From a bacterium (GTDB lineage: Bacteria; Patescibacteriota; Microgenomatia; UBA12405), in assembly GCA_029561175.1 (NCBI GenBank), contig JAKQJL010000034.1, forward strand, positions 1 to 37,145: a stretch of 37,145 bases of DNA. The letters run 5' to 3'. A program made the position numbers and the translations under genes. Positions 1 to 37,145 of the stretch are shown here, in pieces; the first letter of the stretch is position 1; every line of letters begins with the position of its first letter. Below the pieces are notes generated by a model. It had not been told where the DNA came from and made no database searches. It saw only the letters and a list, made by a program, of their open reading frames with translations.

Positions 1-6
1 TTAATG

Positions 7-324
7 TCATTTTCTAAAAGATAAATTTAAATTTACTCCGTCTGTTATTTCATAAGAATTATTTAAGTTGACAAACAAGGTTTTTCTTCTTCCAATAATT
101 GTTTGAATACCATTTACTTTAAAAGATACTTGGTGGTCAGGTTGGCTTCCTTTTAAAATAACAGTTGCACTATGTTTATCATCATTTACATATATTTTCT
201 CAATACAATCAATACCAACACTTCCAAAATCTTTATTTCTACTATTTCCATGATCATCATTTCGGTATTCTCCGTCATAATAAATCATTGTTGTTCCTTC
301 TGATTCTATATATAATGGCGCCAT
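7..324 (-). CDS. hypothetical protein (start may be internal, ATG at 288)
   Basis: 105-aa ORF, no recognisable family. An AAGGA Shine-Dalgarno-like motif lies just upstream of the in-frame ATG at 288 (MIYYDGEYRND...). Confidence 0.5.
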   Translation of the reverse strand: MAPLYIESEGTTMIYYDGEYRNDDHGNSRNKDFGSVGIDCIEKIYVNDDKHSATVILKGSQPDHQVSFKVNGIQTIIGRRKTLFVNLNNSYEITDGVNLNLSFRK

Positions 325-434
325 AGTTTGAGTATTAAAAACTATAATTCATATATAACCCTACATTCACTTAGTACTATAATTTTTGTTGTCATATTGA
401 TTTATATTTCTAATAACTATATTATAAGCCATAA

Positions 435-1682
435 ATGCCAAAAAGTACAATAAATTTGATCAATCTTCCCACTTCTCCTGGTTGCTATCTCTACCGGGAT
501 GCTTTGGGTGAGATTATTTATGTTGGCAAAGCCATCAATTTAAAAAAACGTGTTTCTCAATATTTTCACCGCGACGATGCTCTTGGCCCCAAAACTCAAA
601 CTCTAGTTTCTCAAATTGCTTCAATCGAAACCAAGGTTGTTAGTTCCGAAATCGAAGCTTTAATTCTAGAATCTAGTCTTATCAAAAAATATCGCCCTAA
701 ATATAATTCTCTTTTAAAAGATGATCGATCATATTCTTATATCGTCATTACTAATGATCTTTTTCCTCTGGTTTATTCTACCCACTATTCATCAATTCCT
801 CCCAAATCAACCGTCTTTGGGCCTTTCCCTTCAGGTAAAGATGTTGTCAATTTACTCTCAACTATTCACCACATTTTTCCCTATTATAAAAAAGCTCACC
901 CCAAAACCGAGTGTCTTTATTGCCATTTAAATCAGTGTCCTGGCCCAAATCCAAATCGTCAAGATTATCTAAAAACTATTTCAAAAATTAAAAAAATTCT
1001 AAATAATAAGTTTTCACTACTTCGTCGTCAGTTGGTTTCAGAAATTAAAAAAGTAAATCAACCCGAGTCTTACGAAAAAGCTTTAGCACTAAAAAAACAA
1101 TTAGATTCACTAGATTATATTGTTTCTGGTTGGCGAAATTTAAAGAACCTTTTTGAATCAGTCAATTTATCTGAAGATAAACAGAGTCAAGCTATAAACG
1201 AGCTAAAAACAACCATAAATTTGCCTAAAATTAATCGGATTGAATGTTACGATATTTCTCAAATGGGTACCAAATATTTTGTTGGTTCAATGGTGGTTTG
1301 GCAAAATGGCGCCATCGATAAATCGCAGTATAAAAAATTTAAAATTAATACTAAAGTCACTCCCGATGATCAATATATGATTAAAGAAGTTGTCTTTCGT
1401 CGTCTTCGTCATCCAGAATGGGGGACTCCCGATTTAATTATGGTTGATGGTGGTAAACCTCAAGTATCATCGGTTACCACTATTACTGATTTGCCAGTAA
1501 TTGGTTTAGCCAAAAAATTCGAAACTATTGTTATAAAAAATCAAAATGGTTTTCAGGAAATAAATTTACCAGTTAATTCTTCTGCTCTTAATTTACTAAA
1601 ATCACTTCGAGATGAAGCTCATCGTTTTGCCAATTATTACCGTTGTCAACTTATGTCTCAGTCAAGTGGATTGCTTTCCTAA
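435..1682 (+). CDS. uvrC: UvrC-like excinuclease ABC subunit C without C-terminal HhH region
   Basis: N-terminal GIY-YIG (GCYLYRDALGEIIYVGKAINLKKRVSQYF) and UvrC RNase H-like endonuclease motifs (IECYDISQMG, DLIMVDGGKPQ, RDEAHRFA). Protein ends about 10 aa after DEAHRFA. Confidence 0.9.
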   Translation: MPKSTINLINLPTSPGCYLYRDALGEIIYVGKAINLKKRVSQYFHRDDALGPKTQTLVSQIASIETKVVSSEIEALILESSLIKKYRPKYNSLLKDDRSYSYIVITNDLFPLVYSTHYSSIPPKSTVFGPFPSGKDVVNLLSTIHHIFPYYKKAHPKTECLYCHLNQCPGPNPNRQDYLKTISKIKKILNNKFSLLRRQLVSEIKKVNQPESYEKALALKKQLDSLDYIVSGWRNLKNLFESVNLSEDKQSQAINELKTTINLPKINRIECYDISQMGTKYFVGSMVVWQNGAIDKSQYKKFKINTKVTPDDQYMIKEVVFRRLRHPEWGTPDLIMVDGGKPQVSSVTTITDLPVIGLAKKFETIVIKNQNGFQEINLPVNSSALNLLKSLRDEAHRFANYYRCQLMSQSSGLLS

Positions 1683-3084
1683 TATGTTCTCTGGCGTTTG
1701 AAGATACTACTATATTTAGCCAATTTTTATTAACAATTGGTTTTTTAGTGGCAATAATCTCAATCAAATCTCCAGTTTTTAAAACCGTATCTATTCCTTT
1801 GTAATTATTATTTATCATCGCTCCTTTACAGCGGTCACCCAGATTAGAATGAATTTGATAAGCAAAATCAATCACTGTGCTGCCTTTAGGCAATTGAATC
1901 GTGTCACCTTTAGGAGTGAACACATAAATAAATTTATCTAAAACACTAATTCGATAATTTTTAATTTTATCGCCACCTGTTTGCCAGTTAACTAGCTCTT
2001 TAACCCACTCATATCCAACTCCACTTACCCCGGTGGTACCTTTACTCATTTTATAAGCGATATGAGAAGCAGGACCAAATTCATTAAATTCATGCATTTG
2101 AAAAGTTCGAATCTGAACCTCTACCGTTAATTTGTTTTTCCAATTTAAAGTAGTTTGAATAGATCTGTATCCATTTGGTTTTGGGCTGGAAATATAATCA
2201 TCAAATTCATTTGGTAAATACTCAAATTTAGCGTGTAATAATCCCAGTACGGTATAACAATCAGCTACCGATTCAACCAAAATTCTCACCCCCACCCGAT
2301 CTAATAACTTTTTCTTTAAAAAAGATCCGTATAAACTTTTTATTCTTCCTTGAATCTCGTAGTTATTAATATGATTAATCGCTGCCATTTGATTAATTTC
2401 ATTTTTAACTAAACCCAAAGCTTTAATTTCCTCCCGTTTTCTTTCAGAGATTCTTTCGTCCAATTCTTTCGCTTCTTTAGGATATAAAATTTTAAAGGCG
2501 ATATCTTCCAATAGTCTTTTAAAATAATGCAAACCCACATATTCTGCCACTGGCCCATAAATTCCAAAAACTCTTTTGGCATATTTTATTTGTCTTTCGG
2601 GTGATAACGATTTAATCGTCATCCCGTTATGAAGTTTATCGACCAATCTAATAATCAACACTCGCACGTCATCTACCGAAGAAAATAAAAATCTTCTAAA
2701 AACTTCAATATTTGTTTGATGAATTTCAATTCCACTAGTTTTTTTCTTAACCTCGGTCATGCCTTCTACTAGTAAAGCCACTTCATCTCCAAACTCATTG
2801 GCAATATCGTTCACTGTAATGTTAGTATCCTCAACACAATCATGTAATAACGCCGCTACCACGGCTTTCTCACCAACTCCCAATTGAGCACACACCTTAG
2901 CTACCCAAATCGGATGAGTAATATAAGCTTCTCCCGATTCTCTTCTTTGTCCTTGGTGGGCTAACAAGGCGTAATCATAGGCTTTTTGAATTTCAGCCAC
3001 AGGTAAATTATTTTCGATTGCCACCTTTTCTAGTTCAGGCCAAAAATTTTCTGAAAAAATATTTAAATCAAGATCTAAAGTCAT
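1651..3084 (-). CDS. rel: RelA/SpoT-family (p)ppGpp synthetase/hydrolase (HD, synthetase and TGS domains)
   Basis: HD motif (LLHDCVED), VDKLHN, synthetase core (RVGVRILVESVADCYTVLGLLH; KPNGYRSIQT), TGS (IYVFTPKGDTIQLPKGSTVIDFAYQIHSNLG). The ORF extends to 3123 but the ATG at 3084 is preceded by TATAAT+7 nt. Confidence 0.92.
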   Translation of the reverse strand: MTLDLDLNIFSENFWPELEKVAIENNLPVAEIQKAYDYALLAHQGQRRESGEAYITHPIWVAKVCAQLGVGEKAVVAALLHDCVEDTNITVNDIANEFGDEVALLVEGMTEVKKKTSGIEIHQTNIEVFRRFLFSSVDDVRVLIIRLVDKLHNGMTIKSLSPERQIKYAKRVFGIYGPVAEYVGLHYFKRLLEDIAFKILYPKEAKELDERISERKREEIKALGLVKNEINQMAAINHINNYEIQGRIKSLYGSFLKKKLLDRVGVRILVESVADCYTVLGLLHAKFEYLPNEFDDYISSPKPNGYRSIQTTLNWKNKLTVEVQIRTFQMHEFNEFGPASHIAYKMSKGTTGVSGVGYEWVKELVNWQTGGDKIKNYRISVLDKFIYVFTPKGDTIQLPKGSTVIDFAYQIHSNLGDRCKGAMINNNYKGIDTVLKTGDLIEIIATKKPIVNKNWLNIVVSSNAREHIRKAIHLTET

Positions 3085-3106
3085 TTGGGAAATTATAAAC
3101 CTATTT

Positions 3107-3796
3107 TTAAATTTTTTGAGCAAATACCAATAGTCTTTTCCAATCGGTTCCCAATGGCCAACAAGTTTGCAGAATCACTATTTCTTTATCTGGCTCTTTA
3201 TAATTTAAATATTCAATTTGTGAAGCTTCCACTACTTCAGTTTTATAAACTCGATAATTATGTACTTCTCCCTGATATCTAATTTGAACTTCATCATTCG
3301 TCTTTAATTCTCCCAACAGGTAAAATACCGAGTTCTTCCTTACCATATCAATTCCCTGATCAGTTGAGTGGGCAAAAATATAGGTAGTATGATTTGGTCC
3401 TAATCCTGGAAAATTACTTCCTTTGGCTTGAGCTACCACATTCTCTTTTAAAATCGGTAAATACTCAGTATCTTTAAAAGGATTAATATTGGGAACAATA
3501 TTTGAATATGCCGATATTTTAGGAATAATAATCGAGTATTCTTGGTCATCAAACTCTTTTGTTTCTATATTATTGGGTAATAAAGCAGTTTTTGTTTCAT
3601 ATTTATAAACTACTTTAACCAGTGGGCTGTACAAATAAAATATGTATCCTAAAGAGATTAAAAACAGGCAAGTTCCAAGGTAGAATACAACTTTTCTTAA
3701 CTTGCTAGGGTTATGATAGATAATCCCTTTTTTAGATCTAATTTTAACTTTTCTCGTTTTTGGAGTAACACGAAAAAAGTCTGTAATTATCGACAT
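3107..3796 (-). CDS. sortase family transpeptidase with N-terminal TM segment
   Basis: Sortase motifs: YIFAHSTDQG (catalytic His), VILQTCWP (TLxTC-type Cys), DWKRLLVFA (Arg); one N-terminal hydrophobic segment. Confidence 0.88.
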   Translation of the reverse strand: MSIITDFFRVTPKTRKVKIRSKKGIIYHNPSKLRKVVFYLGTCLFLISLGYIFYLYSPLVKVVYKYETKTALLPNNIETKEFDDQEYSIIIPKISAYSNIVPNINPFKDTEYLPILKENVVAQAKGSNFPGLGPNHTTYIFAHSTDQGIDMVRKNSVFYLLGELKTNDEVQIRYQGEVHNYRVYKTEVVEASQIEYLNYKEPDKEIVILQTCWPLGTDWKRLLVFAQKI

Positions 3797-3854
3797 AATC
3801 TTATTTTATATCCACTTGTTTGACAAATACAAGGCCATACTTTACTATATAACC

Positions 3855-3976
3855 TCATATGACCACAAAATACTTATCTCAAAATCAAAGTAAGTGTTCT
3901 GGTGGCTTCATTATCTGTCTCCCTTAACTATTAAGCTTAAAATACATAGCTTAATCAACTCTCGGGAGCTTTTTTT
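3855..3976 (+). ncRNA. candidate structured leader RNA / attenuator upstream of greA
   Basis: Predicted TSS about 3855. Hairpin A: AATACTTA(3869-3876)/TAAGTGTT(3891-3898) with CCAC(3863-3866)/GTGG(3902-3905). Hairpin B ends in GGGAGC followed by T7. Confidence 0.45.
3919..3976 (+). terminator. intrinsic-terminator-like hairpin plus T7 tract, 12 nt before greA ATG
   Basis: CTCCC(3919-3923)/GGGAG(3964-3968) outer stem, ATTAAGCT(3930-3937)/AGCTTAAT(3948-3955) inner stem, T7 at 3970-3976. Confidence 0.55.
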
Positions 3977-3988
3977 ATCAATCAAAAT

Positions 3989-4450
3989 ATGAATAAAACA
4001 CTTCTAACTCAAGAAGGCGCTATCAAATTACAAGTAGAATTAAAGGATCTTAAGGAAAAAAGAGATCACTTAATTGGTCAAATCGAAGAAGTTGCTCAAC
4101 CTGATGAATCAGGTGAAGATGGCTTGGCCACTCAACTTAAAGAAGAACTTGAAGTAATTTACGATAAAATCGACAAGATTGAAGAAACTTTAGAAGTTGC
4201 TGAAATAATTACCGATAAAAAACAATCTTTTAAAACTGTTCAAGTTGGTGCCTCAGTTAAAATAAAGATCTCTGGCAATTCCGTTAAAGAATTTCATATT
4301 GTAAATCAGATGGAATCAGACCCAACCATTAACAAAATTTCAGATACTTCACCTTTAGGCTCAGCTCTTCTTGGCAAAAAAGTTGATGATGAAATTGAAG
4401 TTCTTGCACCTGTAGGCAAAATTACCTACAAAATTGTTTCCATTGGCTGA
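3989..4450 (+). CDS. greA: transcription elongation factor GreA
   Basis: GreA N-terminal coiled coil (LTQEGAIKLQVELKDLKEKRD...) and C-terminal domain (SPLGSALLGKKVDDEIEVLAPVGKITYKI). Confidence 0.95.
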   Translation: MNKTLLTQEGAIKLQVELKDLKEKRDHLIGQIEEVAQPDESGEDGLATQLKEELEVIYDKIDKIEETLEVAEIITDKKQSFKTVQVGASVKIKISGNSVKEFHIVNQMESDPTINKISDTSPLGSALLGKKVDDEIEVLAPVGKITYKIVSIG

Positions 4451-4456
4451 TAAAAT
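4448..4456 (+). promoter_or_regulatory. putative extended -10 (TGATAAAAT) for lysS overlapping the greA stop codon
   Basis: greA TGA stop (4448-4450) followed by TAAAAT (4451-4456), 5 nt before lysS ATG (4462). Confidence 0.4.
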
Positions 4457-4461
4457 AAGTC

Positions 4462-5907
4462 ATGTCCGACTTAATACAACAACGTCAAGAAAAGCTTCAA
4501 AAATTAAAATCTTTAGGGTTAGACCCGTATCCTCAACCAAATTTAGTCAACCGAGATTCTACTCAAGTAGCTAAAACAAAAATCGATCAAACCACTACTG
4601 TTGCTGGTCGATTAATGCTACTTCGTGGTCACGGTAAAATTCTGTTTGCCGATCTGCAAGATTTTTCTGGAAAAATTCAAGTATTTTTCGAACAAAATAC
4701 TCTTGGCGAAAAAATGGAACAGGTTAAACTATTTGATATTGGCGATATCGTCACCGTTACTGGCATTGTATTTAAAACTACTGCTGGTGAAATTACCATC
4801 CGAGTTTCAGACTTTCAAATTCTGGCTAAAAACCTCCGCCCCCTACCCGAAAAATGGCATGGATTAACCGATACTGAAGAATGTTATCGTCAACGTTACG
4901 TCGATTTAATTGTTAATGCCGAATCACGTCAGGTCTTTTTGACTCGAACCAAAATCCTTTCTAGTATGCGTCAATTTCTAGATGATCATGGTTTTCTCGA
5001 AGTTGAAACTCCTATTCTTCAACCTGTATATGGAGGAGCTTCAGCTAAACCATTTATCACCAAACATAATGAACTCGATCAAGAAATGTATCTTCGAATT
5101 AGCGATGAACTTTATTTAAAAAGATTAGTTGTTGGTGGTTTTGAAAAAGTTTACGAAGTATCCCGTGATTTTCGTAACGAAGGTGTTTCTCGTTTTCATA
5201 ATCCTGAATTTACTCAAATCGAGTTTTATTACGCCTACATTGATTATCAAGAATTAATGAAGTTTACCGAAGAATTAATTGTCGATGTCGTCAAAAAAGT
5301 AAAAGGTAATCTCCAAGTTGTTTTTCAAGGAAAAACTCTCGATTTTACTCCACCTTTTAAAAAACTTAGTTTTAAAGATGCTATTTTAGAAAAAACTAAA
5401 ATTGATATCGATTTAATTAAAACTGAAGCTGATTTTCTAAAAAGTATTCAAGACTCTAAATTAAAATTAGATTTAAATGGTGTGGTTGGTCTCGGTGCCA
5501 TGTTCGATGCTCTTTACAAAGAATACGTTCGCCCATATTTGGAAGGTCCACTTTTTATTACCGACTACCCCTCAGAGATGATTGCTCTGGCCAAAAGGAA
5601 ACCAGAAAATCCTTCCAAAATTGCTTCTTTTCAACTAATCGCTTGTGGTACTGAATTGTTAAAAGCTTATAACGAGTTAAATGATCCCAAAGATCAACAC
5701 GATCGTTGGGTTGATGAGGAAACATTAGCTAAAAAAGGTGCCGAAAACGCCATGCAATTAGATACCGATTATCTTCGGGCTCTTGAATATGGCATGCCAC
5801 CAACGTCTGGTTGGGGGATGGGTATCGATCGTTTTACTCAATTTTTAACTGACTCGCCAACCATCAAAGACGTTATCTTATTTCCCGCCATGCGCCAGGA
5901 GGGGTAA
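4462..5907 (+). CDS. lysS: lysyl-tRNA synthetase, class II
   Basis: Class II aaRS motifs (RQRYVDLI, FLEVETPILQPVYGGASAKPFITKHNELDQEMYLRIS, GMPPTSGWGMGIDR). Confidence 0.96.
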   Translation: MSDLIQQRQEKLQKLKSLGLDPYPQPNLVNRDSTQVAKTKIDQTTTVAGRLMLLRGHGKILFADLQDFSGKIQVFFEQNTLGEKMEQVKLFDIGDIVTVTGIVFKTTAGEITIRVSDFQILAKNLRPLPEKWHGLTDTEECYRQRYVDLIVNAESRQVFLTRTKILSSMRQFLDDHGFLEVETPILQPVYGGASAKPFITKHNELDQEMYLRISDELYLKRLVVGGFEKVYEVSRDFRNEGVSRFHNPEFTQIEFYYAYIDYQELMKFTEELIVDVVKKVKGNLQVVFQGKTLDFTPPFKKLSFKDAILEKTKIDIDLIKTEADFLKSIQDSKLKLDLNGVVGLGAMFDALYKEYVRPYLEGPLFITDYPSEMIALAKRKPENPSKIASFQLIACGTELLKAYNELNDPKDQHDRWVDEETLAKKGAENAMQLDTDYLRALEYGMPPTSGWGMGIDRFTQFLTDSPTIKDVILFPAMRQEG

Positions 5908-6480
5908 ATGGATCGACAGTTGTTTGAAAACGCAGTTAAAGCTAATCTTGAAACCAATATTTACTATCATTCTTTAGCGCTTGAAGCGTGCATGTTAGCT
6001 CTTTACGACTATCTAAAACCAACAACTGGGCCATCAAAAGAAGATTGGGGTTTAGCAGGTTTAATTCATGATATTGATTACGCTGGTGAAACAAAATCAG
6101 ATCATCCTTATAAAACCTTAGAAGTTTTAAAAAAATATAAATTAGAAATTTCACCAGTTGTTGATCGAATTGTCAAAGATCATTGTGCTTCAACTGGTTT
6201 ACCTGCCGGAGCCTTAGCGCCGGCGGGATGGGCTATTCGTTGTGCCGATTCATTAACTGGTCTAATTACTGCCACTGCTTTGGTTTATCCTTCAAAAAAA
6301 CTTGCTGATGTAAAACTATCATCGGTCGTAAAAAGATTTTTAAAAGAACCAAAATTTGCTGCTGGCACTCGTCGAGAAGAGGTCGCATTATGTCAAACTA
6401 TGCTTAATATCCCTTTAGAGAAATTCATTGAAATTTGTTTTTTGGCAATGCAAAAAATTGCCCCAAAGATTGGTCTATAA
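5908..6480 (+). CDS. HD-domain phosphohydrolase-like protein
   Basis: GLIHDIDYAG HD motif, VKDHC, ALVYPSKKLADVKLSSVVKRF; strong SD AGGAGGGG at 5897-5904. Confidence 0.85.
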   Translation: MDRQLFENAVKANLETNIYYHSLALEACMLALYDYLKPTTGPSKEDWGLAGLIHDIDYAGETKSDHPYKTLEVLKKYKLEISPVVDRIVKDHCASTGLPAGALAPAGWAIRCADSLTGLITATALVYPSKKLADVKLSSVVKRFLKEPKFAAGTRREEVALCQTMLNIPLEKFIEICFLAMQKIAPKIGL

Positions 6481-6580
6481 GTCAATTGTCAACTAGCTAA
6501 CATAAAGATAAATAATGCCTATAATAAGGCAATATACAATTAGTAATCACTCTAAATTATGCTACAATACTTTTCAGTTC

Positions 6581-7846
6581 ATGATAGACATAAATATTTT
6601 GCGCGAGCAACCAGAGATTATCAAGCAGGCGTTAGTCAATCGTCAAAAAGATTTGAGTCTTTTGGAATCAGTTCAAAAAGCCGACTCCGATTATCTTCAA
6701 ATTTTAAAAGAAGTTGAAAATCTTCGAGCCGAACAAAATAAGTTAACTCGTAATTTTACGGGTAAGCCCACTGAAGAACAGTTATCAGCCGCCAAAACTA
6801 TTAAAGAAAATTTAAAGTCCAAAGAAGAACTTTTATCAGAGAAACAAACTAATCTAAATCTTTTACTAGAAGAAATCCCCAACATTCCCGCCGAAGATGT
6901 ACCTATTGGCAAAGATGATACCGATAATCAAGTTTACAAAACTGTTGGCGAAAAACCAAAATTTGATTTTACTCCACTCGATCATATCGATCTTGGTGAA
7001 AAACTTAATATTCTCGATGTCAAAAAAGCCGGTGAACTGTCTGGTTCTCGATTTGGTTATTTTAAAAACCAAGGTGCTGTTCTGGAAATGTCAGTTATGT
7101 TTTATGCCTTTACCAAATTAATCAATAAAGGTTTTCATGGTATGGTTCCACCTACCATGGTTAAAAGTAAAACTGAATGGGCTTGTGGTTACACTAGCAA
7201 TAAAAATCTTTTTAATGCTGGTTACTCTTCACCTGAAGATGATCTAATTTTTATTAGCTCCTCTGAACACTCAGTTGTTCCTTACCACTCTAACGAAGTC
7301 TTATCGGAAAAAGATCTTCCTATTAAATACGTTAACTTTTCTCCTTGCTTCCGTCGAGAAGCCGGAACTTATGGCAAAGACACTCGTGGTCTTTTTCGAG
7401 TTCACTTTTTTAATAAAGTCGAGATGAATATTTTTACCCTTCCCGATTTAAAGATATCCGATGCCATGTGCGAGGAAATGCTTTCTATCGAAGAAGAAAT
7501 TATGCAAGAGCTTGGGCTTCATTATCAAGTTATGAAATGTTGTACTGGCGACTTACCTCAACCCAACCGTCGAATGTACGATATCAACACTTGGTTCCCT
7601 GGTCAAAATAATTATCGTGAAACTCAATCCTGTTCTAACTGTTCTGATTATCAAGCTCGTCGGCTTAACACCAAAGTAAAAATTGGCAACGAAAACAAAT
7701 TAGTTCATATTCTCAACGCTACCGTTATTACCGACCGTGCTGTTTTGGCTATTTTGGAAAATCACCAACAACCAGATGGCAGTGTCAAAATTCCCGAATG
7801 TCTTTGGGCTTTAACCGGCTTTAAAGAAATTCGCCCTACTTTATAG
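6581..7846 (+). CDS. serS: seryl-tRNA synthetase
   Basis: MIDINILREQPEIIKQAL N-terminus, catalytic motifs (SPCFRREAGTYGKDTRGLFRVHFFNKVE; SCSNCSDYQARRLNTK). Start reset from 6515 to 6581; extended -10 TGCTACAAT ends at 6568. Confidence 0.95.
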   Translation: MIDINILREQPEIIKQALVNRQKDLSLLESVQKADSDYLQILKEVENLRAEQNKLTRNFTGKPTEEQLSAAKTIKENLKSKEELLSEKQTNLNLLLEEIPNIPAEDVPIGKDDTDNQVYKTVGEKPKFDFTPLDHIDLGEKLNILDVKKAGELSGSRFGYFKNQGAVLEMSVMFYAFTKLINKGFHGMVPPTMVKSKTEWACGYTSNKNLFNAGYSSPEDDLIFISSSEHSVVPYHSNEVLSEKDLPIKYVNFSPCFRREAGTYGKDTRGLFRVHFFNKVEMNIFTLPDLKISDAMCEEMLSIEEEIMQELGLHYQVMKCCTGDLPQPNRRMYDINTWFPGQNNYRETQSCSNCSDYQARRLNTKVKIGNENKLVHILNATVITDRAVLAILENHQQPDGSVKIPECLWALTGFKEIRPTL

Positions 7847-7860
7847 AGGAGCCACCCAAT

Positions 7861-7891
7861 CCCGGTATACCGAATTATCGAGTATACCGGG
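7861..7891. repeat. nested inverted repeat upstream of secA
   Basis: CCCGGTATAC-CGA-ATTA-TCG-A-GTATACCGGG: 10-bp perfect stem plus 3 bp after one bulged A; contains self-palindrome CGGTATACCG (7863-7872). Confidence 0.85.
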
Positions 7892-7911
7892 ATGGTTTGC
7901 ATTCTTCGTTA

Positions 7912-7917
7912 TATAAT
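7912..7917 (+). promoter_or_regulatory. secA -10 box (TATAAT), 7 nt from start codon
   Basis: Perfect TATAAT followed by CATTTCT then ATG (7925). Confidence 0.6.
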
Positions 7918-7924
7918 CATTTCT

Positions 7925-10522
7925 ATGATCTCTTTTTTAAAATCCTTAGTTGATGAAAACTATCGTCGTTTAAATTCTTTTTATCCAATAGTTAAAAAAA
8001 TTAACGCCCTCGAAGAATCGATTCAAAAATTAACAGATCAAGAACTTGCTGATAAAACTAATTATTTTAAAGAATTACTTTCTCAAGGAAAAACTCTCGA
8101 CGACATTCTCCCTGAAGCCTATGCCGTTCTCCGAGAGGCTATCAGACGAGTTATTGGTGAGCGAGCTTATGATGTTCAGCTTCTAGCCGCCATTGCTCTC
8201 CATCAGGGTTGTATCGCTGAACAGCGTACCGGTGAGGGTAAAACTCATTCAGTAATTTTTCCGGCCTATTTGAATGCTTTAACCGGCAAAGGTGTCCATG
8301 TGGTTACTCCCAATGATTATTTAACTCGAGTTGGTGCTGGTTGGTATCCAAAAGCTTTAAAATTTTTAGGAATTACCACTGGGGCTATTGTCCACGAACA
8401 ATCATTTATTTTAGATCCAGAATATACTGAAGAATCTGAGAAAGTTGATGATCGTTTGGCCCATTTAAAACCGGTTTCTCGTCAGCAAGCTTATCTAGCC
8501 GATGTTACCTATGGAACTAATAATGAATTTGGATTTGATTATCTTCGCGATCACATGGTTGCTTCAGAAGATGACAAAGTTCAACGTTCGCACTATTTCG
8601 CTATTGTTGATGAGGTTGACTTTGTTTTAATCGACGAAGCTAGAACTCCCTTAATTATTTCTTCTCCCAACAATTCTCCTACCGATAAATATTATCAATT
8701 TGCTCAAGTCGCCAGTCAGCTACAACCCAACGATTATGTCATCGAAGAAAAATCGCGTTCCGCTACTCTTTCTGAATTCGGTATTAGAAAAGTCGAAAAA
8801 ATATTAGGTATCAACAATCTTTATGAGGAATCGTTTGAAACTATTCATTATATTGAAAATGCTATCAAAGCCCAAGCTCTATTTCATAAAGACAAAGACT
8901 ACGTTATTAAAGATGGTGAAATAATTATTGTCGACGAATTTACTGGTCGTTTAATGAATGGCCGACGTTGGTCAGACGGGCTTCATCAAGCTGTCGAAGC
9001 CAAAGAAGGTGTTACTGTTCAGCAAGAATCGCAAACTTGGGCCACCATTACTTTTCAGAATTTTTTCCGGCTATACGAAAAATTAGCTGGAATGACTGGT
9101 ACCGCTCTTACCGAAGCCGAAGAATTTCGAAAAATTTACGAGCTAGATGTGCTAACTATCCCCACTCATCGAGAGATCAAAAGAATCGATGATGGAGATC
9201 TAATCTTTAAAACTCAACGTTCAAAATACGCAGCTATTGCCACTAAAGTCGAAGAACTCTATCGTTTAGGTCAACCAGTATTAATTGGTACCACGAGTAT
9301 TCAAAAAAATGAAATTATTTCACAGTTATTATCTAAAAAGGGGATTCCTCACCAACTTTTAAATGCCAAAAATCATCTTTCAGAAGCTGGTATTATCGCC
9401 AAGGCGGGTCGCTTAAAAGCCGTCACTGTTGCTACCAATATGGCTGGTCGAGGAGTCGATATTATTTTAGGAGGGCCCAAAGACAATCGCGATAAAAACG
9501 AATGGCAACAAGAACATGATCAAGTAATCGCTCTGGGTGGTTTATACGTTATTGGTACCGAACGACACGAATCACGAAGAATCGACAATCAGCTTCGGGG
9601 TCGATCTGGACGCCAAGGTGATCCAGGTTTTTCTCAATTCTATGTTGCTCTAGACGACGATTTAATGAGAATTTTTGGAGGTGAAAAAATCTCTAGTTTA
9701 ATGGAAAAATTCAATATGCCCGAAGATACCCCATTAACTCATCCATTAGTTTCTCGAGTATTGGAGCAAATCCAAGTTAAAGTCGAAGGCTACAATTTTG
9801 ATGTTCGTAAAAATTTAGTTGAATATGATGACGTAATTAATAAACAACGCCAAATTATTTATCGAATTCGCGACAATACTCTCTCTCAAGCTAAAAAAGA
9901 ACCACAAAAGAATTGGCAAGAAATTAAAAAATATTTAGAATCCGAAGTCGATTTCTTAATTTCTAAGGGAAATTTAAGCTTGGAAATATCGGAAATTTTA
10001 CCAATGCCCGAAAGTCAACGTCAACAATTTTCAGCTGACCTTCAAAAATCAGCCACACCCAAAGAAGATATTATCAAAATTTTTGAAGACCAATGGCAAC
10101 AAAGAATTTCTTATTTTGGTCAAGATATTAGTAACTCTATTTTGGCCTACGCTGTAGTCAAAACTCTCGATCCACTTTGGGTAGAACATCTGACTGCTCT
10201 CGATGATTTACGCGACGGTGTTCGTCTTCGTGGTTATGCTCAAAAAGATCCTTTAATCGAATATCGCAAAGAAGGTTTTGAAATGTTTCAAAAACTACTA
10301 CGTTCGTTCGAATCAAATTTAGCTAGAACCATATTTAGGCTCGAACCAGTAGCTCAACCGGTTAATACTCCTAAAAATATTACTGAAAGTAGGGGAGAAG
10401 AAGAAACTAGTTCTAAAAAAGATACTCCAGTTATTAATCAAAAAACTCTAAGTCGCAACGACCCATGTTGGTGCGGTTCTGGCAAAAAATGGAAAAAATG
10501 TCACTATCCCAAACTCGCTTAA
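7925..10522 (+). CDS. secA: preprotein translocase ATPase SecA with C-terminal SEC-C zinc motif
   Basis: [10 protein letters not shown] Walker A, [44 protein letters not shown], C-terminal [16 protein letters not shown]. Start reset from 7892 to 7925. Confidence 0.97.
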   Translation: [865 protein letters not shown]

Positions 10523-11520
10523 AATTTTTTGATTTAATTAAATCTTCATCAAAGATTGTTTTAACCACACATTTTTCTCCAGATGACGATGCGATTTCAT
10601 CAATTCTTTCACTTTACTACGTTTTAACAAAAAAATTTCCCAAAAAGCAAATTGAGATGATTATTACTGGTAATCCAGTTAATCGCTTTTCGGTGTTTTT
10701 AAATTATTCCCAAATTCACTTTGTCAGTGAGTTAGCCACAAAACTTACCAATGCCGATTTATTAATTTGTCTTGATGGTGGTCAATATTCTCGTTTTAGT
10801 AATGATTCTCAAAAAATTCTCGACTTAAAAATTAAAACTATTTGTCTTGATCATCATCAATCTCCTCCGGATAAATTTGATCTACTTTGGCAAAACCCTA
10901 AAGCCGCTTCAACTGCTGAATTGGTCTATCAATTTACCTCTAAAAATTTTGTTTTAGATGAAACTTTGTCAAAACTACTTTTATTGGGTATTCTAGGCGA
11001 TACTGGTAATTTTAATTATATTCGTCCTGGTCAATATCATTTATTTTCTTTAGTTAAAAAAATTCTTCAAATTAGCCAAATCAATATCCAAGAGTTTAAA
11101 TCAACTTATTCTTTAATTGAACCTCAAGCTTTTGAAATTATCCAAGAGTTTGTTAAAAATTCAAAATTTTATCAAGTAAAAAACTGGCCAGATTTCCAAG
11201 TATCCTATTTAACCAATACTTACTCAGATCAGCTTACTAGCGAAGCTTCAAGTATTTTTGTTTCCAACTATCTTCGTTTAATTAAAGGATATTCCTGGGG
11301 TTTTACCGTTTACCAGAAATCAGATGGCAATTTTAGTTTATCGTTCAGGTCTTTGCCCGGTAGTGTTAATGTTCGGGACTTAGTTGAAAGAATTGGCATT
11401 GGTGGTGGTCACGATCGCGCTTCGGGCGCCAAAGTTAATGCCAAAGACGCTGTTTCTTCGTCAGTTGTGATTAATCAAATAATTGATTGGTTAAAAACTA
11501 ATCAACCTTTGCTAACATAA
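10498..11520 (+). CDS. DHH/DHHA1 family phosphoesterase (NrnA-like)
   Basis: TTHFSPDDDAISS, LICLDGG, CLDHHQSP, GILGDTGNFNY, C-terminal GGGHDRASGAKV. Start at 10489 or 10498, overlapping the secA 3' end. Confidence 0.88.
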   Translation: MSLSQTRLKFFDLIKSSSKIVLTTHFSPDDDAISSILSLYYVLTKKFPKKQIEMIITGNPVNRFSVFLNYSQIHFVSELATKLTNADLLICLDGGQYSRFSNDSQKILDLKIKTICLDHHQSPPDKFDLLWQNPKAASTAELVYQFTSKNFVLDETLSKLLLLGILGDTGNFNYIRPGQYHLFSLVKKILQISQINIQEFKSTYSLIEPQAFEIIQEFVKNSKFYQVKNWPDFQVSYLTNTYSDQLTSEASSIFVSNYLRLIKGYSWGFTVYQKSDGNFSLSFRSLPGSVNVRDLVERIGIGGGHDRASGAKVNAKDAVSSSVVINQIIDWLKTNQPLLT

Positions 11521-11523
11521 TTC

Positions 11524-11796
11524 ATGGAACAAAACCAAGAACTCCTCGATCAGCTAAAAAAGATCAACTCTAAGCTCGATATTATCAACCATCCCATCAA
11601 AAATGCTTACTACAATTTTATTGCTGGAGTTTTTCGGTCACTCGGATCACTTTTTGGCACCATGGTTATTGCTTCCTTGTTTATTTATCTTCTTTCCCGA
11701 TTTAATTTTTTCAACAACTTCAACAATTGGTCAAAGTCGATTATTAACTCTGTCGGCTTTCCTTCGCTCTCATCGCCCGCACCCGATCAACCTTAG
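11524..11796 (+). CDS. small membrane protein, DUF5665-like
   Basis: 90 aa: short N-terminal helix, FIAGVFRSLGSLFGTMVIASLFIYLLSRF TM segment, typical of DUF5665-type proteins. Overlaps typA 3' end by 53 bp, tail to tail. Confidence 0.6.
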   Translation: MEQNQELLDQLKKINSKLDIINHPIKNAYYNFIAGVFRSLGSLFGTMVIASLFIYLLSRFNFFNNFNNWSKSIINSVGFPSLSSPAPDQP

Positions 11797-13597
11797 ATAA
11801 ATATTTTTTTCTTAATCTAATTGTTACTGGGGTAACGTCAATTAATTCATCATCTTCAATAAAATCCAGAGCTTCTTCGATACTATATTTAACCGCTGGT
11901 GCCAAAATAATGGCATCATCGTTTCCCGAAGATCTCATATTAGTTAACTGTTTTCCTTTGCAAACATTAATTTCCAAATCATCTTCTACTGGTCTAAAAC
12001 CCACCACTTGTCCTTCGTACACTGGTTCAGTTGGTTCCACAAAGGTGACGCCTCTTTTTTGAGCTAAATCCAATCCAAAACTTAAGGCTTTACCGCTTTC
12101 CGAAGCAATTAATACTCCATTTCGTTGTCTTTTCTCAGTTCCCAACATCGATTCATAGCCTAAAGCCAAATAACTTAAAGAAACTGACCCTTTTGTGGCT
12201 GTCATCAACACACTTCTTAAACCTAAAGCATTTCTTTCTGAAATTTTATAAATCATTTTTATTCCTGCTTTATCGTCAGTAATCATATCTTTCATCTCAG
12301 CTCTTCTTTTTCCTAATTCGGCTGTAATTACTCCTACATAATCTTGAGGAGTTAAAACCGTCAACTCAGAAAAAGGTTCTGTCCATCCTGATTCGGTTTT
12401 CTTTAAAATAACTTCTGGTTTTCCCACTTCCATGGCATAACCTTCACGTCGAAGCTTTTCAATTAAAATTGCTAAATGTAATTCTCCCCGGCCGGAAACA
12501 ATAACTCTAATGCTGTCATTTGGATCATCTTCAATTCTTAATCCTAAATTTGTCTCTACTTCTTCGGCCAATCTTTCTTTAATTTCTCTAGAAGTTAAAA
12601 ACTTTGATTCTTCTTTGGCAAAAACGCTAGTATTTGGTCCAAAGCTAGCTTTTAAAGTTGGTTCGGTAATACTAATTGTTGGTAGGGCAACTTGATATTG
12701 AGGATCAGTGATTGTTTGTCCTATTTTAAATTGGGGTACACCAGCAATATAAATAATTTCACCAGTTTCGGCCTGATCAGACTCAACTTTATTCATTCCT
12801 TCGTTAATATACATTTTTTCAATTTTGTAATTACCCAAAGCTTTTTGATCGGGAGACAGTAAAGTTACAAATTGTCCTTTTTTAATTGTTCCCTGATTAA
12901 CTCTTCCCATGGCTAATTTACCCAAATATCCGTTTTTCTCGAAAGCCGAAATCAACATTTGAAATGGTTTATCAGTATTAATATGACTATTGGGAATAGT
13001 CTCAATTATTTGATCAAGCAAAGGAAGGATATCTGCTGGGGCATTAAAATCTGCTGGAACGTTTTTATAGGCCTTACCATCTCTTCCTACTGCGTATATT
13101 ACTGGAAAATCTAAGGTGTCAGGATTATTAGCTAAAGATAAAATTAAGTTCTCAGTATCAGCTAATACTTCATTAATTCTAGAATCTTTACGGTCAATCT
13201 TATTAATAATTAAAATAATTTTTAAATTATTTTCTAAAGCTTTTTTTAGTACAAACTTGGTTTGAGACAATGGTCCTTCGGCAGCATCAACAATCAATAA
13301 GGCTCCGTCTGCCATATTCATTACTCTTTCAACTTCTCCACCAAAATCAGCATGTCCCGGAGTATCAATAATATTGATTTTTACTCCCTTATAAAAGATT
13401 GAAGTATTTTTCGATAAGATAGTAATTCCTTTTTCTCTTTCCAAATCATTACTATCCATTATTCGGTCAGTATTCATCTCTTCCTGATTATCCCTAAAAG
13501 AGTGTGTTTGTTTTAGCATGGCATCCACCAAGGTAGTTTTTCCATGGTCAACGTGAGCGATAACCGCTAAGTTGATAATTTTATCAAGTTTTTGCAT
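11744..13597 (-). CDS. typA: GTP-binding ribosome-associated GTPase TypA/BipA
   Basis: G1 [11 protein letters not shown]3 [20 protein letters not shown]; TypA C-terminal region ([32 protein letters not shown]). Confidence 0.96.
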
Positions 13598-13625
13598 TCC
13601 TAGATTTTACCACTAAAATAAGAAT
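13598..13625. promoter_or_regulatory. 28-bp divergent promoter shared by typA(-) and C39-like gene(+)
   Basis: Minus TAAAAT (13609-13604) and plus TAAAAT (13614-13619), each exactly 6 nt from its ATG. Plus -35 candidate TTGCAT (13592-13597, 16-nt spacer) lies in typA coding sequence. Confidence 0.55.
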
Positions 13626-14363
13626 ATGAAGCTAAAGATTGGAATTATCTTATTGTTGGTTTTAATCTCTGCCTATTTAGGCACAAAAATATTTCAAAAA
13701 CCTACTGTTCAAACAAAAATTGAACAAATAAAGCAGGAGATTGTTCCCACCAAGCCCATTCATCTCGATTCAACTGGCCTTCCTAATCGTTATTTAATCG
13801 AGGCTCCTTTTGTCGAACAAGCTCCCAAAAAAGATTGGTCACAACCTTGGCAAGATGCCTGTGAGGAAGCAGCCCTGTTAACACCCTACTATTATTATTC
13901 TTCAATTACTCCTTCCTCAGATCAAATTGTTCAAGATTTAACTAAAATATTTGACTATGAAAACTCTCAAGGTTGGAGTCATGATGTTAACTTAGAACAA
14001 ATGCAACAAATTGCTCAAGATCTTTGGGGATTATCTTCAGAAATTATTCAAAATCCAACTGTGGATCAAATCAAAGAAAGGATTACCAATAATCAACCAA
14101 TAGTCGTTCCTGCCAATGGAAAAACACTATTTAAAGAAAATAAACATTTTAAAGCTGGTGGTCCTTGGTATCACAATTTAGTCATTATTGGTTTCGACGA
14201 TGATCAAAAAAAATTCATTGTTCACGATGTCGGTACTCAATTTGGAGCTAAATTTAAGTACAGTTACTCATTATTATTAAAAAGCATTCACGATTTTCCA
14301 TCCACCTTAAATAAAGAAGATATTGATCAAGGTGATCAAAAAGTTCTAGTTTTGTTAAAATAA
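13626..14363 (+). CDS. C39-like cysteine peptidase domain protein, membrane-anchored
   Basis: N-terminal hydrophobic segment; VEQAPKKDWSQPWQDACEEAALL (Cys) and GGPWYHNLVIIGFDDDQKKFIVHDVG (His/Asp), typical of C39_2 proteins. Confidence 0.78.
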   Translation: MKLKIGIILLLVLISAYLGTKIFQKPTVQTKIEQIKQEIVPTKPIHLDSTGLPNRYLIEAPFVEQAPKKDWSQPWQDACEEAALLTPYYYYSSITPSSDQIVQDLTKIFDYENSQGWSHDVNLEQMQQIAQDLWGLSSEIIQNPTVDQIKERITNNQPIVVPANGKTLFKENKHFKAGGPWYHNLVIIGFDDDQKKFIVHDVGTQFGAKFKYSYSLLLKSIHDFPSTLNKEDIDQGDQKVLVLLK

Positions 14364-14366
14364 TTT

Positions 14367-14876
14367 ATGATAAAAAAATTATTTCTCATATTATCAACTA
14401 TATTTTTATTATCATCATGTACTATGAATACTCAAACAAACACCACCAATAATCAGATTATTATCACCACTAAAGATGGCACTATTGAAGCCGAGCTTTA
14501 TTCCGATAAAACTCCCAATACTGCTGCCAATTTTATTAGTAAAGTTCAATCAAAATTTTATGATGGTTTAATCTTTCATCGAGTAATTGAAGGATTTATG
14601 GCTCAAGGCGGTGATCCAACTGGTACTGGTACCGGTGGTGGCAAAATTACTTCAGAAATAAATCAGATTCCTTTTGAAAGAGGTTCTTTTGGACTAGCCA
14701 GAACCCCGGTTACCAAAGAAATTAGTAATGATAGTCAATTTTTTATTTGTTTTACCACCCAAGGTTGTCAGCATTTAACCGGAGATTACGTCAACTTTGG
14801 AAAAGTAACTTCTGGGTTAGAAGTCTTAGACAAAATCAAACAGGGAGATAAAATAATTTCCATCACTTTAAAATAA
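14367..14876 (+). CDS. cyclophilin-type peptidyl-prolyl isomerase, putative lipoprotein
   Basis: Lipobox LLSSC; cyclophilin motifs (TAANFISKVQSKFYDGLIFHRVIEGFMAQGGDPTGTGTGG; SQFFICF). Confidence 0.93.
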   Translation: MIKKLFLILSTIFLLSSCTMNTQTNTTNNQIIITTKDGTIEAELYSDKTPNTAANFISKVQSKFYDGLIFHRVIEGFMAQGGDPTGTGTGGGKITSEINQIPFERGSFGLARTPVTKEISNDSQFFICFTTQGCQHLTGDYVNFGKVTSGLEVLDKIKQGDKIISITLK

Positions 14877-14877
14877 T

Positions 14878-15252
14878 ATGAAGAAATTTTTAATTATTAT
14901 TATCTTTTTGCTGTTTTCAGCTTGGGTTTACCAAAAACTAACCACTCCTCCTGCTGAACAAAAATATTCCAATGATCAAGCCGAAATCATTATTTATTGG
15001 GGTGATGGTTGCCCTCATTGCGAAAATGTCAAAAAATACATTTCCGACAATAAAATAGATCAAAAAATAAAAATTTTATTCAAAGAGGTTTATCAAAATA
15101 AAAACAACCAAAAAGAATTACTTGAATATGTTAAAAAATGTCCAGAAATAGATACTCGCCAAGGTGTTGGCGTTCCTCTTGGCTATGTCGTTTCTGAGTC
15201 CAAATGTTATTTGGGCGATACTCCGATTATCGACTGGTTAAAAACAAAGTGA
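14878..15252 (+). CDS. thioredoxin-like protein, membrane-anchored
   Basis: IIYWGDGCPHCENVKKYI (CPHC) after an N-terminal TM segment. Confidence 0.75.
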   Translation: MKKFLIIIIFLLFSAWVYQKLTTPPAEQKYSNDQAEIIIYWGDGCPHCENVKKYISDNKIDQKIKILFKEVYQNKNNQKELLEYVKKCPEIDTRQGVGVPLGYVVSESKCYLGDTPIIDWLKTK

Positions 15253-15593
15253 GTTTAAAACAAAAACAATTTAAGTTTAGCTTTGCAGTATTACTTCGAC
15301 TAATAATCTTTGGTTTGTTTTTAATTATCTCTATCAACTATCTCTCCCATAACCAGACAAATGTTTTAGGTGATTCTACTTTAAACATCGATCTTTCTCC
15401 TTATCTACCAAAAGATATATCAAATAAGTTTCAAGATTTTCAAAAAACCCCAGTCTTTCATAATTATGAGACAATCAGAGATCAAGTACAAACCCAATTA
15501 AATGGTTTTCCTCAAAAACAAATAAAAGAAATTAAAAAAGAAATAGTTAAATCTATTTACCAAGATATTATTAAAAGTATCGATCAACCATGA
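15249..15593 (+). CDS. hypothetical membrane-anchored protein
   Basis: GTG start overlaps the preceding stop (GTGA). One TM segment and lysine-rich C-terminus. Start reset from 15204. Confidence 0.5.
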
Positions 15594-16660
15594 ATCTCGA
15601 AGAATTACTTCAGAAGTTAGAAAAAATAAAATTAAAACTAAATTATTCAGATTTAGTTAATCAACTTCAAGTTTTCAAACAACAATCTACTGACGAGTCA
15701 ATTTGGTCGGATCCATCAAAAGCAGCTGAAATTATGCAAGCTATTTCCGACTTGGAAAAAATAATTACCCAGATTGATCAAACAGAAAAAGAACTAATTG
15801 AATTGGTTGAATTTAGTAAGCTTTTAGAATCAGAATCCGATCAAGACTTAACTCAAAACCTACTCTCCCGCCAGCGTGAATTAACCAAACTAATTGAACA
15901 ATTAGAACTACAAACATATTTGTCTGGTAAATACGATAAAAATGGTTGCATATTTTCTATTCATTCTGGCCAAGGCGGTACTGAAGCTATGGATTGGGCC
16001 TCAATTTTACAAAGAATGTATTTACGTTATTTCGATCGTAAAGGGTGGAAATACGAACTTTTAGATGAAATTCGAGGCGAAGAAGCTGGAATAAAAACTG
16101 TTAGTTTTAAAATAACCAATTCCTATTCTTATGGTTATTTAAAAGGTGAAAACGGAGTCCATCGCTTAGTTAGGCTCTCGCCTTTTAATGCTGATCAATT
16201 AAGACAAACATCTTTTGCTAAAGTAGAAGTCACTCCGATTATCGATTCAAAATCTGATTTTCAAATTAAAAATGAAGATATCGAGTTTTCAGCCTATCGT
16301 TCTGGTGGGCATGGCGGACAAAACGTTAATAAAGTTTCAACTGCTGTTAGATTAGTTCATAAACCAACTGGAATTGCCGTTAGTTGTCAAAGTCAACGCT
16401 CACAAGATCAAAATCGTTTATTGGCCATGGAAATGCTCGCTTCAAAATTATGGGCTATCGAACAAGAGAAATATAACTCCGAAAAAAAAGAGATTAAAGG
16501 AGAAAATGTCATTGCTGGTTGGGGTCATCAAATTCGTTCTTATGTTCTACATCCCTATAAAATGGTTAAAGATCTCAGAACCCGAGAAGAAACTTCAGAT
16601 ACCACTGCAGTTTTAGACGGGGACTTAGATAATTTTATTAATGCCGAATTAAAACAATGA
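15590..16660 (+). CDS. prfB: peptide chain release factor 2
   Basis: RF2 SPF tripeptide ([15 protein letters not shown]) and GGQ motif ([11 protein letters not shown]). Uninterrupted ORF without the usual early in-frame UGA. Confidence 0.96.
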
Positions 16661-17661
16661 AAAAAGTAATATTTTTATTTTACTTTATTTTTACACTAAT
16701 TTTTACTTCGCTTTACTTAGGTCTTTTCCAGTTAGCCAAAATCACCAATAAACGTATTGATTATTTTCCCAAACTCGTTATTAATACTCTTCAAAACAAA
16801 TCTACTGCTTCGCGAAATATTTTAGTTTTAGGTCTCGATCCTCGTGACGACAAAATTGAAAAAACCAATACCACTGATACTATTATGTTGGCTAAAGTTA
16901 GCTCTAAAGATTTAAGAATTATTTCTATTCCTCGTGACTTGTGGGTATATTCACTTTCTAAAAAAGTCAATCAAATTTATGAGTTATCTCAAACTCAAAC
17001 AGATCGTTATCAATATCTCAAAACCAATTTTGAAAAACTTACTAATCAAAAAATAGACAATTTGCTAATTATTACTAGTAAAAATTTAATCGATATTATC
17101 AAAATTGTTGGTGGAGTCGATGTTCAACTTGAAATTGGTTTTAAAGATACTCAATATCCCAATCCAGAATATATTAAAAATCCTAATCCAAACATACCTA
17201 TTTATAAAACCGTTGAGTTTAAATCTGGTTTAGTTCATCTCGATGAAACCAATGTGGTTGAATTTGTCAGATCACGTCACGGTGCTGAAACTGCCGCTTT
17301 AAATGGTACCGATCTTGGAAGAATTAATCGCCAACAATTATTAATTAATGCTCTCCAACAAAAACTTCTCAATTTACCCAAAAACATCAATAGCCTCAAA
17401 ATACTACTTAATCTTTATAATTATTATTCTCATTCAATTGAAACTGACTTGGAAGATCAACAATTATTTAGTTTGGCCTATCAATTACTACCAAATTTAG
17501 ATAAATTTAGCATTAACAAAACCGTCGTACCTACCAGCGAAAACAATACTACCCCAATTTATCATCCTAATTTTAATATTAATGGTGCTTGGGTGTTTAT
17601 TCCTAAAGAAAAAAATTACCAATCATTGCATAATTATATTAATGACTATTTCAAAGACTAA
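16657..17661 (+). CDS. LytR-CpsA-Psr (LCP) family protein
   Basis: N-terminal [48 protein letters not shown]...DLGRINRQQ. Confidence 0.93.
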
Positions 17662-18334
17662 TCAGGATAGCTATTATCAAACTCATCAAGATCGATTTGC
17701 TGTTATTTTAAAAAGCATTAGTAATTTAAAACTTTCTCCTAAATCATCCATTTTAGATATCGGTTGTTATCCTTTGTATCTTTTTCAAGAGCTAGAAAAG
17801 CAAGGTTATCAATTATCTGGAATTAGTTCTCAGCATGAATCTGTCGATCAACCCAGCATTAAGACCTTAAATATTGAAACTACCAATTTTCCTTATCAAG
17901 ATAATTCATTTGATTTGGTGATCTTTACTGAAGTAATTGAACACCTAACTACTAACCTCGATGGTATTTTCAAAGAAATCCATCGGGTTTTAAAACCCGG
18001 GGGGTATGTTTTGCTTACCACTCCAAATGTTTTAAAAATACATAATATTCTTTCTCTGTTGTTCAATCAAAATATTTATTTTAGTCTCGATCAGCTAAAT
18101 CAACCAATCAACTATCGACATCAACGAGAATATACTTTATCCGAAATTAAAACTCTTCAAGAAAAAGTTGGTTTAAAACCAATTATTGCTCGTACATTTA
18201 CTGGCTATACCCCATTTAGACATAAAACTGTTTCTGATAGTTTTTTAATTAAATTTACAAAACTATTGATTTACTTTTTTACCTGTCTATTTGCTAATCG
18301 AAAAGATTCCATTATTACCATATATCAGAAATGA
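17642..18334 (+). CDS. class I SAM-dependent methyltransferase
   Basis: SILDIGCYP, FPYQDNSFDLVIFTEVIEHL, HRVLKPGGYVLLTTPN. Start reset from 17582 to 17642. Confidence 0.9.
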   Translation: MTISKTNQDSYYQTHQDRFAVILKSISNLKLSPKSSILDIGCYPLYLFQELEKQGYQLSGISSQHESVDQPSIKTLNIETTNFPYQDNSFDLVIFTEVIEHLTTNLDGIFKEIHRVLKPGGYVLLTTPNVLKIHNILSLLFNQNIYFSLDQLNQPINYRHQREYTLSEIKTLQEKVGLKPIIARTFTGYTPFRHKTVSDSFLIKFTKLLIYFFTCLFANRKDSIITIYQK

Positions 18335-18340
18335 TATACT
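18332..18340 (+). promoter_or_regulatory. extended -10 (TGATATACT) upstream of the ftsEX cluster
   Basis: TGnTATACT 25 nt before the ATG at 18366. Confidence 0.45.
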
Positions 18341-18365
18341 GAAATATTAATATTTAAAAATATTT

Positions 18366-18821
18366 ATGGATATTCAAAATTTAGCCACACCAGAGGTAAA
18401 AACAACTAACACAAAATACATCTACTTAATTATTGTTTGTTTGGCGATCGGTTCTGGTTTTTGGTTGTCTAGACTAAGTTTAGGTAAGAAAGAACCCGTT
18501 ACTAGTAATTCTCCTAAAAATACAGAAATTGTCAGTCAAGTAACCAATAAAGATCAAATTCAAGTCGGCAAAACCTATGGCACTGTTGAAGCTCGCTATA
18601 AAGATACCGCTACTGGAGTTTTGGAAGCTGGAAATATTAACGGTGAAGGTACCCATATTTTAGTTCGTGAAGGTGGTCTTTCTCAAAGAGCTTCGTTAAC
18701 TTCGTCTGTTCTTGATCTTGATATGTTCGTTGGTCATAAAATCGAAATCAAAGGCGAAACCAATGCTTCCAACAAAACTTCATGGTTGATGGAGGTTGGA
18801 GTTGTCAAAGTCTTAGAATAA
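18366..18821 (+). CDS. hypothetical membrane-anchored protein preceding ftsE
   Basis: 151 aa, one N-terminal TM segment then a predicted beta-rich C-terminal region. Confidence 0.65.
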   Translation: MDIQNLATPEVKTTNTKYIYLIIVCLAIGSGFWLSRLSLGKKEPVTSNSPKNTEIVSQVTNKDQIQVGKTYGTVEARYKDTATGVLEAGNINGEGTHILVREGGLSQRASLTSSVLDLDMFVGHKIEIKGETNASNKTSWLMEVGVVKVLE

Positions 18822-18824
18822 TCT

Positions 18825-19502
18825 ATGAAAATAGCTTTTAATAATGTTGTCAAAAACTATGGATCAGTCAATGCTCTTAATGGTGTTTCGTTTACCATTA
18901 AACCATCTGAATTTGTTTTTTTAGTTGGTTCTTCTGGAGCTGGCAAATCAACTTTGATCAAACTTTTATTAGCACAAATTAAACCATCATCAGGTGAAAT
19001 TAATATTAACGATCAAGACTTAAATTCTTTTCGAAAAAAAGAGTTAGACGAACATCGTCGCAAAATTGGCGTAATCTTTCAAGATTATCAACTGATTGTC
19101 GATAAAACTATTGAAGAAAATATTGCTTTGGCCCTAGATATTTCAGGCTATCCCCAAAATCAAATAAAATCTCGAATTGACGAAGTAACTACCTTAGTTA
19201 ATCTTCATCACCGACAAAATCAATTCCCATCACAACTATCAGGAGGGGAGTTGCAACGCGCTGCTTTGGCTCGAGCTCTAGCTCCAAATCCAGAAGTAAT
19301 TTTAGCTGATGAACCAACTGGTAATTTGGATAATGAAAATAGTTGGAATCTGTTAAGATTGTTTAAAAAAATCAATCAAAAATTTGGCACGACTATTTTA
19401 ATGACCACTCATAATCAAGATTTCATCGATTCCTTAAAATATCGGACTATTATTATTGATGATGGTTTAATTGTTAAAGATTTACCAACCAAAGAATCAT
19501 GA
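18825..19502 (+). CDS. ftsE: cell division ATP-binding protein FtsE
   Basis: Walker [10 protein letters not shown], signature [15 protein letters not shown], Walker [13 protein letters not shown]; followed by ftsX. Confidence 0.94.
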
Positions 19503-20365
19503 CCGCAAATTCAACTTGGCATCATCTTCGTCGATCACCATTTCAAAGCCTAGCCGCAATTATTGTTATCTATGTTTGTTTTTTGTTCCTTAATTTCTTT
19601 TATCTTTTTAGTTCTGGTGCTTCAAATTTGTTGAAATTTTTAGAAACCAAACCCGAGATCACTATTTATTTAAAGGATGGTTTAGATAAATCGATTGTTG
19701 AAGGACTTCAAAAAGAATTAACAAATTATCCAAGTATTCGTGAAATTAAATTTATTTCCAAAGAAAAAGCCCTAAGTATCTATAAAGAATCCAACAAAGA
19801 CAATCCACTCCTAACCGAAATGGTTACTTCAAGCATTCTCCCAGCCTCATTTGAAGTCTCAACCTCAGATCCAAAAGTCCTCGATCAAATTTATCAAAAC
19901 TTTACTTCAAAAACCAAAGAAATTGATGAAATTATTTATCAAAAAGAAGACATCGAAAAAATTCTCAAATGGACAGCTATTCTCCGAAACATCGGTTTCG
20001 CTATCGCTATTTTGTCTATTATTTTTACTGTCTCCATCGTCAGTACTATTATTGGTATGAAAATAATTTCTAAGAAAGAAGAAATTAAAATTTCAAGATT
20101 ATTAGGCGCTTCGAAAAAATATGTTAAAAGTCCATTTCTTAATGAAGGATCAATTTATGGAATTATTGGAAGCTCACTGTCAAATCTGACTATCTTAGTT
20201 GTTTCTCTTTCTCTTCAATCAAAAATAAATAGCTTTTTTGAGTTAACATTTATCCCCAATGATCCTGTTTTTTATTTAATTAGTTTTTTTATTTCGGTTG
20301 TCTCCGGTTTATTGCTTGGTTTAGTTTCTATCAGTTTGGCTGTTAATCGCTATATCAAATTTTAA
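19499..20365 (+). CDS. ftsX: cell division permease FtsX
   Basis: FtsX fold: N-terminal TM, extracytoplasmic loop (EITIYLKDGLDKSIVEGLQKEL), KISRLLGASKKYVKSPFLNEG; overlaps ftsE by 4 nt. Confidence 0.93.
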   Translation: MTANSTWHHLRRSPFQSLAAIIVIYVCFLFLNFFYLFSSGASNLLKFLETKPEITIYLKDGLDKSIVEGLQKELTNYPSIREIKFISKEKALSIYKESNKDNPLLTEMVTSSILPASFEVSTSDPKVLDQIYQNFTSKTKEIDEIIYQKEDIEKILKWTAILRNIGFAIAILSIIFTVSIVSTIIGMKIISKKEEIKISRLLGASKKYVKSPFLNEGSIYGIIGSSLSNLTILVVSLSLQSKINSFFELTFIPNDPVFYLISFFISVVSGLLLGLVSISLAVNRYIKF

Positions 20366-21445
20366 ATGCGTTTAAAATTATTTTTAATTTTAATCAGTAT
20401 ATTTATTTTTGCCTCTCCCATTAAGGCCACTACTACCGAAGAATTAACCAAACAAATCGAAGAGTACGATAAAAAAATTGTTGATCTAGAAAAAACCAAA
20501 GACTCATTATCAAAACAAATAAAAATACTTAACTCTCAGGTTGAGTTAACTTTACTTAAAATTAATCAAACTCAACTTTCAATCAAAACTCTCGAAAACG
20601 AAATTACGTCACTAAGTTCAATAATTGGTAATCTAGACATTAATCTCAATCAATTGTCTTCAATCTATCTTGCTCAGGTAGTTGAAAATTATAAAATGCA
20701 AAAAAAAGTACCTTTGGTTAGTTTTTTACATTCTAAAAGCTTCAACTCTTTTTTAAATCAGTATAAGTACCATTCAACTCTCCAAAAAAATAATCATCAA
20801 ACTATGGTTGAATTGGAAACAGCTAGAACTAATTATGATATTCAAAAAAATCAGAAGGAATTAAAACAAAAAGAGCTCGAAATTCTTAAAGAAAAGCTCT
20901 CAAGTCAACAATCTAACCTAGATAAACAGAAATCTAATAAAACCAACCTATTGGAAGTAACCAAAAACGATGAATCAAAGTATCAACAATTAAAAAAAGC
21001 CGCTGAAGACGAACTTAGTGCCCTGATTAAAGCAAAATTTGTTGGTAAGCGCGAAGTAAAAAAAGGCGAGCCAATTGGCATTATGGGTAACACTGGTTAT
21101 TCATTTGGTGACCATCTTCATTTTGGTCTCTATAACCTAAAAGAAGCTGAAATTGCTTCTTGGACCTATCAAAACGATATTGATGCTAGTTCATATCTTG
21201 GTGAACATCGCTGGCCAATGGTAAATTATGAAATTACTCAGGGTCGTGGCCATACCAAATATTCTTACCTCTATGCTGATCGTTTCCATCATGGAATTGA
21301 TATGGTCTCGAGCAATAAAACTATTTATGCTGTCGAAGATGGAGTTGCTTACTTCTTCAAAAATCCATCAAGCAGTTTAGGCAACCATGTCAAGTTGTTC
21401 CATTCCGATGGAAAAATGACACTCTACTTACACTTGCAAAATTAG
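20366..21445 (+). CDS. EnvC-like coiled-coil protein with C-terminal M23/LytM domain in permuted order
   Basis: Signal peptide, long coiled coil, then VKKGEPIGIMGNTGYSFGDHLHFGLY followed by FHHGIDMVSSNKTIYAVEDGVAYFF...TLYLHLQN. Confidence 0.9.
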   Translation: MRLKLFLILISIFIFASPIKATTTEELTKQIEEYDKKIVDLEKTKDSLSKQIKILNSQVELTLLKINQTQLSIKTLENEITSLSSIIGNLDINLNQLSSIYLAQVVENYKMQKKVPLVSFLHSKSFNSFLNQYKYHSTLQKNNHQTMVELETARTNYDIQKNQKELKQKELEILKEKLSSQQSNLDKQKSNKTNLLEVTKNDESKYQQLKKAAEDELSALIKAKFVGKREVKKGEPIGIMGNTGYSFGDHLHFGLYNLKEAEIASWTYQNDIDASSYLGEHRWPMVNYEITQGRGHTKYSYLYADRFHHGIDMVSSNKTIYAVEDGVAYFFKNPSSSLGNHVKLFHSDGKMTLYLHLQN

Positions 21446-22053
21446 TAACCTCGAGCTAGTTTTCTTAATCCTAAAGAAGCTAAGGCCATCAAACTACCAA
21501 AAACAGAACCTAATACTAAGATATTGCTTCCAGTATCGGGAATGTTATTACTAGCAATGTAATAGCTAGCTCTATCATTATCGTAAGCATTTTGATTTCT
21601 TACTTCAGCAAAATTAGTTAAAGCTACTGGATTAGTTCCAATTGGGCTATTAACAATTCGACCTCTAATCATCAATACTTTGGTTTCACCAACACCTAAA
21701 CTATCAATAGTAGTAGTAATTCGATTGTTTTTTTGATCAAACTCACCAGGATAATATTGTAAAGATAAATATTTAGGTAAATTATCAGTTACTGTCAGAT
21801 TAGTTAAAACCGAATTACTTCGATTCTCAACCACTAATCTAAACTCAATCCCATCGTTTTCATTAAATACGTAAGTATTTCTGGAAATGTTATCAACAAA
21901 TTCAGTTTGAGCAGTTGATCTTATAGTTTTATCAATAACAACACTATATCTGTTGTTTTGATTATGATATTGTGCCCAAGCTTTTGAGCCGCTATTTAAA
22001 AATAGGGTCATAAATAAGGCACATGTGACTAACGATTTATTTAATTTATTCAT
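21442..22053 (-). CDS. secreted DUF11-like protein with IPDTG sortase-type sorting signal
   Basis: Signal peptide (...AWA|QYHNQ), VVENRSNSVLTNLTVTDNLPKYLSL repeat-like domain, C-terminal IPDTG-hydrophobic-RKLARGY. Confidence 0.8.
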   Translation of the reverse strand: MNKLNKSLVTCALFMTLFLNSGSKAWAQYHNQNNRYSVVIDKTIRSTAQTEFVDNISRNTYVFNENDGIEFRLVVENRSNSVLTNLTVTDNLPKYLSLQYYPGEFDQKNNRITTTIDSLGVGETKVLMIRGRIVNSPIGTNPVALTNFAEVRNQNAYDNDRASYYIASNNIPDTGSNILVLGSVFGSLMALASLGLRKLARGY

Positions 22054-22076
22054 ATATATAATAAAAATTACAGGAT

Positions 22077-22104
22077 ATTATAACTCATAAGATTATTTTG
22101 TCAA
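22077..22104 (-). promoter_or_regulatory. near-perfect sigma70-type promoter for the IPDTG protein
   Basis: Minus strand: TTGACA (22104-22099), 16-nt spacer, TATAAT (22082-22077), 23 nt upstream of the ATG. Confidence 0.75.
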
Positions 22105-22123
22105 GTAAGCTTAATAAAATATT

Positions 22124-22132
22124 TGTTATACT
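22124..22132 (+). promoter_or_regulatory. extended -10 (TGTTATACT) 7 nt before GT2 start
   Basis: TGnTATACT then CTTTTGT then ATG (22140). Confidence 0.5.
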
Positions 22133-22139
22133 CTTTTGT

Positions 22140-22862
22140 ATGACTAAATTAATTCCAGAACTCTCTGTATTTTTCCCTTGTTACAACGAAGAAGCTAATC
22201 TTAAGAACACTTTTGATAAAGCACTACCTGTTATAAAAGAAGTTGCCGATAAATGGGAAGTAATTATTATCGACGATGGTTCTAAAGATAAAACTCCATT
22301 AATTGCTTCCCAAATAGCCAAAGAATATCCAAATAATTTAAAAATCGTCACTCATAATCCTAATCGTGGATATGGTGGCGCCTTTAAAAGTGGTTTGTAT
22401 AACTCTCAATACCAATGGGTGGCTTTTACCGATGCTGACGGTCAATTTGAGTTTACCGACCTCAAGAAACTAATAAACAAACAAAAAGAAACTGGTGCTG
22501 ATATGGTTATAGGCTACTATTTAGGTCGAAAAGTACCTTTTATTAGAATCTTCGGCTCAAAAGTTTGGCAATTTATGGTTAACCTCTTATTTGGTTTATC
22601 TGTAACTGATATTGATTGCGGATTCAAACTAATCAACAAAAAAGTAATCGATACTATTCCCAAACTGGAATCTGAAAGGGGACCATTTATTACTTCAGAA
22701 TTTTTAATCAAATCTAAAAAAGCTGGTTTTAAGATTGTTGAAGTTGGAGTAACTCATTATGCTCGCCAGTTTGGTGAAGCCACTGGAAGTAAGCTAAATG
22801 TAGTTATTGCTGGTTTTAAAGATTTGTTTCGTCTTTGGATAAAGCTTACTTTTAACAAATGA
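22140..22862 (+). CDS. GT2 glycosyltransferase, polyprenyl-phosphate sugar synthase-like
   Basis: LSVFFPCYNEEANL, VIIDDGSKDKTP, FTDADGQFEF. Start reset from TTG 22098 to ATG 22140. Confidence 0.9.
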   Translation: MTKLIPELSVFFPCYNEEANLKNTFDKALPVIKEVADKWEVIIIDDGSKDKTPLIASQIAKEYPNNLKIVTHNPNRGYGGAFKSGLYNSQYQWVAFTDADGQFEFTDLKKLINKQKETGADMVIGYYLGRKVPFIRIFGSKVWQFMVNLLFGLSVTDIDCGFKLINKKVIDTIPKLESERGPFITSEFLIKSKKAGFKIVEVGVTHYARQFGEATGSKLNVVIAGFKDLFRLWIKLTFNK

Positions 22863-24265
22863 TTCAGTTTCTTAAGAAAAACTACTTATTAATCGCAATT
22901 CTTTTATTGGCCGCTTTTCTTCGGCTCTATAAAATTTCAGATTATATGGAGTTTTTGGGTGATCAGGGTCGCGATGTTGTCATTGTTCGTGATTTCTTAA
23001 AAAACGGTAATCTCTTTTTTATTGGTCCACAAACTAGTATTGGTAACATGTATCTTGGCCCATTTTACTATTACGTTATCATGGCCCCAGCTCTACTCAT
23101 TGCTAATTTCAATCCGGTCGGCCCAGCAATTTTTGTAGCCCTACTAGGAGTTTTAACTGTTTATTTTGCTTTTTATATTTCCCAAAAATGGTTTAATTCA
23201 AAAACAGCCTATATCAGCGCTCTGCTTATGGCCATATCTCCAGTAATCATCAAGTATTCTAATTTTTCTTGGAATCCAAATATTTTGCCTCTTTTTTCGT
23301 TGTTATTTATCTATTTTCTTTGGGAAAAAAAGATCATTTTGGCTACTTTATCGTTTATTATGGCTATCAATTCTCATTATTTAGCCTTAAGTTTACTACC
23401 TTTAGCTTTTATTATCTGGTTTCTCAAAAAATATTCTTTCAAAGCAACTTTAGTTGCTATTCTTTTGTTCATTCTCTCTTTAACACCTCAAATTCTTTTC
23501 GATCTAAAGCATCAAGGTCAAAATATTAAATCAATATCTACCTTCTTTACCCAAAGAGAAACAACCGTCAACCTAAAGCCTTATAAATCTTTAATTAAGA
23601 TGCCTACTATTTATCATCAGTTGGTAACTAGTTCTTTATCAGCTAGAAATTTTAATTTAGGTATCGCCGTTTCTATCTTTTTATTACTAGGTTCAGTTTA
23701 CTTATTAGTCAAAAAAAGAACTCCCGCTTTGTTGTTAATCGTCGGTTGGATTATTTCCAGTGTAATTATCCTAGGTCTATACAAACAACATCTCTATGAT
23801 CATTATTTTGGTTTTGTTTTTCCGGCGTTTTTTATTCTAACCGGTTATCTTTTAAGCAAAATCAACAAATATTTATCAATCATTATTCTTATTATTTTAG
23901 TTTCATTTAGTGTTCTAAATACTAACTTTAAGTACCCCGGCCCAAAACAACTAGAAACTACTAAAACTATTGTTAAACAAATTATTAGTACGGCCGATAA
24001 TCGACCGTTCAACTTTGCTTTATTAGCCAAACAAAATTATGATCCAGGATATCGTTATTTTTTCTACGAATCTCAGTCTTCTCTTAAAAATATTCAAGAA
24101 CAATTAACCGATCAATTATTTGTTGTTTGTGAGCCTTGGCAAATCGATTGCCAACCAATAAATAATCCAGAATGGGCTGTTGCCGCTTTTGGTTGGGCAA
24201 AAATCGATAAACAATGGGAAACAAATGGTATCAAAATTTATCAACTTAGCCACACTAAAATCTAA
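22859..24265 (+). CDS. GT-C / GT39-like membrane glycosyltransferase
   Basis: Multi-TM; FLRLYKISDYMEFLGDQGRDVVIVRDFL...GPFYYY. Confidence 0.8.
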   Translation: MIQFLKKNYLLIAILLLAAFLRLYKISDYMEFLGDQGRDVVIVRDFLKNGNLFFIGPQTSIGNMYLGPFYYYVIMAPALLIANFNPVGPAIFVALLGVLTVYFAFYISQKWFNSKTAYISALLMAISPVIIKYSNFSWNPNILPLFSLLFIYFLWEKKIILATLSFIMAINSHYLALSLLPLAFIIWFLKKYSFKATLVAILLFILSLTPQILFDLKHQGQNIKSISTFFTQRETTVNLKPYKSLIKMPTIYHQLVTSSLSARNFNLGIAVSIFLLLGSVYLLVKKRTPALLLIVGWIISSVIILGLYKQHLYDHYFGFVFPAFFILTGYLLSKINKYLSIIILIILVSFSVLNTNFKYPGPKQLETTKTIVKQIISTADNRPFNFALLAKQNYDPGYRYFFYESQSSLKNIQEQLTDQLFVVCEPWQIDCQPINNPEWAVAAFGWAKIDKQWETNGIKIYQLSHTKI

Positions 24266-25733
24266 TTTACTTTTAATCGTAATTTGGTTAACCGCCTTAT
24301 TTGTCAGATTTTATCGTCAAGATCAACTTTTAGGATTTTATTATGATCAAGGTCGAGATGCCAAAATGGCTCACGACATTATCACCTTAACCAATCTTCC
24401 TACTATTGGTCCAACTACCGGCATTCAGGGCCTATATTTAGGTCCTTTTTGGTACTACCTAATTACCCCTGGGTATTTTTTAGGCAATGGTAATCCCGCT
24501 GTTGCCGCTTTGTTTATCTCAGTTATCGAATCATTCTCGATATTCTTATTATTCTATTTATTAACCAAATATTATTCTAAGTCTGCAGGCTATTTGGCTA
24601 TTATTTTTTGGTCATTTAGTAACTACTTAGTCAGATCTAGCCGTTGGTTTAGTAATCCCACTCCTATTCCAACATTTTCACTTCTTCTAATACTTTTTTT
24701 GCTAAATATTGTGATTCATCGTCGCTACTATCAACTACTTTTTTTAACACTGTTTCTTGGGCTATCATTGCAATTAGAGGCAGCTTCGGCAATATTCTTT
24801 ATTCCTTCAATCTTATTATTTATATTCGTAAATTTTGATAGCTTTAAAAAAATCCCCTTAAAATACTATTTTTATTCTTCATTAACCTTTTTTCTTACTT
24901 TAATTCCTCAATTAGCTTTTGAAATAAAAAATCATTTTCCTACCACCAAAGTTTTTATTGGTTTTCTAAGTGGTAAAGTAAATACTATTTCTGGCAAATC
25001 CTGGGGGATACCAACTATTGAATTCGTCATTAATCGTCTTAAATTTTACTATCAAGTGTTTTTTACCAAATTAGATACCAATTTACGGCCATTAACTTTC
25101 CTTCTATTTATTTTATTTATTATCGGATTATTCTATTTGTTTAAAACAAAAATTCAAAACAAATTAGTTCAAATATCTTTAATTTGGTTATTAGTACCTC
25201 TTTTTTTACTTCTATTTTTTCAAGGTAATTATGGAACCTTGTATGATTACTATTTAACTGGTTTTTTTTCTGCTTTTATTATTGTTTTTTGTTTATCTAT
25301 TTTTTCCTTTCCAAATCGTTTTTTAGTTATTCTTTTTTCGTTTTTATCCTTAGTAATCTTTTTCAATGGCAATTTGATTCATTTAAAGAACTACTTAATT
25401 GCCAATCCAGACGGTCCTACTCATATTAGTTTAGGAAATCAAACTCAAGCTCTTTTGTTCGCTTGCCAACAAACTCAAGATTACAATCTTAATATTTATG
25501 TTCCACCAATTACTCCTCACACTTATGAGTACTTGCTTTCCTGGTATTCTTCAAAAGGAATTTGTAAATCTCCAAGCCAATCTAATCAAAAAACAGTTAT
25601 TTCTCTCTATGAAGTTGACCCCAATAATCCCTCAACACTAGCTAACTGGTTGAAAAGTCAGGATACAATTGGGAGAATAGAAAAGCAACAAATCTTTGGT
25701 GGAGTTATAGTTCAACAAAGATTAAGACAATAA
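24228..25733 (+). CDS. GT-C / GT39-like membrane glycosyltransferase, paralog of preceding gene
   Basis: Multi-TM; FVRFYRQDQLLGFYYDQGRDAKMAHDII...LGPFWYYL. Start reset from 24180. Confidence 0.8.
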   Translation, partial: VSKFINLATLKSNLLLIVIWLTALFVRFYRQDQLLGFYYDQGRDAKMAHDIITLTNLPTIGPTTGIQGLYLGPFWYYLITPGYFLGNGNPAVAALFISVIESFSIFLLFYLLTKYYSKSAGYLAIIFWSFSNYLVRSSRWFSNPTPIPTFSLLLILFLLNIVIHRRYYQLLFLTLFLGLSLQLEAASAIFFIPSILLFIFVNFDSFKKIPLKYYFYSSLTFFLTLIPQLAFEIKNHFPTTKVFIGFLSGKVNTISGKSWGIPTIEFVINRLKFYYQVFFTKLDTNLRPLTFLLFILFIIGLFYLFKTKIQNKLVQISLIWLLVPLFLLLFFQGNYGTLYDYYLTGFFSAFIIVFCLSIFSFPNRFLVILFSFLSLVIFFNGNLIHLKNYLIANPDGPTHISLGNQTQALLFACQQTQDYNLNIYVPPITPHTYEYLLSWYSSKGICKSPSQSNQKTVISLYEVDPNNPSTLANWLKSQDTIGRIEKQQIFGGVIVQQRLRQ

Positions 25734-25736
25734 ATT

Positions 25737-26510
25737 ATGGCTAACAATCTTTCCATCTCGATAATTATTCCCTGTTATAACGAAGAAGCAAACATTAAAA
25801 GGGGAGTTTTAGATGAAGTTTTTAACTATTTAAAATCACAAAAATTTGCTTGGGAAGTAATTATTGCTAACGACGAATCTACCGATAATAGCCTTGAATT
25901 AATTAAAGATTTTACTGCCAATCATCAAAACTTTAGATACTTAGATCTTCCCCATGGAGGCAAACCCTCAGCAGTTTGGGGTGGTATCCAAAAAGCTAAA
26001 TATCCCTATGTCTTATTTACTGACATGGATCAATCAACCCCCTTAGTAGAACTAAATAAATTTTTACCTTATTTTGAAGATCAAGTTGATGTGGTTATTG
26101 GTTCTCGAGGATCTTCACGTGAGGGTAATACTTTTATACGTAAAGTTGGCTCAAAAATATTTTTATTTGGTCGACGATTAGTTTTGTTATCAAAAATTAT
26201 TGATACTCAGTGTGGTTTTAAAGCCATGAAAACCGCGGTAGCTTTAAAAGTATTTCCTCAGTTACAATTTTTTAAAGATAAATCAGAAAAAAAAGGCTGG
26301 CGAGTATCTGCTTATGACGTCGAATTACTATTTATCTGTCAGAAATTAGGTTTTCAGATTGAAGAAGTTGAAGTTGAATGGAAAAATGAAGACACTAGCA
26401 CCACCAAAGGTGATCTCAACGCTAGATACCGTAAAGAATCTATTCAAATGTTAAAAGAAATTTGGCGAGTTTTGAAGAACAATCTCAAAGGTGTTTATGA
26501 TCAAAAATAA
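25737..26510 (+). CDS. GT2 glycosyltransferase (DPM1/polyprenyl-phosphate type)
   Basis: ISIIIPCYNEEANI, VIIANDESTDNS, LFTDMDQSTPL. Confidence 0.9.
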   Translation: MANNLSISIIIPCYNEEANIKRGVLDEVFNYLKSQKFAWEVIIANDESTDNSLELIKDFTANHQNFRYLDLPHGGKPSAVWGGIQKAKYPYVLFTDMDQSTPLVELNKFLPYFEDQVDVVIGSRGSSREGNTFIRKVGSKIFLFGRRLVLLSKIIDTQCGFKAMKTAVALKVFPQLQFFKDKSEKKGWRVSAYDVELLFICQKLGFQIEEVEVEWKNEDTSTTKGDLNARYRKESIQMLKEIWRVLKNNLKGVYDQK

Positions 26511-28017
26511 AACCTTATTATTTTGGATATTATCATTATTATCAATTGTTTTTTATTTTTTTAGTAGGCTTCAAAATCTTACTATTATTCCAGTATTTGG
26601 CGATGAAGCTATTTATCTTCGTTGGTCTCAAATAATTAAATCAGTCGAAACCTTACGCTTTATACCTCTTACTGATGGTAAACAACCATTATTTATGTGG
26701 GTCACGGTATTATTCTTTAAAATTGTTTCAGATCCTTTAATTGCCGGCAGGCTTGTTTCAGTTTTTTCTGGTTTTTTCACTTTAATTTTTATTTATTTGA
26801 TTTTATTAATCGGTCAAAATTATTCTTCATCTCAAACAGATTTTAAAAAATTTTTAGTTGAATCATTTAAAAAATCTCAAATTAGTTCTTTTCTTGGAGT
26901 ATTTATTTATCTTACTTCAACCTACTTTTTCTTTTTTGATCGTTTAGCAGTTCCCGACAATCTTTTGTCATCTTTATTAACCGTCTCTCTTTTTCTTTTA
27001 TTGCTAATATTGAAATTTCCACGATTTGATCTAGCTATTTTACTTGGCATTTCTCTTGGCATTTCTTGGTTAACCAAATCACCTGCTGTTTATTTTATTA
27101 CCATAAGTCTTTTTTTCTTAATTTCTAAATTCAAAATCAAGTATCTTTTTTATTTTTTTACCGTGCTTATATTTTCATTTACTATCTACAACATCCTTCG
27201 TCTTGGGCCTCAATTTCATCAAATTGCCCTTCGAAATCAAGATTACATCTGGTCATTATCTGAAATTATCAAACACCCTTTCGATCCCTTATTACCACAC
27301 GTATCCGACATAAAAACATTATTGTCGACCTATTTCAACCCACTTTTTCTAATTATTTTTGTTTCTTTACTAATCAAGAAAATCATCAAAAAAGATTTTT
27401 CTAATTTTTATTTTTATTTAATTCTTTTTTTCTGGTTCTTAGCTCCAATGCTTGCTACCGCTATTTTTGCTAAAGTTTTTACCGCTCGATATATTTTATT
27501 TTCAATGCCAGCCTTAACACTTTTCTTTAGTATCTTAATTCTTGAGTTAACTAATAGAAAAATCTTATTAATAGTTTTATTACTTCAAATATTTCCATTG
27601 ATACTAAATCTAAAGCTTTCTACTAATCCTATGTTTATTCAACTTCCAAGTACTGAAACTGGTTATCTTCAAGATTGGACATCCGGCTGGGGTATTCAGA
27701 CTGCTTCCAAATATTTAATTGATCGTTCTTCTCAAGCAAATGTTATTGTTGGCACCGAAGGTTATTTTGGTACACTTCCCGACGGACTACAGATTTATAC
27801 TAATCAGAAAAATCAGTTAACAGTATTTGGTGTTGGTATTGGTTTTGAAAAAATTCCCGAAAAATTAATTGATGCTCGTAATCATGGAGACGAGGTTTAT
27901 TTATTACTAAATCAAAGCCGACTCAAACTTCTTCCCCAAGAAACTGATAAACTAGAAATAATTCAAAAGTATTTAAAACCCAAACAAGATTATTTAATTT
28001 TATATCGTTTAAAATGA
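26497..28017 (+). CDS. GT39-like membrane glycosyltransferase
   Basis: Multi-TM; FGDEAIYLRWSQIIK, DGKQPLFMWV, SWLTKSPAVYF; SD-like AAAGGTG upstream. Confidence 0.82.
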   Translation: MIKNKTLLFWILSLLSIVFYFFSRLQNLTIIPVFGDEAIYLRWSQIIKSVETLRFIPLTDGKQPLFMWVTVLFFKIVSDPLIAGRLVSVFSGFFTLIFIYLILLIGQNYSSSQTDFKKFLVESFKKSQISSFLGVFIYLTSTYFFFFDRLAVPDNLLSSLLTVSLFLLLLILKFPRFDLAILLGISLGISWLTKSPAVYFITISLFFLISKFKIKYLFYFFTVLIFSFTIYNILRLGPQFHQIALRNQDYIWSLSEIIKHPFDPLLPHVSDIKTLLSTYFNPLFLIIFVSLLIKKIIKKDFSNFYFYLILFFWFLAPMLATAIFAKVFTARYILFSMPALTLFFSILILELTNRKILLIVLLLQIFPLILNLKLSTNPMFIQLPSTETGYLQDWTSGWGIQTASKYLIDRSSQANVIVGTEGYFGTLPDGLQIYTNQKNQLTVFGVGIGFEKIPEKLIDARNHGDEVYLLLNQSRLKLLPQETDKLEIIQKYLKPKQDYLILYRLK

Positions 28018-29738
28018 TCAGTTTTATTAAAAAACATCGCTATCTGTTAATTTTATTGTTAGCTATTATTCCCACAATTTCTTTTTTACTAAAACCAAAT
28101 GAATATTGGAATATGCACGATGATATGCAAGTAATTCGTCAGCTTTCAATGGAAAAATGCCTCAAAGATGGCCAAATACCGTGTCGATGGTCTCCAGATT
28201 TAGGCTATGGCTACGGATATCCTTTATTCAATTTTTATCCTCCAATGCCATATTTTGTTGGTCAGGTTTTTCGAACTTTTGGTTTTAATTATCTAACTAC
28301 TGTTAAATTAACGGCTCTAACTCAAATTGTTTTAAGTACTTTAGCCATGTATCTTTTAGCTTCTTCTATTTTTGGTTCTTTTGGAGGTCTGGTCTCGGCC
28401 ATATTTTATGCCTATGCTCCTTATCATGCCCTTAATATTTATGTTCGTGGGGCTATGAACGAAGCTTGGGCTGCTGTCTTTTTTCCTCTAATATTTCATT
28501 TTTCTAGAAAGTTAATTATCGATAAAAAAATTTCCTCTCTAGTTCTTTTTTCACTCTCTTTTTCTGGTCTATTGCTCTCACACAACCCAATGGCTTTAAC
28601 TTTTACTTTATTTTTATTTATCTGGGTTTTGTTTTTTCTTTATCAAAATTATCGCTCAATTAAAGATACCCTGCAAACTATTCTTAAACTTTTTATTTCG
28701 GCTATTTTTTCTCTATCTTTAACTGCTTTTTATACTATTCCTGTTTTATTAGAAACCAAATATGTTCAAATTGAAACCATGTTTCAAAATTATTATCACT
28801 GGTCAGTTCACTTTACTAGTTTAAAACAATTATTTATCAGTAATTATTGGGGCGATGGAGCTTCAGTTTGGGGCCAAGACGATCGAATGTCTTTTATGGT
28901 TGGCTATCTCCATTGGCTACTTCCTCTCTTTTTGATTTTATATTTCATTTTTAGTTTTGTTAAAACCAAGAAAATATCTACAATTTCTTTTGTCTCACTA
29001 TTAACAGCTTTAATGGGTTTCTTTGCTGCTTTTATGACTCATGAAAGATCAGCTTTTATTTGGCTCCTAATTTCCCCAATTCAAAAAATTCAATTTCCTT
29101 GGAGATTTCTCAATCATTCAGTTTTTCTTTTGTCTATTTCAGTTGGAATTATCCCTAGTCTTTTTTCCAGTTTTAAAAAATATTCACTCTATCTTAGTTC
29201 TTTGATTTTACTAATAGTCGTCTTTTTAAATATTAGCTATTTTACCCCAATTACTCATGGTCCAATTTCTGAGCAACAAAAATTATCCGGTAAAGCTTGG
29301 GTTAATCAAGTGACTTCCGGGATCTACGATTATCTTCCCAAAACTGCTCGAATTGCTGCTCAAGGCCCGGCCAAAGACTTTGTTGATAGTCTTAGTCCAG
29401 AAGTAAAATATCAGGTCACTAATGCCAAAAAGGGGACTAATTGGCAAATGTTTGATCTTTTTTTAGAAAAGTCCACCAATGTCACTTTGCCAATTCTTAG
29501 CTATCCTATTTTTAAAGTTTACGACAATAACCAATTAATTGATTATAGTGTTGAACCAGAACTGGGTCGTTTAGTAGTTAGTTTATCTTCAGGTAATCAT
29601 CAACTATTTATTAAACTAACCGACACTCCAGACCGCACTATATCTAATATTGTTTCTTTACTTGCTTGGTTGAGTCTACTTATTTATCTTTTGATAAATT
29701 ATGTCATCAAACCTAGATGTCAATTCCATCAAAGATAA
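28014..29738 (+). CDS. polytopic membrane protein, PTPS-related/GT-C-like
   Basis: NMHDDMQVIRQL...CRWSPDLGYGYGYPLFNFYPPMPYF resembles membrane proteins annotated as 6-pyruvoyl-tetrahydropterin synthase-related. Confidence 0.7.
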   Translation: MISFIKKHRYLLILLLAIIPTISFLLKPNEYWNMHDDMQVIRQLSMEKCLKDGQIPCRWSPDLGYGYGYPLFNFYPPMPYFVGQVFRTFGFNYLTTVKLTALTQIVLSTLAMYLLASSIFGSFGGLVSAIFYAYAPYHALNIYVRGAMNEAWAAVFFPLIFHFSRKLIIDKKISSLVLFSLSFSGLLLSHNPMALTFTLFLFIWVLFFLYQNYRSIKDTLQTILKLFISAIFSLSLTAFYTIPVLLETKYVQIETMFQNYYHWSVHFTSLKQLFISNYWGDGASVWGQDDRMSFMVGYLHWLLPLFLILYFIFSFVKTKKISTISFVSLLTALMGFFAAFMTHERSAFIWLLISPIQKIQFPWRFLNHSVFLLSISVGIIPSLFSSFKKYSLYLSSLILLIVVFLNISYFTPITHGPISEQQKLSGKAWVNQVTSGIYDYLPKTARIAAQGPAKDFVDSLSPEVKYQVTNAKKGTNWQMFDLFLEKSTNVTLPILSYPIFKVYDNNQLIDYSVEPELGRLVVSLSSGNHQLFIKLTDTPDRTISNIVSLLAWLSLLIYLLINYVIKPRCQFHQR

Positions 29739-31158
29739 GTCAACTTCAGGTGTTCTGTTTTTGACAATTAGAAATATTGGAATTCAATCGGTGTCTGTTT
29801 TGGGATATTTTATTTTGACAATTATTTTGGGAACCTCCGAGGTTGGTTTATTTGCTATTGTAGCCGAATCAATTAGTATTCTTGGGTATTTTTCTGATAT
29901 TGGTTTAGCGGCTGCTTTAATTCAAAAAAAAGAAACTCCCTCAAAAAAAGAATTTGATTCAACTTTTACCTTTCAACAACTTCTAGTTACTATTGGTTTA
30001 GTAGTTGTTTCATTGGTTTTTTTCAATATTTATCAACAAAAAAGTTACGGCACCAAAGAGTTATTTATATTTATTAGTTTATGTTTCTCTTTTTTTGTTG
30101 GTTCATTAAAAACTATCCCATCAGTAATTTTAGAAAGAGAATTAGACTTTAAACTTTTATCTACCGTTGATATTATTGAAAATATTATTTTCTATAGCAT
30201 TGCTGTTCTTTTTGCCTTTTTGGGTTTTTCAACCAATTCATATGCAATTGCTGTATTTATTAGAAGTCTGATTGGTCTAATTATTATTTATAAAAAAACC
30301 AGCTATCGCCCTCAGTTAAACTTTTCTTTTACTTCTTTAAAACAATTATTTAAGTTTGGTATTCCCTATCAAGCCAACAGCTTTATTGCTGTTGCTAAAG
30401 ATAAAATATCAAATCTTTTTGTGGCGGCAATTATTGGACGAGAAGGTTTTGGTATTCTTTCTTGGAGTCAAAAAGGGCCCAGAATTCCTCTTTCTTTTAT
30501 GGATTCAATTATGAAAGTTTCTTTTCCGGTATTTTCTCGACTTCAACACGACCCAGAAAATCTTCGAAGATCTTTAACCAGAACTTTATCAGTTATTTCT
30601 TTAATTATATTTCCCGCATTAACTATCATTTCACTAGTATCTTCAAACTTAATTTATTTAATTCCTAAATACTCAAAATGGTCACCAGCAATCATTCCCT
30701 TATACTTGTTTTGTCTTAATAATCTGATTGCGGCTGTAACCACTCCTTTAACCAATTCTTTTAATGCTGTTGGCAAAATCACTTTAACTTCAAAATTTAT
30801 GATTATGTGGACAGTTTTAACTTGGATATTTTACCCCCTTTTAAGTTTTCGATATGGTTATTTGGGCACCGCCATTGCTTCGGTTGTTGTCAGTTCTTCT
30901 TCAATAATCGTTTGGTACTATGCTCATAAAGTCTTCAACATCAATGTCTTTAAAATTATCACTCCTTATTTATTGGGATCGTTAATTATTCTCTTCTTGG
31001 GTATTCTTTTTAAAATAATCATTAATCAATTACTTGTTCAAATTATTTTAATTCTTCTCTTTTGTCCTTTATTTTATTTTGTTTTTATCTATTTTGCTGA
31101 TCGTCATAATTTACTATGGCTATACACTCAAATTCAAACACGATTAAAACAAAAATAA
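29701..31158 (+). CDS. Wzx/MviN-type polysaccharide flippase
   Basis: LFLTIRNIGIQSVSVLGYFILTIILGTSEVGLFAIV; multi-TM, LPS biosynthesis flippase-like. Confidence 0.85.
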   Translation: MSSNLDVNSIKDKSTSGVLFLTIRNIGIQSVSVLGYFILTIILGTSEVGLFAIVAESISILGYFSDIGLAAALIQKKETPSKKEFDSTFTFQQLLVTIGLVVVSLVFFNIYQQKSYGTKELFIFISLCFSFFVGSLKTIPSVILERELDFKLLSTVDIIENIIFYSIAVLFAFLGFSTNSYAIAVFIRSLIGLIIIYKKTSYRPQLNFSFTSLKQLFKFGIPYQANSFIAVAKDKISNLFVAAIIGREGFGILSWSQKGPRIPLSFMDSIMKVSFPVFSRLQHDPENLRRSLTRTLSVISLIIFPALTIISLVSSNLIYLIPKYSKWSPAIIPLYLFCLNNLIAAVTTPLTNSFNAVGKITLTSKFMIMWTVLTWIFYPLLSFRYGYLGTAIASVVVSSSSIIVWYYAHKVFNINVFKIITPYLLGSLIILFLGILFKIIINQLLVQIILILLFCPLFYFVFIYFADRHNLLWLYTQIQTRLKQK

Positions 31159-32771
31159 TTACTATTTTTACTTTTGGTTTTTGTTTATTATTTTCGGTAC
31201 TACCAGTAATTCGAAGTGGCTTAAAATATGATTTTGGAATTGGTTTCTGGGGTCCCACTGCTCACGATTTTCTTTGGCACCTAAGTTTAATTAACCATAT
31301 AAAAAATCCATTTTCCATCCCATTTCCTTCTTTTTCTGGTGAATTACTAACCAACTATCACCCTTTTTTCAATATACTCTTAGCTTTAATACCCTTCGAT
31401 CATTCATTTTTACTTTTTCAAGTATTTCCACTTATTAGTTCTTTAGTAATTTTAATTCTAGTTTATAAAATCAGTTACCAGTTTTATCAAAAACATACAG
31501 TTTCCCTTTTAACTATCTTTTTTTACACCTTTTCTAATTCTCTTGGTTGGATTTATACCTATCTTACTCAAAGAAAAATTGCTGGTGAGTCTTTATTTTG
31601 GTCAATGCAATCTCTGTCATCACAAATAAATCCTCCGTTTATTCTCTCTCAAATTTTTATTCTATTAATAATTTATTTACTTCAAACAAAACCAAAATCA
31701 ATCATTATTCCTCTTCTTTTAATATTCTTACCAATAACCAAAGTCTATGGAGCAATCACCGGATACGCTCTAGTATTTTTTTATTGGTTTTTTAATTATC
31801 AAGAAATTACTAAAAAAATAATTTTAAATTATTTTATTTCATTTCTTTTAGCCATTTTATTATTTTTCAAATTTAATGCCAGTTCTTCTAGTTTATTAAT
31901 CTTTAATCCATTTTGGTTTATCTTTGGTATGTTTAGTTCGACTGACAAATTATATATACCTAAAGTAGCTTCTTTTTTATTTAATACTTCTTTATCAGAT
32001 CCTCGTAAAATTTTTATTCTGTTTATTGGAATTATTATTTTTTATTTAGGAAATTTTTCTTTTAGATTATTGGCTTTCAAATATCTCAGTAAATTTAACA
32101 AAATTCAAAAAATTATTTTTCTTGTAACTATTATTTCGGCTCTGATACCATTATTTTTTATTCAAAAGTCAACTGCCTGGAATACCATTCAATTTTTATA
32201 TTACCCTTTAGCTTTAAGCAATCTTTTATTTTCTAGTTATATTTTTCATCAACTAAATAATCGCCTCTATCTTTCAGTATTTTTAATTCTCTATTTTTCT
32301 TTTATCTCTAATCTTGATTTAATTAAAGGTTCACTTGGGTCCCCACCACCATCTGCTATATTATCTTCTGAATATCAAGCTATCCAATTTTTAAATAGTC
32401 AATCACCAGGAATTATCCTAACTTATCCGTATGATCCCCATCTTCTAAAAAACCAAAAAACACCAATTCCACTTTATGCTTATGAAACTACTTCTTACCT
32501 ACCTGCCTATACTCATCATTTAACCTATCTTTCTGATGAGATGAATGCTGGTAATTCTAACAAAAACTGGCAACAAAGAAGAAATGATTCTCTAAAATTT
32601 TTTGATCAAAAATCTATTTATGAAGATCGTGGCTTTCTGGTTAATAATCAGATTGATTATATTTATTTAGTTGATCAACAAGTTAACAAAACTAGCTTAA
32701 AAATATCAGATATGTCATTATCTAAAATTTACGATAATTCTTACGTTCAGATTTATAAAGTTAATCGATGA
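31116..32771 (+). CDS. polytopic membrane protein, GT-C-like
   Basis: Many TM segments; early HDFLWHLSLINHIKN acidic loop. Overlaps the flippase gene by 43 nt. Confidence 0.6.
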   Translation: MAIHSNSNTIKTKIITIFTFGFCLLFSVLPVIRSGLKYDFGIGFWGPTAHDFLWHLSLINHIKNPFSIPFPSFSGELLTNYHPFFNILLALIPFDHSFLLFQVFPLISSLVILILVYKISYQFYQKHTVSLLTIFFYTFSNSLGWIYTYLTQRKIAGESLFWSMQSLSSQINPPFILSQIFILLIIYLLQTKPKSIIIPLLLIFLPITKVYGAITGYALVFFYWFFNYQEITKKIILNYFISFLLAILLFFKFNASSSSLLIFNPFWFIFGMFSSTDKLYIPKVASFLFNTSLSDPRKIFILFIGIIIFYLGNFSFRLLAFKYLSKFNKIQKIIFLVTIISALIPLFFIQKSTAWNTIQFLYYPLALSNLLFSSYIFHQLNNRLYLSVFLILYFSFISNLDLIKGSLGSPPPSAILSSEYQAIQFLNSQSPGIILTYPYDPHLLKNQKTPIPLYAYETTSYLPAYTHHLTYLSDEMNAGNSNKNWQQRRNDSLKFFDQKSIYEDRGFLVNNQIDYIYLVDQQVNKTSLKISDMSLSKIYDNSYVQIYKVNR

Positions 32772-32777
32772 TAAAAT
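32769..32777 (+). promoter_or_regulatory. putative extended -10 (TGATAAAAT) formed by the upstream stop codon
   Basis: TGA stop of upstream CDS, then TAAAAT, then 6 nt and ATG (32784). Confidence 0.4.
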
Positions 32778-32783
32778 AGATTT

Positions 32784-33719
32784 ATGGAAAAAAAACCTTT
32801 GATAAGCTTGGTTATTAATGTTCGAAATGAAGCCGAAAACTTGGATCGTTGTTTAAAATCTGTAAAAGGATTCGCCAATGAAATCGTTATTGTCGATATG
32901 CATTCAACCGATAACAGCTTAGAAATCGCCAAAAAATACAACTCAAGAGTATTTTCTTATCGACCAATGAAATATGTCGAACCTGCCAGAAATTACGCTC
33001 TTTCAAAAGCTAAAGGTAAATGGATTCTTCTTCTCGATCCAGATGAAGTCTTAACTTCCACTTTAAAAAAAGAATTACTAACTATTATTAAAAGAGAAGA
33101 TGTCGATTTTGTTAAAGTTCCTCGAAAAAATCTAATTTTTGGTAAATGGATTCGACACAGTAAATGCTGGCCGGATTATTTAATTAGATTTTTTAAGAAA
33201 AACTCTGTCACCTGGAAAAATGAAATTCACAGTCAACCTGAATGTAAAGGCAACAGTTTAACTTTAATTGATGTTGAATCCATGGCAATCAAACACTACA
33301 ATTATCGATCTGTTAGCCAGTATTTAACTCGAGCTATCAGATATTCTTCTGTCCAAGCTGATGAATTGTTTGAATCTGGTTATCGTCCCAAAATTACCGA
33401 TTTTCTTCTAAAACCTATCCAAGAATTTAATTCTCGTTATTTTTATGCCGAAGGATACAAAGACGGCATGCATGGCTTAATATTTTGTTTACTTCAATCT
33501 TTTTCGATTTGTTTAATCTATATTCGTCTTTGGGAAAAAAATGGCTCTGAAGATAAAACTGTTTCAAAAGAATCTTTTGTTTCTGCCGTTCAAGAATCTC
33601 TTTTTGAATTCGGACATTGGTTCAGTCTTTATTTTAAAAATGAATATTCAAAAAACATTTTTAAAAACTTATTAATAAAAATTCGTCAAATATTAAATCG
33701 TCTTACTAAGAATTTCTAA
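32784..33719 (+). CDS. GT2 glycosyltransferase (WaaE/KdtX-like)
   Basis: ISLVINVRNEAENLDRCLKSVKGFANEIVIVDMHSTDNS; WILLLDPDEVL. Confidence 0.9.
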   Translation: MEKKPLISLVINVRNEAENLDRCLKSVKGFANEIVIVDMHSTDNSLEIAKKYNSRVFSYRPMKYVEPARNYALSKAKGKWILLLDPDEVLTSTLKKELLTIIKREDVDFVKVPRKNLIFGKWIRHSKCWPDYLIRFFKKNSVTWKNEIHSQPECKGNSLTLIDVESMAIKHYNYRSVSQYLTRAIRYSSVQADELFESGYRPKITDFLLKPIQEFNSRYFYAEGYKDGMHGLIFCLLQSFSICLIYIRLWEKNGSEDKTVSKESFVSAVQESLFEFGHWFSLYFKNEYSKNIFKNLLIKIRQILNRLTKNF

Positions 33720-34642
33720 TGAAAAATAACGTTGGAATAATTATTCTAAATTGGAAACAGCCAAAACTTACCGTAGAAACAATCGACTCTGTTCTAAAAA
33801 TTAAAAATCGTTTTTTTGAATATCAAATATATTTAGTTGACAACGGTTCTCCAGATGACAGTTTAAAAATTTTCAATAAAAAATATTCAACTAATCCCAA
33901 AATTACTATCTTAGAATTTTCACACAATTTAGGATTTGCCGGTGGAAACTCCCAAGCCGCTAATCTTATTCAAGATAAACATGATCTTATTCTCTTCTTA
34001 AATAATGATGTAATTGTTAATCCAAATTTTTTAGATATTTTAGTTAATTATTTACTTGAAAATAAACAAATTTCAGCCGTTTCTCCTAAAATCTTTTTTG
34101 CTCCAGGTCATGAATATCATCAAGATCGCTATCAAAAAAAAGATCTCGGAAAAGTTATCTGGTCTGCTGGTGGCACCATCGATTGGAATAATATCTATGG
34201 TTCTAACTATGGTATCGATCAAGTAGATCATGGGCAATTTGATCGTGAAATTATCAATAGAGATTACATTAGCGGCTGTTGTCTTTTAATTAAATCCGAA
34301 GTAATAAAAAAAATTGGTTCTTTTGATCCTTTGTATTTTACTTATTACGAAGATGCTGATTTATGTCAACGTTTATTAAAAAATAATTTTTCTTTTTCAT
34401 ATTGTCCAAATTCTGTGATTTGGCATATAAACTCAGGTTCATCTTCACCAGGAAGTCCGTCTCATGACTATTTTTTAACCAGAAATCGACTTTTGTTCGG
34501 ATTTCGTTATGCCAACCTTAAAACAAAATTTGCTTTATTCCGTCACTCAATTCAAATACTATTATTTTCTCCATCTAGCTGGCAAAAAAAAGGTATCATT
34601 GATTATTATTTTGGTAACTTAAATCGAGGAAGTTGGAAATGA
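33719..34642 (+). CDS. GT2 glycosyltransferase (rhamnosyltransferase-like)
   Basis: VGIIILNWKQPKLTVETIDSVL, LVDNGSPDDS, LFLNNDVIVNP, YYEDADLCQRL. Confidence 0.92.
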   Translation: MKNNVGIIILNWKQPKLTVETIDSVLKIKNRFFEYQIYLVDNGSPDDSLKIFNKKYSTNPKITILEFSHNLGFAGGNSQAANLIQDKHDLILFLNNDVIVNPNFLDILVNYLLENKQISAVSPKIFFAPGHEYHQDRYQKKDLGKVIWSAGGTIDWNNIYGSNYGIDQVDHGQFDREIINRDYISGCCLLIKSEVIKKIGSFDPLYFTYYEDADLCQRLLKNNFSFSYCPNSVIWHINSGSSSPGSPSHDYFLTRNRLLFGFRYANLKTKFALFRHSIQILLFSPSSWQKKGIIDYYFGNLNRGSWK

Positions 34643-35418
34643 AAACCACGTTATCAATTGTTATTGTTACTGGCAAAGAAGAAGACATGATTGGAGATTG
34701 TTTAAAAAGTGCTCTGTTCGCCGACGAAATTATTTTAGTTGCTAGCCCAGCCTGTAATCAGCAAACCATTTCAATAGCCAAATCTATTGTTCCCAAAATA
34801 AAAATTATCAAAGCTGATCCAAAAGTATCAGTAGATTTTTCTTACTGGCACAATTTAGGTGCCAAAAATGTAACTTCTTCTTGGCAACTTCATCTTGATT
34901 GTGATGAAAGAATTTCTCCAGATCTTCAAACCGAGATTATTAATAATATTAATGACCAACAATCAACCATCACCAACTACGATCTTCCTCGAGCCAATCA
35001 TTATCTAGGTCATAGAGTTCATTATGGAGGTTCTTATCCAGATTATGTAAAACGTCTATTTAAAACCTCTTCTTTTCACCAATATCAGGGAGTGGTTCAT
35101 GAACAACCTCAAATTGACGGCCAATCATCAGTAACTAAATCCGATTTACTTCATTACACTCATCGTGACTTGTCCTCTATGCTACAAAAAAGTAACACTT
35201 GGACATCTACTGAAGCTCAGTTATTGTTTGATAGCCACCACCCACCTGTTTATTTTTGGCGTTTTCCCCGAATGATGTTAACCAAATTTTTTGAAAGATT
35301 TATTCGTCAACAAATGTGGCGTGATGGCCTAGTTGGCTGGGTTTCGGTATTATTTGAGACATTTGATACTTATATGATTTATGCCAAACTTTATGAGTTA
35401 CAACAAAACAAAATATGA
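34639..35418 (+). CDS. GT2 glycosyltransferase
   Basis: LSIVIVTGKEEDMIGDCLKSALFADEIILV; LHLDCDERIS. ATG 34639 has upstream GAGGA. Confidence 0.88.
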   Translation: MKTTLSIVIVTGKEEDMIGDCLKSALFADEIILVASPACNQQTISIAKSIVPKIKIIKADPKVSVDFSYWHNLGAKNVTSSWQLHLDCDERISPDLQTEIINNINDQQSTITNYDLPRANHYLGHRVHYGGSYPDYVKRLFKTSSFHQYQGVVHEQPQIDGQSSVTKSDLLHYTHRDLSSMLQKSNTWTSTEAQLLFDSHHPPVYFWRFPRMMLTKFFERFIRQQMWRDGLVGWVSVLFETFDTYMIYAKLYELQQNKI

Positions 35419-36575
35419 AAATAGGTATTTATGATCCTTATTTCGATACCCAAGGAGGAGGCGAGAGATATATCTTATCAATTGCCGAATACTATCTTAA
35501 TCATGGCGATCAAGTAGATTTATTTTGGTCTGGAGATCAAGGTCTTGTTTCTAAAGCAATTACCAGATTTTCTCTCAATCTTGAAAAATTAAACATTGTT
35601 CCAGATATTTTCAATCTATCACCTAATAAAACTGATCTAATCGATAACCTAGATAATCTAAAAATTTATAGTCATAAAAATAATCAACATCTAATATCTA
35701 AAATATCGCACTTAGTAAATATTTATCATCAAACCAAAAAATACGACTATTTTTTCTTTTTAAGTGATGGTAGCTTACCTTTTCTCTTTGCTAAAAAGAA
35801 CATTATTCATCTTCAAGTACCGTTTAATTTTACGCACTCGTTACCTTCTGTAATTATAAACTTCTTAAAAAAGAAAAATTATTCATCTTTTATTGTCAAC
35901 TCACAATTTACCAAAAGATTTGTCGATAATTGTTATTCGATCAACTCTACTGTTATCTATCCACCAGTTGATATTTCAAAGTTTGTCAGTGACTCTAATA
36001 AAAAAAATATCATTTTATCTGTTGGTCGTTTTGATAACTTACTCAACGCTAAAAAACAAGATATTTTAATTGAAGCCTATAAAAAATTAATCAATCAATC
36101 TTTAGCTAATAATTGGAAATTAGTCTTAGCCGGAGGTAGTCATGATCAAGAAAACCAAAATCAATATTTAAACCACCTTAAACATTTAGCGAAAGATTTA
36201 CCTGTTGAATTCGTTGTTAACCCTGATTTTAAAACCTTATCAAATTTATATAGTAGTTCAAAAATTTATTGGCATGCAGCTGGTTATAATGTCGACGAAA
36301 ACATTACTCCTCAATATACCGAACATTTTGGAATTACTGTCGTCGAAGCTATGGCTTCTGGGCTTGTTCCTTTAGTTGTCTCTAAAGGGGGATTAGTTGA
36401 AATCGTTAAAGACTCATCTAATGGTTATCTTTGGAATAGTGTCGATGAATTAGTTGCTAAAACTAATTTACTATTAGGAAATCAAAACTTACTTAATCAA
36501 CTGTCTTCACAATCAATGGTTGATGCCCAAAAATACACTAAAGAAATATTTTTTACAAAACTGTCTAATTTATAA
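35415..36575 (+). CDS. GT4 glycosyltransferase
   Basis: IGIYDPYFDTQGGGERY; SVGRFDNLLNAKKQDILIEAY; EHFGITVVEAMASGLVPLV. Confidence 0.92.
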   Translation: MKIGIYDPYFDTQGGGERYILSIAEYYLNHGDQVDLFWSGDQGLVSKAITRFSLNLEKLNIVPDIFNLSPNKTDLIDNLDNLKIYSHKNNQHLISKISHLVNIYHQTKKYDYFFFLSDGSLPFLFAKKNIIHLQVPFNFTHSLPSVIINFLKKKNYSSFIVNSQFTKRFVDNCYSINSTVIYPPVDISKFVSDSNKKNIILSVGRFDNLLNAKKQDILIEAYKKLINQSLANNWKLVLAGGSHDQENQNQYLNHLKHLAKDLPVEFVVNPDFKTLSNLYSSSKIYWHAAGYNVDENITPQYTEHFGITVVEAMASGLVPLVVSKGGLVEIVKDSSNGYLWNSVDELVAKTNLLLGNQNLLNQLSSQSMVDAQKYTKEIFFTKLSNL

Positions 36576-37145
36576 TGATTAATACTAAAAATATCTCAGT
36601 TATTGTTACCAATTGGAACGGATTAAGTCTTTTAAAAAAATATCTTGAAACTGTAATTATTAATAGTCCTGAAGCCCAAGAAATAATTGTTGCAGATGAT
36701 GCTTCCACCGATAACAGTCTTGATTTTTTGAAATCTTTATCAAAAAAATATCCTAAACTAAAAATTATTAGTAACTCAACTAATTTAGGATTTGGTGAAA
36801 ATTCTAATAATGCTGTTAAGATAGCCAAAGGAGATTTGATTGTTATGCTAAATTCTGATATCAAACCTCATCCAAATTATATAAAAAATACTTTATATCA
36901 TTTTAAAAATGAAAATGTGTATGGGGTTAGTTTTTCTGAGCTTGGCCACGAAAACTATGGTCAAATATATTGGAAAAACGGCTATTTACAACATCGTCCT
37001 GGTTACTCTCTAAAACCCCATTCCACTGATTGGTTATCAGGAGGTAGCGCCATTATTCGAAAAGATATTTTTTTAAAACTAAACGGTTTTGACCCAATTT
37101 ATGCTCCTTTTTATTTTGAAGATTTAGACCTTGGAATCAGAGCCA
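36575..37145 (+). CDS. GT2 glycosyltransferase, truncated by window end
   Basis: ATG overlaps the upstream stop (TAATG); MINTKNISVIVTNWNGLSLLKKYLET, VADDASTDNS, LNSDIKPHPNY, APFYFEDLDLGIRA. Confidence 0.88.
   Translation, partial: MINTKNISVIVTNWNGLSLLKKYLETVIINSPEAQEIIVADDASTDNSLDFLKSLSKKYPKLKIISNSTNLGFGENSNNAVKIAKGDLIVMLNSDIKPHPNYIKNTLYHFKNENVYGVSFSELGHENYGQIYWKNGYLQHRPGYSLKPHSTDWLSGGSAIIRKDIFLKLNGFDPIYAPFYFEDLDLGIRA

Follow-up and report, generated by a model that had tools for sequence, protein, structure and literature searches.

A circularly permuted M23 domain in an FtsEX-linked, putative division hydrolase of Patescibacteria

The way in which FtsEX switches peptidoglycan hydrolases is an open question, and the locus analysed here ties to FtsEX a hydrolase of unusual architecture. 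In a 37,145-nucleotide contig of a bacterium from the phylum Patescibacteriota (hereafter the window, that is, the whole stretch of DNA that was analysed), the gene downstream of ftsX encodes a protein in which the two halves of an M23 (LytM) peptidase domain occur in the opposite order. Is this a genuine enzyme, an artefact or a relic, and if an enzyme, what could the rearrangement mean for its control? A first-pass annotation, made from sequence alone, had described an apparently active, circularly permuted M23 hydrolase next to ftsEX and located it at 21035-21445. The adjacency held, the gene lying directly after ftsX, and the quoted sequence matches the DNA exactly; the location is corrected, the gene starting at 20366 and 21035-21445 being its catalytic domain.

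The three genes, all on the forward strand, overlap or abut one another. The ftsE gene, encoding the ABC ATPase of the FtsEX pair (18825..19502; Pfam ABC_tran, E 3.6e-37), overlaps by 4 bases with ftsX (19499..20365; Pfam FtsX_ECD, E 1.4e-15, and FtsX, E 5.3e-10), which encodes the membrane subunit with its extracellular domain, and the hydrolase gene (20366..21445) begins with an ATG immediately behind the ftsX stop codon. The 359 aa product consists of a putative N-terminal signal peptide (residues 1-21; 20366..20428), inferred by eye from MRLKLFLILISIFIFASPIKA, a coiled-coil helical hairpin (residues 24-222; 20435..21031) and the permuted M23 domain. The hairpin, recognized from AlphaFold2 helices at residues 24-112 and 126-222 and from Foldseek matches to EnvC, is the part expected to bind FtsX; there are no binding data. 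Its most conserved stretch, a run of invariant columns in the alignment of relatives with the pattern LL..TKNDE..YQ.L..A..E (residues 195-216; 20948..21013), is a possible hinge, and the AlphaFold2 confidence falls to 59-65 around residues 201-220. The gene immediately upstream of ftsE (18366-18821, forward strand) encodes a small protein with a membrane anchor and no recognized family. On the other side, a convergent gene (21442-22053, reverse strand) overlaps the hydrolase stop codon with its end; its product combines a DUF11 domain with a C-terminal IPDTGSN motif followed by a hydrophobic tail, a weak match to an LPXTG anchor.

The M23 halves are swapped. PF01551 (Peptidase_M23) matches the hydrolase with 61.6 bits (curated cut-off, 28.7), split into two stretches: profile positions 60-90 align at 21047..21139 (V..KGE.IG..GNTGYSFGDHLHFGLY), ahead of positions 1-54, which align at 21281..21442, at a conserved C-terminal position, so that the second half of the domain comes first. 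Between the two matches, a linker of residues 259-287 (21140..21226) connects the former M23 C-terminus to the former N-terminus. In profile coordinates, the collinear order HxxxD, YxH, HxH is absent from the protein, and the best match in a profile search of the PDB, 9gy1, also aligns in two separate segments of opposite order. The source genome encodes two more M23 proteins, both collinear. All five metal-binding or catalytic residues are present and in frame, namely, H250 and H252 in the HLHF motif (21113-21121), H308 (21287-21289) and D312 (21299-21301) in HHGID, and H356 (21431-21433) in YLH; the protein terminates 3 residues past H356 (stop codon, 21443-21445). Thus, the swapped order claimed by the first-pass annotation held, in the form of the two crossed half-profile matches it had expected from HMMER, as did, at the level of these residues, the claim that the domain looks active rather than decayed and differs in this from the degenerate LytM domain of Escherichia coli EnvC; the expected zinc or catalytic positions are all there, with its count of four corrected to five. 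Zinc binding and peptidoglycan cleavage remain inferences, without activity or metal data.

Do the two halves form one fold? AlphaFold2 predicts that the hairpin of the full-length protein leads into a beta domain, and for the isolated 138-residue permuted domain, the model is a single compact domain with a pLDDT of 93 and a pTM of 0.88, values that would be surprising for halves placed independently of each other. A single compact, all-beta-rich domain composed of both halves is accordingly what the model predicts, the geometry of the zinc site being unmeasured; in the absence of a superposition on LytM, the predicted LytM-like fold rests on the sequence profiles and the model confidence. A Foldseek search with the full-length model ranks first the EnvC protein of the Vibrio cholerae FtsE/FtsX/EnvC complex (8tzl) and third E. 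coli EnvC bound to FtsX (6tpi), with RipA, RipC and PcsB lower down. The permuted domain model alone has no PDB match with E below 1; given that Foldseek aligns in sequence order, this null result is uninformative about the fold either way, and although a permuted topology still missing from the PDB would account for it, it proves nothing. A Foldseek match to gp33 of phage P60 was rejected, as this protein lacks the HxH and HxxxD motifs and does not match the M23 profile. None of the outcomes that were named at the outset as refuting a permutation appeared: there is no full collinear M23 match, the modelled halves make one compact domain, and unrelated assemblies share the order, leaving no sign of an assembly rearrangement.

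The extent of that recurrence was traced at several depths. When the window protein was used to scan GTDB genomes, a single-protein search that reaches close relatives only, 13 relatives were returned. The permuted order is found in 8 of these (L001-L007 and L009), including five Shapirobacteria, one Woesebacteria and one Curtissbacteria; L008 is cut by a contig end, and L010-L013 combine the same coiled coil with a terminal C39-like domain instead. Searched with profile A2, which was made from the permuted domain, 382 same-class genomes gave at least roughly 150 whole-length matches, and many other families of the phylum had such matches as well. When a broader profile (A4), built from 33 diverse members, was run against 381 genomes, all from this phylum but from different parts of it, at least 89 had a permuted match of full length, taken as one that covers about positions 8-128 of the 134 in the profile; among the same-class genomes of this sample, about two thirds carry the permuted domain. 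A tblastn search of the window domain against plasmids and phages produced no match. The search for the same order in other FtsEX-linked M23 proteins of Patescibacteria, which the first-pass annotation had proposed, is thereby answered in the positive, and the arrangement is phylum-wide and old rather than local.

For a census, two half-domain HMMs were made from the first set of permuted members, and these identified 93 distinct ORFs with the C-half followed by the N-half along with 30 in the canonical order, most of the latter deliberately fetched as controls. Every one of the 93 contains one C-half and one N-half, which rules out tandem M23 domains trimmed by the search tool, and the gap between the half-profile matches has a median of 26 aa. 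The active site is nearly invariant: the equivalent of H250 is retained in 93 proteins, H252 and H356 in 92 each, D312 in 91 and H308, the first zinc histidine, in 86. The end of the chain is similarly constrained, with the C-terminus located exactly two residues past the YxH histidine in 62 of 93 proteins and 2-6 residues past it in 90. Of the 89 loci whose flanks are long enough to tell, 85 have ftsX upstream of the gene; among the four exceptions, L049 does have ftsX by a separate search, and in L030 and L031, a sister gene encoding the same coiled coil with a C39-like domain intervenes, with ftsX before the sister. Because the same order is present in independent MAGs and in 93 ORFs, chance and misassembly are excluded, whereas decay of the gene is excluded by the relatives, the conserved residues and the intact reading frames. 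The permuted hydrolase is therefore likely to be an old and probably working redesign of a division hydrolase, its activity being inferred. A few lineages may nonetheless be inactive, like EnvC, because the first zinc histidine is missing in six or seven of the 93 proteins, where PGG(I/L)D replaces HxGxD or the region is divergent. In L085, L093, L099, L143, L154, L155 and L147, this histidine is replaced (PGGID/PGGLD, PYAVD, RYAID) or not alignable, and these proteins could be pseudo-enzymes within the family. M23 is a major fold of cell wall hydrolases, and here much of a phylum has kept a permuted form, whose C-terminus stays next to the catalytic histidine with unusual constancy; annotation pipelines see two broken half-domains and may miscall such proteins as fragments.

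What occupies the position behind ftsX elsewhere in the phylum? We fetched 80 ftsX loci, partly picked to avoid genomes already seen, so that the counts are not frequency estimates. Downstream of ftsX, a permuted M23 protein is encoded in 15 loci and a canonical one in 7, and among 46 of the remaining loci, there are matches to CHAP in 16, to C39_2 in 9 and to the PcsB coiled-coil model in 14. This position can be considered an effector slot because the same coiled coil elsewhere bears CHAP or C39 peptidases. We conclude that the FtsEX effector of this phylum is a coiled coil with exchangeable hydrolase heads, the permuted M23 domain being one of four, and that permutation is not required for FtsEX control, given that canonical M23, CHAP and C39 heads occupy the same slot in relatives. 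Some loci depart from the one-effector arrangement. In L030, L031, L196 and L200, tandem effectors follow ftsX, a C39-like coiled-coil protein and then a permuted-M23 one. In L094, a permuted (1303-2439) and a canonical M23 head (adjacent 412-aa ORF), with homologous coiled coils, lie side by side after ftsX, so both forms coexist, which does not show that one made the other. In L124, the permuted M23 domain encoded by a 210-aa ORF near 3263-3892 lacks the long coiled coil, and the ftsX-linked protein that precedes it is of a different type.

The reading that we favour, with a probability of about 0.75, is that the window protein is a secreted, FtsEX-controlled M23 zinc endopeptidase with activity of its own, in which the coiled coil has been spliced into the strand adjacent to the catalytic histidine; cleavage, zinc and FtsEX control are all inferred here. 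In the permutation, the chain has been opened immediately behind the YxH histidine of the active site and the old termini closed by the linker, leaving the new C-terminus 2-3 residues past that histidine. With the chain opened at this point, the expected FtsX-binding coiled coil is fused to a strand next to the active site. ATP cycling by FtsE would move FtsX, the motion of FtsX would move the coiled coil, and this movement would switch the M23 site, which in turn would cut septal peptidoglycan. Since the helix enters the domain at the strand that follows the catalytic histidine in ordinary M23 proteins, the movement could act on the active site with little intervening linker.

A bolder version of this scenario, which we consider possible but less likely than not, takes the permutation itself to be the regulatory device: with the FtsX-driven coiled coil spliced into the strand leading away from the catalytic histidine and the C-terminus set next to it, FtsEX would gate the metallopeptidase directly, without an EnvC-type arm, as part of a very early effector design in Patescibacteria; the mechanical gating is inferred. 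Between the conserved TKNDE..YQ motif of the coiled coil and the catalytic domain, the median distance is 24 aa in the permuted proteins versus 51 aa in canonical M23, the latter value coming from 5 ftsX-linked proteins only, and this leaves little room for a restraining arm the size of that in EnvC. Such a short distance is compatible with direct gating but does not prove it, and a shorter autoinhibitory helix in the groove is possible. With so little room for a full-length arm, and with canonical M23, CHAP or C39 heads in the same slot of relatives, the phylum offers a natural experiment on force transmission by FtsEX.

Several alternatives to an FtsEX-controlled endopeptidase have to be weighed. 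The protein could be a non-catalytic activator akin to EnvC, its permuted LytM domain binding and switching on a separate amidase; the coiled coil and the ftsX linkage are indeed EnvC-like, and in E. coli, division proteins with LytM domains act as activators (PMC7668044). Nevertheless, the catalytic residues that EnvC has lost are kept in the permuted proteins, and Amidase_3 was not found in the source genome, which is only about 83% complete; of the 17 further carriers that were searched, 16 likewise gave no match. With PBP transpeptidases in 18 of 18 carriers versus Amidase_3 in only 1 of 18, there would be little to activate in the 17 carriers without it, and we regard this alternative as very unlikely. 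Alternatively, the halves might pair between chains, in a domain-swapped dimer or a higher assembly, so that activity would require FtsEX-driven oligomerization. The order of the halves would permit head-to-tail swapping, and stoichiometry could matter, considering that one E. coli EnvC binds two FtsX domains (PMC7668044), but the high-confidence AlphaFold2 model is a single compact domain in which one monomer supplies both halves. Although monomer runs cannot exclude swapping, it appears unlikely.

The target, too, might be different, namely, the envelope of a host cell rather than the own septum. Patescibacteria are mostly episymbionts; this lifestyle and the predicted secretion of the protein speak for such a role, whereas the close operon linkage to ftsEX at nearly every locus and the pattern of the effector slot point to division and make a host target quite improbable. 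As for an assembly rearrangement or a decaying gene, nothing beyond the unusual order favours either, and the independent assemblies with the same order, the conserved residues and the intact frames all but exclude both.

How does the favoured endopeptidase compare with known systems? It shares with M23 peptidases of the LytM/lysostaphin type (PF01551) both profile halves, the metal and catalytic residues and a predicted compact domain, and differs from them in the swapped halves and in the chain opening just after the YxH histidine; judged from sequence, none of the four groove loops known from EnpA (PMC8269130) includes this position. With EnvC of E. coli and Vibrio, it shares the putative signal peptide, the FtsX-linked coiled-coil hairpin and a C-terminal LytM/M23 domain, but its catalytic residues are intact, the domain is permuted and the link from hairpin to domain is short; the NCBIfam EnvC equivalog model scores 23.3 bits, below its cut-off of 270. 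FtsX binds E. coli EnvC through the coiled coil, and a restraining arm about 50 residues long masks the inactive LytM domain of EnvC; a comparable helix precedes the CHAP domain of PcsB (PMC7668044). PcsB, CwlO and RipC resemble the window protein in the succession of a coiled coil and a hydrolase that FtsEX would control directly, but carry CHAP or NlpC/P60 cysteine peptidases as opposed to a metallopeptidase; the C-terminal CHAP domain of the PcsB type is absent from the window hydrolase, which has M23 in its place. Permuted members are on record in another peptidoglycan-hydrolase superfamily, NlpC/P60 (LRAT and YaeF types, cited in PMC6403190), which has an unrelated cysteine-peptidase fold. 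In the open-access literature searched, we found neither a natural circular permutation of M23, LytM or lysostaphin nor a paper on an FtsEX-linked permuted hydrolase of Patescibacteria, so the novelty is provisional.

The origin of the permuted domain can be addressed only in part. The first-pass annotation suggested a tandem duplication followed by trimming of both ends, which is a plausible but so far hypothetical route. Trees built from re-ordered domains (119 columns) are weakly resolved. The canonical sequences group together in the tree, apart from one permuted row among them, and when all permuted sequences are constrained to one clade, the resulting tree scores slightly above the unconstrained one and is not rejected (p-AU 0.51). 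A single origin is thus compatible with the data, and independent origins are not excluded. Outside the phylum, M23 motifs in permuted order are also found in a 997-aa virion protein of cyanophage S-TIM5 (AEZ65701; L204:7229-10222), where GDIIGWVGYSGE...HLHMEIR (H538/H540) precedes NHTGVDIA (H591/D595) and IFLAHL (H640). The Pfam M23 match in this protein covers an earlier piece (430-464), and its Foldseek comparison with the permuted-domain model gives a probability of 1.00 and a TMq of 0.53. AEZ65701, which has homologs in S-TIM61 and S-TIM66, might be a permutant that arose independently or an M23 protein with a partial duplication.
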